Part shown: positions 1 through 64,000 of the stretch, piece after piece | Position numbering within the stretch: position 1 is the stretch's first letter | Layout: every line of letters begins with the position of its first letter | Assembly (NCBI GenBank): GCA_030426085.1 | Contig: JAUHYW010000014.1 | Span: 62,001-126,000, forward strand | Source of the DNA: a bacterium | GTDB taxonomy: Bacteria > Myxococcota_A > Bradymonadia > UBA7976 > UBA1532 | Length of the DNA: 64,000 nucleotides | Direction: 5' to 3' | The notes under the pieces: model-generated | The model's database searches: none | Seen by the model: the letters and a program-made list of their open reading frames with translations, nothing else | What the model was told of the DNA's origin: nothing | Program-made: the position numbers and the translations under genes

Positions 1-1676
1 ACGGCCGGCCGCCGCCCGCAGAGGCCCATCGCCGCGGCGAAGCCCGCCTCCGGGCCGCAGTCGCAGGCGTCGGGGTGCTGCTCGCCGTCGAGGGTGATGG
101 CGCACGCCTGCTCGGCCAGCGCGCGGGCCTCGACGATCGCGGCGGCGTCGGGCGCGGCCATCAGGGCCTGCATCATCTCGTCGCACACCGCCTCGGCCTC
201 GCGCCGGGGCCCGAACCGCAGCGGATACAGCGCCACCAGCCCCTCGGCGAAGGCCACCAGCCCGTCGCCGATCGCGAGGTTGGGGGTCGGGGCGTCGAGC
301 AGGTCGCCGACGCGCACGGTGATCTCGTCGATGCGCGGCTCGGCCTCGCCGGGGCGGGTGGAACGCACCCGGACGACCACCTCTTCGCCGCCGGTGACCG
401 CCTCGGGATCACAAGTGGCGACCACCTGGCTGAAGATCATCTGGTCGTTGGGGGCGAGGTTCTGCGGCTCGACCTCGGCCGGATCGCCCGAGACCTGCTC
501 GCCGTGGAACTTCACCAGCGACCACCGGGGCGGCAGCACGAGGTTGACCTGCACGTCGAGGGCGGCGGTGGCCATGTTGGGCACGAACCGCTCGCCGAAC
601 ATGCGCCGGGCCTCGTCGACCGAGTCGAGGAACATGTAGGCCCCCTTGCCCTCGTCGGTGACCGCGTCCATCAGCCCGTCGTCGTAGCCCTCGCCCAGCC
701 CCACGCCCACCAGGTGGATGCCCTCCTGCTCGGCGGCCCCCGCGTGGGACGCGATGAGGTCCTCGCTCAGCTCGCCGGCGTTGGCCCCGCCGTCGCTGAA
801 CAGCATCACCCGCCCCAGGTGGCCCGGCGTCTGGTGCTCGACGGCCCGGTCGTAGGCCAGCTCCAGCGCCCGGTGCACGTTCGTCACCCCGTTGGGGCGC
901 AGGTTGCTCAGCAGCAGGTCGAGGTCGACCTCGGGCGCCGGCACGCCGTCGACGAGCACCAGCGGATCGGCGTCGAGGCGCACGACGCTGACGGTGTCGG
1001 CCGGGCGCAGGTTCTCGAACAGCGTGCGCACCGCGGCCCGCAGCAGCGTCAGCGGGCGGCCGGCCATCGAGCCCGAGGCGTCGAGCACCAGCACGAGGTT
1101 CATCGGGGGCAGGTCTTCGCGGGCGACGTCGGGGGCCCGCACGCCGATCTGGAGGCTGTACTCGCCGGCGTTGTCGGTGGGGCGCAGCTCGGGGTGGATG
1201 GCCAGCCCCTCGGCGGCCGGGGCGTAGCTGAAGTCGGCGTAGTTGAGGAACTCGTAGGTCCGCACGACGTGGTCCGGCACGTAGCGGCCGCTGCGGATGA
1301 GGTGGCGGGCGAGCACCGGCGACGCCTGCGAGTTGGAGTCGTCGGCCGAGAGATACAGCGAGGTGGGGCCCTCGTCGACGCAGGCCTCGGGATCGGGCTC
1401 CGCGGGCGGCTCGGGCTCCTCGGGCGGCTCGGGCTCGGGGTCCCGGGGCTCTTCGGGCTGCCCCGGCGCCGGCTCGGGCTCCGGCGCCGGGGGCGCGAAC
1501 TGGCCCTCGCCTTCACCCTCGCCCTCGCCTTCGCCCTCGCCCTCGCCGCCCCAGGGCACGGCGCCCGCGTCGCTGCCGGCGTGGCTGGGGCGCGGGTCCG
1601 AGAAGGCGGCTTCGTCACAGGCGGTCAGGGCGAGCAGCGCGAGGGCGAGCAACAAGCGGGGTGGGGTGCGGGTCAT
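1..1676 (-). CDS. VWA-domain lipoprotein, YfbK-like (partial; C-terminus lies beyond the left edge)
   Basis: Open from an ATG at 1676 to the window edge, so about 558 N-terminal codons are visible. The N-terminus is a lipoprotein signal ending in LTAC (Cys20), so the protein is probably anchored in the envelope. A Glu-Gly linker and a Pro/Glu-rich stretch follow. Next comes a segment resembling the leader of YfbK-type VWA proteins (around YEFLNYADFSY), then a VWA domain with an intact MIDAS DASGS motif starting at Asp199 (codon 1080-1082). VWA domains bind a metal through this motif and usually mediate protein-protein contacts. The gene lies about 160 bases downstream of brxHI on the same strand, but it does not look like a defence gene. 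The ligand is unknown. Confidence in the VWA lipoprotein call is high; the YfbK relationship is inferred from the leader. Confidence 0.85.
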   Translation of the reverse strand, partial: MTRTPPRLLLALALLALTACDEAAFSDPRPSHAGSDAGAVPWGGEGEGEGEGEGEGEGQFAPPAPEPEPAPGQPEEPRDPEPEPPEEPEPPAEPDPEACVDEGPTSLYLSADDSNSQASPVLARHLIRSGRYVPDHVVRTYEFLNYADFSYAPAAEGLAIHPELRPTDNAGEYSLQIGVRAPDVAREDLPPMNLVLVLDASGSMAGRPLTLLRAAVRTLFENLRPADTVSVVRLDADPLVLVDGVPAPEVDLDLLLSNLRPNGVTNVHRALELAYDRAVEHQTPGHLGRVMLFSDGGANAGELSEDLIASHAGAAEQEGIHLVGVGLGEGYDDGLMDAVTDEGKGAYMFLDSVDEARRMFGERFVPNMATAALDVQVNLVLPPRWSLVKFHGEQVSGDPAEVEPQNLAPNDQMIFSQVVATCDPEAVTGGEEVVVRVRSTRPGEAEPRIDEITVRVGDLLDAPTPNLAIGDGLVAFAEGLVALYPLRFGPRREAEAVCDEMMQALMAAPDAAAIVEARALAEQACAITLDGEQHPDACDCGPEAGFAAAMGLCGRRPA

Positions 1677-1836
1677 CGGGGGCTCCGTGGTCGTGATGGC
1701 CCACGGTAGGCGGCTGAAGGCCGATCTTACAGCGGCCGGACGACCCTGCGGTCGAAGGCGGGGTGATCGCCGACATCGAGGCGGCGACCGACGCCTGCGG
1801 TGAGGGGCGGGCGGCCCATGGCCGAGCCGGCCTCTG

Positions 1837-4596
<2,760 letters not shown>

Positions 4597-4603
4597 CTCT
4601 GCC

Positions 4604-5122
4604 TCACGGCGTCACGGTAGGGGTGCGCTGGACCGAGACACCCGGCAACAGACGCGGCAGATCACGCACGTCGACCACCATGCAATGATCGATGTATTGC
4701 CGGACCCATGGCTGCGCCGCCTCCTGTCGAAGGCGGCTGCGCAGACGGTCGGTGAGGTGCATCAACAGCGGGGGCTGGACCGACAGGTGCTCGGTGCCGA
4801 TGGCGACATAGTAATCCATGGGACGGTCGTCCCGGGCCATCAGGTGGAGGTAGCCGTAGGTCGTCCGGGCCTTCGGCGCCAGTTCGGTGTGCGTCAACTG
4901 GTCACTCTGCATCTTGCGGACGAACTTCGCGCGCTCCTTTTCGGGGGCCAGGGAATGAGACGGGTCCTTGATCTCGACCAGCACGAGCCGAGCGCCGAGA
5001 TCGACCACGAAGTCCACCGGCTTGATGCCCGCGGGCAGCGGCACCCCCGGCTGGTCGAAGTGTTCGACCTTCATGCCCGCGGGGAATGTGAAGGTCAGCT
5101 CCTTCTCTACGATGACGCTCAA
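4604..5122 (-). CDS. Putative PD-(D/E)XK-type nuclease, partner of the adjacent ATPase
   Basis: A 172-residue protein not recognised as a named family. An N-terminal beta-rich stretch leads to PVDFVVDLG, then LVLVEIKDP. The spacing of Asp37/Asp41 and Glu50-x-Lys52 fits a PD-(D/E)XK nuclease core, in which these residues bind the catalytic metal. No signal peptide or membrane segment is seen, so it is probably cytoplasmic. Its ATG overlaps the stop of the ATPase by 4 bases (ATGA), which argues that the two products act together. It lies between brxD and brxHI, outside the canonical type 6 BREX set. A hand-counted sample (4681-4740) has 38 G/C of 60, against 42 of 60 inside brxD (7021-7080), which fits a later insertion. 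Nuclease function is inferred from a short motif only. Confidence 0.6.
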   Translation of the reverse strand: MSVIVEKELTFTFPAGMKVEHFDQPGVPLPAGIKPVDFVVDLGARLVLVEIKDPSHSLAPEKERAKFVRKMQSDQLTHTELAPKARTTYGYLHLMARDDRPMDYYVAIGTEHLSVQPPLLMHLTDRLRSRLRQEAAQPWVRQYIDHCMVVDVRDLPRLLPGVSVQRTPTVTP

Positions 5123-6150
5123 GGCTTCGTCTTCCCACCCAGCGAGCGCGCGATCTCGCGATCGTACAGCGAAGCCATGGCCTGCGCGATCGGGCTGTGG
5201 TCGAGGTCGAAGGGTCGATCGCTGCGCTCGTACTCGATGGATGCGTCCGGCGACGTGCGGTGAAAGCCGAAGAACGCGAGATCGTCATCTGGCCGGGCGG
5301 CCAGCTCGATCTCCTTGAGGATGGCGTAGTCATGGGTCGAGACGAACACCTGCACCCCCAGCCGCTGCAAGTCGAGCAGGATGCCGACGACGAGTTCGAA
5401 GAGCCGCGGGTTGAGGTTCGCCTCCGGCTCATCCCAGAACAGCACCGAGCCATCGAGCAGCGTGCCGTTCTGGATCAGGAGCCACAGCAGCCCCAGCTTG
5501 CGCATGCCTTCGGCGAGCAGCGAGAACTCGAGGTCGCCCCGCTTGTTCTTGAGGAAGAACGTCTCCTGCTCGTGGTGCACCTTGCCTTCGATCGCCTTGC
5601 GCAGCCGGGTGAGCAGCCTCCGGCGGTCTTTGTCCGGGGCGCCGCGAGACAGGGGCAGGCTCGCGCGCGCGACGATGTCGTAGTACACGCGCTCGAAGCT
5701 GATCATCCGGCTGTCGTACAGCGCCATGAAGCCGGCTGCGTTGGCCAGCATCTCCTTGACGGGGATGAACGCGCTCGTCACCGGTTGCTCGACCCACGCC
5801 GGCTGCCCCTCCACCCGCACCTTGTCGGCCGTCTTCATTCGGGTGGTCAGCTCCGCCGACAGAGCCAGCGCCCCCCGCTCGACGGTCGCGCGCCCGCTCG
5901 CGCCGCTGCCCATGCGGCGCACCAGCCGGCCGGGCCGCCCTTGGAATGGCATGAAGTGTTGCACGAGGAGCTGCCCGAAGAGGTCGCTGGGACCGCGCAC
6001 CGAGCACGCCGCGTAGGCGACCTTCATCAGGTGCGTCTTGCCGGTTCCATTGCCGCCGACAAAGACGTTGAGGCCGCCGCACGGCGCCAGATCGAGCCCC
6101 TCGAAGGCCGTGAAGTTCTCGAGCCGTATGCGGGTGACGGTCACGGGCAC
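5119..6150 (-). CDS. ABC/SMC-type AAA ATPase (OLD/RecF-like, no Toprim), BREX-embedded
   Basis: A 343-residue single-domain ATPase. It has Walker A GGNGTGKT (32-39), a signature-like LLAEGMRK segment before Walker B, Walker B VLFWDEPEANL (Asp240, Glu241), and the switch histidine in STHDYAIL (His273). This is the AAA_15/AAA_21 class that powers many two-gene defence systems, usually paired with a nuclease. Unlike OLD or GajA it lacks a fused Toprim domain, and its partner is a separate PD-(D/E)XK-like protein overlapping by 4 bases. It starts 81 bases after brxD, the widest gap in the operon, consistent with a module inserted between brxD and brxHI. ATPase identity is firm; the defence role is inferred from class and location. 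Confidence 0.8.
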   Translation of the reverse strand: MPVTVTRIRLENFTAFEGLDLAPCGGLNVFVGGNGTGKTHLMKVAYAACSVRGPSDLFGQLLVQHFMPFQGRPGRLVRRMGSGASGRATVERGALALSAELTTRMKTADKVRVEGQPAWVEQPVTSAFIPVKEMLANAAGFMALYDSRMISFERVYYDIVARASLPLSRGAPDKDRRRLLTRLRKAIEGKVHHEQETFFLKNKRGDLEFSLLAEGMRKLGLLWLLIQNGTLLDGSVLFWDEPEANLNPRLFELVVGILLDLQRLGVQVFVSTHDYAILKEIELAARPDDDLAFFGFHRTSPDASIEYERSDRPFDLDHSPIAQAMASLYDREIARSLGGKTKP

Positions 6151-6231
6151 CTCCTGGCGGGGTCTGCGGTCATCGTCGGCACCTGTCGTAGCGCGTCGAG
6201 GCGACGGAAGGGAAGCGGTCGTCGGCGGCGC

Positions 6232-7553
<1,322 letters not shown>

Positions 7554-7557
<4 letters not shown>

Positions 7558-10486
7558 CGACCTCCCTCACGGACGTAGCGCTTCACGCCGCCCACCATGT
7601 CCACCCGCACGCCGAAGGGCGCCAGGCGGGTGTATGCCTCGATGCGTCGGGCGAAGCGCCGCAGCCGGCGCGGGCTGCCCAGCATCGCCGTGGCCTCGGT
7701 CTCGGAGACGACCCCGTGGGCCGCCAGGTGCTCGAAGACCTGCCGCACCCCCGCGTCGTCGAACGCGCGCGACCAGTCGTCGTCGGCGGCCGGCTCGGGC
7801 GGCGGCGCGGGCTCGGGCGCCGACGAATCGACCGGCGCCGCCGGCGCGCTCGGCGGGCGGACCCGGGCCCCCGTCACCGCGAACCGTGTCTCCGACAGCC
7901 CGCCCTGCACCTCGGCCTCGGCGCTCGGGTGGTACAGCTCGACCGGCACCTTGCGATCGGACGACCCCGACAAGCGGAAGAACAGCTCGAAGGTCTCACC
8001 CACCGTCGCCGCGATGACACCGCCCGACAGCCGCGCGCCGCCGCGGGTCTGCACGAGCTCGACCTGAACCTCGCCGCCGGGCACCCGCAGCGCCAGATCG
8101 ACCGTGCCGGGGTTGCCGAACGTCAGCTCGCCCTGGGCGATGACATCGAGGGTGACCTCGAGGCAATGCATGCCCCCCACCTCGTCGAGCGCCCGGGCCG
8201 CGATGGCATAGCGCACCGTGCTGCCGCCCGCCGCCGCGCGGTGCTCGACGGTCAGCACCGGGATGACCCGCTCCTGCAGGCTGTTGCCGCCGTGCACGAA
8301 GCTCGCCGGCCGCTTGCCGCGGTCGAACACCGCCGTCGTCAGCGGGAACATCAGGTGCCCCTCGGCGCCGACATAGCCCAGATCGGCCAGCGGCACCCGC
8401 ACCTCGCCGGTGTTGTCGGCGGCGTCGGTCGAGATGACATGCCGCCGCTTGGGATCGATCTTGCGCCCGTGCCCCTGCGCCGACGCGGCGTCGTCGTCGA
8501 GCATCAAGAAGCCGTGATCGCTGGTGAAGACGAAGCGCCGCACGCCCGCGTCGCGCAGCAGCCGCCACGCCGCGCGCAGCTTCTGCATCGCGTGATCGAA
8601 GACCGCCGGCCCGACGCCGTTCTCGCCGGCCTTGTCGATCTCTTCGCTGTGCACCACCACCAGCTTCGCCTGGGCGATGGCCCGCTTGAGCGACGTCGTA
8701 TCGCGGCTGACGACCGCCTCCAGCTTCAGCCAGGGGCAGGTGCCGCCGCCGACGTGGTCGTGCATCGCCCGCCGCCGCGTCTCGGGATCGGTCACCCGGA
8801 ACTCGCCCGTCGAGAAGCCGATGATCGCCCCGCCCGCTGCCCGCTGCGCCGCGCGCAGCCGGCCCTGGTCGGCGACCGGCGCCAGCGCGTTCATGCCCAC
8901 CGCCGTCACCGTCGGCAGCTCGGCCAGCCGCGGCGTCAGCCGGGCGGTGGTGGCCGGCGTGCCCTCGATCTCGCGGTGCAGCTCTTCGGCCATCTCGAAG
9001 CGCAGCGCGTCGACCACGAAGAAGGCCGTCGTGCCCGGCTTGCGGGTCAGCGGCCGGACCACCTCGTCGAAGAGCGTGCGCTGCTGCGCGCCCGGGTCGG
9101 GCAGGAAGCCATGAGCCGCGCAGCGCCGGTTGAAGTCGGTCGCCCAGCCGTCGGCCCAGGCCCGCCAGCGGCGGCGCAGCGCGTCGAGCCGGGCCCGCAG
9201 CGCCTCGAACTCGGGGATCTGGGGGTAGAGCAACGCCACCCGCCGCTGCTCCAGGTGGCGGTGGGCCTGATCGACCGCCGCGCCCCGCTCGGCATAGGCG
9301 TCGATGGCCGGCGCCAGCCCCTCGCCGCCGCCGATGCGCTCGCCCGCCGCCTCGATGGCCAGCCCCAGCCGGGCCCCGTCGGCCACCAGTTGCCACGCCG
9401 ACTGGCGGGCGGGGTCGATGCGCAGCCAGAACGAGGCCTTGTCGGGCTTCGCGTCCAGCCGGCGAGCGGCCCAGTCGGCGGCGGCCTTCCAGTCGCCCTC
9501 GGCCAGCGCCGCCAGCGCCGCCTGCAAGACCTTCTCCTCCTCGAAGCGGAAGGTGTCGATCCGCCCCAGCTCGGCGGCCTTGGCCGCGGCGACCTCGTCG
9601 GGCAGCAGCGCCTGCGTATCGCGGGCGGTCGAGCGGTAGACGTCATCGTGATCGCGGGTGCGCAGGTGCGCCGCCACGGCGCGGCAGGCGTCGACCACCG
9701 GCCGCGGCAGCCCGCCGACGCTGGCCAGCAGCGGGCTGACCGGCGCCCGGTCGAGGTCGTCGACGTACTCCACGCACAGCGCCCAGCTCGCCGCCGCCGA
9801 CGCCGTGCGCCACGGGCTCAGCGCCTCGGGGGCGACGCCATCCCGCTTCGCCTCGGGCGAGACGGTGTGGTGCCAATCGGATGGCAGGCCGAGCCACGCG
9901 GTGAGCTGGGCCCACAGCGCCGGATCACCCGCGCCGGCCGCCGCGAGGTCGCCCCCGTCGAGCAGGTCGTCGAGCACCGCGGTCGGCCGCATCACCCGCA
10001 GCCGCGCCCGCAAGCCATCCGATTGGCTGGCCAGCAGGGTATCGAGCCAGCCATCGGCGGCGTCGAGGGTCAGGTCGCCCCGGGCCGCGAACGCCTCGAT
10101 GTGATGCGGCGCCGCCTTGCCCGCCGCCGCCTCGGCCACCAGGGTGTCGAGCGCCTTGAGGTGCGTCGTGCCCGCGGCGTACAGCTCGTAGGCGGGCGTG
10201 GTGCGCACGCTGTCGCGGGTCAGCCCGGGCAGATAGACCAGCAGCCGCGGCTTCTCGGCGCCCTGGGCCACGTCGTCGAGGGCCAGCATCAGCTCGAGAT
10301 AGCTGCCGGCGAACGCGCGCACGTCGTACTTCAGCGCGCCCGCCGCCCGCGCCGCCTTCAAGCGCTCGACGAAGCCGACGTAATGCTTCTGCGAGTCGAG
10401 CCACACCACCAGCCCGTGCCGGCGCACCTTCTCGGCCAGCTCGGCTTCCAGGGCCTGGGAGACCGGCCCGCCCACGCGCTGCGCCA

Positions 10487-10487
<1 letters not shown>
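7554..10487 (-). CDS. pglZ: PglZ, BREX alkaline-phosphatase-superfamily protein
   Basis: A 977-residue protein carrying the PglZ domain of the alkaline phosphatase superfamily. FFVVDALRFEM (Asp493) corresponds to the metal-binding/nucleophile region, and FTSDHGFLML (Asp657, His658) to the downstream metal-binding His. The C-terminal third is beta-rich and acidic, followed by a small helical, winged-helix-like end. PglZ is a core protein of every BREX type and is needed for both methylation and phage restriction; its substrate is still uncertain. The chosen start is the ATG at 10487, whose first base is shared with the pglX stop (TGATG, 1-base overlap). An in-frame extension upstream would run into pglX and has no support. 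Confidence 0.93.
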
Positions 10488-14791
<4,304 letters not shown>

Positions 14792-14819
14792 GGGGGGCCC
14801 TCTCGGCGTCGCAACGGGT

Positions 14820-18476
<3,657 letters not shown>

Positions 18477-18484
18477 GGCGATAC

Positions 18485-19120
18485 TCAGGGGTAGATGCGG
18501 GGGCGGTAGTCGTTGTCGGGCTCGAGCACCCCCATGAACGAGAGGCCCGTCGGGCCGCGACGCTCACCGGGGTAGAGCAGGACCACCGGCACGTTGCGGG
18601 TGCGGCCGTCGAGGTGGCGCAGTAACGCCGACGAGCGGAAGAACGGGTAGAGCGCGCCGGCCCGCCCGATGAGTGTGACGGTGCGCTCGGCGGCGTCGGG
18701 GTGGCGCTCGGCGTGCTCGGCGATGAGCCGGCTGCAGTCGGCGGCGAGGCCGTCGACGCCTTCGATGAGCGGGGCGATCTCGTCCTTGAGGGCGTTGAGC
18801 CCGCGCTCGGGGTCGAAGGTGGCGAACTCGCGCTCGCTCTCGATGATCCACTCGATCGTCTCTTCGCCCAGCGCGCGCACCCGATCGAGCAGCAGCCTCT
18901 GCAGCGAGATGGACTGCACGACCCAGCCGTGGGCCACCAGATCGGCGGTGAGCCGGCGCACCTCGGCGCGCAGGCCGAACTCGACGGCGGGGTCGTACTG
19001 CACGATGGCGAAGCGGTAGTTGCGCATCGTGCTGATGCGCGGGCCGTCCTCGTGGATGAGGTCCCGGCGCAGCGCGGCGAAGGCCTCTTGCAGCGGGCTC
19101 CGGTGGAAGAGATCGGGCAT
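18485..19120 (-). CDS. brxB: BrxB (DUF1788 family)
   Basis: A 211-residue cytoplasmic protein of the DUF1788 family, found only in BREX loci. Recognisable features are the N-terminal aromatic/acidic stretch, the ISTMRNYRFAIVQYDP block, and the C-terminal PVVLLYPGER followed by LSFMGVLEPDNDYRPRIYP, typical of BrxB tails. Its biochemical role is unknown. Its ATG overlaps the brxA stop by one base (TGATG) and it lies 8 bases before brxC, so the two small proteins and the ATPase are probably made in fixed proportion. Confidence 0.92.
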   Translation of the reverse strand: MPDLFHRSPLQEAFAALRRDLIHEDGPRISTMRNYRFAIVQYDPAVEFGLRAEVRRLTADLVAHGWVVQSISLQRLLLDRVRALGEETIEWIIESEREFATFDPERGLNALKDEIAPLIEGVDGLAADCSRLIAEHAERHPDAAERTVTLIGRAGALYPFFRSSALLRHLDGRTRNVPVVLLYPGERRGPTGLSFMGVLEPDNDYRPRIYP

Positions 19121-19896
19121 CAGGTGCCCCCCGCCGCGGGCAGGTCGGCGGCGCCGAAGCGGGCGTCGGCCCAGGCGCGCAGGTCGGGGCAGCGCCAGCC
19201 GAAGTCGGCGAGGTCGCCCTGCCGCTCGAAGGCGAGCCCCGGCAGCTTGCGCAGGCGGTCGGTGAGGCCGCGCGGGTCGAGGCCGACCGAGCGGGCGTAG
19301 GGGTTGTCGAGCAGCGTGCCGGCGATCACCGTCTCGCGCAGCAGGTACATCAGGTATTCGAGCGCCGCGTCGGGCACGCGGGGCAGCGTGAGCGGGCGCG
19401 GGTCGCGCTTGCTGCCGACGAGGCCGGCGGCGAGGCAGGCCGAGAGCAGCTTGCTGGCGAACTGGATGCGGGTCGACATCGTCCAGCGGGGCGGGCCCTG
19501 GTCGCCGACCCAGTTGACGACGAGGTCGCGGGTGATCTCGGGGCGCGTCGCCCGGCGCTCGACGAGCCACTCACCGGTGAAGGTCCGATAGAGCGGGTCG
19601 GCGAGCTGCAGGTGCCAGTGGCAGATGGCCCGGCGCGTATCGGGGGTCATGTGCGGCCAGCGATGCAGCGCGTCGAGCGCCGCGGGGAAGTCGGCGAAGC
19701 GGGCGCGCATGTTGAGCAGCAGCACCTTGACCCGGGCGAGGCTGCGGGCGCCGAACCAGTAGTCGTCGAAGGCCCGCTGAGCGTCGAGCCCGGTGGTCGA
19801 GTCGGCCCGACTCCAGAACGCGCGGGCGTCGTCGACCTCGAGGGCGCACTTGAGCAGCCGGGTGTGGATGGCGGTGGCTTCGGCCGGCTGCGTCAC
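19120..19896 (-). CDS. brxA: BrxA (DUF1819 family), BREX DNA-binding protein
   Basis: A 258-residue protein of the DUF1819 family. The KCALEVDDARAFWSR start, the HWHLQLADPLYRTF middle and the DLVVNWV segment fit BrxA, which in other systems is a winged-helix DNA-binding protein. The chosen start is the GTG at 19896, which overlaps the brxE stop (GTGA, 4 bases). A longer frame continues upstream through brxE and the repeat array, but it has no ribosome site and conflicts with brxE. It ends in a 1-base overlap with brxB. Confidence 0.92.
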   Translation of the reverse strand: MTQPAEATAIHTRLLKCALEVDDARAFWSRADSTTGLDAQRAFDDYWFGARSLARVKVLLLNMRARFADFPAALDALHRWPHMTPDTRRAICHWHLQLADPLYRTFTGEWLVERRATRPEITRDLVVNWVGDQGPPRWTMSTRIQFASKLLSACLAAGLVGSKRDPRPLTLPRVPDAALEYLMYLLRETVIAGTLLDNPYARSVGLDPRGLTDRLRKLPGLAFERQGDLADFGWRCPDLRAWADARFGAADLPAAGGT

Positions 19897-20507
19897 GCGG
19901 CGCTCCGGAAGTGCGGCAGCGGGTAGGCCTCGGCGGTCGGCGCGAGCGCGGCGACGAGCGCGCGCACCCGCTGCTCGAGGCGGGCCGGGGGATCGCCCTC
20001 GAGCCGGCGGCCGATGGAGGTGGTCGTGGGCCGGGCTTCGCCGTGGCCGTCGATCCACTCGGCGAAGCGGGCCGGGCGCCAGTCGTGGGTGATGACGTCG
20101 AGGCCGGGCAGGGCCTCGGACGGGTGCTGACCGGCCCGCTTGAGGTCTCGCAGGCGCTCTTCGATGCGCTCGTCGATGTCGAAGCCGAGGGCGAAGAGCG
20201 AGACGACCCGGTCGGGGTCGGCGTCGCGCTTGCGCAGGCGGGCGTCCTCGATGCGGGCGGCCTCGCGAGCGGCTTGCAGGGTGGCCCAGGCCCAGGTGGC
20301 GGGCAGCAGGCGCTCGAAGAGGTCCCGCCCGCCGAACTCGGAGACGAGGTCGCTGCGCCACCAGCCGAGGCGCGGGTCGTCTTCGTCGCCCGCCTCGCCG
20401 GCCCAGGCGACGACGAGCTGGCCGGTGAGGGCCAGGTCGATGTCGGAGAGGGGCACCGGCGCCCGCGTCTCGGCCGGCTGCGGGGTGTCGAACTCGAGGA
20501 CGCTCAT
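19893..20507 (-). CDS. brxE: BrxE, BREX type 6 signature protein
   Basis: A 204-residue protein with no known catalytic domain, assigned as BrxE because it is the first gene of the type 6 order and precedes brxA. It is acidic at the N-terminus and helical through the middle, with a FALGFDIDERIEERL block and a LEQRVRALVAAL block near the end. The ATG at 20507 has GGGAG about 8 bases upstream. The open frame continues into the 42-bp repeats, but those N-terminal residues are low-complexity repeat translation and are not included. The promoter at 20583-20611 gives a leader of about 70 bases. BrxE marks type 6 and has no published activity. Confidence 0.88.
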   Translation of the reverse strand: MSVLEFDTPQPAETRAPVPLSDIDLALTGQLVVAWAGEAGDEDDPRLGWWRSDLVSEFGGRDLFERLLPATWAWATLQAAREAARIEDARLRKRDADPDRVVSLFALGFDIDERIEERLRDLKRAGQHPSEALPGLDVITHDWRPARFAEWIDGHGEARPTTTSIGRRLEGDPPARLEQRVRALVAALAPTAEAYPLPHFRSAA

Positions 20508-20582
20508 GGGGGGCTCCCTGCCGTACTGCACGGGGGTCGTCAGGCTGCGGCGCGGTGCCCGTCGCCCCTGCGATGCGGGGAG

Positions 20583-20611
20583 AAGATAGATCGTCGAGGT
20601 CTCGCCGACAA
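20583..20611 (-). promoter_or_regulatory. Sigma-70-like promoter for the BREX operon
   Basis: On the minus strand TTGTCG (20611-20606) and TATCTT (20588-20583) are separated by exactly 17 bases. Transcription would start near 20576, about 70 bases before the brxE ATG. It lies between the repeat array and the operon, which suits a single promoter. It was read by eye and is not tested. Confidence 0.55.
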
Positions 20612-20639
20612 GGGCGGGTGGAGCCCCCACGATCCATCT

Positions 20640-21700
20640 GTCTCGGGGTCCGTCGCGGCCGGCGCGGCTTCGATTGGATGACCCCGGGGGTCCACCGGAC
20701 CGGGGCGGCGTCGGGTCGGGGGGCCCGAGGGGTCGAGCGGACCGGGGCGGCTCTGGCTCGGCGGGCGACGAGGCGCCACCGCGCAGGCCCGGTCCGGTCC
20801 GCATGGGCGCCAGGGGTCCGTCGCGGCGGGCGCGGCTTCGATTGGATGACCCCGGGGGGCCCACCGGACCGGCGCGCTCGGGCTCGGCGGGCCTGGGGGT
20901 TCGATCGGACCGGCCCGGCTTTGGCTCGGCGGGCGACGAGGCGCCATCGCGCAGGCCCGGTCCGGTCTGCGCGGGCCGCGGGGGCTGCCGTGACCGGGGC
21001 GGCTCGGGCTCGACGAGCCCCGAGGACGCCATCGCGCTGGCCCGGTCCGGTCTGCGTGGGCCCGAGGGCTCGCCACGGCTGGGGCGGCTCGGGCTCAGTG
21101 GGCTCCGCGGGCTCAGCCGGCTGGAGCGGCGTCGGTCTGGCGGACGCCGAGGGCCCGCCCCCGCTGGAGCAGCCCCGGCCGGGCGGGCCTCGGGGGTGCG
21201 CGACGACCGGAGTGGCTTGGCTCGATGGGCCCCCGGGGGTCACCGCGGGCGGAGCGGCTGCGGACCGATGACCCCCGAGGGTCCACCGTGGCTGGGGTGG
21301 TGCTGCCCGACGGGTCCCGAGCTGCTCACGTCGACCGGCGCGGCCTCGACTCGATGGGCGCCGAGGGCCCGCTCGGCCGGCGCGGCTTCGGCTCGGCGGG
21401 CCCCGGCGGTCCACCGTGACCGGCGCGGGCTCGGCCTGACGGACGGCGAGGGCCCGCTCGACCGGCGCGGCTTCGGCCTGGCGGGCCACTGCGGTCCGTC
21501 GTGACCGGCGCAGCCTCGGCCTGACGGACGCCGAGGGCCCATCCGACCGGGGCGGGCTCGACCTGACGGACGCCGAGGGCCCATCCGGCCGGCGCGGGCT
21601 CGACCTGACGGACGCCGAGGGTCCATCCGGCCGGCGCAGGCTCGGCCTGACGGCTGCCGAGGGCTCACCCGGCCAGGGCGACCCCGGCGCAGCGGGCCGA
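20640..21700. repeat. Array of about 25 degenerate 42-bp tandem repeats upstream of the BREX promoter
   Basis: From about 20650 to 21700 a unit of 42 (occasionally 43) bases recurs roughly 25 times. A typical plus-strand unit starts GACCGGCGCGGGCTCG and ends near GGGCCCATCC. The clearest copies are at 21500-21660, where four consecutive units differ at only a few bases; copies toward 20650 are more divergent. Because 42 is a multiple of three, long open frames appear in several frames with 14-residue repeats, but none has a convincing start and all lie between kptA and brxE. This is interpreted as a non-coding minisatellite. It has no spacers, so it is not a CRISPR array. Confidence 0.8.
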
Positions 21701-21720
21701 CGGCGGCCGCCGGGCCGGGG

Positions 21721-22341
21721 TCACGTCGGCGGGCGCTGCCCGCTGTGGCCGAACAACCCCCGCCACTCTTCGGCCCGGGCCTTCGCCCGGCGGGTCATCG
21801 GGCGCAGCTCGGTGATGCAATCCGGCGGGACCCGCCGGGCGAGGACGACCCCGTTGGGCGCGGCCCACAGGGGCTCGCCGGCCGCCGCCATCCGGGCCGG
21901 GTCGACCGCCAGCATCACATGCACCGCCGCCCGCTTGCCCACCACGCTCGAGAGCGCCGGGGCGAGGTGCACGTGGGTCCGGCGGCCGGGCACGATGCCG
22001 CCCCGGGCGATGGGCGCCACCGCGTCGACCGACGTGCCGTGCCACACCGTGCCGCCGCCCCAGGCGACCCACGACGCCTCGAGGGCCGACCGGGTGACCG
22101 GCATGCCATCCAGGGAGTGACCCTGGCAGCAGCGGATGCGATCGCCGTCGACTTGCAGCCGGCGCTTGGTGTTGCGCCGCACCACCTCGTCGAGCTGCCC
22201 CCGGGCCAGCCGCAGCCGGGTCAGCACTTCGGTGATCGGGACCCAGCCGGCGGGGTCCATCGGCAGGCCCTCTTCGCCCGCGCCGTGGCGCAGCAGCCAG
22301 GACAGCTTCTTGCTCTTTCGGGTCAGCGTCTCGGGGTTCAT
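21721..22341 (-). CDS. kptA: KptA/Tpt1-family RNA 2'-phosphotransferase
   Basis: A 206-residue protein with the catalytic signatures of the Tpt1/KptA family: LSWLLRH (Arg18, His19), QGHSLDG, WHGT, and RRTHVHLA. KptA transfers an internal 2'-phosphate from RNA to NAD+, giving ADP-ribose 1''-2''-cyclic phosphate. In yeast this finishes tRNA splicing; in bacteria, which lack that pathway, its substrate is mostly unknown. Length and motifs suggest an intact enzyme. It lies just beyond the repeat array and is divergent from the LysR gene. It starts at the ATG at 22341 behind a purine-rich GGAGG-like site. A link to BREX is possible but unproven. Confidence 0.92.
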   Translation of the reverse strand: MNPETLTRKSKKLSWLLRHGAGEEGLPMDPAGWVPITEVLTRLRLARGQLDEVVRRNTKRRLQVDGDRIRCCQGHSLDGMPVTRSALEASWVAWGGGTVWHGTSVDAVAPIARGGIVPGRRTHVHLAPALSSVVGKRAAVHVMLAVDPARMAAAGEPLWAAPNGVVLARRVPPDCITELRPMTRRAKARAEEWRGLFGHSGQRPPT

Positions 22342-22459
22342 CTCGGCCTCCCATCGGGGTGTGTGGCGTGAAGTGAGGCCATGGTGCCGACCGGGGGCGT
22401 CGACCGGAAGCCGTCATTCGCGATACGCCATCACGAGACGTGAGCCCTCGGAGTCCGCG

Positions 22460-23350
22460 ATGCCCCCGACCCCCGATCTGGAGTGGCTGCACACCTTCGC
22501 GGTGTTCGCCGAGCACCTCAACTTCACCCGGGCGGCCGAGGCGCTGCACCTCAGCCAGCCGGCGGTGCACGGGCAGGTGCGCAAGCTCGGCGAGCAGCTC
22601 GGGGTGACGCTGTATCGCAAGGTGGGCCGGCGCCTCGAGCTGACCGAGGCCGGGCAGGCGACCCGGGCGTTCGCCGCCGAGACGCTCGCCCGCGCCGAGC
22701 GCTTCGTGCACGGGCTGCGGGGGCTGGCCCACGGGCCGGTGGTGCTCGCCGCGGGGGAGGGGTCGCTGCTGTATCTGCTCGGGCCGCCCGTCCGGCGCTT
22801 CGTCGAGGCGCCCGGGGCCCGGCTGCGGCTGCGGGTGGGGGACGCCGGGGCCACGGTCGACGCGGTGCGCACCCACCGGGCGCACGTCGGGGTGGCGCCG
22901 ATCGCCGAGCCGCCGGGCGACCTCGAGACCCGGATCCTGACGACGGTGGGGCTGCACGTCGTGATGCCGGCGGATGATCCGCTCGCCGATCGCGCCCGCC
23001 TGACGCCGGCCGATCTGGCCCACGGGGCGCTGATCGTGCCCCCGCCGGGGCGGCCCCATCGGGCGCGGGTCGCGGCGGCGCTCGACGCGGCGGGGGTGCC
23101 GTGGCACGCGGCGGTCGAGGTGAGCGGCTGGCCGCTGATGCTGCGCTGCGTGACCCTGGGCCTGGGGCGGGCCATCGTCAACGACTGCTGCCCGCCGCCG
23201 CCGGGCGCCGTGGCCCGCCCGCTCGACGGTCAGCCCCGCCGGCCGTGGTACGCCGTGCGCCGCCGCGATCCGCCGACGCCGCCCGAGCGGCGGCTGTGGG
23301 ACGCCCTGAGCGGCGCCTTCCCGCCCGTCCCCGACGCCGGCGGAGTCTGA
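22460..23350 (+). CDS. LysR-family transcriptional regulator
   Basis: A 296-residue LysR-type regulator. An N-terminal winged helix-turn-helix (about residues 7-65, with FTRAAEALHLSQPAVHGQVRKL) binds DNA, and the C-terminal periplasmic-binding-like domain senses a small effector. The ATG at 22460 was chosen because it begins the canonical LysR N-terminus; the frame stays open upstream into the kptA promoter region without a LysR-like sequence. It is divergent from kptA across 118 bases, a common layout in which the regulator controls its neighbour and itself. The effector is unknown. Confidence 0.92.
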   Translation: MPPTPDLEWLHTFAVFAEHLNFTRAAEALHLSQPAVHGQVRKLGEQLGVTLYRKVGRRLELTEAGQATRAFAAETLARAERFVHGLRGLAHGPVVLAAGEGSLLYLLGPPVRRFVEAPGARLRLRVGDAGATVDAVRTHRAHVGVAPIAEPPGDLETRILTTVGLHVVMPADDPLADRARLTPADLAHGALIVPPPGRPHRARVAAALDAAGVPWHAAVEVSGWPLMLRCVTLGLGRAIVNDCCPPPPGAVARPLDGQPRRPWYAVRRRDPPTPPERRLWDALSGAFPPVPDAGGV

Positions 23351-23387
23351 TACACTGGCCCCACGTCACCCATCGGAGGCCGGCCCG

Positions 23388-24371
23388 ATGCGCCATCGAC
23401 CCGCGCGGATCTTCGCGCTCGCCGCGCTCGCGGCCCTGCTCGGCGGCTGCGGTGCCTCGGCGGGCTCGCTGGCCGAGGCCATCATCGAGCGCCCCGATGA
23501 GTTCCCCCCCGGCACCGACGTGGTCGTGCCCCCCTCACAGCGCAGCCCCCTGGGCCACCGCAAGGCCGCCGCGGCCGGCGAGCGGCGGATGTCGATGGAG
23601 GTCGCGCCCTGCTTCGTCGTCGAGCCCCGGGAGAGCGCCGGCCTGAGCGAGCTGACGGTGGCCTACGACTCGAGCGGCGCCCTCGAGGCCGAGCTGGGGG
23701 CGATGCTGGTCAACGCGGGGGTCAAGGCCGGCGCCGAGGATCGGGCGGTGCTGATCCTGCGCGATCTGGTCATCGAAGAGGGCATCGGGGTGCCCGATCC
23801 CAACACCTGCGACTTCACCGAAGACACCACCGTGACCGTCGCCACCCGGGCCATCCGGGCGGGCACCGCCGAGCTGCGCTTCGCCGGCGGGGCCGGCGCG
23901 GGGCTGGGCGCGGGGGCGGCCGTCGGCGAGGTCGAGGGGTCGGTCGGCTGGCGGGTCGCGGACGGTCAGCGGGGGCTGATCACCGGGGCTGACATCGTGC
24001 TCGCGGCCACGATGCAGCCGGTGCGGGTGCGGGTCGCCGCCCGCAGCGCCGATCTGGGGCATCGCATCGACGGGGTCACCGAGGCGCTGCCCGGCGATCT
24101 GGACGGGGTCGTCGTCGTCGAGCGCTTCGACGTGGGCGCCGGGGCCGACGGGCGGGGGCTCTTGACGGTGCGCATCGAGCCCACCGCGGCCCGGCCGACG
24201 GCGGTGGACGCCCGCTGTGATCCCACCGGCTCGATCGTGCTGGGGCACGCCCGCCGCTGCCTCGCCCGGCTGGGCACGGCGGCGCTGGCGGTGTGGTGGG
24301 AGACGACCGGCCCGCCGGACAACCCCCGGGTGTCGCTGCGGCTGCGCAGCTATCGCATGGGGGTCCGCTGA
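23388..24371 (+). CDS. Predicted lipoprotein of unknown function
   Basis: A 327-residue protein with a signal peptide and lipobox LLGGC (Cys21). The rest is a secreted domain with a run of beta-like segments such as TVTVATRAIRAGTAELRFAG, a Gly-rich loop GAGAGLGAG, and a C-terminal SLRLRSYRMGV. No family was recognised. It follows lysR after 37 bases, and its stop at 24371 sits just before the next lipoprotein, so the two may form one operon. Localisation is supported by the signal; the function is unknown. Confidence 0.75.
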   Translation: MRHRPARIFALAALAALLGGCGASAGSLAEAIIERPDEFPPGTDVVVPPSQRSPLGHRKAAAAGERRMSMEVAPCFVVEPRESAGLSELTVAYDSSGALEAELGAMLVNAGVKAGAEDRAVLILRDLVIEEGIGVPDPNTCDFTEDTTVTVATRAIRAGTAELRFAGGAGAGLGAGAAVGEVEGSVGWRVADGQRGLITGADIVLAATMQPVRVRVAARSADLGHRIDGVTEALPGDLDGVVVVERFDVGAGADGRGLLTVRIEPTAARPTAVDARCDPTGSIVLGHARRCLARLGTAALAVWWETTGPPDNPRVSLRLRSYRMGVR

Positions 24372-24419
24372 GTGCCGGCGGCGGGGCAGGGGAGGCGCGT
24401 CGGCGGCCGGGGGCGGCGG

Positions 24420-25394
24420 GTGATCCGCGCCGCCTGCGTCGCCCTGGGGATGCTGACGCTCGCCGGCTGCCCCGGGGATCCCGATCCGAACGAGGCGCCC
24501 CAGCGGGCGGCCGAGCGGGTGACGCGGGTCGACGCCCGCCGCCCGCTCATCGAGCCGACCCGCCCGGACGCCGCGCCCCGCCCGCCGGACGCCGCACCCG
24601 ATCCCACCCCCGACGCCGGGCTCGCGGTCGTCCCCGACGCGGCGCCGACCGCCGTCGATCCGCCCGACGCCGCGCCGCCCGAGGCCGCCCCCGAGGACGC
24701 GCCCGCCGGCGACCAGCCCCGGGGCGCCATGCCTGTCGTCGAGGAGCTCACCGGGGTACCGCCGGTGCGCGCCCCGGATCCGGTCCGCACCATCGTGCGC
24801 CTCGACCGTCTGCCGTCCACCGGGGCGGGTCACAGCGGGCTGGGGCCGTCGGGCACGCCGGGCACCACGCCGACCCGCCGGCCGGATCTGCCCACCGCCG
24901 AGGGTCCGGTGCCCGACGCCCTCGGCACCTCGGGCTCGCGGGTGCTGTTCTCGTTCCGGGCCGATCCGGCGCGGGGGCTGGCGGCGCACGATTACGCCTG
25001 CCGGCCCGAGGTCATCCTCGAGGCCCTGCGCGACACCATCAACCGCTCCCGGGGGGACGACGAGCCGTGCGCCGCCGATCTCCAGAGCCACGGCGGCAGC
25101 CGGATGCTGCGGGTGACCTGCGAGCAGCCCGACGGCGCCGACCGGCTGGTCTACTTCGGCACGGTCTGGGTCCAGGGCGCGCCCAGCTCGCTGCTCGACT
25201 ACGAGGTGCACGCCTTCGGCCGGGCGCTGCGCCGCCGCGGGCGCCGCCTCGAGGCGGTCGGCGCCCGGTTGCACCGCTGGCCGAGCCGTCAGGGGCGGGC
25301 CATCCGGGCGCTGTTCGACACCTGCGGCCAGCGCCCGACGAGCGAGGCCGGATCCAGCTCGCCGAGCAGCAGCGACGGCGCGCCCGGCCGGTAG
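24420..25394 (+). CDS. Predicted lipoprotein with long Pro/Asp/Ala linker
   Basis: A 324-residue protein. The start is probably the GTG at 24420, which gives a normal signal VIRAACVALGMLTLAGC with a lipobox Cys; a GTG at 24372 would add 16 arginine-rich residues. After the lipobox comes a disordered linker rich in Asp-Ala-Pro repeats (about residues 30-130), then a folded domain from around residue 170 with conserved-looking cysteines and the motif HDYACRPEVILEALRDTI. The family is not recognised. The gene follows the previous lipoprotein closely. Confidence 0.65.
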   Translation: MIRAACVALGMLTLAGCPGDPDPNEAPQRAAERVTRVDARRPLIEPTRPDAAPRPPDAAPDPTPDAGLAVVPDAAPTAVDPPDAAPPEAAPEDAPAGDQPRGAMPVVEELTGVPPVRAPDPVRTIVRLDRLPSTGAGHSGLGPSGTPGTTPTRRPDLPTAEGPVPDALGTSGSRVLFSFRADPARGLAAHDYACRPEVILEALRDTINRSRGDDEPCAADLQSHGGSRMLRVTCEQPDGADRLVYFGTVWVQGAPSSLLDYEVHAFGRALRRRGRRLEAVGARLHRWPSRQGRAIRALFDTCGQRPTSEAGSSSPSSSDGAPGR

Positions 25395-25430
25395 ATCCGG
25401 CGCCTCTCCGGCGCTGATCGGCCGGGGGGC

Positions 25431-25459
25431 TTGAATCGGTATTGATGTAAACATATTAT
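25431..25459 (+). promoter_or_regulatory. Sigma-70-like promoter of the large cysteine-rich lipoprotein gene
   Basis: TTGAAT (25431-25436) and TATTAT (25454-25459) with a 17-base spacer, in an unusually A/T-rich patch within a GC-rich gap. Transcription would begin near 25466, giving a leader of about 215 bases before the ATG at 25683. The rest of the gap (25395-25682) holds no recognised gene. Confidence 0.6.
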
Positions 25460-25682
25460 CTCGCTGTAACTTCACCGCGGTCGAGGGACACCCGCGGTGG
25501 AGCGTCGACGGCTGTGAGGGAGGCTGTCGGCCGTGGGGGGCCCGGGGGGGCGGGCGGCGGCGGCACCGGGGAGATGCCGCCGCCGCGGGGCCACGGGCGC
25601 GCGGGCTTCTTGTTGCATCGTCGGCCGGACATGGGTTCGATCAGAGGTGCGCCGCGCGCGGCGCCATTCAGGGGAGAGCCAG

Positions 25683-28600
25683 ATGCGAACGATGTGGGGC
25701 CGGGCGATGGGTGCTCGTTGGTTGTCGACGCTCGGCGCGCTCGCGCTGCTGGTGGGCTGTGTGCCCGACGACGGGGGCGGCGAGCCGGAGGATGATCCCG
25801 ACGTCGGCGTCGATCAGATGGTCGCCCTCCTCGACGCTGAAGTCGACGGGGCCGATCTCGAGCCGGACGTCGCGCTGCCCGATCCCGATCGGGGGGCCCC
25901 GGACGTCGGGGCCGACGGCGGCGACATGGCCCCCGACGAGGGCCTGCCGCCCGACGAGGGCCCGCCGCCCGACGAGGGCATGCCCCTGACCATCGAGACC
26001 TGCGAGGACGCCTGCGGGCGCTACGCCGAGTGCGATCGGCTCGATGATCGCTTCGGCGACTACGACGCCTGCCTGCGCGATTGCAGCCGCATCAGCCGCG
26101 GCGGGCGCCCCGACGAGTGGTTCGACTGCGTCGAGCTCGAGACCTGCAACCTGCTGCGGCTGTGCCCGGTGCCGGCCATTGAGCCGCTGAGCTGCGACGA
26201 GGTCTGCGGGCTGGTCGGCGAGTGCGGGGTCGACCTCGCGATCCCCGACTGCGCGGGCACCTGCGAAGAGAACGCCGAGACCTTCCGCGCCTGCGGCGAC
26301 CTGCTCTTCGGCGGGGTCTGCGACGGGCCCGGCTTCAACCAGTGCGTCGTCGATCAGGTCTTCCCCGAGTGCCGGGCCCTGTGCGACGCGGGGGTGGCCT
26401 GCAACCTCGTGCGCGACGAGGCGTGCATCGCCGACTGCCTCGACGATCGCCTGTCGGGCGACCCCCTCGGCGCCTTGCGCGGCCGCCAGCTCGAGAGCTG
26501 CGTGCGCTTCGCCGCCGACGATTGCCTGGCGGCCGACGCGTGCTTCTTCCCGCCCGATCCGGGCGAGCCGGCGCAGGCCGATCCCGATCGCTTCTGCCAG
26601 CTCTACGAGGATTGCGGGCTCGGCATCTTCTTCACCTGCGACGAGATGATCCGGGAGCTGGGCGACGACCTCGCCTGCGGGCAGGGGCTGCTCCAGCAGG
26701 GCTGCCCGTTCGACGACTTCGAGCTGCTCGACGCCTGCCTCTTCGGCCTGGGGCCCGACCCCCGGGCCGCGCCGTGTGGTGATCTGTGCGAGGCCCGCGA
26801 GGTCTGCGGCCTGCTGCCCGGGGACGAGAATCAGCTCGCGTGCACCCAGGGCTGCCTCGGCGGGGGCGGCGCCGATCCCGACGATCAGGCGCGGGCCGAC
26901 GCGCTGCTGCCGTGCGCCGGGGTCGACCGCTGCGATGATCTGGTGGCCTGCATCGACGCCAGCGGCCCCGCCGCCGAGTGCGGCGCGTTCTGCCAGGCGC
27001 TCGACGGCTGCGGCGTCGTCGAGCCGAACTGCCTGCCCGACTGCGACCGGGACTGGCCCCGCGATCGGCACGCCGCCCGGCGGGCCTGCGTGGCCGAGGC
27101 GGGGGACGACTGCGCGGCGATGGCCGCCTGCGCCCAGCCGCCGCCGCCCCCGTGCGCGGCGTATTGCGACCGGATCGGCCCCGACGACTGCGGGCTGGAC
27201 TTCGGCGAGGGCTGCGTGGGGCAGTGCGACGACGCGCACTTCGCCGATCCGCCGGGCACGCTCCAGGACATCGCCTGCGCCCTGACCGCGCCGCTGTGCT
27301 TCGGCGGCGAGCGGGTCGACGGCCGCCCGCCCTACGACGTGGAGTTCTGCGCCTACGGCGACGCGCCCTACGGGGTCGATTGCCTGGGCTTCTGCCGGGC
27401 GACGACCGAGTGCGCCGGTGATCCCGACGGCCTCGCCGAGTGCCTGGTGGCCTGCGGCGCGGGGCTGGTCGACGACGACGGGCTGCGCTTCCTCGCCGCC
27501 CGGGCGTGCCTCGCCGCGCTGCCGGCCGACGCCGCCTGCGAGGCGGTCGAGGGGTGCGTGCCCCAGAGCGCCGACGCCGACTGCGACGCCTTGTGCGGGC
27601 GGGCCGAGGGCTGCGGCATCCCGCTCGCCGAGTGCCCCGCGCGCTGCGCCGAAGACCCGCTGGCCCGGCTGCGCGCGCTGCGGGGCGAGCTGTGCATCGC
27701 GCCCGAGGCCGCGTGTGAAGAGGTCGACGCCTGCATCCTGCCGCCGGCCTACGATCCCGCGGTCGAGGTCGAGCAGGGGCTCATCGGAGAGGCCGCCTTC
27801 TGCGCGGTCTTCGATGGGTGCCCCGAGGCCGAGTTCAACCTCGGCGACTGCGGCTTCCTCTATCAGGATCTGCTCGACTTCGTCGGCCCCGAGGGGGTGG
27901 CCTGCGCCCGCGACGGGCTGGTGATCTGCAGCCCCTTCCTCGACGAGGTCTTCGAGTGCTTCGACGGCGGCGGGGCCGAGCCGAGCCCCATCGTCGAGCC
28001 GTGCGCGGTGCTGTGTGAGGCCCAGCGCTTCTGCGACCCGGACGCGCCGGCGCAGCGGGACTGCGAGCTCGAGTGTCAGGGGCAGGTGGTGCCCGGCGAT
28101 CAGGATGGCTTGCAGCGGGTCGTGCCCCAGCTCCAGTGCGGCTCGGCGTGGTCCTGCCCCGACCTCGACGCCTGCCTCGACGCCTCGACCCCCGAGGCCA
28201 TCTGCGCCGCGGACTGCGCCGCCCGCGCCGCCTGCGGGGCGGTGCCCGACGCCCTCGACTGCGAGGTGCGGTGCCTCGAAGACTTCTCCCGGATCCGCGA
28301 GATCCAGCGGCGGGCGTGCTTCGCCGGCGTCGATCCCGCCGACTGCGCGGCCGTCGCCGAGTGCGAGCCGCCGCCGCCGCTGCCCTGTGATCTGGCGTGC
28401 GCGGCGCTCGACGCCTGCCAGCTCGGGGTCGAGCGCTGTGAGCCCCTGTGCGACGACGCCGGCGCGCTCGATCCGGCGGGCGAGGCCCAGCGCATCGCCT
28501 GCCTCGTGGCGGCCGGGGACGACTGCGAAGCGGTCGCGGCGTGCGAGGCCGATCCGGGCGACGGGGGCGGGGCGTGCTTCGCGTGGTGCCGGGCGACGAC

Positions 28601-29726
28601 CGAGTGCGCCGCCGAGCCGGTCGAGGATCTGCCGACCTGCCTGACCCGCTGCCTCGTGGGCTTCGAGGACGGCGACGCCCTGCGCTTCGCCGCCGCCGAG
28701 CCGTGCCTGGACGACGCCGGGGCCGGCGCGGCGTGCCCCGATCTGCTCGCCTGCGTGCCGGCCGAGGCGGCGGTGGACTGCGAGGCGTACTGCGGCGCGC
28801 TCGACGACTGCCGGGTGCCCGCCGAAGGCTGCCGGGCGGACTGCGCCGCCGAGCCGGATCTCGCGGCGGCGGTCTGCGTGGCCGACACCCTGCGCACCGG
28901 GGGGCGCTGCACCGGGGTCGCCGCCTGCGTGGGCTACGCGCCGCCGCCGGCCGACGCGGTCTGCCGGGGCCTGTGCGAGCGGCGGATCGAGTGCGACCCC
29001 GCGGTCGACCCGTTCCTGTGCCGCCTCGACTGCACCCCGACCCCGCCCGCGGGGCCGTTCCAGCTCGCGTGTATGGACTTCGCCGGCTGCGACGCCGAGC
29101 TGGGCGCCTGCCTCGCGCTCGACGACACGCCCGATCCCATCTGCGTCGAGCTGTGCGCCACGGCGGTCGACACCTGCGGGCTGTACCCGGACGCGGCGGC
29201 CTGCGTCGCCGAGTGCACCGGCCGCGAGGCGGCGCCCCAGACCGACGACGGCTACCTCGGGCGGGCCGAGGCCTGCTTCGAAGACGCGGTCGACGCCGGC
29301 GGGCAGTGCGACGCCGGGGCGGCGGAATCCTGCTTGCAGCCGGCCTTCTGCGAGCGGCGGGACGACCTCATCTACTTCGCCGGGCCCCAGGGCCAGATCG
29401 ACACCGACACCCGGGGGCTGCCCGACGCCTACGCCTCGCCGTGCGCCGGCGGGGGCGCGGCCGAGGCCATCATCGTGATCAACGTCGAGGCCCGCTCGAA
29501 CCTGCGGGCCTTCATCGCCGACGCCGACTACGACACCGCGCTGAACCTCTTCAGCCCGTGCGACGGGCCGAACATCGCGTGCAACGACGACGACTTCAAC
29601 CTGCCCGACAACCTGTGGTCGAGCATCGCGGTGGTCGTCGAGCCGGGCACCTACTACCTGATGGTGGAGGGCTACAGCGACAACACCGGCACCGCGACGG
29701 TCGACATCACGGTCGAGGCGCTCTGA
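25683..29726 (+). CDS. Giant cysteine-rich modular lipoprotein (paralogue 1)
   Basis: A 1347-residue predicted lipoprotein with lipobox LLVGC (Cys26), started at the ATG at 25683 behind a GGGGAGA ribosome site. After an acidic Asp/Pro-rich linker it holds about 17 cysteine-rich modules, each roughly C-x3-C-x5/6-C-x(8-12)-C-x3-C (for example CEDACGRYAEC), often separated by a second Leu/Cys-rich half. The modules suggest a disulfide-stabilised extracellular rod. A C-terminal domain of about 120 residues (from RDDLIYF to TVDITVEAL) resembles a bacterial pre-peptidase C-terminal (PPC-like) beta-sandwich. The next gene is a shorter paralogue with the same first modules and the same end. The family was not recognised; the function is unknown, possibly surface adhesion or binding. 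Confidence 0.85.
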   Translation: MRTMWGRAMGARWLSTLGALALLVGCVPDDGGGEPEDDPDVGVDQMVALLDAEVDGADLEPDVALPDPDRGAPDVGADGGDMAPDEGLPPDEGPPPDEGMPLTIETCEDACGRYAECDRLDDRFGDYDACLRDCSRISRGGRPDEWFDCVELETCNLLRLCPVPAIEPLSCDEVCGLVGECGVDLAIPDCAGTCEENAETFRACGDLLFGGVCDGPGFNQCVVDQVFPECRALCDAGVACNLVRDEACIADCLDDRLSGDPLGALRGRQLESCVRFAADDCLAADACFFPPDPGEPAQADPDRFCQLYEDCGLGIFFTCDEMIRELGDDLACGQGLLQQGCPFDDFELLDACLFGLGPDPRAAPCGDLCEAREVCGLLPGDENQLACTQGCLGGGGADPDDQARADALLPCAGVDRCDDLVACIDASGPAAECGAFCQALDGCGVVEPNCLPDCDRDWPRDRHAARRACVAEAGDDCAAMAACAQPPPPPCAAYCDRIGPDDCGLDFGEGCVGQCDDAHFADPPGTLQDIACALTAPLCFGGERVDGRPPYDVEFCAYGDAPYGVDCLGFCRATTECAGDPDGLAECLVACGAGLVDDDGLRFLAARACLAALPADAACEAVEGCVPQSADADCDALCGRAEGCGIPLAECPARCAEDPLARLRALRGELCIAPEAACEEVDACILPPAYDPAVEVEQGLIGEAAFCAVFDGCPEAEFNLGDCGFLYQDLLDFVGPEGVACARDGLVICSPFLDEVFECFDGGGAEPSPIVEPCAVLCEAQRFCDPDAPAQRDCELECQGQVVPGDQDGLQRVVPQLQCGSAWSCPDLDACLDASTPEAICAADCAARAACGAVPDALDCEVRCLEDFSRIREIQRRACFAGVDPADCAAVAECEPPPPLPCDLACAALDACQLGVERCEPLCDDAGALDPAGEAQRIACLVAAGDDCEAVAACEADPGDGGGACFAWCRATTECAAEPVEDLPTCLTRCLVGFEDGDALRFAAAEPCLDDAGAGAACPDLLACVPAEAAVDCEAYCGALDDCRVPAEGCRADCAAEPDLAAAVCVADTLRTGGRCTGVAACVGYAPPPADAVCRGLCERRIECDPAVDPFLCRLDCTPTPPAGPFQLACMDFAGCDAELGACLALDDTPDPICVELCATAVDTCGLYPDAAACVAECTGREAAPQTDDGYLGRAEACFEDAVDAGGQCDAGAAESCLQPAFCERRDDLIYFAGPQGQIDTDTRGLPDAYASPCAGGGAAEAIIVINVEARSNLRAFIADADYDTALNLFSPCDGPNIACNDDDFNLPDNLWSSIAVVVEPGTYYLMVEGYSDNTGTATVDITVEAL

Positions 29727-29745
29727 TCGGACCGGGGGTCCGATG

Positions 29746-29774
29746 TTGGGCCGCCGCGCCCGCTCGTGGATAAT
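29746..29774 (+). promoter_or_regulatory. Sigma-70-like promoter of the second cysteine-rich lipoprotein gene
   Basis: TTGGGC (29746-29751) and GATAAT (29769-29774) are 17 bases apart. A start near 29781 leaves about 23 bases to the ATG at 29804, which has a GGAGGAG ribosome site. The -35 match is weak. Confidence 0.45.
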
Positions 29775-29803
29775 GGGTCGAGCGATACGGAGGAGAGCGA
29801 CCC

Positions 29804-32008
29804 ATGGTGCGAGGTGGCTGGCGATCTGTGGTGGCGCTGTGCGCGCTCGGCGGCTGCGTGCTCGGCGGCTGCGTGCCCGACGGCGGCGGGGGTGACGATC
29901 CGCCCGACGCCCGGCCCGATCTCGAGCCGGCGATCATCATCGACCAGATGGTCGAGCTGCCCGACGTCGGCTTCGACGCGGCCCCCGACGCCGCGCCCGA
30001 CGGCGGCGCCGATTCGACCCCGGGCGACGCCGACGTCACCGGCGATTTCCTGCCCCCCGACATGGCCCCCGAGCCCGACGCGGCGCCCCTCGGCATCGAG
30101 AGCTGCGAGGCCGCCTGCGGGCGCTACGCCGCGTGCGACGAGCTGGCCGATCGCTTCGGCGACCTCGACGCCTGCCTGCGCCACTGCGAGCGGGTGAGCC
30201 GCCTCGGCCCGCCCGAGGAGTGGTGGGGCTGCGTCGAGCTCGAGACCTGCAACCTGCTGCGGCTGTGCCCGGTGCCGCCCATCGAGCCGCTGCCCTGCGC
30301 CGAGGTGTGCGATCTCGTCGGTGAGTGCGGGGTGGATGACCCCCGGGGCGACTGCGTCGACACCTGCGAAGAGTTCGGCGATCCGTTCCGGGCGTGCGGG
30401 GACGTGCTCTTCGGCGGGGTGTGCGACGGCGACGGGTTCCGCCGGTGCGCGGTGGACGTGACCTTCCCCCAGTGCGGGGCCACCTGCCTCGCCGGGGTCG
30501 CCTGCAACCTCGTGCGGGAGGGCGAGTGCCTCGACCGCTGCTTCGACCCCGACCCGCTCGCCCAGCGCAGCCGCCGCCGCGTCAACGCCTGCGCCGCGGG
30601 GGCCGGGGACGACTGCCTGCGCCTCGACGCGTGCTTCGTCGACCAGCCCGATCCGATCGGGGTCTGCGCCGGGCTGTGTGAGGCCAAGCAGCTCTGCGGC
30701 CTCGACCTGGGGATCGACAGCATCGCCTGCATCCAGGCGTGCAGCAGCGGCGAGCAGGCGCCGGGCGGGCCGGACTACGCCGCCGAGGGCGCCTGCGCCA
30801 ACAGCCCGAGCTGCCCCGAGTTCGCCGTCTGCCTCGACGCCGCCGGGGCCCGGGTCGGGCCGTGCTTCGCGTGGTGTCAGGCGACGACGACCTGCGACCC
30901 CGAGGCCGATCAGGGCCGCCAGGCGTGCATGACCGAGTGCGTGAGCGGCTTCGGCGACGAGGACACCCTGCGCTTCGGCGCGGCGGCCCCCTGCCTGGCC
31001 GACGCCGGGCCCGGCGCCGACTGCGACGCGCTGACGGCGTGCATCCCCCAGGGTGAGCCGATGGTGGACTGCGAGGGGGTCTGCGGCGCGCTCGATCGCT
31101 GCCGGGTGCCCGCCGAGGGCTGCCGGGCCGGGTGCGCCGAGGCCCCCGACCGCCCGCTGGCCATCTGCCTCGCCGACACCCAGCGGGCGGGCGACGGCTG
31201 CGGCGGGGTGGCCGCCTGCGCCGACTACGCGCCGCCCGCGCCGCCCGCCGCGTGCGAGGCGCTGTGCGACGTCGTCACCCCGTGCGACGGCGAGGTCGAC
31301 CCCTACCTGTGCCGCCTCGACTGCACCCCGCTGCCGCCCGAGGTGCCCGCGCAGCTCGCCTGCGCCGAGTTCGCCGGCTGCGCTGATCTGCCGGCCTGCC
31401 TCGCCCTCGACGGGGTCGCGAACCCCACCTGCGTCGACCTGTGCCCCGGGGCGGTGGCCTGCGGGCTCTACCCCGACGTCGCCGCCTGCGAGGCGCGCTG
31501 CACCGGCCTCGCCGCCAGCCCCCGCACCCCGGCCGACTTCCTCCAGCGGGCCGGCGACTGCCTCACCGCGGCCGGAGCGCCCGCCGCCTGCGACCCGGTC
31601 GCCGCCGCCAACTGCTTCGCCCCGGCCTCGTGCGACCTGCGGGACGACCTCATCTACTTCAACGGCAACCAGGGCCGGGTGAACACCGACACCCGGGGGT
31701 TGCCCGACGCCTACGACTCGCCGTGCGCCGGCGGGGGCGCGGCCGAGGCCATCATCGTGATCAACGTCGCCGGCCCGGCGAACCTGCGGGCCTTCATCTT
31801 CGACGCCGACTACGACACCGCCCTGAACCTGTTCAGCCCGTGCGACGGGCCGAACATCGCGTGCAACGACGACGACTTCAACCTGCCCGACGGCCTGTGG
31901 TCGAGCATCGAGGTGGCGGTCGACGCGGGCACCTACTACCTGATGGTCGAGGGCTTCAACGGGGGCACCGGCACGGCGACGGTCGACATCACGATCACCC
32001 CCCGCTGA
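29804..32008 (+). CDS. Cysteine-rich modular lipoprotein (paralogue 2)
   Basis: A 734-residue lipoprotein with two possible lipobox cysteines (LGGC18 and LGGC23) in a tandem arrangement. It has about 8 cysteine modules of the same C-x3-C-x5/6-C type and the same C-terminal PPC-like domain as the gene before it. The first three modules and the final module align closely with paralogue 1, so the two differ mainly by about nine internal modules. They look like a tandem duplication followed by module loss or gain. It has its own ribosome site and a promoter-like sequence, so it can be expressed separately. The function is unknown. Confidence 0.85.
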   Translation: MVRGGWRSVVALCALGGCVLGGCVPDGGGGDDPPDARPDLEPAIIIDQMVELPDVGFDAAPDAAPDGGADSTPGDADVTGDFLPPDMAPEPDAAPLGIESCEAACGRYAACDELADRFGDLDACLRHCERVSRLGPPEEWWGCVELETCNLLRLCPVPPIEPLPCAEVCDLVGECGVDDPRGDCVDTCEEFGDPFRACGDVLFGGVCDGDGFRRCAVDVTFPQCGATCLAGVACNLVREGECLDRCFDPDPLAQRSRRRVNACAAGAGDDCLRLDACFVDQPDPIGVCAGLCEAKQLCGLDLGIDSIACIQACSSGEQAPGGPDYAAEGACANSPSCPEFAVCLDAAGARVGPCFAWCQATTTCDPEADQGRQACMTECVSGFGDEDTLRFGAAAPCLADAGPGADCDALTACIPQGEPMVDCEGVCGALDRCRVPAEGCRAGCAEAPDRPLAICLADTQRAGDGCGGVAACADYAPPAPPAACEALCDVVTPCDGEVDPYLCRLDCTPLPPEVPAQLACAEFAGCADLPACLALDGVANPTCVDLCPGAVACGLYPDVAACEARCTGLAASPRTPADFLQRAGDCLTAAGAPAACDPVAAANCFAPASCDLRDDLIYFNGNQGRVNTDTRGLPDAYDSPCAGGGAAEAIIVINVAGPANLRAFIFDADYDTALNLFSPCDGPNIACNDDDFNLPDGLWSSIEVAVDAGTYYLMVEGFNGGTGTATVDITITPR

Positions 32009-32072
32009 AGTCCGGTGTCACAGCCGGCCCCGCGCCGCGTACGCTCGCCCACACCCAGCCATCGGAGCCGCC

Positions 32073-32915
32073 ATGCACCGCGCCGCCGCCTTCGCCCTGC
32101 TCGCCCTCGCCCTGGGCGCCTGCACCACCGACATCCGCCCCGAGGTCCTCCAGGACGAGGGCGTCACCCCCGAGGCCGCCGCCGAGGGCCGGGCGTGGCT
32201 CGACAAGATGGTCGCGGCCCACGGCGGGGCCGACGCCTTCCGGGCCCATCGGGACGCCGAGGTGGTCTTCACCGACACCTGGCCGGCGTGGCTCACCCGC
32301 ACCGCCGCCATGCCGTGGGACGAGAACGGTCAGACGATCCGCATGGCGGCTTCGACGACCGGCGACGACGCCCGGCTGACCTTCGTCGGCGGGGATGACG
32401 ACGGCCACGCGTGGGGCCTCCAGAGCTGGATGACCTACACCGTCGAGCCCGACGGCGCGGTCGAGTTCGACGAGGACGACGACCTGCGCTTCTGGGTGCC
32501 GACGATGGCCTACTTCTTCGCGATGCCCTGGCGCATCGGCGAGGCCGACGTCGTCGCCTACGCCGGCACGCAGGACATCGACGGCCGCCCGCACGCGGTG
32601 GTCTACGCCACCTGGGGGCAGGCCGAACCCCAGGACGACATCGATCAATACGTGCTCTACATCGACGCCGAGACCCACCTGCTGAGCCACGCGGCCTACA
32701 CCGTGCGCGAGCTGGTGCTCGCCAGCCACAGCGCCGTGCGCTACACCGACGTGCGCGAGGTCGGCGGGCTGAAGGTGCCCCACACCCTGATCATGGTCGA
32801 GGAGTTCGGCAGCGACGCGGTGCTGCACCGCATGGAGATCGAGTCGGTGCGCTTCACCGGCGGCGCCCTGGCCGACACCCTGAAGCCCGACCCGAGCCGC
32901 GCCGGCTCGAAGTGA
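32073..32915 (+). CDS. Predicted lipoprotein, outer-membrane lipoprotein-sorting-like
   Basis: A 280-residue protein with lipobox LGAC (Cys17). The mature part starts with an acidic helix (VTPEAAAEGRAWLDKMVAAHGG) and continues as beta strands such as AEVVFTDTW and VVYATWGQ, ending in MEIESVRFTGG. The pattern, a lipoprotein with an Ala-Ala-x-x-Gly helix then a curved beta sheet, is like LolA/outer-membrane lipoprotein-sorting folds, but the match is weak. Its stop overlaps the start of the next membrane protein (GTGA, 4 bases), so they are co-translated. Confidence 0.65.
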   Translation: MHRAAAFALLALALGACTTDIRPEVLQDEGVTPEAAAEGRAWLDKMVAAHGGADAFRAHRDAEVVFTDTWPAWLTRTAAMPWDENGQTIRMAASTTGDDARLTFVGGDDDGHAWGLQSWMTYTVEPDGAVEFDEDDDLRFWVPTMAYFFAMPWRIGEADVVAYAGTQDIDGRPHAVVYATWGQAEPQDDIDQYVLYIDAETHLLSHAAYTVRELVLASHSAVRYTDVREVGGLKVPHTLIMVEEFGSDAVLHRMEIESVRFTGGALADTLKPDPSRAGSK

Positions 32916-33790
32916 GCCCGGACGCCCCGGACCGCCGCTGGGCCCTGGCCGCCGCCGCGGCCCTCGTCGCCGCCTTCGTCTGCCCCCTGGCCATCGGCGG
33001 CGGCTGGGTCTTCGGCCCGACCCTGCTGACCCAGGCCCCGCCGGGGCTGCGTATCATGTCGCTCGTCCCGGGCATCGCCGGCCCCGTCGCCCTCGTCGCG
33101 GCTCTGAAGCTGCGCCCGCTGCCCCGCTCGATCACGCTGCTGCTCATCGGCGGGATCAGCGTCATCGCGCTCGTCGCCACGCTCGAGGCGCTGACCACCG
33201 GGCAGTCCGCCGGCCTGGAGCAGATCTTCACCCGGGGGGCGGTGGTCATGCCCGGCCCCCGGGGCCTCGTGCTCTTCGCGCTCGCGCTGACCGCGGCGTT
33301 CATCGGCCTGGGCCTCGCGCGCAGCCGCCCGGTGCTCGGGGCTCGTGTCGCGGGTTTGTCCGGCGCGGCGCTGCTCGCGCTCCACCTCGCGCCGCTGGGC
33401 GGCCGCACCCCGCTGGGTATCGTGCTCGACGGCGTCGCCTGGAAGACGGCGTGGCCCGTGCCGGCGTGCCTCGTCGTCAGCGCGGCCTTCGCGGTGGTCT
33501 GCACGCTGTTGCTGTTCGATGACTGGCTGCCTCACGGATGGGATCAGGCGTGGCTCGTCCGGTTGGCGACGCTGGCCGGCCTCGGCGCGCTGCTGGTGCT
33601 GCCGGTGGGGCTGAGCCTGGACAGCGCGGCCCGGGCCCCGGCGCTGCTGGGCACGACGGTCACGCTGATGGTCAAGGTCTACGGCGCGTGGATCGCGCTG
33701 CATGTGTTGATCGCGGCGGGGGTCATGGGGCTGGTGTCTGCTTCGTCCCTCACCGACGGCGGCGGCGGTGGATCCCCGGCGTCGCCGTGA
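32912..33790 (+). CDS. Multi-pass membrane protein of unknown function
   Basis: A 292-residue hydrophobic protein with about seven likely membrane segments (for example WALAAAAALVAAFVC and ITLLLIGGISVIALVA). The start is the GTG at 32912, overlapping the lipoprotein stop by 4 bases. It ends at 33790 and overlaps the convergent hrpB 3' end by about 41 bases. No family was recognised. Coupling to the lipoprotein suggests an envelope pair. Confidence 0.7.
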   Translation: MSPDAPDRRWALAAAAALVAAFVCPLAIGGGWVFGPTLLTQAPPGLRIMSLVPGIAGPVALVAALKLRPLPRSITLLLIGGISVIALVATLEALTTGQSAGLEQIFTRGAVVMPGPRGLVLFALALTAAFIGLGLARSRPVLGARVAGLSGAALLALHLAPLGGRTPLGIVLDGVAWKTAWPVPACLVVSAAFAVVCTLLLFDDWLPHGWDQAWLVRLATLAGLGALLVLPVGLSLDSAARAPALLGTTVTLMVKVYGAWIALHVLIAAGVMGLVSASSLTDGGGGGSPASP

Positions 33791-36272
33791 GCGGGTCTTC
33801 GGGCCACGGGTGCTTGGGATACCGCCCGCGCAGCTCCTTGCGGACCTGGGGGTAGGTCGTCGCCCAGAAGCTCGCCAGATCGTCGGTGATCTGGACCGGG
33901 CGGCGGTTGGGCGCGAGCAGGTGCAGCACGATGGGCTCGCCCGCGAGCCGGGGGGTCTCGGGCAGGCCGAACAGGCGCTCGAAGCGGGTGGCGAGGACCG
34001 GCGGCTCGCCGGGGGTGTAGGCCAGCGCCCGGCGGGTGCCGTCGGGCAGGGTCAGGCGGGGCGGAGCCGCGCGGGCGAGGCGGCCGCGGGCGGTGTGATC
34101 GAGCAGGCCGTCGATGATCGAGGCCAGATCGAGCCGCCGCAGCTCGGCGAAGCTGCGCTTGCCGTCGCACAGGGTGCGCATCAGATCGGACGGCGGGTCG
34201 TGGGGGTCCAGATCGGGGAAGGTCGGCAGATCCCACTCGGGGCGCACGCCGGACAGCCAGCGCAGGCGGGTGATCAGGGCCGCGGTGGCTGGGTCGTCGG
34301 GCCAGCCGAACGCCCGGCGGGGGTCGGCGGCGGCGGCCTCGACCAGCGCGGCGGCGACGGCGTCCCGATCGGCGGCGTCGCCGGCGGGCACCTCGTAGAG
34401 CACGAGGGCCAGATAGCGCCGCTGGGCGAATTGCACGACGGCCTCGCGCTCGGGGTCGAAGCGGGTCGCGACGGCGGTCTCGACGTCGAGCCAGCTCGGA
34501 TCCACCGCGCTGGCGGTCTCGATGATGTGCTCCGCCCGCTCGCCGCGGCGGCCGCCGCGCAGGCTCACCGCGACGATCAGCTCGGCGTCGCGCACGGCGC
34601 TGCGGGGCGAGAGCCGGGCCCCGCCGCCGCTGGCCAGCTTGAAGCGATCGCTGCGCGGGGCCCGGCGGCGGGCGACCCGATCGGGGAAGCCGGCCAGCAG
34701 CAATCGGGCCGGTGGGGTGGCGTCGGGGCTGCCATGTGAAGGCGCCTCACCGGGCATGGCGTCGATGCCTTCGATGTCATCGCCGTCGATACCCCGGGCG
34801 ATGCGCACGATCTGATCCCGGGCCCGGCGGACCTCGGCCAGAGCCCGCCGGTTCACGCCCCGCGGCGGGTGGCGGGCGTCGAGGGCGTCCAGGCGCAGCT
34901 CGAGGTCGCTGTCGGCGGTGATCTCGGGCGGGTCGAACCAGATGTCGCGCTCGGCGGCCAGCGCGGCGACGGCGGCGGCGGTGCGCAGTCGGTGGCGGCC
35001 GGCGAGCACGACCCGCCCCAGCCGGGGGTGGATCGGCAGGGCCAGCAGCGCCTCGCCCAGCGGGGTCACGCCCCGATCGTCGACCGCGCCCAGCCGCCGC
35101 AGCAGGCCGTCCGCCCGGTCGATGCTCTCGGTCGGCGGGGCCTCGAACCAGCCGAAGTCGTGGGGGTCGGCGCCCCACGCCCGCAGCTCGAGCACGGTGC
35201 GGGTCAGGTCGACCCGGGTAATGGCCGGGGCCTCGTAGGCTTGCAGGCCGCGGTGCTCGGCGGCGGTCCACAGGCGGATACAGCGCCCGGGCGCGGTCCG
35301 CCCGGCCCGCCCGGCGCGCTGGTCGGCCGAGGCCCGGCTGATGCGGGTGCGCTCGAGGCGCTCGAGGCCGATGGCCGGGTCGAAGCGGGGTACGCGGGCC
35401 TCGCCGCTGTCGACGACCGCGGTGACCCCATCGATGGTGACCGAGGTCTCGGCGATGTTGGTGGCCAGCACGACCTTGCGTCGGGGCTGGGGGGCGAGGG
35501 CCCGATCCTGCGCGGCGGCGGGCAGCCGGCCGTGCAGCGGCAGCACGTCGACGTCGGGCAGGGGTCCGAGCGCCTCGGCGGTGGCCTCGATCTCGCCGAC
35601 GCCGGGCAGGAAGGCGAGGACGTGCCCGGTGGGCCCCGCGGCGAGCGCTCGGCGGACGGCGGCCGCGCAGCGCTCGGGCAGGCGGCGGTCGTCGACGAGC
35701 GGGACGTGCTCGATCCCGACCGGGAAGGCCCGCCCCTCGGCCCGCAGCGTCGGCGCGTCGAGCCACTCGGCGACCGGGCCCGGGTCGAGGGTGGCCGACA
35801 TCACCACCAGCGTCAGCTCGGGGCGCACCTCGCGGACCTCGCGCAGCAGCGCCAGCCCCAGGTCGGCGTGCAGGCTGCGCTCGTGGAACTCGTCGAAGAT
35901 CACGCAGCCGACGCCTTCGAGGAACGGGTCGCTCTGCAAGCGGCGGGTGAGCAAGCCCTCGGTCAGCAGCTCGATGCGGGTGGCGGCCGAGGTGCGGTCG
36001 TCGAAGCGGACCCGGTAGCCGATCTCGCCTCCGAGGCGGGCGCCCCGCTCGTCCGCGATGCGCCGGGCGGCGGCGCGGGCGGCGACCCGCCGCGGCTGGA
36101 GGACGAGGATCCGGCCGTCGACCAGGCCGGCGTCGAGGATGGCCGGCGGGACCCGGGTGGTCTTGCCGGCCCCGGGCGGGGCGAGCAGGACGGCCCGGCG
36201 GTGTTCGGACAGCGCGTCGCACAGCGCCGGCAGGAGGGGGTCGATCGGCAGCGGCTGGGGCGGGCGGGGCAT
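33750..36272 (-). CDS. hrpB: HrpB, ATP-dependent DEAH-box helicase
   Basis: An 840-residue superfamily 2 helicase of the HrpB family. Walker A is APPGAGKT (31-38), the DEAH-box variant is DEFH in CVIFDEFHERSLHADL, with SAT in MSATLDPGP and motif VI in DQRAGRAGRTAPG. The C-terminal HrpB-specific domain follows (PDLTFP-like and PKHPWPEDP blocks). The ATG at 36272 is chosen because MPRPPQPLPIDPLLPAL is the usual HrpB beginning; a GTG- or ATG-led extension to 36323 adds an arginine-rich tail without support. HrpB acts on RNA or nucleic acid structures; its exact role is not settled. The 3' end overlaps the convergent membrane gene by 41 bases. Confidence 0.93.
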   Translation of the reverse strand: MPRPPQPLPIDPLLPALCDALSEHRRAVLLAPPGAGKTTRVPPAILDAGLVDGRILVLQPRRVAARAAARRIADERGARLGGEIGYRVRFDDRTSAATRIELLTEGLLTRRLQSDPFLEGVGCVIFDEFHERSLHADLGLALLREVREVRPELTLVVMSATLDPGPVAEWLDAPTLRAEGRAFPVGIEHVPLVDDRRLPERCAAAVRRALAAGPTGHVLAFLPGVGEIEATAEALGPLPDVDVLPLHGRLPAAAQDRALAPQPRRKVVLATNIAETSVTIDGVTAVVDSGEARVPRFDPAIGLERLERTRISRASADQRAGRAGRTAPGRCIRLWTAAEHRGLQAYEAPAITRVDLTRTVLELRAWGADPHDFGWFEAPPTESIDRADGLLRRLGAVDDRGVTPLGEALLALPIHPRLGRVVLAGRHRLRTAAAVAALAAERDIWFDPPEITADSDLELRLDALDARHPPRGVNRRALAEVRRARDQIVRIARGIDGDDIEGIDAMPGEAPSHGSPDATPPARLLLAGFPDRVARRRAPRSDRFKLASGGGARLSPRSAVRDAELIVAVSLRGGRRGERAEHIIETASAVDPSWLDVETAVATRFDPEREAVVQFAQRRYLALVLYEVPAGDAADRDAVAAALVEAAAADPRRAFGWPDDPATAALITRLRWLSGVRPEWDLPTFPDLDPHDPPSDLMRTLCDGKRSFAELRRLDLASIIDGLLDHTARGRLARAAPPRLTLPDGTRRALAYTPGEPPVLATRFERLFGLPETPRLAGEPIVLHLLAPNRRPVQITDDLASFWATTYPQVRKELRGRYPKHPWPEDPLTATPGIHRRRRR

Positions 36273-36379
36273 GCGGCGCAGGCTACCGCAGCGGCGGCCG
36301 CCGATCGACGGGCCGGTTGACACTGCCCGGGGCCGGGGCGCACGCTCTCCGTCCCATCGAGACCCGCGGAGGCGAGACC

Positions 36380-37372
36380 ATGAGCGACGCGCTGGCCCGG
36401 GCCTGTCGACGGACGGCCGAGAAGGGCACCCAGTGGATCCTCGGCCAGCTCCTCGAAGACGGCTCGTTCGGCGACGAGGCGACCGATCTGGCGGCCTGCT
36501 ACAAGCTGCCGATGCTGCTGCTGCTGACCGGCCGCATGCGCGACGCCCACCGGGTGCTCGACCGCATCGTGGCCGACTTCGCCCGCAACGACGGGGACTT
36601 CGGCACCGAGGAGGAGACGCGCACCGCCGATCCGGTGCTGGCGCAGTATCCGGGCTACATGACCGGCTGGATCGCGCTGGGCGCCCTGCGCGTGGGGCGC
36701 TTCGACGTGGCGATGCCGGCCTTCGAGTGGCTGCGCGGGTTCCACGACCCCGAGACCGGCGGGGCGACGCTGTCGGGGCCCGACGGCGACGCGGATGATC
36801 CCATCTCGACGCTGATGACGGCCCACCTGGGCTACGCGGCGCTGTTCTTCGGCGATCACGCGCTGGCCCACGCCTGCGGCAAGGCGCTCGCCGACATGTA
36901 CGCCGCCCAGCCCGAGCCCGAGAAGCGGCTGATGCTGCGCATGACCCGCGATGGGGGCTTCGTCGAGCCCGAGTCGGACGATGAGGCGGCGCTGCACGTC
37001 GTCGAGGCCGGGCGCGAGGATCAGGCGTTCTTCTTCGTGGGCTATCCGATCGCGTTCCTGACCCAGCTCTATCGGGCGACCGGCGACGAGGCCGCGCTCG
37101 AGACCGCCCGGCGCTACGCCGACTTCGCGCTGCGCTGCGGGCCGGGCATCGAGGTGAATCACTTCGCCCACAAGGTGGCCTGGGGCATGGGCCTGCTGCA
37201 CCGGGCGACCGGCGACGCCCGGCACCACGCGCTCGCCCGGGCGATCACCGAGCACCTCATCGACGAGCAGGGCGATGACGGCGGCTGGCTCGAGGACGAT
37301 CCGTTGACCGCCCGCCTCGATCAGAGCGCCGAGGTCTGCATCTGGCTCACCGAGCTGTCGGCTCTGATCTGA
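36380..37372 (+). CDS. Alpha/alpha-toroid-like hypothetical protein
   Basis: A 330-residue, all-helical cytoplasmic protein, started at the ATG at 36380 with GGAGG just upstream. Repeated Trp/Tyr/Phe-x-Leu-Gly motifs (MTGWIALGAL, LGYAALFFG, FVGYPIAFL, WGMGLLHRA) and GDGGWLEDD near the end suggest the alpha/alpha toroid seen in terpene cyclases, prenyltransferases and N-acylglucosamine epimerase-like proteins. No catalytic Asp-rich motif is certain. It is divergent from hrpB and convergent with the sigma-54 activator. The substrate is unknown. Confidence 0.65.
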   Translation: MSDALARACRRTAEKGTQWILGQLLEDGSFGDEATDLAACYKLPMLLLLTGRMRDAHRVLDRIVADFARNDGDFGTEEETRTADPVLAQYPGYMTGWIALGALRVGRFDVAMPAFEWLRGFHDPETGGATLSGPDGDADDPISTLMTAHLGYAALFFGDHALAHACGKALADMYAAQPEPEKRLMLRMTRDGGFVEPESDDEAALHVVEAGREDQAFFFVGYPIAFLTQLYRATGDEAALETARRYADFALRCGPGIEVNHFAHKVAWGMGLLHRATGDARHHALARAITEHLIDEQGDDGGWLEDDPLTARLDQSAEVCIWLTELSALI

Positions 37373-37395
37373 CGCGACGTCGGCCGGGCGATGGC

Positions 37396-37416
37396 CTCAG
37401 CTCATCTCGAGCTGAG
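37396..37416. terminator. Hairpin between convergent genes (possible terminator)
   Basis: CTCAGCTC (37396-37403) pairs with GAGCTGAG (37409-37416) across a 5-base loop. It overlaps the last codons of the sigma-54 activator and lies just past the end of the 36380-37372 gene. No T-run follows, so it may act only as a weak or bidirectional terminator. Confidence 0.35.
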
Positions 37417-38941
37417 CCATGCGCAGCTTGAGCCCGTGGGCCGACACGCCCAGCGTCCGGGCCGCCGCCGAGCGGTCGCCGTCGTGCGCGTCGAGCGCGG
37501 CCCGGATCTGATCCGGCTCCAGCTCCGAGGCCAGGTTGAACGCGTCCTGGCTTCGCATGAAGGCGACCAGCGTATTGCGGCTCACCCCGAGGGCCCGGGC
37601 GGTGGCCGAGACCGAGCGCTTCTTCGCCTCGAGCGCCGCCTGCACCGCGTCGACCGTCAAGCCGGCGGGGCCGACCTCTTCGATGGCCGGCCGGTCGTCG
37701 GACGTGTCGGGCGGCGGCGGCTCGGCGGGCGCCGCCGACGCCGGCAGCCGGGCCCGGGGCGCGTCGTGGCTCTCCAGCGCGACCCGGGTCGCCAGCCGCC
37801 GGACCTCGCGGGCGTTGCCGGCCAACCCGCCGGCCATCACCTCGGCGACCAGCTCCGGGCGCAGCCAGGGGACCCGTCGCCCGTCGGCCAGCAGCTCGAG
37901 GGCGCCCAGGCGCTCCAGCTCGGCCTTCAGGAAGTGCACGAACAGCAGCCCGGCGTCCACCGGGCGGTCTCGCAGGGGCTCGATGTGCACCGTCGAGGCC
38001 GAGATCCGTTCGAACAGCGCGTGTCGGAAGCGGCCGGCCTCGACCATGCCTTCGAGATCGGCGTCGGTCGCGGTGACGACCCGCACGTCGACCGTGCGCA
38101 CCCGCCCGCCCACCGGCTGGATCTGCCCCGCGTCGAGCGCCCGCAGCAGCAGCGGCTGCACGTCGGCGGCCAGCTCGCCGATCTCGTCGAGGAAGAGCGT
38201 GCCCCCGTGGGCCTGCCCGAACCAGCCGGGGCGGGCGCTGCGAGCGCCGGTGAACGCGTCCTTCTCGTGGCCGAACAGCTCGGCGGCGGCCATGCTCGGG
38301 GGCAGCGCGGCCACGTTGACCGCGAGCATCGGGCCGTCGTGGCGGGGGCTCAGCCGATGCACCGCCCGGGCGGCGAGCTCCTTGCCGACGCCGCTCTCGC
38401 CCCGCAGCAGCACCGGCAGCGGGTGTCCCGCGATGCGGGCGAGGCGGTCGAGCAGGCGGTGGGAGGCCGCGCTCGCCCCGACCATCTCGCCGCCGGGCAG
38501 GGGCCCGTGGGAGCGGTGCAGCCACACCAGCGCGCAGCTCCCCAGCTCGATGCCGATCCCCGGGCCGTCGACGCGGGCCATCGGGATCCGCAGCGGGCCG
38601 GTCAGCGGTTGGCCGTCGACCCGGGCCCGCAGCCCCGGCGCCCCCGGCGTGAGCTCGATCGAGCGCCCCCGGCGCTGGAGCCACAGCGGCTTGCGGCTGA
38701 TGCCGGGGTGGGTCAGCGGCTCGCGCGCGCCCAGCGCCTCGTGGAAGTCGGGGGTGGTCCGCCCCAGCGAGAGGGGCAGCCCCGCCTCCAGCTCGGGCAG
38801 CGTCGCGTGAGCGCCGATCCGGTCGCCGTCGGGGTGCACGACCACTGTCAGCCCCAGCGGGGCCGGCCCGTTGGCGCCCTCGGGGGCGCCCTCGGTGATG
38901 TCGAGCGTGGTCGCGTCCAGCGGCGCGTCATGGGATGCCAT
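37397..38941 (-). CDS. Sigma-54-dependent activator with FHA-like N-terminus and tandem Fis-type HTH
   Basis: A 514-residue regulator. Residues about 30-145 look like an FHA-type phospho-Thr-binding domain. The AAA+ core carries Walker A GESGVGKE (181-188), KDAFTGA (227-233) and Walker B TLFLDE (about 248-253). GAFTGA is the sigma-54 contact loop; here the first Gly is Asp. The C-terminus has two Fis-type helix-turn-helix units, one in DAVQAALEAKKRSVSATARA and one in DGDRSAAARTLGVSA. The ATG at 38941 was chosen over a longer frame because the FHA-like region starts here. The FHA suggests control by a Ser/Thr kinase, but the link is inferred. Confidence 0.88.
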   Translation of the reverse strand: MASHDAPLDATTLDITEGAPEGANGPAPLGLTVVVHPDGDRIGAHATLPELEAGLPLSLGRTTPDFHEALGAREPLTHPGISRKPLWLQRRGRSIELTPGAPGLRARVDGQPLTGPLRIPMARVDGPGIGIELGSCALVWLHRSHGPLPGGEMVGASAASHRLLDRLARIAGHPLPVLLRGESGVGKELAARAVHRLSPRHDGPMLAVNVAALPPSMAAAELFGHEKDAFTGARSARPGWFGQAHGGTLFLDEIGELAADVQPLLLRALDAGQIQPVGGRVRTVDVRVVTATDADLEGMVEAGRFRHALFERISASTVHIEPLRDRPVDAGLLFVHFLKAELERLGALELLADGRRVPWLRPELVAEVMAGGLAGNAREVRRLATRVALESHDAPRARLPASAAPAEPPPPDTSDDRPAIEEVGPAGLTVDAVQAALEAKKRSVSATARALGVSRNTLVAFMRSQDAFNLASELEPDQIRAALDAHDGDRSAAARTLGVSAHGLKLRMAQLEMS

Positions 38942-39155
38942 GGGTCGGACTTTAGCAATCGCCGTGCCCGATCGCCACGCGCCCGTGACGCCGGGGTGGA
39001 GCCCCGAGCGCGGGGTGTCATCCCACACCCGCCCACATCACTCGGCTGCCTGCCGGGGCCCGAGGACCCCACCGGGGTCTGCCGACCCCACCCCCTGTGC
39101 GCACAACTCCTCGATCCGGCGGCGAAAACCGGCCGCAGGCCCCTCGAATGAGTCG

Positions 39156-39185
39156 TGGACATCCGGCCTGCATCTTGCCTAGACT
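39156..39185 (+). promoter_or_regulatory. Sigma-70-like promoter placing the start at the ATG (possible leaderless mRNA)
   Basis: TGGACA (39156-39161) and TAGACT (39180-39185) with 18 bases between. The start would fall at about 39192, next to the ATG at 39193. No Shine-Dalgarno sequence is seen ahead of the ATG, so the message may be leaderless. Confidence 0.5.
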
Positions 39186-39192
39186 CGATGTC

Positions 39193-41037
39193 ATGCGACG
39201 TATCATCACCCTGCTGTTCGCCGCCGCGGCGGCCTGGGCTTGCAGCCCGGCCACGCTGACTGCCGACGACGTCCCGTCGATCGGCGCCACCAGCCCCGAC
39301 GGGCTGCCCGCCCCGGGGCAGGCCGGCAACCCCGGGGTGCAGCCGCAGCCGGGCACCGATCCCGATCCGGGCACCGATCCCGATCCCCAGGTCGAGCCCG
39401 AGCCGCCGGCCCCGCCGCCGCTGTCGATCGTCATCGACCAGCCGCCCCGGGGCCACCGCCAGGCGCCGGGCCCGATCCAGGTGGTGGGGCGGGTGGTCAA
39501 CGGGCCGGCCCAGACGCTGATCGTCGGCGGGGCGCCGGTCACCCCCGACGCCCAGGGCAACTTCTCGGCTCGGGTCGACGCCGGGCCGGGGCTGCTGCCG
39601 CTCATCACCGAGGCCACCGCCGCCGACGGCCGCACCGCCGAGGACCGCCGGGCGGTGCTGCTCGGGGCCGACGCCGATCCGGGTCAGGAGGTGACCCGGG
39701 CGATGCAGATCATGATCACCACCGAGGGCGTCACCCGGCTCAACGACATGCTCGCCGGCTTCGTCGACGGCCTCGACATCGACTCGCTCGTCTCGGGGCA
39801 GGACACCGGCGACTTCAGCCTGACCTCGGTGAACTACGAAGAGGTCACCATGCGCCTGGTGCCCCGGGCCGGGTTCATGGAGATCCGCCTGACCATCCAC
39901 CGGCTGAGCATCGGCCTCGAGGGCACCTTCGACATCCTCTTCGTGCCGGTGGGCGTCAGCGGTGAGATGAACACCGACGCGCTGTACATCGACGCCGAGA
40001 TGCACATCAACGCGACCCCCGCCGGCGGGCTCGACCTCGCCATGCGCAACCCGCGCATCGAGTTCGAGGGCTTCGGCTTCAACATCGACAACGTGCCCGG
40101 CTTCATCGAGGACCTCTTCGAAGGCACCGTGCGGGGCATGGCCGAGGACGCCATCAGCGACGCGCTCGCCGATCAGGTGCTGCCCGAGCTGTTCGACCCC
40201 AGCTCGCTCGACCAGGAGATCGACGTGCTCGGGCGCACGGTGCAGATGGGTATGAAGATCCGCGACGTGGACGTCAGCTACGACGGCCTGATGCTCACCA
40301 TGGGCTCGACCGCGGTGGCCCTCGACCCGGTCAACGCCGGCGGCGCGCTGCCCATCGACATGGCCGAGGCCGGGATGAGCTTCGCCGATCCCATCGATCT
40401 GGCGATGTCGGCCGACATGATCGGCCGCATCCTGCACGCGATGTGGGCCGCCGGCGCGCTCGAGCTGGAGATGGCGCCCGGGGGTCAGATCGATCTGCCG
40501 GCCGGGGCCGGGCTGCCGCTGTTCCTGCCGTCGCTCGGCGAGGCGGGGGAGGGGCTCGATCCCAACGCGCCGCTGACCATCCGCACCCGGGCGCTGCTGC
40601 CGCCGGTGGTCTACGTCGACGAGGGCGAGAAGCCGCTGGTGATCGAGATCGGCGACATGCTGCTCGACCTCGAGGTGCCCGGCGAGCGGCTGGCGACTGT
40701 GGCGGTGCACACCATCATGCGCATCAGCCTGAACATCGACACCTCGACCGGCCAGCTCCAGTTCGTGCCCGAGATCGAGGCCGAGGCCTACGGCGACGTG
40801 GCCGAGATGCCCCGGGGGCAGGTCAAGACCGAGCAGCTCGAGCGGCAGATCGCGCTGGCCATCCGCCTGCTACCGGCGGCCATCGCCGAGGACACCTTCA
40901 GCCTGGGCGCCGACGCCCTGCCGGTGCCGTTCCTGCTCGAGAACGCCCGCTTCGAGGCCGACGCCGCCGCGCCGTGGGTCCACATCCGCTCCGACATCGC
41001 CACCGAGGGCGATCCGGCGGCCCCGCCGGTGCAGTGA
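39193..41037 (+). CDS. Large predicted lipoprotein, possibly lipid-binding (TULIP-like)
   Basis: A 614-residue protein with a signal and AWAC lipobox (Cys17). A Pro/Asp-rich linker leads to a small Ig-like beta domain (around APGPIQVVGRVVNGP). Residues about 165-610 are long amphipathic beta strands and short helices (FMEIRLTIHRLSIGLEGTF, MNTDALYIDAEMHIN), ending in WVHIRSDIATEG. This pattern resembles TULIP/BPI-type lipid-binding folds, but no diagnostic motif was found. The ATG at 39193 is supported by the promoter at 39156-39185. Function is unproven. Confidence 0.65.
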   Translation: MRRIITLLFAAAAAWACSPATLTADDVPSIGATSPDGLPAPGQAGNPGVQPQPGTDPDPGTDPDPQVEPEPPAPPPLSIVIDQPPRGHRQAPGPIQVVGRVVNGPAQTLIVGGAPVTPDAQGNFSARVDAGPGLLPLITEATAADGRTAEDRRAVLLGADADPGQEVTRAMQIMITTEGVTRLNDMLAGFVDGLDIDSLVSGQDTGDFSLTSVNYEEVTMRLVPRAGFMEIRLTIHRLSIGLEGTFDILFVPVGVSGEMNTDALYIDAEMHINATPAGGLDLAMRNPRIEFEGFGFNIDNVPGFIEDLFEGTVRGMAEDAISDALADQVLPELFDPSSLDQEIDVLGRTVQMGMKIRDVDVSYDGLMLTMGSTAVALDPVNAGGALPIDMAEAGMSFADPIDLAMSADMIGRILHAMWAAGALELEMAPGGQIDLPAGAGLPLFLPSLGEAGEGLDPNAPLTIRTRALLPPVVYVDEGEKPLVIEIGDMLLDLEVPGERLATVAVHTIMRISLNIDTSTGQLQFVPEIEAEAYGDVAEMPRGQVKTEQLERQIALAIRLLPAAIAEDTFSLGADALPVPFLLENARFEADAAAPWVHIRSDIATEGDPAAPPVQ

Positions 41038-41064
41038 CGCCGGCTCCCGGCCCGGCGATCCCCC

Positions 41065-41544
41065 ATGCAACGCCACATCACCAGCTTCACCCGCGACGCT
41101 GAGGGCCACTGGGTCGCCCGGCTCGACTGCCATCACCCGCAGCACGTCCGCCATCGACCGCCGCTGAGCGATCGGCCGTGGCTCACCACCGAGGCCGGCC
41201 GGGCCAGCCGGATCGGGGCGCCGCTCGACTGCCTGCGCTGCGATGACTTCGAGTGGCCCGCGGGGCTCGTCTGCGTCCACTCGACGCCGATCTTCGACGC
41301 GCGGCGCGTGCCCGCCGGGCTGCTGCGGGATCACACCACCCGCCAGGGCACCTGGGGCCGCATCGTGGTGCTCGACGGCGCGCTGGACTACGTGACCGCG
41401 GTCGGCCGTCACTGGCGGCTCGAGCCGGGGCGGGGCGGATCGGGGGTGGACGGCGCGGGCGTCGTGGTGCCCGGGATGAAGCACCACGTCGCGCCGGTGG
41501 GCGATGTGCGGTTCAGGGTGGAGTTCCATCGGCCGCCCGGGTAG
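41065..41544 (+). CDS. DUF3565-DUF1971 fusion protein (TehB-like C-terminal cupin)
   Basis: A 159-residue protein joining two small families. Residues 1 to about 60 match DUF3565 (HWVARLDCHHPQHVRHRPP, then RPWLTTEAGR and a CxxC pair). Residues about 75-159 match DUF1971 (STPIFDARRVPAGLL, then HHVAPVGDVRFRVEF), the cupin-like domain found at the start of some tellurite-resistance TehB proteins. In many proteobacteria these are adjacent genes; here they are fused. A role in tellurite or oxidative stress is possible but not shown. Confidence 0.8.
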   Translation: MQRHITSFTRDAEGHWVARLDCHHPQHVRHRPPLSDRPWLTTEAGRASRIGAPLDCLRCDDFEWPAGLVCVHSTPIFDARRVPAGLLRDHTTRQGTWGRIVVLDGALDYVTAVGRHWRLEPGRGGSGVDGAGVVVPGMKHHVAPVGDVRFRVEFHRPPG

Positions 41545-41593
41545 GACCCGGGGCGAGCGCTCGATGGTGTCGGGGTGGGATCCGGAGCGCCGC

Positions 41594-42331
41594 TCAGCCC
41601 CCGCGGCGGCGGGGCGGCGGGTTCCAGCCCTCGAGCGCGTCGATCGCCGCCTGGGCCCGGGCCACCTTCATCGGATCGGGCCGCTTCCGGCGGCTGCGCA
41701 GGTTGAGCGACTCTTCGAAGGCCGCGAGGGCGCCCTTCTTGTTGCCCAGCTCGGCGAGGCAGGTGCCCCGCTGGAACTCGACCCGATCGCGCACCATGCG
41801 CAGCCGGGTCAGCCGGATGATGGTGTCGGCCCGGGCGTAGTGCCGCAGCGCGGCCGGGTGCTGGCCGTTGTACTGCAACGCCACCGCCAACCGCAGCTCG
41901 ATGCTGCCCCGCGCCTGCTGATCGCCCAGCTTCTTCGCCAGGTCGAGCGCCTCCTCCTGCAGCTCCACCGCCTCGCGGACGTGCTGCGGGTCGAGCCGCA
42001 GCAGGTCACCGAGGTGGCTGATCCGCTCCATGCGCTCGGGCAGGGTCTCACCCTCGGGCCGCTTCCGCCGCTGGGCGACGAGCTCCTCCCAGCCCTTGAC
42101 CGTGTCGCGTCCCTCGCGCATGAACGTCGTATCGGTCGGCCACGCGGACGACATCGGGACCTCTTCGGGGTCGATGACCGTGGGATCGGGCAGCATCTCT
42201 TCGACCTGGGCCCGCAGCCCGTGGATCTGGGTCAGGGTCTTGCGCAGCGGCAGGTGGGTGATGGGGGGATCGGACAGGGTGGGGGGCTCGGCGTTCAGGT
42301 CGAGCAGGTGAGTCAGCGGGGTGTGCTCCAC
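41594..42331 (-). CDS. TPR-repeat protein
   Basis: A 245-residue helical protein started at a GTG at 42331 behind GGAGG. Residues about 100-225 hold tetratricopeptide-like helix pairs (AVELQEEALDLAKKLGD, RHYARADTIIRLTRL, KKGALAAFEESLNLR). The N-terminus (PLTHLLDLN) is less structured and the tail is Arg/Pro-rich. It probably acts as a scaffold. The promoter at 42382-42410 drives it as a single gene. The partner is unknown. Confidence 0.75.
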   Translation of the reverse strand: MEHTPLTHLLDLNAEPPTLSDPPITHLPLRKTLTQIHGLRAQVEEMLPDPTVIDPEEVPMSSAWPTDTTFMREGRDTVKGWEELVAQRRKRPEGETLPERMERISHLGDLLRLDPQHVREAVELQEEALDLAKKLGDQQARGSIELRLAVALQYNGQHPAALRHYARADTIIRLTRLRMVRDRVEFQRGTCLAELGNKKGALAAFEESLNLRSRRKRPDPMKVARAQAAIDALEGWNPPPRRRGG

Positions 42332-42381
42332 GGGGCCTCCATCGGTTGGTTCGGGTGGCTTCCAACGTTTTGTTGCCGTAC

Positions 42382-42410
42382 ATCATAGCAGCATCACTGA
42401 TTTGATGCAA
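42382..42410 (-). promoter_or_regulatory. Sigma-70-like promoter for the TPR gene
   Basis: On the minus strand TTGCAT (42410-42405) and TATGAT (42387-42382) are 17 bases apart in an A/T-rich patch. Transcription would start near 42375, about 44 bases before the GTG at 42331. The rest of the gap to 42548 contains short inverted repeats of uncertain meaning. Confidence 0.6.
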
Positions 42411-42547
42411 CGGGGGCTCGTCGGCAAAACCATTTCAGAACAGGGGCTTGCGTCGAAGGGCTGCCCCCGGTGCCTGCCCGGACGCCCGGGGACGATGCCT
42501 CGATGGCATGCCCCGCACCGTCCACGCGCCGGCGGGCGATCCCCGGC

Positions 42548-42826
42548 TCACGGCGCGACCGGCGGGGCGGCCGCTTCGCACCGCTCGGCCCGATCGCGGC
42601 ACTCCGAGACGCAGGCGCTGCACGCCTCGTAGCCCAGGTCGTTGTCGTTGAGCGTCGGCGCCCGCCGGCTGTCGTCCACCGGGGCCAGCGTCTCGCAGCG
42701 GTCGGCGCAGGCGTCGGTGCAGTCCCGATAGCGCTGCTCGCACGCCGGACGCTCGAAGCGGGGCACCCCTCCACAGCTCGTCAGCGACAGCGCCGCCATC
42801 ACGAGCCCGATGCGCGCGCCGCTCAT
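42548..42826 (-). CDS. Small cysteine-rich lipoprotein
   Basis: A 92-residue predicted lipoprotein with signal and LTSC lipobox (Cys18). The mature part has about nine cysteines (CEQRYRDCTDACADRC, ACSACVSECRDRAERC), suggesting a disulfide-rich or metal-binding domain. Its ATG overlaps the stop of the SET-domain gene by 4 bases (ATGA), so it is the second gene of that operon. The family is not recognised. Confidence 0.75.
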   Translation of the reverse strand: MSGARIGLVMAALSLTSCGGVPRFERPACEQRYRDCTDACADRCETLAPVDDSRRAPTLNDNDLGYEACSACVSECRDRAERCEAAAPPVAP

Positions 42827-43335
42827 CCGGCCCCCTCCGGCGCGCCCTCGGCGGCGGCCAGGGCCTCCAGCCACGGCGCGACCGGCGCCCGCGCCCGGCG
42901 CTCTTCGGGCAACAGGTGGCGGTAGCCGGCGACCTGCTCGCCCGACTCGGCGCAGCGGAAGGGCGAGACCATGTCCCACTCGTTGGCGTTGTAGTCGAAC
43001 GTCAGCTCGTCGTCGGCGGCGATGTCCCGCAGCGCGACGAGCCGCCGATCGACTACGCGGGTGTTGGGCCGCCGGCTGTGGTTGAGGTAGGGCCACAGGC
43101 GATCGTCGGGCGACCCGGCCCGATCCGTGGGCGGGGCGAGGTGGGCCCCCGCGCCGACCTGGAGCGTATACCGGCTCCGGCGATCGACGATCCGCCCCGC
43201 GGGCGTCAGGATCACCTCGCCGGCGGCGAACGGCCTCACCGCCCGCAGCGCGCGGTGGTCGGGGGTGATGTGATCGACCCGGACCCGCTCGCCGCGGTCC
43301 ACGTCGTCGGATGGGTCGAGGCTGGGCGTCGTCAT
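42823..43335 (-). CDS. SET-domain protein (putative lysine methyltransferase)
   Basis: A 170-residue protein with both SET signatures: NHSRRPN (85-91) and ELTFDY (110-115), followed by an aromatic NANEWDM loop. SET domains transfer a methyl group from SAM to lysine. The post-SET cysteine cluster is reduced to one Cys in PFRCAESGE, so zinc binding there is unlikely. Bacterial SET proteins are less common than eukaryotic ones, and the protein target here is unknown. It overlaps the small lipoprotein gene by 4 bases. Confidence 0.85.
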   Translation of the reverse strand: MTTPSLDPSDDVDRGERVRVDHITPDHRALRAVRPFAAGEVILTPAGRIVDRRSRYTLQVGAGAHLAPPTDRAGSPDDRLWPYLNHSRRPNTRVVDRRLVALRDIAADDELTFDYNANEWDMVSPFRCAESGEQVAGYRHLLPEERRARAPVAPWLEALAAAEGAPEGAG

Positions 43336-43418
43336 GGGCCTCCTGCCGCGTGGGGATGACGCCGACGACTATAACCGGTCGGCAGGCGCGGGCGAATGGC
43401 CCATGCCCGCCGAACCCG

Positions 43419-43979
43419 TCACCGCTCGAAGATCGCCCAGCCCAGCGCCCGGGCGACGTCCCGGGCGATGTCGAGCGGCGGGCGATCCTCGCCGTCGATC
43501 CGCACGTCGGCCCCGCCGTAGCCCGGCGCCCGCGCCCGGAGCAGCGCCCGCAGGTCGGCCTCGCTGCGCACCGGGTCCAGCTCGGGGTGGTCCTTGCGGC
43601 TGTCGCCGATCCGCCGCACCAGCGCGTCGAGCGGTCGATGGATGTAGACCAGCGTCGCCGCCCGCCGCGCCCGGTGCAGGCTGCCCCGGTCGAGCAGGGC
43701 GCCGTCCCCCAGCACGATCACCCCCGCCGGCCGCTCGCCCAGCGCCCGGGTGAGCGCCTCGGCTTCGACCGCCCGCAGCGCCGCCTCGCCGTGGTCCCGG
43801 AGGTAGGCCGCCCGGGTGCAAGCGACGGCGTGGGCGATCAGCGCGTCGAGCACGGCGAACCGCAGCCCGGTGACGCTCGTCAGCAGCCGCCCGACCAGCG
43901 CGGTCTCGGCGCCGATGAAGCCGATCAGCGCCACCGGCCGGTCGAGGTGGATGACCGGGTGGGGGTCGTAATAGCTCAT
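43419..43979 (-). CDS. Shikimate-kinase-like P-loop protein with degenerate Walker A
   Basis: A 186-residue protein aligned by eye with AroK: LDALIAH fits the substrate-binding DTD region and VIVLGDGALL the GGGA loop. The Walker A is GFIGAETA (20-27) instead of GxxGxGKS, so the ATP-binding lysine is missing, and the substrate loop reads GDGA instead of GGGA. It is therefore probably not an active shikimate kinase, but may bind nucleotide or act as a pseudokinase. The ATG at 43979 starts the fold; upstream codons are lower-complexity. It follows the Ser/Thr kinase by 38 bases on the same strand. Confidence 0.75.
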   Translation of the reverse strand: MSYYDPHPVIHLDRPVALIGFIGAETALVGRLLTSVTGLRFAVLDALIAHAVACTRAAYLRDHGEAALRAVEAEALTRALGERPAGVIVLGDGALLDRGSLHRARRAATLVYIHRPLDALVRRIGDSRKDHPELDPVRSEADLRALLRARAPGYGGADVRIDGEDRPPLDIARDVARALGWAIFER

Positions 43980-44017
43980 GCGGTGGGGATGCGCGGGGGG
44001 CGGCGGGGTCGCGGGCG

Positions 44018-45958
44018 CTATTTGTCGACGAGCTTCTGGAGCTGCTCGATGTTGCGCTCGATGGCGTCCCGATAGCTGGCGTTCGGTTCGAGTTCGCGCC
44101 ACTTCTTGCAGTTGATGATGGCCAGTCTGAATGACTCCCGCGACTGGTGCAGGACGCATAGCCTCTGATAGGGCAAGTGGCTATCCGGGCGTCTGCGAGC
44201 GGCCTCCGCCAATAGCTGAATCGCCCTCTCGGGGTGCGACTTGGTCCTCTTCATGGCTAGAGCGATGAGTCGATCGAAGGCGGTCTGCCTGGATGGCTGG
44301 CCCTCTCTTCTCTCCAGCTTCGGATCCCGAGCGACGGCTGGTTGACCTCTCTCGGACTCGATCGGCCGATGGGTGTTGGGTGTTCGAGAGGGGCCGCTTG
44401 CTCTCGTCTTCGGCCCGGAGCGAGGCGGCACCTCCCTCGAGCGGCTTTGTGTTGCAATTCGCCGGGCTTGTTGCAGGAGCGCGCGTCCTCGACGCCACAT
44501 GTCGAACAGCACGAGTTCGCTCATGCGCATGAGAAGGCCTTGTATGGCGTGACCGGTTCGTAGCCGTTCCCCCGACGATGGTGGCGGTGGCTCATCCGGG
44601 TCTCGGCCGGCAGGTTGCCGTGCTGACCGATCAACCACGCTCGAAAGCTGGTCTTCGGCCTTTTCGAGGCCCACTCCATCGACTGAAGCGCCCGTGAACG
44701 CCCGGTCCGGAGCTCTCTCGTACTTCTCTTGGCGGGGGCTCATGGTCGAGTTCAACGGCGCAATGGCTGCCATCGCCCGAGTGTCCGATCGCCCTGTGGG
44801 CCGTCGACGCTCTTCAAGGCTCGGGATGAGAAGTGCGGCCGCTGACAAGACAAGGACACCTCCCACCACGGCGGGAGTGCCTCTCATCGCGCGCCCCCGA
44901 ACACTGGACGTCGACTCATGAACACAAGTCAGCGCTTGCCGCTCGTCATCATCCCCACAACCCTCCGTGGATGGAGGTCGTGTCACGCCGAGGTTCGTGC
45001 CATCGAATAGCGGCGGCAGCAACTGGGGAATCGTATCGGTGTCAGAGCCCGACCCGAGCAGTCCGGTACTCAGGAGCAGTCGGCGAACCTCGGCCATTCC
45101 ATTGGGGCGGGAAGTCCGGTCTTTGGCCAGGCAGAGCTGGATGAGGCCATTCAGCCGTGGTGGGATGTCCGAAATCGGAGGAGGCACGAGCTCGACGTGG
45201 CGTCGGAGTGTCTGCAGGAGGCCATCAGGACTTCGGAAAGGGTTGAAGCCGGCAACGACTTGATAGAGGACCACCCCCAATGAGTAGATATCACTGCGTC
45301 CGTCGATGTCCGACTCCCCGCGGAGTTGCTCGGGCGACATGTACGCGGGTGTACCTGTAATGCGTCCTGTTTGCGAGCGGGCCACGCTCTCGCTGTTGAT
45401 ACGTGCCACGCCGAAGTCCAGCACGCGTATGTGCTTGCCCCCATCGGGAGCCGGCTCGACGAAGATGTTGGCCGGCTTCAGATCCCGATGCACGATCCTG
45501 GCTGAATGGGCCTCTTCGAGAGCGAGGGCGACTTGGTATGCGATCACAGCGGCCGTCGCTGGCGGCAGCCGTCTCGCCCCTTCCAGGATGGCGTCGAGCG
45601 GTTCTCCTCTCAGCAGTTCCATCGCGATGAAGAGGTGCCCATCCTCGGTTGTTCCGGAGGCGAAGACCTTGGCGATGTGACGACTCTCGAGCCGACTCGC
45701 TGCCTCGGCCTCGATCTCGAAACGTCGCACCAGATCAGGCTGCATGGCCGCTCGGCGGGCATTCAAGATCTTGATGGCCGTCTCGGGCTCGGCACCATAG
45801 ACCACACCCATGGCGCCCTGGCCGACGAAGCTCGTCAGAGTCCACTGGGCGACTCGCATGCCGAGAAACGGGTCGATGCGCAGAGGAACATCGTCAACAG
45901 GGCAGCGGCTCAGAGGCTCAGCGAATCGCCGCTGACATCGAGGGCAAATATGGCGCAC
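44018..45958 (-). CDS. Ser/Thr protein kinase with C-terminal TPR-like region
   Basis: A 646-residue eukaryotic-like kinase started at a GTG at 45958. A short zinc-ribbon-like CPRCQ...CPVDD precedes the kinase: a glycine loop VGQGAMGVVYG, invariant Lys63, HRDLKPAN (Asp159), DFG (181-183), TPAYMSPEQ and a Ser/Thr-rich activation segment. The stretch between the glycine loop and Lys63 is shorter than usual. A single membrane segment (VVGGVLVLSAAALLIP) follows about residue 370, then a disordered Arg/Pro-rich linker and a TPR-like C-terminus (AIQLLAEAARRRPDS). It could phosphorylate the FHA-containing sigma-54 activator. It has lower GC than its neighbours (36 of 60 at 44221-44280). Confidence 0.88.
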   Translation of the reverse strand: MRHICPRCQRRFAEPLSRCPVDDVPLRIDPFLGMRVAQWTLTSFVGQGAMGVVYGAEPETAIKILNARRAAMQPDLVRRFEIEAEAASRLESRHIAKVFASGTTEDGHLFIAMELLRGEPLDAILEGARRLPPATAAVIAYQVALALEEAHSARIVHRDLKPANIFVEPAPDGGKHIRVLDFGVARINSESVARSQTGRITGTPAYMSPEQLRGESDIDGRSDIYSLGVVLYQVVAGFNPFRSPDGLLQTLRRHVELVPPPISDIPPRLNGLIQLCLAKDRTSRPNGMAEVRRLLLSTGLLGSGSDTDTIPQLLPPLFDGTNLGVTRPPSTEGCGDDDERQALTCVHESTSSVRGRAMRGTPAVVGGVLVLSAAALLIPSLEERRRPTGRSDTRAMAAIAPLNSTMSPRQEKYERAPDRAFTGASVDGVGLEKAEDQLSSVVDRSARQPAGRDPDEPPPPSSGERLRTGHAIQGLLMRMSELVLFDMWRRGRALLQQARRIATQSRSREVPPRSGPKTRASGPSRTPNTHRPIESERGQPAVARDPKLERREGQPSRQTAFDRLIALAMKRTKSHPERAIQLLAEAARRRPDSHLPYQRLCVLHQSRESFRLAIINCKKWRELEPNASYRDAIERNIEQLQKLVDK

Positions 45959-46008
45959 GCCGACACACTATGGTGCGCCGGGCGGCAATGTCATCGCCCA
46001 TGTTCGGT

Positions 46009-46329
46009 CTACCCTTCATGCGCGTGCACCGCCAACCACAGCGTCCCGGCCTCGGTCTCCTCCACCCGGTGCGGCCGCCCGGCCGGCAGGTGCACGTGAT
46101 CCCCCGGCTCCAGCGCCCGCGTCGCCCCGTCCACCCAGAGCACCGCTCGCCCCCGCAGCAGCACCACCCACTCGGCCTGGGTCTGCACGTACAGCTCGCC
46201 ATCCGGCGCCGCCGAGCTGACGATGCGCTCGATCTGCACCCGGGCCGCCGGGCCCAGCTCGCAGAGCGTCTCGAAGCGCTCGCCGGCGGCGGGCGGATCG
46301 GCGTCGGTGAACAGGTTGGGCTGCGCCAC
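46009..46329 (-). CDS. Small cupin-domain protein
   Basis: A 106-residue protein started at a GTG at 46329 behind AAGGAG. It is a single cupin barrel (VQIERIVSS, AEWVVLLRGRAVLW, GDHVHLPAGRPHRVEE) with the His and Glu pattern that usually binds a metal. Such small cupins can be enzymes, ligand sensors or storage-like proteins. It is followed on the same strand by the kinase (50-base gap) and is divergent from the LvaA-like gene. Confidence 0.8.
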   Translation of the reverse strand: MAQPNLFTDADPPAAGERFETLCELGPAARVQIERIVSSAAPDGELYVQTQAEWVVLLRGRAVLWVDGATRALEPGDHVHLPAGRPHRVEETEAGTLWLAVHAHEG

Positions 46330-46459
46330 GGGGACTCCTTCGCGGGTCGGGTCGGCCGATTGCACCACGAAACGGGCGCCGGGTGCGCGTTGACGTCGCC
46401 GCCGCCGGGGGGCACCATCGGGCCGCCGCGGTGCGCGCGGCGCGACGAGGGGAGCGAGC

Positions 46460-47488
46460 ATGAAGGCCGAGGCGCGCGTCGCCCGGGTGCAGGCCCGGCT
46501 GAGCGAGGTGCTGGACGAGGCGGTCGCCGTCGAGGCGGTCGAGCCGCTGACCGGGGGCGCGTGCCAGGACAACTTCCGGGTGACCGCCCGGGTGGGCGAC
46601 GAGGCCCGGGCCTGGTGCCTGCGCAGCGACGCTCGCACCGCGCTGCCGGCCAGCGTGCCCCGGCGGGATGAGTTCGCGGTCATCGAGGCCGCCGTCGCCG
46701 CCGGGGTGCCGACCGCGCCGGCGCACTGGCTGAGCCCCGATCTGATGCGGTCGGGCGGGGACGCCTACTTCCTCGACTGGGTCGACGGCCAGGCCATCGG
46801 GGCCCGGGTCACCCGCCACCCGTCGCTGGCGAAGGCCCGCGAGGTCCTGCCCGAGCAGCTCGCCGAGGCGCTGGCCCGCGTCCACACGATCACCCCCGAG
46901 AGCCACCCCGATCTGCCCATCGGGCGCCCGCCGTTCGACGATCCCGACCCCGCCCGGTGCGCGCTGGCGTTCGTGGCTCGCATGCTCGACGGCCTCGACG
47001 CGCCCCGCCCGGCGAGCGAGCTGGCGCTGCGCTGGCTGCGGGCCCACGCGCCGGCCCCCGCCGCGCGGGTGCTGGTGCACGCCGACTTCCGCACCGGCAA
47101 CTTCATGGTCGGCCCCGAGGGGCTGCGGGCGGTGCTCGACTGGGAGTTCACCCACTTCGGTGATCCCATGGAAGACATCGGCTGGCTGTGCACCCGCGAC
47201 TGGCGCTTCGGCTGCGTCGACCGGCCGGTGGGCGGCCTCTGCGATCGGGATCGCTTCTACGCGGCCTACGAGGCGGCGAGCGGGCGGGCGGTCGATCGGG
47301 CCCGGGTGCGCTGGTGGGAGATCTGCGGCAACCTGCGGTGGGGCGTGGCCGCCGCCTTCCAGGGCAAGCGCTTCGCCGAGGGCGAGCCCGAGTTCGAGTT
47401 GCTGGCCATCCCCCGCCGGGCGGCCGAGATGGAGTACGAGGCGCTGCGCCTCATCGAGCTGGCCGAGGCCGGCGAAGGGGGGCGGTGA
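46460..47488 (+). CDS. LvaA-like phosphotransferase (4-hydroxyacyl-CoA kinase family)
   Basis: A 342-residue aminoglycoside-phosphotransferase/choline-kinase family protein. The catalytic HADFRTGNF block (His207, Asp209, Asn214) and DWEF metal-binding Asp227 are intact. In Pseudomonas putida the same family member LvaA phosphorylates 4-hydroxyvaleryl-CoA, and in animals ACAD10/11 kinase domains act likewise. The next two genes overlap it and are the expected partners (DUF6285 LvaB-like, acyl-CoA dehydrogenase LvaC-like), which supports a 4-hydroxyacyl-CoA role. The exact substrate here is inferred. Confidence 0.8.
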   Translation: MKAEARVARVQARLSEVLDEAVAVEAVEPLTGGACQDNFRVTARVGDEARAWCLRSDARTALPASVPRRDEFAVIEAAVAAGVPTAPAHWLSPDLMRSGGDAYFLDWVDGQAIGARVTRHPSLAKAREVLPEQLAEALARVHTITPESHPDLPIGRPPFDDPDPARCALAFVARMLDGLDAPRPASELALRWLRAHAPAPAARVLVHADFRTGNFMVGPEGLRAVLDWEFTHFGDPMEDIGWLCTRDWRFGCVDRPVGGLCDRDRFYAAYEAASGRAVDRARVRWWEICGNLRWGVAAAFQGKRFAEGEPEFELLAIPRRAAEMEYEALRLIELAEAGEGGR

Positions 47489-47937
47489 TGCAGGACGCAC
47501 CCGATCGCGACACGCTGCTGGCCAACGTGGCGCTGTTCCTGATGGCGCAGGTCGAGCCGGCGCTCAAGGCCCACCCCGGCGGGCGGGGGCTGGCCTTCCG
47601 CACCCGCATCGCGGCGCACCTCATCGCCACGGTGGGCCGCGAGCTGGGCCACGAAGAGACCCACGACGCGGCCGAGCTGGCCCGGTTGCAGGGGTTGCTC
47701 GACGCTTCGCCGTCCGACCCGCCGCCGGTGGGCGCCGCCCGTCGGGCGGCCATCGCCGCGCTGCGCGGCCGGCTGGCGAAGGCATTGCGGGATGATGCCA
47801 TCGACCTCGACACCGACGCCGTGCGCGCCGGTCTGATGCAGACCCTGCGCGAGCAGCTCGAAGTCATCCAACCCCGCTTCGACACCCGCATGGCATGGGA
47901 CGGGGACGACCCCGTGAAGCCTCAGGAGCAGGCATGA
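47488..47937 (+). CDS. LvaB-like DUF6285 protein
   Basis: A 149-residue helical protein of the DUF6285 type, with two helical blocks (LLANVALFLMAQVEPALK and AELARLQGLLD) and an acidic tail. Its ATG overlaps the previous stop by one base (TGATG) and its stop overlaps the next start by 4 bases. In P. putida LvaB is required with LvaA for 4-hydroxyacyl-CoA phosphorylation, so this is probably the partner subunit. The function in this genome is inferred from context. Confidence 0.75.
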   Translation: MQDAPDRDTLLANVALFLMAQVEPALKAHPGGRGLAFRTRIAAHLIATVGRELGHEETHDAAELARLQGLLDASPSDPPPVGAARRAAIAALRGRLAKALRDDAIDLDTDAVRAGLMQTLREQLEVIQPRFDTRMAWDGDDPVKPQEQA

Positions 47938-49130
47938 CCGATTGGATGTTGACCCCCGAGCTGTCGGCCCTGCGGGCCCGGATCCGGGCGGTGATCGACG
48001 AGCGGGTCATCCCCGCCGAGCAGACGATCCTGGCCGAAGACCGGGCGGGTTCGCGGGAGACGCTGAAGGCGATCCAGGCCGACGTGCGCGCCCGCGGGCT
48101 GTGGACCCCCCACCTGCCGAAGGACTTCGGCGGCCTCGGCCTGGGGGTCATGGGCATGGCGGCGCTCTTCCGCGAGATGGGGCGCAGCCCGGTGGGGGCC
48201 AAGGCGTTCAACTGCGACGCGCCCGATCAAGGCAACATGGATCTGCTGCTCAAGGCGGGCAGCGCGGCCATCAAGGCGCGGTACCTGCGCCCGCTGTGCG
48301 CGGCCGAGATCACCAGCGCGTTCTGCATGACCGAGCCCGCGCCGGGGGCGGGGTCCGATCCGTCGAACCTGCGCACCACCGCCCGCCGGGACGGGGACGG
48401 CTGGGTCATCGACGGCCACAAGTGGTACAGCACCGGCGGGGAGAACGCGGCGTTCCTGGTGGTGATGGCCCGCACCAGCGACGATCCGCGCAGCGGGGCG
48501 ACGATGTTCGTCGTCGATCGCCACGCCGAGGGCGTCGAGTACGTGCGCCGCATCCCGGTCTTCGCCCCCGACGTGCTCGATCACTTCGAGGGCGAGTTCA
48601 AGTTCCACGGGGTGCGGGTGGGGGACGACGCGCTGCTCGGGGCCGAGGGGCAGGGGTTCCTGCTCGCTCAGCGGCGGCTGGTGCCGGCCCGGCTGACCCA
48701 CTGCATGCGCTGGCTGGGGCTCGCCGCGCGCACGCTGGAGATGTGTCGGGACTACGTCGGCGCCCGAGAGAGCTTCGGCAAGCGGCTGGTCGAGCATCAG
48801 ATGATCCAGGTGATGATCGCCGACGCCGCCCGGGACATCCACAGCGGCAACCTGATGACGCTGCACTGCGCCCAGATGCTCGAACAGGGGTTGGAGCGCG
48901 AGGCGCGGCCCTACTCGTCGATGGCCAAGACCCACGTCGCCCGCACGCTGTGCCGGGTGCTGGACGACGCCATCCAGATGCACGGCGGCCTGGGCTACAG
49001 CGAGGATCTGCCCTTCACCCACTGGTATCGCTCGGCGCGGGCGGCGCGCATCGCCGACGGCCCGGACGAGGTGCACCAGATGGTGGTCGCCCGGGACTTC
49101 GTGCGCGGCCGGCTCGATCTGCTGGTCTGA
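47934..49130 (+). CDS. LvaC-like acyl-CoA dehydrogenase family protein
   Basis: A 398-residue acyl-CoA dehydrogenase-fold protein. It has the usual N-terminal helices, the FCMTEPAPGAGSDPSN flavin-contact region, GHKWYSTGG, and the C-terminal HGGLGYSEDLP segment. In the LvaABC pathway LvaC completes the conversion of phosphorylated 4-hydroxyacyl-CoA to an enoyl/3-hydroxyacyl-CoA. The ATG at 47934 overlaps the previous stop by 4 bases. Tight coupling to the kinase and DUF6285 genes supports that role over simple beta-oxidation, but it is inferred. Confidence 0.82.
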   Translation: MTDWMLTPELSALRARIRAVIDERVIPAEQTILAEDRAGSRETLKAIQADVRARGLWTPHLPKDFGGLGLGVMGMAALFREMGRSPVGAKAFNCDAPDQGNMDLLLKAGSAAIKARYLRPLCAAEITSAFCMTEPAPGAGSDPSNLRTTARRDGDGWVIDGHKWYSTGGENAAFLVVMARTSDDPRSGATMFVVDRHAEGVEYVRRIPVFAPDVLDHFEGEFKFHGVRVGDDALLGAEGQGFLLAQRRLVPARLTHCMRWLGLAARTLEMCRDYVGARESFGKRLVEHQMIQVMIADAARDIHSGNLMTLHCAQMLEQGLEREARPYSSMAKTHVARTLCRVLDDAIQMHGGLGYSEDLPFTHWYRSARAARIADGPDEVHQMVVARDFVRGRLDLLV

Positions 49131-49150
49131 CGCTCGGCCGGGCTCAGACC
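49124..49150. terminator. Shared-stop hairpin between convergent acyl-CoA dehydrogenase and GST genes
   Basis: GGTCTGA (49124-49130) pairs with TCAGACC (49144-49150); an inner GCTC/GGGC pair extends it around a GGCC loop. The stem contains both stop codons, so one hairpin could end transcription from both sides. No T-run is seen. Confidence 0.5.
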
Positions 49151-49803
49151 GCGAGGCCTTTCTCTTCGCGCTGGGCCTCGAGGCCCTCGGCGACCGCCGC
49201 GGCCCGCTTCACCGCCGGGCGCTCGGCGATGCGCGCGACCCAGGCCCGGGTCTGCGGCAGCTCGGGCACGGTCACCCCGGCGCCCTCGAGGTAGCGGAAC
49301 CCGCCCGACACCCACGGGTGCAGCATCATGTCGGCGATGCTGTACGCCCCGGCGACGTAGTCCCGTGTCTGCAACGCGGCCTCGAGCACTTCGAACAGGC
49401 GGAACGACTCCCCGAGATAGCGCTCGATGGCATAGTCGAGCTTCTCGTCCCGCCTCGCGAAGTGACCCCACTGGCCCAGCATCGGGCCGACGCCGCCCAC
49501 CTGCCAGAAGACCCAGCCCATGACCTCGGCCCGGGCGGCGGGATCGGTGGGCAGGAAGCGGCCGCTCTGCTCGGCGAGGTGCAGCAGCATCGCCCCCGAC
49601 TCGAACACCCGGAACGGCGTATCGCCCCGGCCGTCGACCATCGCCGGGATGCGGCCGTTGGGGTTGATCGCGAGGAAGGCGTCGCGGTGTTGATCGCCGG
49701 CGCCGATGTCGATGGGATGCACCGCGTAGGGCAGGCCCAGCTCTTCGAGCAGGATCAGCGGCTTGATGCCGTTGGGGGTGTTCCAGGCGTAGAGGTCGAT
49801 CAT
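49144..49803 (-). CDS. Glutathione S-transferase, Nu-class-like (YfcG/YghU type)
   Basis: A 219-residue GST. The N-terminal thioredoxin-like domain begins DLYAWNTPNGIKP, with the Thr9/Asn11 pair typical of Nu-class enzymes, followed by NPNGRIPAMVD and ESGAMLLHLAEQ. The C-terminal helical domain ends at AEGLEAQREEKG. These enzymes act as glutathione-dependent disulfide or detoxification reductases. It is convergent with the LvaC-like gene and is separated from the next lipoprotein gene by a divergent promoter region. Confidence 0.9.
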   Translation of the reverse strand: MIDLYAWNTPNGIKPLILLEELGLPYAVHPIDIGAGDQHRDAFLAINPNGRIPAMVDGRGDTPFRVFESGAMLLHLAEQSGRFLPTDPAARAEVMGWVFWQVGGVGPMLGQWGHFARRDEKLDYAIERYLGESFRLFEVLEAALQTRDYVAGAYSIADMMLHPWVSGGFRYLEGAGVTVPELPQTRAWVARIAERPAVKRAAAVAEGLEAQREEKGLAV

Positions 49804-49884
49804 GGTCGCTCCAGGGCGTTGGATGGCCCAGGGACGACGCCCCGGGCGACCTCCCGGTCGCGGGCCATTGAAATGTCACGGTGA

Positions 49885-49913
49885 TTGACCCGGCCGGCCA
49901 CCATGCGCAGGAT
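49885..49913 (+). promoter_or_regulatory. Possible sigma-70-like promoter of the 49944 lipoprotein
   Basis: TTGACC (49885-49890) and CAGGAT (49908-49913) are 17 bases apart. The -10 match is weak (3 of 6). Transcription would begin near 49920, 24 bases before the ATG, which has a GAGGAGG ribosome site. Confidence 0.4.
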
Positions 49914-49943
49914 GGCATCACATTGTCCCGAGGAGGCGAATCG

Positions 49944-50684
49944 ATGAACCGCATGTGCAAGATGGCGCTGGCCGCCGTGGCGCTGGTCGTGGCCGGCTGC
50001 TCGATCGACACCGTCGACGACACCGACGTCAACGAGGAGAAGCTGTGGGGCGACTATCAGGTCGTCTACGACGACGGCGAGCTCGATCTGCGCTACTACG
50101 CCCAGCTCCGGCTCGGGGGCTCGACCGGCACGACCATCCGGCTGAGCGAGGGCAGCCTGGCGATCGACGGCAAGTCGATGCGGCTGGTCGACGGTGAGGA
50201 TCAGGTGATCAACGTCACCGGCACCTTCTACCGCCTCGAAGAGTCGACCGACGCCCCGCCGTCGACCCACACGTTCACCTGGACCCGCAGCGACGGCAGC
50301 GCGTTCGACAACACCATCGAGACGGTGGCGGCCTTCACGGTCGCCGAGCCGGCAGCGGGCGCGGCACTCACCGGCGGCGATCTGGCGGTGCGGCTCGACG
50401 GGCCGCCGCTGGGCGGCAACGAGCACTATCGGGTGACGGTCGACGCGGTCAACCGCGCCGGCGAGGGTCAGGTCAGCTCGCTGAGCGAGACGACCCAGTC
50501 CGGCGAGCGGGTGGTCTTCCCCGCCGACGACGTGGAGAAGCTGCCGCCGGGGCGGCTGATGATCCGGGCCCGTCGGGTGTGGGCCGGCGCCCCGCAGTCG
50601 GGGCACGAGATCGAGGGCGGCAAGCTGACCTCGATCCGCATCGCGCCCGACGTCGAGGTGAATCTGACCCTGCCGGGCACCTGA
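49944..50684 (+). CDS. Predicted lipoprotein of unknown function
   Basis: A 246-residue lipoprotein with VAGC lipobox (Cys19) and Shine-Dalgarno GAGGAGG. The mature part is beta-rich (LRYYAQLRLGGSTGTTIR, HTFTWTRSDGSAF, DAVNRAGEGQVSSL), suggesting one or two beta-sandwich domains. No family was recognised. It stands alone between the GST and the PilZ gene. Confidence 0.72.
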   Translation: MNRMCKMALAAVALVVAGCSIDTVDDTDVNEEKLWGDYQVVYDDGELDLRYYAQLRLGGSTGTTIRLSEGSLAIDGKSMRLVDGEDQVINVTGTFYRLEESTDAPPSTHTFTWTRSDGSAFDNTIETVAAFTVAEPAAGAALTGGDLAVRLDGPPLGGNEHYRVTVDAVNRAGEGQVSSLSETTQSGERVVFPADDVEKLPPGRLMIRARRVWAGAPQSGHEIEGGKLTSIRIAPDVEVNLTLPGT

Positions 50685-50726
50685 GCCGGCGGGCTGCGAG
50701 CCCGGGCAGCGCGTTCGACCAGCGAC

Positions 50727-53700
50727 TCAGGGCAGCGGGATCTTCCCGGTCAGCGTGCGGGCCACGTAGCGCCCGATCTGGACCCGGGCCTCGCGGGTGA
50801 GCTGCTTGAAGCGGATGCCGAGGCCGTTGGGCGGGCCGCCCTCGCTGCGGCTCATCCGGCGCACGAGGCCCCGGGCGTTGACCGATCGGCCCCCGGGCAG
50901 TTCGAAGAACACCTCCACCGCCTCACCCACCCCCAGCGCGTGCTGGGTGCCGACGAAGATGCCATCGACGCTGATGTCCCGGCTGAAGCCGGTGAAGAAC
51001 CGATCGCCGGCCTCGAGGCCGACCCGCACGCCGAGCGGGGCCCGGGGCGCGGACTCCTCCTCCGGCTCGGCGGCGGGGGGTCGGGGCGCGGCGGGGGGCA
51101 GGGGACGGGCCGGCTCGAGCGGGCGCCCCTGGCGTCTGCGGCGCATCAGCTCGGGCAGCCGGTCGGGATCGCCGGCGCTGCGGTCCGAGATGTCGAGGTC
51201 GGCCCACGGATCGGCGCCCAGGGCCCCGGCGAGCGCGGCGAAGCGATCGGTCACCCGCCGGCGCTCGTCGTCGGCCGGGGCCTCGAGGTCGTCGAGGGCC
51301 GCGTCCAGCTCGTCGCGGGCTCGGGCCCTGTGCAGCGCGTCGGCCAGGCTGGCCGATCGGCGGGTGGGCGCGGCCGGCGCCGAGCGCCAGTCATCGCCCC
51401 GGTCGGGGTCGGGCAGGGCGGCGGCGGACGGCAGCACCAGGGGCGCGGGCGCGCTGCGGGGGATCGGCGCCCCCGAGGGCCCGGTGAGGCCGCCCCAGGC
51501 GTCGTCGAGCATCACGTCGTCGAGGGCGTCCTCGACCGCCGCGCCCAGCGCCTGATCCGACGCGTCGCTCAGCCCGCCCGGGTGCCGGGGCATGGCGTCG
51601 GCGGCGGGTGACTCGGCGACCACCCGGCGCAGTCCGCCGTCCTCGGTGACGCTCGACCCGCCCCCCGCCTCGGGGTCGGGCCCCCCACTCTCGGACGTGC
51701 CATGAGCGTTCGGTGTGCCACCTCGGGGGGCGGGTATGCCATCCCGAGAGTCAGGTGAGTCATCCGGCGCGCCACGAATGCCATCGCCCATGTCGCCCAC
51801 GGCGCGGGGCGCGACGCCCGCGCCGTGCAGGAAGGGGCGGTCGTCGGCGAGTCGGGCCTCGGCCGGATCGGCGGGACCGGTCGCGGGGCGGTCGACCGAG
51901 CTGTCGGGGAACGCGTCCAGCGCCCGGGGCGGGGGCCAGTCGAGGCCCGTCAGGCAGGTCTCGCCGAAGCCGTCGTCGTCGGGGAAGTCGACGTCGGCGT
52001 CGAAGGCGCCCCCGCCGGCGTCGGCCAGGGCCGCCTCGAAGTCGAAGCCCGAGTCGGCCGGGGGGCGGGCGCCGACCGCCGGGCCGGGCGGCTGGCTCTC
52101 GGAGGCCGTGGAGCCCGCCGTGGCGCCCTGGGGCCCGCTCATTCGGGGCGCGGGGGCGGGCAGGGTGACCTGGGGTGACTCGAACGGGTTGCGGATCGCG
52201 GGGTCGATCAGCGCGGCGCCGAAGTCGGTGGGCACGTGATCGAGGTCGTCCTCGGGCGCGGGCGTGGGCTCGGGCGGGGCCGCGTCGGGCGCGCGCTGCT
52301 CGGCCAGAGGGCGGGGGCCCCAGCCATCGGCGCCGGGATCGGGCGGGGCGGGCAGCAGGCTGCCGCCGGGCGGGCTCGCCAGCGGGTCGTAATTCGAGCG
52401 GGGCTGCGCCGTGGGGCGATCGGTGATGCGGATGGCCGGGGGCGGCTCGGGCTCGGGGCTGGCCGGCGCAGGCTCGGTGAACGGGCCGTCGGCGAACGCG
52501 GCCTCGAGGTCGGCGTCGAGGCTGTCCGACACCTCGCCCTCGGCGTCGGGGCCGCTGCGGGCGAAGGCGTCGTCGAGGGCCGCCTCGAACCCCCGCGTCG
52601 CCTCCCCGAGCAGCTCGACCGGGGGATCCTCCATCGAGTCCGCGCCGAGCGGGGCGGCGATCGCGAAGGCCTCCTCCATGTCGACCCCGTCCAGCTCGCC
52701 GGTCTCGAGGGCCGGCCGGCTCGGCTCGCCGCGGGCCTCGGGGTCGGTCGAGCCATCGACGGTGGAGGGCGCGGGGGGTGGCCCGTCGTCGGACGACTCG
52801 TCGAACGGGTCGTCGAGCATCAGCATCTCGAAGCTCTGGTCGGCGCCGTCGGCCGCGGGCGCCGGCTCGGGCTCGGGCGGGCGGGGCGCCGCGAGCCCCG
52901 GTCCGAGTGGGCCGGCGTCCTCGTCGAACGACCAGTCGGCGTCGGGCAGCGCCGGCCCCTGACCGGTCACGTGGTCCACGAAGCCGAACGGGGCGTCGAG
53001 GCTGTCGTCGAAGTCGTCGAACGCGTCGAACGGATCCTCGACCACCTCGATGATGCTGGTGCGGGCGGTCGACGGGCGCCGGCGCTCGACCAGCATCGCG
53101 ACCTCGTTGCCCAGGCCGGTGGCCTCCCACTCCAGCAGCGAGTCGGCCTCGTCCAGCGCGTCGATCGACGCCTCGACCCCGTCGTCATCGGCGGCCGGCG
53201 CCGGGGGCGGATCGCTGGGGCGGCCCAGCCACCGGGCGAGCACCTCCTCGCCGGCCTGCTCGTCGTCGGCCTCCACCTCGATCTCGATGTCGACGTCGAG
53301 CCGCTCGTCGGTCTGCGGGTCGCGCATCAGGCTGCGCGGGCGGCGTCGGGGGCTGTCGTCGTCCGACTCGGCGCCCGCGGGCGGATCGGTCTCCGGGGGG
53401 AGGGGCGCGGCGACCTCGAAGTCGTCGATGCGGGCCGCCTCGACCGTGCGGGTCGCGCTGGGGCGGCGCGGGGGGCGGGCGAGCTCGCCGACGAGGGTGT
53501 CGAGCGGGCCGCTCTCGCCGTCGAACGCCGCCCGCAGCGCGTCGTGATCGATGGGCGACGGGGTCTCGGGCGCCCCGGCGGCCTGTGGGGCGGGCCGGGC
53601 GAGCGCCTGAGCCCGGGGGTCGGTCGGCGGCTCGGCGCGCGGGGTCTCCGGGCGGTCGTCGTCGCCGTCGGCCAGCAGCCGCCCGAGCAGCATCGCCTCC

Positions 53701-54149
53701 TGCTCGACCCCCGCGGCGGGGGCGGCGTCGGCCGGCAGCGGGCGCAGCGGGCCGGTGGTGCGCCGGTCGCCCAGCGCCCGAGCGACCACCCGGGACAGCT
53801 CGGCCGGGTTCAGCTCGCTCACCTCGTCGGCCAGCGTGCGATGCAGCCGATCGCGGAGGGCGGCCAGCGCCCGGTCGTCGTCCTCCACCCGATCGAGCCG
53901 GGCCCGCCAGTCGGCGAGGCTGTTTTCGAAGGCGTCCACCGCCGCCCGGCGGATCTCGACGGCCCGGGCCCGGGCGGCGAGCACGGCGCCGAACCGGCCC
54001 AGCGTATCCTCGGGGATCGCGCGGCCGAGCGCGGCCGCGCGGGATGCGAGGCTGTTCCATTCGGCCCGGGCCCGGCGCTCCCGCTCGTGCTGCTCCGCCT
54101 CGGACTCGGCGAGTCGCCGCGCGCGCGCGGCCATCCCGTCGACGGCCAA
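50727..54149 (-). CDS. Very long acidic protein with C-terminal PilZ domain
   Basis: An 1140-residue protein. The first 150 residues are helical and Arg/Glu-rich. Residues about 150-1030 are a low-complexity acidic region (Asp, Pro, Ala, Ser), predicted disordered. The last 105 residues form a PilZ domain (GLEAGDRFFTGFSRDISVDG, GLGIRFKQL), which in many proteins binds cyclic di-GMP; the N-terminal RxxxR motif is not clear. The start is set at the TTG at 54149, 5 bases after GGAGG; a GTG at 54155 overlaps that site, and an ATG at 54134 is possible. The function is unknown, perhaps motility or surface signalling. Confidence 0.75.
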   Translation of the reverse strand: MAVDGMAARARRLAESEAEQHERERRARAEWNSLASRAAALGRAIPEDTLGRFGAVLAARARAVEIRRAAVDAFENSLADWRARLDRVEDDDRALAALRDRLHRTLADEVSELNPAELSRVVARALGDRRTTGPLRPLPADAAPAAGVEQEAMLLGRLLADGDDDRPETPRAEPPTDPRAQALARPAPQAAGAPETPSPIDHDALRAAFDGESGPLDTLVGELARPPRRPSATRTVEAARIDDFEVAAPLPPETDPPAGAESDDDSPRRRPRSLMRDPQTDERLDVDIEIEVEADDEQAGEEVLARWLGRPSDPPPAPAADDDGVEASIDALDEADSLLEWEATGLGNEVAMLVERRRPSTARTSIIEVVEDPFDAFDDFDDSLDAPFGFVDHVTGQGPALPDADWSFDEDAGPLGPGLAAPRPPEPEPAPAADGADQSFEMLMLDDPFDESSDDGPPPAPSTVDGSTDPEARGEPSRPALETGELDGVDMEEAFAIAAPLGADSMEDPPVELLGEATRGFEAALDDAFARSGPDAEGEVSDSLDADLEAAFADGPFTEPAPASPEPEPPPAIRITDRPTAQPRSNYDPLASPPGGSLLPAPPDPGADGWGPRPLAEQRAPDAAPPEPTPAPEDDLDHVPTDFGAALIDPAIRNPFESPQVTLPAPAPRMSGPQGATAGSTASESQPPGPAVGARPPADSGFDFEAALADAGGGAFDADVDFPDDDGFGETCLTGLDWPPPRALDAFPDSSVDRPATGPADPAEARLADDRPFLHGAGVAPRAVGDMGDGIRGAPDDSPDSRDGIPAPRGGTPNAHGTSESGGPDPEAGGGSSVTEDGGLRRVVAESPAADAMPRHPGGLSDASDQALGAAVEDALDDVMLDDAWGGLTGPSGAPIPRSAPAPLVLPSAAALPDPDRGDDWRSAPAAPTRRSASLADALHRARARDELDAALDDLEAPADDERRRVTDRFAALAGALGADPWADLDISDRSAGDPDRLPELMRRRRQGRPLEPARPLPPAAPRPPAAEPEEESAPRAPLGVRVGLEAGDRFFTGFSRDISVDGIFVGTQHALGVGEAVEVFFELPGGRSVNARGLVRRMSRSEGGPPNGLGIRFKQLTREARVQIGRYVARTLTGKIPLP

Positions 54150-54294
54150 TCTCACCTCCCCGTCTCCGGCGAGAAGGTAGCACGGGCGGGGGTCACGGTC
54201 GAAGCGGGCGATAGGGGTGCGCTGGCCCGGAGGGGGCGGTTATCCTGCGGCCGTTCGGGGCCCCGGTGGCTCCGGTGGCACACGGGGAGATGCA

Positions 54295-55851
54295 TTGAGC
54301 GAACGTGGGACCGCCCGGTGGAGGTCGTGGCTTCGAGGCGCGGGGGGAGCGGCCGCGGCCCTCGCGCTGTCGCTGATCGCGGGTTGCCTGCCGGCCCTCG
54401 AAGACGAGTGCAGCCGCCCGAGCGACTGCGACCCGGGCCTGACGTGCGTCGGGGGGGTCTGCGCGCCGCTGCCGGGCGTGTTCGGCGACGGCGGCGAGGG
54501 CGAGGGGGAGGGCGAAGGTGAAGGAGAGGGCGAAGGGGAAGGCGAGGGCGAGGGCGAGGGCGAAGGTGAAGGAGAGGGCGAAGGGGAAGGGGAGGGGGAG
54601 ATCGCCGAGGCGTGCAACGGCGTCGACGACGACGCCGACGGGCAGACCGACGAGGCGGCGCCGTGCCCCGAGCGCACCGGGCGGCCGGGGGCCTGCGCCG
54701 ACGGGCGGTGCGTCTACGACTGCGGCGATGTCTTCGACGCGAACGGCGATCCCACCGACGGCTGCCAGCGGGGCTGCGTCGGCGACGGGGCGGTCAGCAC
54801 GCGATCCCGCGGGGTGCCCGTCGACGATCAGGCCCTCGCGTTGGCCGCCACCGCCGACGGCTGGGCGGTCGTGTGGCGCTTGGCGCCCACCGGCCTCGGC
54901 CGCGGCTTGCAAGCGCTGGTCGTCGGCGAGGCCGACGCCAACACCGTGCCCGTCGTGGGCAACGAGCAGGGCCAGTTCGGCCCGCCCGCGGCGCTGTTCG
55001 CCGGGGGTCGGCTCATCGTCGCCGCCGCGGTGGAGCGGGCGGTCCCACCGCTGGCCACCGCGACGCTGATGGTGATGGGGATCGACGAGGATGCCCGGCG
55101 TCTCATGGGGCTCCGGGGCCCGGTCGGGGGGCAGGCGAGCCGGCCGAGCGTCGCCCGGCGGGGCGCGGTGGTGGCGGTCGTGGCCGACATCACCCGCAAC
55201 GTCCCGGCGGTCAGCGGCCCGATGGCCTGGGTCGGTGAAGAGGTGGACGCCGGCGCGACGGTGGATCTGGTCGGTGTGGGTCCGACCGGCCTGCCGAGCG
55301 GGGTGCCGCTCCAGGCGTTCTCCACCGCCGGGGGCTTCGGCGTGCTGCGGCTCTCGGGCGCCGCCGACGATGTGCGGTCGATGCTCGTCGACCAGCGGTT
55401 CGGCGACGACGGCACGTCGACCGCCGCGTCGAGCCGAGCCCTCGACGCGCCGCCCACCTGGCTGTCGCTCGATCGGGAGAGCCGCCGGTGGGTGATGCCC
55501 CGGCCGACGGGCGACCTGCTGGTGGGGCAGCTCGACGCGACGGGGGCCGGGTTCGACACCCTCGACGCCCGGCCTCAGCCGCTCGCCGGGCTGGAGCCCG
55601 TCGCCATCGAGCTGCCCGGCGGCCCGGCGATGGTCTATGCCGACGGGGGCGCGGTGCGGGTCGCGCTGTGGGATGGGGAGGCCGGCGTCTGGTCGGAGGC
55701 GACGCTGGCCGAGGGCGAGGCGTCGGTCCTCGCCCTGGCCGCCACGGCGGTCGGTGATCAGGTGCGGGCGGTCTGGGTGCGGGCGGGCGAGGACGGGCAG
55801 GCCGACGAAGAGACCGGCGACCTGCGGGCGGTGGCCGACACCTGTCATTGA
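54295..55851 (+). CDS. Lipoprotein with Glu-Gly repeat linker and MopE-like motif
   Basis: A 518-residue protein, probably started at the TTG at 54295 (GGGGAG about 8 bases upstream), giving a signal ending in LIAGC. It has a short cysteine-rich head, then a 35-residue Glu-Gly linker encoded by 54496-54600, then ACNGVDDDADGQTDE, which matches the Asp/Cys motif of MopE-like copper-binding repeats. The rest (from about residue 165) is a beta-propeller-like or beta-sandwich region of unknown family. Earlier in-frame starts at 54217 and elsewhere would hide the signal peptide, so they are less likely. Confidence 0.75.
   Translation: MSERGTARWRSWLRGAGGAAAALALSLIAGCLPALEDECSRPSDCDPGLTCVGGVCAPLPGVFGDGGEGEGEGEGEGEGEGEGEGEGEGEGEGEGEGEGEGEIAEACNGVDDDADGQTDEAAPCPERTGRPGACADGRCVYDCGDVFDANGDPTDGCQRGCVGDGAVSTRSRGVPVDDQALALAATADGWAVVWRLAPTGLGRGLQALVVGEADANTVPVVGNEQGQFGPPAALFAGGRLIVAAAVERAVPPLATATLMVMGIDEDARRLMGLRGPVGGQASRPSVARRGAVVAVVADITRNVPAVSGPMAWVGEEVDAGATVDLVGVGPTGLPSGVPLQAFSTAGGFGVLRLSGAADDVRSMLVDQRFGDDGTSTAASSRALDAPPTWLSLDRESRRWVMPRPTGDLLVGQLDATGAGFDTLDARPQPLAGLEPVAIELPGGPAMVYADGGAVRVALWDGEAGVWSEATLAEGEASVLALAATAVGDQVRAVWVRAGEDGQADEETGDLRAVADTCH
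54496..54600 (+). repeat. Six-base GAR-GGN microsatellite encoding a Glu-Gly linker
   Basis: About 17 tandem GAG/GAA-GGN hexamers encode (Glu-Gly)17-Glu. A longer internal block is repeated in tandem, pointing to slippage. A shorter version of the same codon pattern lies in the VWA gene near 1503-1549 on the minus strand. Length variation is expected but untested. Confidence 0.9.
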
Positions 55852-55921
55852 CGGGGCTCGAGGCGGTCGCGCGCGATGATGACGAATCCATGATGCGCCG
55901 CAGGTCCCATCGCGTGGCACG

Positions 55922-57307
55922 ATGAGCGCGATGCTCTCGCCCGATCCCATCCGGCGCGCGCGCCGGGCCCGGTGGACCGCGCGGGCTGCGCTGCTCGCGC
56001 TGCTCGCGCTGGCCGCCCTGGCGGGCTGCGGCGGGGCCCGCAAGGCCAGCGTCGAGAGCCCGGCGCCCGATCCCGGCGAGGCGGCCCGACCGAGCGGGCT
56101 CGGCCCGCTGGCCATCTTGATCGAGCCTCCGCCGCCTCCGGTCCTGAGACCGTTCTCGGTCAACCCCACCGTCGCGGTCGCCGCCCGCCCGGGCGTCGCC
56201 TTCGCCCCCCTGTCCGACGCCACGGCCTACGCCGCCGCCCGCCGCCGCATGGCCCACGGGCAGTGGCCCGACGCGCGCCCGGAGGCCTTCGTCGACGCGC
56301 TCGCCGACGACGGCCCCGGCCCGGTCCTGCGCAGCGCCCTGGCCCCCAGCCCGCTGCGGCCGGGCTACCACGGGCTCCGGATCGCGATCGCGCCCCCGGC
56401 CGGGTCGCCACCGCCGCTGGCCGTCGTGGTCGTCGAGGCCCGCCGGGCGCTGACGGGGCCGGCGCGGGTCGCCCTGAGCGCGCTCGCCGCGGCCCCCGAC
56501 GGCCCGCCCCGGGTGGCGCTCCTCGTGGCCGGCGAGCGCCCCGTCTGGGCCTGCCCGCCCACGCCGCGGGCCGACGTCGATCGCTGGCGGGCGGCGGTCG
56601 ACGCGCTCGATCTGGCCGGACCGGCAGACGTGCCCCGGGCCCTCGCCGCGGCCCGGGCGCGCTTGCCCTCGGGGGGCGTGGTCGTCCTGCTCGGCGAGGG
56701 GCCGGCCCGTGATCCGGCGGGGCATCCGGTGGCCCGGGTCGCGCCCGACGCGCCGCCGACGGCCTTGATCGACGCGGCGCGGCGGCGCCTGTGGGCCGAT
56801 GACGTGCGGGTCGAACTGAGCCTCGACGCCCGGCGGGTCGAGCGCTATCGGCTGGTGGGCTTCGACGGCGGTGGGGCCGGGGGGCCGGGCGGCGCGCTGT
56901 GGGCCGGCCGGCCGACCGCGGCGCTGATCGAGGTGCTGCTGGTCGACGGCGGGGGTGAGGCGGGGGAGGCCCTGGGCGTGGCGCGGATCCGGGGGCGGGC
57001 GGCGGACGGCTCGACTCGGGTGGTGACCGCGGCCGTCGATCCTCCGCGGACGCCCGACCCCCGCGCCGCGCGGGCTGGGTTGGCGGCGGCGGTGGCCGAG
57101 AAGCTGCGCGGGGCGTGGTGGCCCCGGGCGATCGGGTGGGCGGCGCTGGCCGAGCGCGCCCGGGTGATCGAGCCCCGAGGGGGCCCGCTCGGGTGGTGGA
57201 TCGAGCGGGCGATGGCGCTCGACCGCCGCCCCGATCGCTTCGTCGAGCACGGCCCGGTCGAGGCCATGGATCCCCACGCGGTGCCCGTCCTGCGGGGTTC
57301 GCCGTGA
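55922..57307 (+). CDS. VWA/YfbK-like lipoprotein lacking a MIDAS motif
   Basis: A 461-residue lipoprotein with AALAGC lipobox. Residues about 80-125 resemble the YfbK-type VWA leader (FSVNPTV, then AYAAARRRMAHGQWPD in place of the usual RRFLNxGxLPP). At the place where a MIDAS DxSxS would follow, the sequence is VVVVEARRALTG, with no such motif. The C-terminal half matches the general pattern of the YfbK-associated DUF3520-like end. Loss of the metal site suggests a scaffold. It overlaps the histidine kinase gene by 4 bases (GTGA), so it is probably part of the same signalling operon. Confidence 0.72.
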   Translation: MSAMLSPDPIRRARRARWTARAALLALLALAALAGCGGARKASVESPAPDPGEAARPSGLGPLAILIEPPPPPVLRPFSVNPTVAVAARPGVAFAPLSDATAYAAARRRMAHGQWPDARPEAFVDALADDGPGPVLRSALAPSPLRPGYHGLRIAIAPPAGSPPPLAVVVVEARRALTGPARVALSALAAAPDGPPRVALLVAGERPVWACPPTPRADVDRWRAAVDALDLAGPADVPRALAAARARLPSGGVVVLLGEGPARDPAGHPVARVAPDAPPTALIDAARRRLWADDVRVELSLDARRVERYRLVGFDGGGAGGPGGALWAGRPTAALIEVLLVDGGGEAGEALGVARIRGRAADGSTRVVTAAVDPPRTPDPRAARAGLAAAVAEKLRGAWWPRAIGWAALAERARVIEPRGGPLGWWIERAMALDRRPDRFVEHGPVEAMDPHAVPVLRGSP

Positions 57308-59121
57308 GCCGCCGCATCGCCGCCGCGCTCGTGCTCCTGGCCGCGGTCGGCTGGGGCTTGTGGACGCTGCACGGGGTCTTCGCGGAAGAGCGTCGGGCGG
57401 CCAACGCCGCGGTGGACGCTCGCCGCCGGGTCCTCGATCGCCACGCGGCTGACGGCTTCGAACGCCGCCTCGCCCGGCGGCTGGCGCAGGCTCGGATCCG
57501 GATCGAGGCGGCCCTGCGCGACCCGCTGGCCCCGATGGACGGGCTCCACGCGCGGCAGAACGGGCGGTCGCTGGTGCCCCCGGCGGTTCGGCATCCGCCG
57601 CGGACGCGCCCTGCGCCCGGCGGCGGGCCGGTGGGGCTGGCCCTGCTCGAGCGGCTGTCCGATCCGGCGCAGCGCCCGACGGCGGCGGATCCGTGGGGTG
57701 CCCGGCTGCGGCTGCGGGCGACCTTGATCGACGCCGTCGCGACGGGCGAGGCGCCGGCCATCGAGACGGCGATGCGGGCCTTCCTCGGCCACCGCCTGCG
57801 GTACGTGCTGGCGCCGAGCCGCGAGATCCCCAGCACGCTGGCGGTCATCCGGTGGTTCGCCGACGCGGCCGACGCCGACCCCCGGCTGCTGCGGGCGGTG
57901 CTGCACGACGGCTTCGACGGTCCCGACGGCGGCGTCGAGGGACTGCAACGGGCGCTCCTGCGCCACCGGGGGGTGTTCTCGAAGGCCGACTTCGTCGGGC
58001 TCGCCGAGGCCATCCGGGCCCTGTCCGCCCGGGGCGAGGTGCCCCGCGACGCCTTCGTCCGCGCCCTCGACCCGGCGCCGCCCCCGCCGATCCCCCCCGA
58101 TCCGGTCGCGCCGACGCTGGTGGCCGACGGGGCGTGGTACGCCGCCCCCGACCCCGAGCGGCCGGGCCGCGTCGACGCCACGCGCATCGACGCCGAGGCC
58201 GAGCGGGCCGCCCTGGAGGACGAGATGCGGCGGGGCGCTCTGCTCGAAGCCGACGAGGCGCTGCTGTTCGACCCCCGGGCGCCGGTCCCGATCGCGGTGG
58301 CCTCGCCCGATTGGATCGAGCGCCCGGCCCGGGCCCGGGCCACCTGGCGGCTGAAGGTGGGGCTGCTGTGGTCCTGCGCGCTGCTGGCGGTGGCGGTGGT
58401 GGCGCTGGTGCTGCTCGACGTGCGCCGGCGGCGGCGGTTCGTCGAGCTCAAGAACGACTTCATCGCCGCCGTCAGCCACGAGCTGCGCACCCCGCTGGCC
58501 GCGATCCGGCTGATGGCCGAGACCCTCGAGCGGCGGCTGGTCGACGTGCCCCGAGCCCGGGACTACCCGGCTCGCATCGTGCGCGAGGTCGATGGACTGG
58601 GCTTCCTGGTCGAGAACCTGCTGTCGTTCAACCGCATCGACAAGGGCCGCTGGGTCGCCCGGCGGCGGCCGGTGGCGCTGGCCGAGGTCGTGCACCGCAT
58701 CCGGGACGGTGTCGAAGCGGCGTTCGAGCGCCCGATCACCTGGGAGCTGGCCGGCCTCGACCGCCGGGTGCAGGCCGATCCGGCGCTGCTGGAGCTGATG
58801 CTGGCCAACCTCGTGCGCAACGCGGTGCAGCACTCGACCGGCGCCCTGCGGCTGGCGATCACCGCGGCGGGTGGCGGGCCGGTCACGCTGCGCATCGCCG
58901 ACGACGGCCCGGGCATCCCCGAGGAGGCCCGGCGGCACGTCTTCGAGGCGTTCTACCGGGGCCCGGCCCGCACCAGCCGGGGCAGCGGGCTGGGGCTGGC
59001 GCTGTGCCGGCGCATCGCCCGGCTGCACGGGGGGCGCATCGCGCTGGCGGCGACCGGACCCGAGGGCACGACCTTCGAGGTGGAGCTGCCGGCGGCGGAC
59101 GACGAGAGGAGCGAGGCGTGA
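57304..59121 (+). CDS. Membrane sensor histidine kinase
   Basis: A 605-residue HK with a signal-like N-terminus (about residues 5-25), a long periplasmic sensor, a second membrane segment (about 350-376, LKVGLLWSCALLAVAVVAL), then the transmitter. The H-box is SHELRTP (His392), with N-box LANLVRNAVQH, G1 ADDGPGIP and G2 GSGLGLAL. The GTG at 57304 overlaps the lipoprotein stop by 4 bases. The periplasmic sensor has no recognised name. It phosphorylates the response regulator encoded next, in a GTGA-coupled operon. Confidence 0.92.
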   Translation: MSRRIAAALVLLAAVGWGLWTLHGVFAEERRAANAAVDARRRVLDRHAADGFERRLARRLAQARIRIEAALRDPLAPMDGLHARQNGRSLVPPAVRHPPRTRPAPGGGPVGLALLERLSDPAQRPTAADPWGARLRLRATLIDAVATGEAPAIETAMRAFLGHRLRYVLAPSREIPSTLAVIRWFADAADADPRLLRAVLHDGFDGPDGGVEGLQRALLRHRGVFSKADFVGLAEAIRALSARGEVPRDAFVRALDPAPPPPIPPDPVAPTLVADGAWYAAPDPERPGRVDATRIDAEAERAALEDEMRRGALLEADEALLFDPRAPVPIAVASPDWIERPARARATWRLKVGLLWSCALLAVAVVALVLLDVRRRRRFVELKNDFIAAVSHELRTPLAAIRLMAETLERRLVDVPRARDYPARIVREVDGLGFLVENLLSFNRIDKGRWVARRRPVALAEVVHRIRDGVEAAFERPITWELAGLDRRVQADPALLELMLANLVRNAVQHSTGALRLAITAAGGGPVTLRIADDGPGIPEEARRHVFEAFYRGPARTSRGSGLGLALCRRIARLHGGRIALAATGPEGTTFEVELPAADDERSEA

Positions 59122-59831
59122 GCGATGGCGGCCGCCTGCTGGTGGTGGAAGACGACGACAACCTGCGCATGGCGCTGCGGGACAACCTCGAGGACGAGGG
59201 GCACGCGGTGGTCGAGGCGCCGACCCTGGCCGCGGCCGAGGCGGCGGTCGCCGGGCGGCCGTTCGACCTGATCGTGCTCGACGTGATGCTGCCCGACGGC
59301 GACGGCTACACCTGGTGCCGCCGCCTGCGGGCCGGCGCGCTGGGCGGCGCCCGGGCGGTGCCGGTGCTGATGCTGACCGCCCGCAGCCTCGAAGACGATC
59401 TGGTGACCGGCCTCGACGCCGGGGCCGACGACTACCTGACCAAGCCCTATCGCCTGCGCGAGCTGCTGGCCCGGGTCCGGGCGCTGCTGCGCCGCCCGTC
59501 GGCGCCCGCCGAGCCGAGCGATCGGGGGCCGGACCGGGTGCCCTTCGGCCGCTTCACCCTCGACCGCCTCGCCCGCACGGTGACCGGCCCCGAGGGCCCG
59601 GTCGGGCTCACCCGCACCGAGTTCGACCTGCTGGCGTGGCTCTCCATCCACCCCGGGCGGGCCTTCGATCGGGACAGCCTGCTCGACGCGGTGTGGGGCG
59701 AGGTGGTCGTCGACCCCCGGACCGTCGACAACTTCGTCTCGAACCTCAAGAAGAAGCTCGGCTGGCGCCGGGGCCTCGACTGGCGCATCGCCACGGTGCG
59801 CGGGGTGGGCTATCGCATGGAGATCGACTGA
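59118..59831 (+). CDS. OmpR-family response regulator
   Basis: A 237-residue response regulator: receiver domain with phospho-acceptor Asp55 (in LIVLDVMLPDGDGY) and Lys in YLTKPY, and a C-terminal winged-helix DNA-binding domain (LTRTEFDLLAWL, DNFVSNLKKKLG). The GTG at 59118 overlaps the kinase stop by 4 bases. It is the cognate regulator of the adjacent kinase and probably controls this operon and others; target sites were not identified. Confidence 0.95.
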   Translation: MSDGGRLLVVEDDDNLRMALRDNLEDEGHAVVEAPTLAAAEAAVAGRPFDLIVLDVMLPDGDGYTWCRRLRAGALGGARAVPVLMLTARSLEDDLVTGLDAGADDYLTKPYRLRELLARVRALLRRPSAPAEPSDRGPDRVPFGRFTLDRLARTVTGPEGPVGLTRTEFDLLAWLSIHPGRAFDRDSLLDAVWGEVVVDPRTVDNFVSNLKKKLGWRRGLDWRIATVRGVGYRMEID

Positions 59832-59833
59832 CC

Positions 59834-60565
59834 GTGGCGGTGCTCGCGCTGCATGGCTTCACCGGGGCGGGGGATGACTTCCGCCCGGTGGCCGACCCCG
59901 ACTGGCTCACGCCGGATGTCATCGGGCACGGCGCCGTCGCCCCGCGGGCGCTCGCGCCGTATGCCATCGACGCCGAGGCGGCCCGGATCGGGGCGATGGC
60001 ACCGCCGGATGCCTTGCTCATCGGCTACTCGATGGGCGGGCGGCTGGCGCTGACGCTGGCCGCGCGGGCGCCGGGTGTCATCCGGGGGCTGGTGCTCATC
60101 GGCGCGACGCCGGGCATCGAGGACGCCGCCGCCCGCGCAGCCCGGCGGGCGGACGACGGGGCGCGGGCCGATCGGATCGAAGCCATCGGGGTGCCGGCTT
60201 TCCTCGACGCGTGGCAGCGGGTCCCGATCATCGCCAGTCAGCGACGCATCCCGGCCGACGTGCGGGCGGCGATGCGGGCCCGGCGGCTGCGACACCGGCC
60301 GTGGGGGCTGGCCAACAGCCTGCGGGGCATGGGCGCCGGCGCGATGCCATCGCTGTGGCATCGGCTGTCGGCCATCCCGTGCCCGGCGCTGCTGGTCACC
60401 GGGGCCGAGGATGAGAAGTTCGATGGCATCGCCGACGCCATGGCCCGGGCGATGCCACGCGCCGAGCGGGCGGTCATCGGCGGGGCGGGGCACTGCGCTC
60501 ACCTCGAGCGGCCGGATGCCTTCCGGCGGGCCCTGGCGGATTGGCGAGGCCGGACGGGGCTGTGA
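59834..60565 (+). CDS. MenH-like alpha/beta hydrolase
   Basis: A 243-residue alpha/beta-hydrolase. LHGFTGAGDDF starts the fold, the nucleophile elbow is GYSMGGRLAL, and the catalytic His lies in GHCAHLERP. This pattern is typical of MenH (SHCHC synthase of menaquinone biosynthesis) and close relatives. The GTG at 59834 lies 2 bases after the response-regulator stop. Being in a two-component operon, it may not make menaquinone here; the substrate is uncertain. Confidence 0.8.
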   Translation: MAVLALHGFTGAGDDFRPVADPDWLTPDVIGHGAVAPRALAPYAIDAEAARIGAMAPPDALLIGYSMGGRLALTLAARAPGVIRGLVLIGATPGIEDAAARAARRADDGARADRIEAIGVPAFLDAWQRVPIIASQRRIPADVRAAMRARRLRHRPWGLANSLRGMGAGAMPSLWHRLSAIPCPALLVTGAEDEKFDGIADAMARAMPRAERAVIGGAGHCAHLERPDAFRRALADWRGRTGL

Positions 60566-60583
60566 GCCCGGCCCCATGACCCT

Positions 60584-63127
60584 TCAGCGGCGGCGGCGCC
60601 AGCCGGCGAGCACCCCGAGCAGGATCAGGCCGCCGAGCGGGCTGTTCTCGGGGCCGTCGCCCGCGTCGCACACACAGCCGATGGCGGTGCCCCGGCTGCC
60701 GCTGCTGCCGTCCTCGTCCTCGCCGCCCGCGCCGCCGCTGCCGCCTGCGCCGCCGTCCCGGACGACCACCCCCGCGTCGGGGTCGACCACGACGACGCAC
60801 GGCGCGGGGTCGGTGTCGTCGCAGTCGTCTTCGGCGCACAGGCCGTCGTCGTCCTCGTCCACGCAGGGGCACCCGTTGGCCCCCGGCCCGCCGACCGCGG
60901 GGTCGGCGTCGTCGCAGTCGACCTCGACGCAGATGCCGTCGTCGTCCGCGTCCTCGCAGCCCTCGCAGCCCTCGTCGGCCGCCCCGTCGCAGTCCTCGTC
61001 CACGTCGTTGCCGCAGCGCTCGGCGGCCCCGGGGAAGCGGTCCGGGTCGTCGTCGGCGCAGTCCCGCTCGACGCAGACCGCGTCGCCGTCGGCGTCGATG
61101 CAGCTCGGGCAGCCCTCGTCGATGTCGCCGTCGCAGTCCTGGTCGGCCCCGTCACCGCAGATCTCGTCGATGCCCGGCCGGCGGCCCGGATCGCCGTCGT
61201 CGCAGTCGTCCTCGGCGCAGGCCCCGTCCCCGTCGCCGTCCTCGCAGCCGCAGCCCTCGTCGGCCCGGTCGTCGCAGTCCTGGTCGATCTCGTCCCCGCA
61301 GATCTCCCGGGCCCCGGGGCCGACCGCCGGATCGCGGTCGTCGCAGTCGTCCTCGGCGCAGGCGCCGTCGTCGTCGATGTCTTCGCACGGCTGCTCGCAG
61401 CCCTCGTCGGCCCGGTCGTCGCAGTCCTGATCGACGAAGTCGCCGCAGATCTCGTCGGCGCCGGGGTTCGACGCCGGGTCGCCGTCGTCGCAGTCTTCGG
61501 CGGCGCAGGCCCCGTCCCCATCGGCGTCCCGGCAGCCGAGGCACACCCCGAACGTCTCGCCGGCCTGCGCGAACAGCTCGCAGTTGCCGTCGGGGCAGTC
61601 GGCGCCGTCCTGGCAGGTCGGCTGGCAGATCTCCTCGCCGTCGTCCCCCGCGCAGAAGCTGCCGTCCGCGCACGAGAGCACGCTGGGGTCACACGGGCGC
61701 CCGAGCCCCACGCCCTCGCTCTCTTCGCAGTAGGTGCCGCCCCACGGGTGGGGCAGGCAGGCGGTGTCGGCGGGGCAGTTGCCTCCGGTCAGCCGGCAGC
61801 CGTCGGACGGCACGCACGCCAGCCAGGCGCCGCCGCAGTTGTTCCGCATGCACTCGTTGTAGTCGGGATCGTCCACATCGCAGGCCTGGGCGCACTCGGC
61901 GAGGTCGTTGTAGGCCACCTGCCCCCCGCCGCTGGTGCGGTTGTAGCAGTCGAAGCCGCAGTCCTGGTCGGGGCAGCCCTGGAGGCAGTCGAGCAGGCCC
62001 TCGCAGTCGAGCAGATCTTCGGGCGGCTCGACGACCCGCTCCTCTTCGCAGGCGGTCACCTCGTCGGCGCACGCGCGCTCGAGGCAGGCGTTGTAGTCGG
62101 CCGCCCGCTGGCAGTTCTGATCGCCGCACCCGATGACCGCGGTGTACAGCCGGCTGCCGTTGACCGTGCCTTCGAGCAGGCAGTCGGTGAAGCAGTTGCT
62201 GTCCCGGCACTGGCTCACGCAGCCGGCGACCGAGAGGCAGGTGTTGCCGCACAGGCCGTTGTCGCACACCCCGTCGGCCGCGCAGGCCGCGTCGCAGAAG
62301 CAGAGGCCGTCGTCCGCGCGGCAGTTCTGGTCGTCGCCCATCGTATCGCGGATCCAGCTCAGGTAGCCGTCCACCCGCGACTGGAGCGAGAGGTCGAGGC
62401 AGATCGGCTCGCCGCCCACGCTGCTGTTGACCCCGATGACCCGCCACTCGCCCCCGATCTGCGCCAGCCCCGGGCCGCCGGAGTCGCCGAAGCAGACCCC
62501 GCTGCCCGCGTGGTCGCTCTGGTACATCAGGTCGAAGACCGACTCCAACTCGAGGGTGGTCGAGCGCTTGATCCCCCCCCCGCTCTGGCGGTTGCCGTCG
62601 CTCACCCCGTAGCCGACGTAGGTGATGCGATCGCCGATGAGCGGCGCGAGGGCGCCGTCGTAGGGTGCGATGGGCTCGACCCCCTCGACCGGATCGCGCA
62701 GCTCGATCAGGGCGATGTCGTAGAAGCCCACGAAGTCGGCCCCGGTGTAGTCCGGGTGCAGGTGGATGCTGCGCGCCTGGTGGAAGCTGCCCGCCGGCCG
62801 GTCGCCGCGGCCGGTCGGGTTGGCGTCCGCGCCGCGGTAGAAGTAGATGATGTCCGGCTGCACCGGCACCCCCTGCTCGCGCAGGCCCTCGGTGCAGTGG
62901 GCCGCGGTCAGCACCCACGTCGGGCTGATGAGGGTCGCGCTGCAGAATGAGCCGAAGTATTGCCGCTGGAGCTCGAAGGTCAGCGCGCCGACGGCGGGGA
63001 AGCCGGCCTCCCGCTCGCCGCCGACGATGGGGGTCGTCGAGCTGTGCACGGGCGGAGGCGGCTCCGGCTCGCTGCACCCGGCGAGGTGCAGCGCGAAGAG
63101 CGCGAGGGCGGTGGACAGGCGGCGCAT
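60584..63127 (-). CDS. Trypsin-like serine protease with MopE-type repeats and MYXO-CTERM tail
   Basis: An 847-residue secreted lipoprotein. Lipobox HLAGC (Cys18) precedes a chymotrypsin-fold protease with the full triad: His77 (TAAHC), Asp137 (FYDIALIEL), Ser216 (GDSGGP). Cysteine-rich modules follow (residues about 270-560), then six Asp/Cys-rich repeats of the MopE type (four full, two partial; for example DGDGACAEDDCDDGDP), which may bind calcium or copper. The C-terminus is CVCDAG, a hydrophobic segment LGGLILLGVLAG, and a final run of arginines, a MYXO-CTERM-type sorting signal of Myxococcota. A lipobox and a MYXO-CTERM tail on one protein are unusual. It is convergent with the hydrolase gene. 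Confidence 0.9.
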   Translation of the reverse strand: MRRLSTALALFALHLAGCSEPEPPPPVHSSTTPIVGGEREAGFPAVGALTFELQRQYFGSFCSATLISPTWVLTAAHCTEGLREQGVPVQPDIIYFYRGADANPTGRGDRPAGSFHQARSIHLHPDYTGADFVGFYDIALIELRDPVEGVEPIAPYDGALAPLIGDRITYVGYGVSDGNRQSGGGIKRSTTLELESVFDLMYQSDHAGSGVCFGDSGGPGLAQIGGEWRVIGVNSSVGGEPICLDLSLQSRVDGYLSWIRDTMGDDQNCRADDGLCFCDAACAADGVCDNGLCGNTCLSVAGCVSQCRDSNCFTDCLLEGTVNGSRLYTAVIGCGDQNCQRAADYNACLERACADEVTACEEERVVEPPEDLLDCEGLLDCLQGCPDQDCGFDCYNRTSGGGQVAYNDLAECAQACDVDDPDYNECMRNNCGGAWLACVPSDGCRLTGGNCPADTACLPHPWGGTYCEESEGVGLGRPCDPSVLSCADGSFCAGDDGEEICQPTCQDGADCPDGNCELFAQAGETFGVCLGCRDADGDGACAAEDCDDGDPASNPGADEICGDFVDQDCDDRADEGCEQPCEDIDDDGACAEDDCDDRDPAVGPGAREICGDEIDQDCDDRADEGCGCEDGDGDGACAEDDCDDGDPGRRPGIDEICGDGADQDCDGDIDEGCPSCIDADGDAVCVERDCADDDPDRFPGAAERCGNDVDEDCDGAADEGCEGCEDADDDGICVEVDCDDADPAVGGPGANGCPCVDEDDDGLCAEDDCDDTDPAPCVVVVDPDAGVVVRDGGAGGSGGAGGEDEDGSSGSRGTAIGCVCDAGDGPENSPLGGLILLGVLAGWRRRR

Positions 63128-63213
63128 GAGCAGACTCCCGGGGTCGATGAGCGCCGGGTGTGTAGCACAGCGAGGCCGGTCGGGTCAGGGGGGTCGAGGC
63201 CGGCGGGGCGGGG

Positions 63214-63909
63214 TCAGGTCGGCTTGGGCACCGTGAGCATGTAGCCCCGCCCGCGCACCGAGCGCAGGAAGCGCCCGGCCTCGTCGCCCAGCTTGCTGCG
63301 CAGGCGCGAGACCCGCAGGTCCATCGAGCGATCGTGCCCGTCGTAGGGGATGCCCCGCAGCGTGGGGTACAGGAAGTCGCGATCGAGCGTCTCCCCGGCG
63401 TGCTTGGCGAAGAGCAGCAGCAGGTCGAACTCGGCCGACGACAGGTCGATGGGCTCGCCGTCGATGGTCACCTCGCGCAGATCCTCGTCGAGGCGGATGG
63501 GGCCCGCCTCGAGGATCTCGGTGGTGCCCGGAGCCAGCCGGCGGGTGCGGCGCAGCAGGCTGGTGATGCGGGCGACGAGCAGCCGCTCGACCACCGGCTT
63601 CGAGATGTAGTCGTCGGCCCCCGATCCCAGGCCGGCGATCTGATCCTCGTCGTCGTCCAGCCCGGTGAGCATGATCACCGGCACGTCGGAGAACGTGCGC
63701 AGGGCCTTGCACGCCTCGATGCCGGTCATCACCGGCAGCATCAGGTCGAGCAGCACGAGGTCGGGGCTGAGCGAGCGGACCGCGTCGACCACCTGATCGC
63801 CTCGCTCGACGTGCTCGAGCCGGAAGTCGTGCTTCTCGAGAGCCCGCCGGGTCAGGCGGGCGTCGTAGGCGTCGTCCTCGACGAGGAGGATGATGGGCGC
63901 GTCATCCAT
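63214..63909 (-). CDS. OmpR-family response regulator
   Basis: A 231-residue response regulator with receiver phospho-acceptor Asp55 (LVLLDLMLPVMTGIE), signalling Lys in YISKPV, and a C-terminal winged-helix domain (LSSAEFDLLLLFAKH, SMDLRVSRLRSKLG). No histidine kinase is adjacent within the window, so it is an orphan here. It starts 91 bases from the right edge. The last bases of the window (63910-64000) hold no other recognised gene. Confidence 0.93.
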   Translation of the reverse strand: MDDAPIILLVEDDAYDARLTRRALEKHDFRLEHVERGDQVVDAVRSLSPDLVLLDLMLPVMTGIEACKALRTFSDVPVIMLTGLDDDEDQIAGLGSGADDYISKPVVERLLVARITSLLRRTRRLAPGTTEILEAGPIRLDEDLREVTIDGEPIDLSSAEFDLLLLFAKHAGETLDRDFLYPTLRGIPYDGHDRSMDLRVSRLRSKLGDEAGRFLRSVRGRGYMLTVPKPT

Positions 63910-64000
63910 CGAAGGATCCCTTTCGGCCGCCTCGATGGGCGGGTTTGTATCGAACCGAGGTAACCATCATCGCCCGCTCCGGGCAAGGGGCGTGTGCACC

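Follow-up and report, generated by a model that had tools for sequence, protein, structure and literature searches.

Gram-positive repeat-stalk adhesins of the Rib/alpha C type combine an anchor, a repeated stalk and a terminal domain, and their near-identical repeats vary in copy number. TraA and other MYXO-CTERM proteins of Myxococcota carry Cys-rich repeats, have a proposed surface role and end in a C-terminal Cys motif, a transmembrane helix and an Arg-rich tail. Domains of the PPC/collagen-binding type (PF04151; ColG s3b and the B. anthracis collagenase PPC) are usually found in secreted or surface proteins. For a Grimontia collagenase, a PPC-containing segment has been tested for collagen binding (PMC6168687), which implies no ligand for the proteins described here. 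Finally, the alpha-hairpinins of plants are helical hairpins with paired CX3C motifs (PMC7191063).

The locus analysed here, two adjacent genes (p1 and p2) in a window of 64,000 nucleotides from an uncultured relative of the myxobacteria, resembles each of these systems in part. With the Rib/alpha C type adhesins, p1 and p2 share the arrangement of anchor, repeated stalk and terminal domain, but their modules are diverged and the module number is fixed in the species compared. They share the phylum, the Cys-rich repeats and a proposed surface role with TraA and its relatives; however, they have an N-terminal lipobox instead of the MYXO-CTERM tail and end in a predicted beta sandwich. This C-terminal domain (hereafter the head) has the predicted fold and the C-terminal position of PPC/collagen-binding domains, but it comes without a peptidase, scores below the Pfam cut-off, contains conserved Cys and is carried on a lipid-anchored chain of modules. 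The modules, like alpha-hairpinins, have two CX3C motifs on neighbouring helices, and the 1-4, 2-3 pairing of the plant peptides corresponds to the 1-5, 2-4 pairing suggested below. They differ in being bacterial units of about 60 residues with eight Cys and four predicted helices, strung in long tandem chains, and the likeness does not by itself show a relationship.

Two adjacent genes encode lipoproteins with 17 and 8 related modules

The two genes lie on the + strand with 77 bases between them, and both start with ATG where the earlier note had placed them (Table 1). In both proteins a hydrophobic stretch ends in a lipobox, and similar N-terminal starts are present in most complete homologues. 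Cys makes up about 10% of the residues (137 in p1 and 71 in p2). The lipoprotein gene that follows p2 is a possible operon partner of the pair.

Table 1. Features of the p1-p2 locus, in coordinates of the window
Feature	Coordinates	Strand	Description or basis
p1	25683..29726	+	1347-aa lipoprotein, 17 modules and PPC-like head
p1 lipoprotein signal peptide (predicted)	25683..25757	+	lipobox LVGC, lipidated Cys26; from sequence
p1 acidic linker, Asp/Pro/Gly-rich, probably disordered	25758..25994	+	from sequence
p1 modules M1-M3, matching p2 M1-M3	25995..26552	+	module HMM and module comparison
p1 block A, M4 (degenerate, 6 Cys)-M9 = D,a,b,c,e,f	26589..27746	+	module comparison, trees, Cys patterns
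p1 block B, M10 (degenerate, 6 Cys)-M15 = second D,a,b,c,e,f copy	27792..28940	+	module comparison, trees, Cys patterns
p1 modules M16-M17, matching p2 M7-M8	28956..29333	+	module HMM and module comparison
p1 C-terminal PPC/collagen-binding-domain-like beta sandwich	29334..29723	+	fold by homology to p2 model
p1 side of gene-conversion tract	29406..29723	+	from about aa 1236-1242 to end
p2	29804..32008	+	734-aa lipoprotein, 8 modules and PPC-like head
p2 lipoprotein signal peptide (predicted)	29804..29869	+	lipobox LGGC, lipidated Cys23; from sequence
p2 acidic linker, Asp/Pro/Gly	29870..30097	+	from sequence
p2 modules M1-M3	30098..30649	+	module HMM and module comparison
p2 M4, type a, A-like (weak support)	30662..30850	+	module comparison and tree
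p2 M5-M6, types e,f, B-like; matching p1 M14-M15	30860..31234	+	module comparison and trees
p2 M7-M8, matching p1 M16-M17	31247..31618	+	module HMM and module comparison
p2 C-terminal PPC/collagen-binding-domain-like head	31619..32005	+	profile score and predicted structure
p2 side of gene-conversion tract	31688..32005	+	site-grouping test
Downstream lipoprotein, LBF_0142-like (under that model's cut-off)	32073..32915	+	stays beside p1-p2 in sister species

With a module HMM, p1 yielded 17 units, of which two are degenerate, and p2 yielded 8, in line with the counts of the earlier note. Each unit is roughly 60 residues long and holds eight Cys, except the two degenerate ones, which hold six. 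When p1 and p2 were compared by BLASTP, the E value was 0.0. The modules were then compared pairwise with the shared Cys excluded: identities were 42-71% between M1-M3 of p1 and p2, 45-61% between p1 M14-M17 and p2 M5-M8, and 77% between the C-terminal domains, as against about 16-41% for modules that do not correspond. The counterpart of p2 M4 is p1 M5 (or M11). As corresponding pairs stand above non-corresponding ones, the similarity reflects homology and not shared composition. The first three modules and the C-terminal domain are thus common to both lipoproteins, as had been proposed; the last module is common as well, but as part of a shared tail of four modules and not as a single one.

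The modules form a family that appears largely confined to one order of Myxococcota

Twenty modules could be aligned with all eight Cys invariant (CX3C-X5-C-Xn-CX3C-Xn-C-Xn-C-X5/6-C); beyond the Cys, the alignment contained no conserved residues. The module profile matched at least 8 proteins in the source genome and proteins in 14 of 16 genomes of the order. In a sample of 237 genomes from across the phylum, 9 had matches, and eight of these nine are from the same order. Outside the phylum, the search was limited to two peptide patterns taken from the complete protein. Judged from these searches, the family appears largely confined to a single order. Neither Pfam nor NCBIfam gave a significant family for the module, whether the complete proteins or 20 individual modules were scanned, the single weak match being to NCBIfam Lepto_8Cys (E 0.056, one module of the 20). 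Sequence searches of the PDB with the modules and a search of a plasmid collection gave no match. The module is a candidate new repeat family: it is large, no Pfam, NCBIfam or PDB relative was found, and it may represent a new repeat fold.

Residues 95-734 of p2 (no signal, no linker) were modelled with AlphaFold2 from 13 alignment rows. The model had helices throughout the modules and strands in the head, with a mean pLDDT of 78; its pTM of 0.49 leaves the overall shape unsettled, and a rod shape of the module chain is a prediction. A model of three modules (22-row alignment) reached a pLDDT of 90.3 and a pTM of 0.80, with four helices per module. Foldseek found no useful match to this model in the PDB (best E 3.2), and nine chains re-compared with it gave Z scores of at most 2.3. 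This lack of a match to a predicted model does not prove that the module fold is new.

The degenerate modules gave an indication of how the Cys may be paired. A six-Cys spacing with Cys 1 and 5 missing fits 30 of 33 candidate segments, and six such losses, in D units, could be assigned unambiguously; one module has lost 3 and 7, and one has lost 2 and 4. These paired losses suggest disulfides 1-5, 2-4 and 3-7 (the latter two from one or two cases each) and leave 6-8 as the remaining pair. The alpha-hairpinin motif, CX3C-Xn-CX3C, is present in the complete modules, with a putative pairing read from the paired losses. The source genome encodes VKOR and has 12 DSBA-family matches.

The head is predicted to have a PPC/collagen-binding fold

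The heads of p1 and p2 scored 14.0 and 13.7 bits against Pfam PPC (PF04151), below the gathering cut-off of 25.9. A protein of the same genome has a stretch 48% identical to the head, and its PPC region scores 28.9, above the cut-off. The predicted p2 head superimposes on the ColG collagen-binding domain (5iku) with a Z of 12.5 and an rmsd of 2.3 over 103 residues, and on 5sv5 with a Z of 11.5. It also resembles the PPC domain of a Bacillus collagenase, and Foldseek gave 6e-4 to a PPC domain. A PDB sequence search with the head returned weak PPC-type matches. The head is thus predicted to be a beta sandwich of the PPC/collagen-binding type, and its most likely role would be to bind a ligand, either a polymer or a protein.

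p1 and p2 as proposed lipid-anchored stalks of set length

We favour, with somewhat better than even confidence, a model in which both proteins are exported and anchored by a lipid, as stalks of two set lengths (17 and 8 modules) with nearly the same binding head. In this model, the N-terminal Cys would carry the lipid that anchors the protein, and a flexible, acidic linker, some 75 residues long, would lead into the module chain. Each module would be a four-helix unit, with four disulfides as its probable cross-links, and the head at the far end of the chain would most likely bind the ligand. Both proteins would be displayed on the surface of the outer membrane, the stalk length setting the distance of the head from the cell. 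A broader proposal, which we put forward tentatively, is that the modules represent an undescribed disulfide-stapled four-helix repeat fold, for the most part restricted to one order of Myxococcota and used to build stalks of set length (8, 11 or 17 modules), and that the tandem pair presents one kind of head at two heights, with the heads kept alike by gene conversion and the stalks remaining unequal in length.

The modules could instead be the working part, as small disulfide-rich helical domains that inhibit or bind proteases or other enzymes; the head would then be an accessory. A helical CX3C...CX3C hairpin whose suggested pairing is that of alpha-hairpinins, and the existence of 17- and 11-module paralogues without the PPC-like head would agree with such a role. 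We consider it unlikely, as the Cys are the sole conserved residues of the module alignment and no Pfam inhibitor family was matched. The two proteins could also be structural lipoproteins that face the periplasm, with their anchor in the outer membrane's inner leaflet. A lipobox by itself is compatible with either side of the membrane, but the prevalence of PPC/collagen-binding-type domains in secreted or surface proteins makes this location improbable in our view.

The earlier note had suggested that recombination between modules could vary the length of a surface rod. A sister species (contig JAUHXC010000016.1) has counterparts of both genes, with the same neighbours. Its proteins have 17 and 8 modules and measure 1347 and 731 aa, so that the modules counted at the same locus of a related genome agree with those of the source. 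The comparison within the genus covers two species, with one genome each, and both have 17/8, without a copy-number difference between these close relatives. Chain lengths therefore look fixed, judged from this one sister species. Across genera, the paralogue classes hold either a 17-module or an 11-module (about 890 aa) architecture. The synteny of p1 and p2 was not found beyond the genus in the stretches examined. A rod whose module number is changed by frequent recombination, as a source of diversity, would fit the repeated modules, the tandem paralogues and the traces of recombination. It is nevertheless very unlikely: the sister species retains 17/8 and near-identical lengths at about 64-75% protein identity, the 17- and 11-module classes persist across genera, and modules only about 20-40% identical to each other are too diverged for frequent slippage. 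Least probable of all is a role of the modules in the envelope as binders or buffers of metal ions or of redox equivalents. The high Cys content might suggest such a role, but Cys are lost in specific pairs, the CX3C pairs lie on helices, His are few, and the proteins have an export signal in a genome encoding oxidative folding enzymes.

The length difference probably reflects old duplication and loss of modules

The order of p1 is M1-3, block A, block B, M16, M17 and head. Blocks A (M4-M9) and B (M10-M15) are the same run of six modules (D,a,b,c,e,f) repeated in tandem, and the first unit, D, is the degenerate six-Cys module. In p2 the order is M1-3, a, e, f, M7, M8 and head. The nine modules by which they differ are one whole block plus D, b and c. 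In the block tree, block A copies from this genus and from a second genus (Myxococcota MAG KLAP118) cluster with a support of 100/99. The e,f units of p2 cluster with block B of p1 from the same genus, to the exclusion of the copy of the next genus (99/97 in the block tree, 88/91 in the e/f tree). A second tree, built on e+f pairs of paralogues with and without the PPC-like head, separates all A copies from a side that holds all B copies together with p2 and the 11-module proteins (91/84). This split across PPC and non-PPC paralogues places the block duplication before those paralogues. M4 of p2 falls with the A-type units, with weak support in a tree of 60 residues, and p2 thus mixes one module like block A with two like block B.

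The simplest history, as we read it from these trees, begins with an 11-module class; the 17-module class would have arisen from it by duplication of the six-module block, ahead of the split between PPC-bearing and other paralogues. Within this genus, the 17-module gene would then have been duplicated, and the second copy would have lost nine modules to leave 8. The 11-module PPC-bearing proteins of two other genera were considered as the ancestral state and set aside, the e/f tree placing them with B copies (moderate support); that state may be reflected in the separate 11-module class of about 890 aa.

The earlier note is therefore supported in part. Gene duplication is borne out by the grouping of the p2 e,f units with block B of p1 from the same genus, and recombination between modules by the tandem block in p1, the mix of A-like and B-like units in p2 and the conversion of the heads. 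Length variation in the present day finds no support in the 17/8 of the sister species or in the 17 or 11 modules of the classes across genera. The difference in length between p1 and p2 is a product of old recombination, and ongoing variation is not indicated on present evidence.

Gene conversion between the two heads

Over M1-M3 and the last four modules, amino-acid identity is 70-88% for orthologues, versus 54-65% for paralogues within a genome (in the outgroup G6 the last four modules were delimited one module late, leaving the four proteins of the genus unaffected). The C-terminal domain behaves differently: the paralogues of the source genome are 79% identical in amino acids and 88% in nucleotides, with 58-62% amino-acid identity to orthologues. 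Third codon positions of the head follow the same pattern (89% between paralogues versus 69-78% to orthologues), so selection on the protein alone does not explain the likeness. In a test built on the four proteins of the genus, the head has 33 sites that group by genome and 10 that group by gene, whereas the rest of the protein has 31 and 156, respectively. This change of pattern is best placed at p1 aa 1235-1242, and 0 of 2000 permutations gave a breakpoint as strong. A direction from p2 to p1 did not reach significance (p = 0.068; 42 against 26 sites). By these site patterns, the recent recombination at the locus is in the heads, which were homogenised by gene conversion in the source lineage while the stalks were left different. 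As nearly the same head, kept alike by conversion, sits on adjacent stalks of 17 or 8 modules, a comparison of p1 with p2 would be a natural way to ask whether the length of the stalk matters by itself.

Other Features

Immediately 3' of p2, the 734-aa lipoprotein with eight modules, lies an LBF_0142-like lipoprotein gene (E 4.8e-37, under the curated cut-off of the LBF_0142 model), whose counterpart in the sister species is 82% identical. Long ORFs on both strands are overlapped by GC-rich tandem arrays with periods of 42, 85, 127, and 168 bases. A Cys-rich protein of 847 aa ends in a MYXO-CTERM-like tail, CVCDAGDGPENSPLGGLILLGVLAGWRRRR, and its gene contains a 144-base tandem array (~4.5 copies).

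Outside the window, one 941-aa open frame has four DSBA-family matches in tandem, and a 2256-aa frame combines DUF4215 repeats with four modules of the p1/p2 type.

Positions of the features (window coordinates unless prefixed by a sequence handle)
Feature	Position	Strand
GC-rich tandem arrays	20645-21688	
LBF_0142-like lipoprotein	32073-32915	+
Cys-rich protein	60584-63127	-
144-base array	60890-61536	
DSBA-family frame	G000:C54:99568-101919	
DUF4215/module frame	L053:7651-14421	-

Follow-up and report, generated by a model that had tools for sequence, protein, structure and literature searches.

The gene and its neighbours

The gene described here lies on the reverse strand of the window (the whole 64,000-nucleotide stretch of DNA that was analysed) at 43419..43979. 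Translation of this interval gives 186 residues and a stop, with an ATG start at 43979. The product is a P-loop-less shikimate-kinase-like protein with an N-terminal YY, and we use the name YY family for proteins of this kind. Two genes flank it on the same strand. Upstream, a gene for a Ser/Thr protein kinase of 646 aa (44018..45958; Pkinase 139.6 bits) ends 38 bp before the start codon, a position that does not in itself imply a partnership, and downstream, after a gap of 83 bp, there is a gene for a SET-domain protein of 170 aa (42823..43335).

The earlier note had pointed to the adjacent Ser/Thr kinase. The adjacency holds, but it is weak evidence of function, because beyond the window's genome a kinase gene directly upstream was seen only in a genome of the same genus (G001) and in one distant genome (G129). 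A conserved Ser/Thr kinase partner was thus rejected as a feature of the family. Neither blastp nor phmmer matched the SET-domain neighbour to anything in the 32 other regions examined. Another SET-domain gene of the genome (L181:3747-4328) is found ~4.5 kb from its DUF3080 gene, which is discussed below.

Sequence motifs and predicted fold

Three short motifs characterize the protein, all encoded on the reverse strand. Residues 2-8 (43956..43976) form the N-terminal motif SYYDPHP, recognized by aligning the family against 65 other shikimate-kinase-type domains. Translation and alignment place a degenerate P-loop, GFIGAETA, at residues 20-27 (43899..43922), with T26 at the lysine position, and GDGA in place of GGGA at residues 91-94 (43698..43709). 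The missing ATP-binding lysine and the GDGA loop, both proposed earlier from the sequence, are therefore borne out by translation.

We aligned the protein with E. coli AroK and with the AroK and the BoxR-like domain of its own genome. Where these have the G-K-S of the P-loop, it has E25-T26-A27, so that GFIGAETA departs from the canonical GxxGxGK[S/T] of shikimate kinases. Two further changes, which the earlier note had not mentioned, concern V43, which stands where Asp32 is canonical, and the LID region. The latter reads KDHPEL vs. RPLL, and the position of the LID arginine falls on H131 in one alignment and on D135 in another, an arginine in neither, which again differs from shikimate kinases. 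The shikimate-binding site of the reference enzyme (D34, R58, GGG and R136, in its residue names) is kept in part: D45, R69 and R150 stand at the Asp34, Arg58 and Arg136 positions, while GGG is replaced by GDG.

The Pfam SKI model (PF01202) matches with 65.1 bits against a cut-off of 22.1, spanning residues 29-177 and thus beginning just past the P-loop. All 12 NCBIfam matches were far under their cut-offs (best 69.9 vs. 186 bits). An AlphaFold model built from four sequences reached a pLDDT of 83.4 and a pTM of 0.80 (pLDDT 58 over the first ten residues). The first Foldseek matches to it were shikimate kinases (best 1zyu, E 2.2e-10), and VIA-align superposed it on 4y0a with Z 20.3 over 171 residues at 2.4 Å. 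As far as this predicted structure goes, the shikimate kinase fold is kept.

Other shikimate-kinase-type proteins of the genome

The window's genome (10.1 Mb, 178 contigs) has four PF01202 matches. One, on contig C89, is the canonical aroK that the earlier note had proposed to look for. It carries GMTGVGKS and GGGA and is located between a PilQ-like secretin and aroB (both named from reading frames rather than from a family search), in an order that equals hofQ-aroK-aroB of E. coli K-12. A genome lacking a true aroK was accordingly rejected. The earlier note had counted such a lack against its own reading; since the canonical gene is present, this objection does not apply.

A second match, on contig C162, is of the regulator type; it carries GVRGAGKS, and its gene adjoins a crotonase-like one. 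By eye, this protein (L001:1495-2793, reverse strand) is BoxR-type, combining an HTH with a shikimate-kinase-like domain whose GVRGAGKS is intact; it is divergent from the crotonase-like gene, which hints at benzoyl-CoA metabolism. The window protein accounts for the third match, and the fourth is a fragment at the edge of contig C26 (L004:2-484, reverse strand), a second shikimate-kinase-like frame that shows no P-loop ahead of its FVELD motif, is cut at the contig end and adjoins a RidA-like frame. At least one other PF01202 match was present in 32 of the 34 genomes that carry the YY family (see below), in some of them, e.g. G015, of the regulator type only. The two genomes with no other match, G229 and G250, are 76% and 67% complete.

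Distribution and conservation of the YY family

A protein search of 95 relatives returned eight proteins with the N-terminal YY motif, the window protein included. When 377 genomes of the phylum were then searched with profiles, the family was found in 34 genomes from 13 family-level groups, membership being defined as a profile match that starts at model position 1 or 2 (a match in G338 starts at position 5 and is outside the count). Scores were at least 123.6 bits in 32 of these genomes and 108.8 in G219, and the member of G331 is truncated by a contig edge; among matches with a later model start, the highest score was 113.1 bits. Within the window's own family-level group the family was confined to the window's genus (2/13 genomes). 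A scan of named genomes with the close alignment gave 37 candidate stretches and, among these, 3 confirmed loci. None of the 30 plasmid records found by tblastn covered 80% of the query, and the matches listed include annotated shikimate kinases.

Our residue counts refer to 33 aligned members (that of G331 is in no alignment; a reduced alignment, A2, holds 29 of the 33, without L106, L112, L113 and L115). They were compared with 65 domains from related genomes, both aroK and regulator-type, having at least 130 aligned residues and no duplicates, a set that leaves out the fragment L004 and, by the length filter, L178, a contig-edge fragment without its P-loop part. The P-loop lysine was found in 0/33 members vs. 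65/65 comparison domains. Two members (L094 and L112) have a lysine one position early, and GK[ST] occurs within the first 60 residues of six of the 33, in none of them within the P-loop octapeptide. The column of the LID arginine holds another residue in 31 members, a gap in one and an arginine in one (L116), vs. arginine in 65/65 comparison domains. The same-genus homologue in G001, 68% identical to the window protein, reads GFIGAETG. Judged from these sequences, the degenerate P-loop is more than chance or sequencing error, because it recurs in G001 and the lysine is absent from all aligned members, which is the conserved loss that the earlier note had proposed to look for. GDGA was rejected as a family signature, given that GDG occurs in 5/33 members and the triplet varies. 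It is very likely that the window protein does not phosphorylate shikimate.

Other parts of the old site survive unevenly. Most members retain GxxG, the D32 position is occupied by D or E in 22/33, and the equivalents of D34, R58 and R136 are found in 21/33, 15/33 and 18/33 members vs. 65/65, 64/65 and 65/65 comparison domains. Could the protein still be a kinase for small molecules, one that does without the canonical lysine in binding ATP and acts on a shikimate-like substrate? The retained GxxG, the acidic residues at the D32 position and the D34, R58 and R136 equivalents of the window protein would be consistent with this. However, K, S/T and the LID arginine are lost together, the retained residues differ among members (e.g. 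R58 and R136), and the new invariants are mostly outside the active site, and we regard such a kinase as quite improbable.

What the members share is mainly a new front end. The N-terminal YY is present in 33/33 and P8 in 32/33, and the motif is absent from the 65 comparison domains. P15 and G38 (each 33/33), E49 (28/33) and H50 (27/33) are also conserved, of which P15, G38 and E49 are common, though not invariant, in the comparison domains. Judging by the order of strands and helices, the N-terminal strap, T37-G38 at the end of helix 1 and E49-H50-G53 at the end of helix 2 should lie away from the old active site, although the model is of low confidence over the first ten residues.

In the tree, with the motif columns dropped, a single branch parts the 33 members from the 65 domains (SH-aLRT 99). 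The same split was recovered, again with SH-aLRT 99, after also dropping the columns that are at least 90% identical in the comparison domains. Three members form the longest end branches of the tree, and the family evolves more loosely than other shikimate kinases, as might be expected of a decaying, functionless aroK duplicate. That explanation is already disfavoured and appears highly improbable to us. The reading frames are open in 33/33 aligned regions (L112 is shorter, with 159 aa from the motif), and the motif is invariant across the 13 family-level groups. By a simple counting method, which is rough in GC-rich genomes, dN/dS was 0.16-0.72 in eight of nine pairs (0.48 for the window protein vs. 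G001; the ninth pair was saturated), i.e. below 1 in all eight measurable pairs, as in a gene under constraint.

Comparison with described shikimate-kinase-like proteins

The window protein shares fold and overall length with AroK/AroL (PF01202) and exceeds the Pfam cut-off. It differs from them in that the YY family lacks the P-loop lysine and forms a separate clade with a YY N-terminus, and in that the window protein has no LID arginine and is not encoded beside aroB. The earlier suggestion of a pseudokinase or repurposed fold gains support from the P-loop-bearing aroK beside aroB and from a loss that is conserved in a separate clade.

The closest described cases are plant SKL1 and SKL2, old shikimate kinase duplicates without shikimate kinase activity (PMC2593004, PMC12203367). 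Of the two, SKL1 has lost the LID motif, retains a P-loop that is largely intact and under purifying selection, and contains a PGM-like motif; SKL2 carries a CS domain (PMC2593004, PMC12203367). The SKL1 motif, LALLRHG[IV]S (PMC2593004), is absent from the window protein by inspection, and there the P-loop is lost as well. The YY family differs in that the P-loop itself is gone, and we saw neither a PGM-like motif nor a CS domain. A P-loop is kept in the shikimate-kinase-like proteins with which we compared the family (SKL1 as described in the papers, and the BoxR-type protein of the window's genome). An open-licence literature search returned no paper on the bacterial YY family.

BoxR joins a shikimate-kinase-like domain to a DNA-binding domain, and fungal QutR-type repressors, multidomain proteins derived from AROM, are a non-catalytic reuse of shikimate pathway enzyme folds. 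The YY family resembles the BoxR-type regulators (NF006015) in that the latter have such a domain in a presumed regulatory protein, but unlike the family, the genome's BoxR-type copy keeps GVRGAGKS; against the multidomain QutR-type repressors, the family is single-domain and bacterial. By analogy, the protein may be a small-molecule sensor that uses the old shikimate pocket and signals to a partner, for instance the Ser/Thr kinase. The window protein retains part of the shikimate site, NF006015 (a benzoate regulator model) matches 24/29 members, and the kinase gene is 38 bp upstream. Nonetheless, the window protein has no N-terminal DNA-binding domain (only 15 residues precede the first strand of the model, and there is no such Pfam match), the kinase neighbour recurs beyond the genus only in G129, and the pocket residues vary across the family. 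We therefore find a sensor of this kind unlikely.

The window protein is most readily interpreted as a pseudoenzyme in which the shikimate kinase fold has been put to a non-catalytic binding or regulatory use. Binding rather than phosphorylation is probable because the parts that hold ATP and catalyse are lost and a new conserved front end is shared. The family would have derived from shikimate kinase, losing the ATP site and phosphoryl transfer while retaining the fold, and would act through binding, either to a partner or to a small molecule. Its conserved face would consist of the N-terminal YYDxxP strap and of the terminal parts of helix 1 (T37-G38) and helix 2 (E49-H50, G53) rather than of the former active site. 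The old site may also bind a ligand weakly, since GxxG survives in most members and the window protein has the D34, R58 and R136 equivalents. A bacterial family with its nucleotide site given up entirely, its fold kept and a new invariant motif gained would mean that a small fold can persist as a binding protein. We note that members match shikimate kinase models and are easily misnamed, by which pathway reconstruction can be misled.

Association with DUF3080 and photolyase-type genes

Flanking genes of family members vary by lineage (in a neighbour listing that leaves out eight loci missed by the gene finder: L089, L091, L094, L107, L113, L115, L117 and L119), with the exception of a gene for a DUF3080 protein, judged a lipoprotein from its N-terminus by eye. 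DUF3080 (PF11279) is unrelated in sequence to the YY family. It was found in 15 of the 377 genomes, all 15 of them among the 34 family genomes, and is absent from the other 19. The chance of such nesting is 7e-18 unstratified and 2.6e-9 within seven family-level groups, for which group sizes were hand-copied from listings and genomes outside these listings left out. In two examples, the neighbouring protein scored 164.9 and 148.2 bits.

The two genes are less than 7 kb apart in nine of the 15 genomes. They are adjacent in six, with DUF3080 directly upstream on the same strand at gaps of -4 to +9 bp in five (G187, G225, G206, G210 and G266) and as a divergent neighbour in G286, and are 3.4-6.5 kb apart in three (G221, G329 and G229). 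In the remaining six (G000, G001, G013, G014, G015 and G217), the window's genome included, DUF3080 is on another contig. No other shikimate kinase match in the DUF3080-bearing genomes was listed on the DUF3080 contig. Co-occurrence and adjacency support the view that the family protein works with DUF3080, yet direct contact between the two is not obvious, because a lipoprotein would be exported. The open-licence literature yielded no functional description of DUF3080, and the one paper found to mention it concerns callose synthases; a similar gene set presumably surrounds it in Vibrio and Shewanella.

Taken as a whole, we consider it probable that the window protein belongs to a stand-alone family with the shikimate kinase fold in which ATP binding and phosphoryl transfer have been lost, that it acts by binding and, less certainly, that it serves a process shared with DUF3080. 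This process may concern the envelope or stress and, in some lineages, may sit within photolyase-type gene clusters. The nested co-occurrence provides a first entry point for genetic work on both proteins, neither of which is characterised.

A DPRP photolyase-related flavoprotein was found in 25/34 family genomes vs. 74/343 others (Fisher p 1.7e-9), and within the seven groups 15 cases were observed where 8.7 were expected. Its gene overlaps or abuts the family gene in three genomes (G221, G329 and G229), and in G225 the two are within ~0.6 kb of each other, so that a physical photolyase link was seen in only four genomes of two families. No light module was seen near the window gene; the genome's DPRP gene (L186:1377-3074, near the start of contig C40) is ~100 kb away on the same contig. 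By eye, no photolyase was seen at the DUF3080 loci of G000 and G001. From the neighbours in a few genomes we would guess at a response to light or stress as the shared process. A bolder idea, tentative and on the unlikely side, is that the phylum-wide ATP-independent family, together with the DUF3080 lipoprotein and in many cases a cryptochrome/photolyase-like flavoprotein, makes up a hitherto undescribed module for light or envelope stress, with the dead kinase serving as a binding switch via its new YYDxxP face.

Further genes were noted around some of these loci. A MerR regulator is near the family gene in G266 and an Fpg-like glycosylase in G229, the latter identified in the cluster at L116. 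In G187, the DPRP gene is at a separate locus, close to a photolyase and to a protein that has 2-thiouracil desulfurase and DUF1722 domains. The loci L110, L111 and L116 (G221, G329 and G229, all of one genus) share a cluster of DUF3080, an SRPBCC-type gene, a small membrane protein, DPRP and the family gene.
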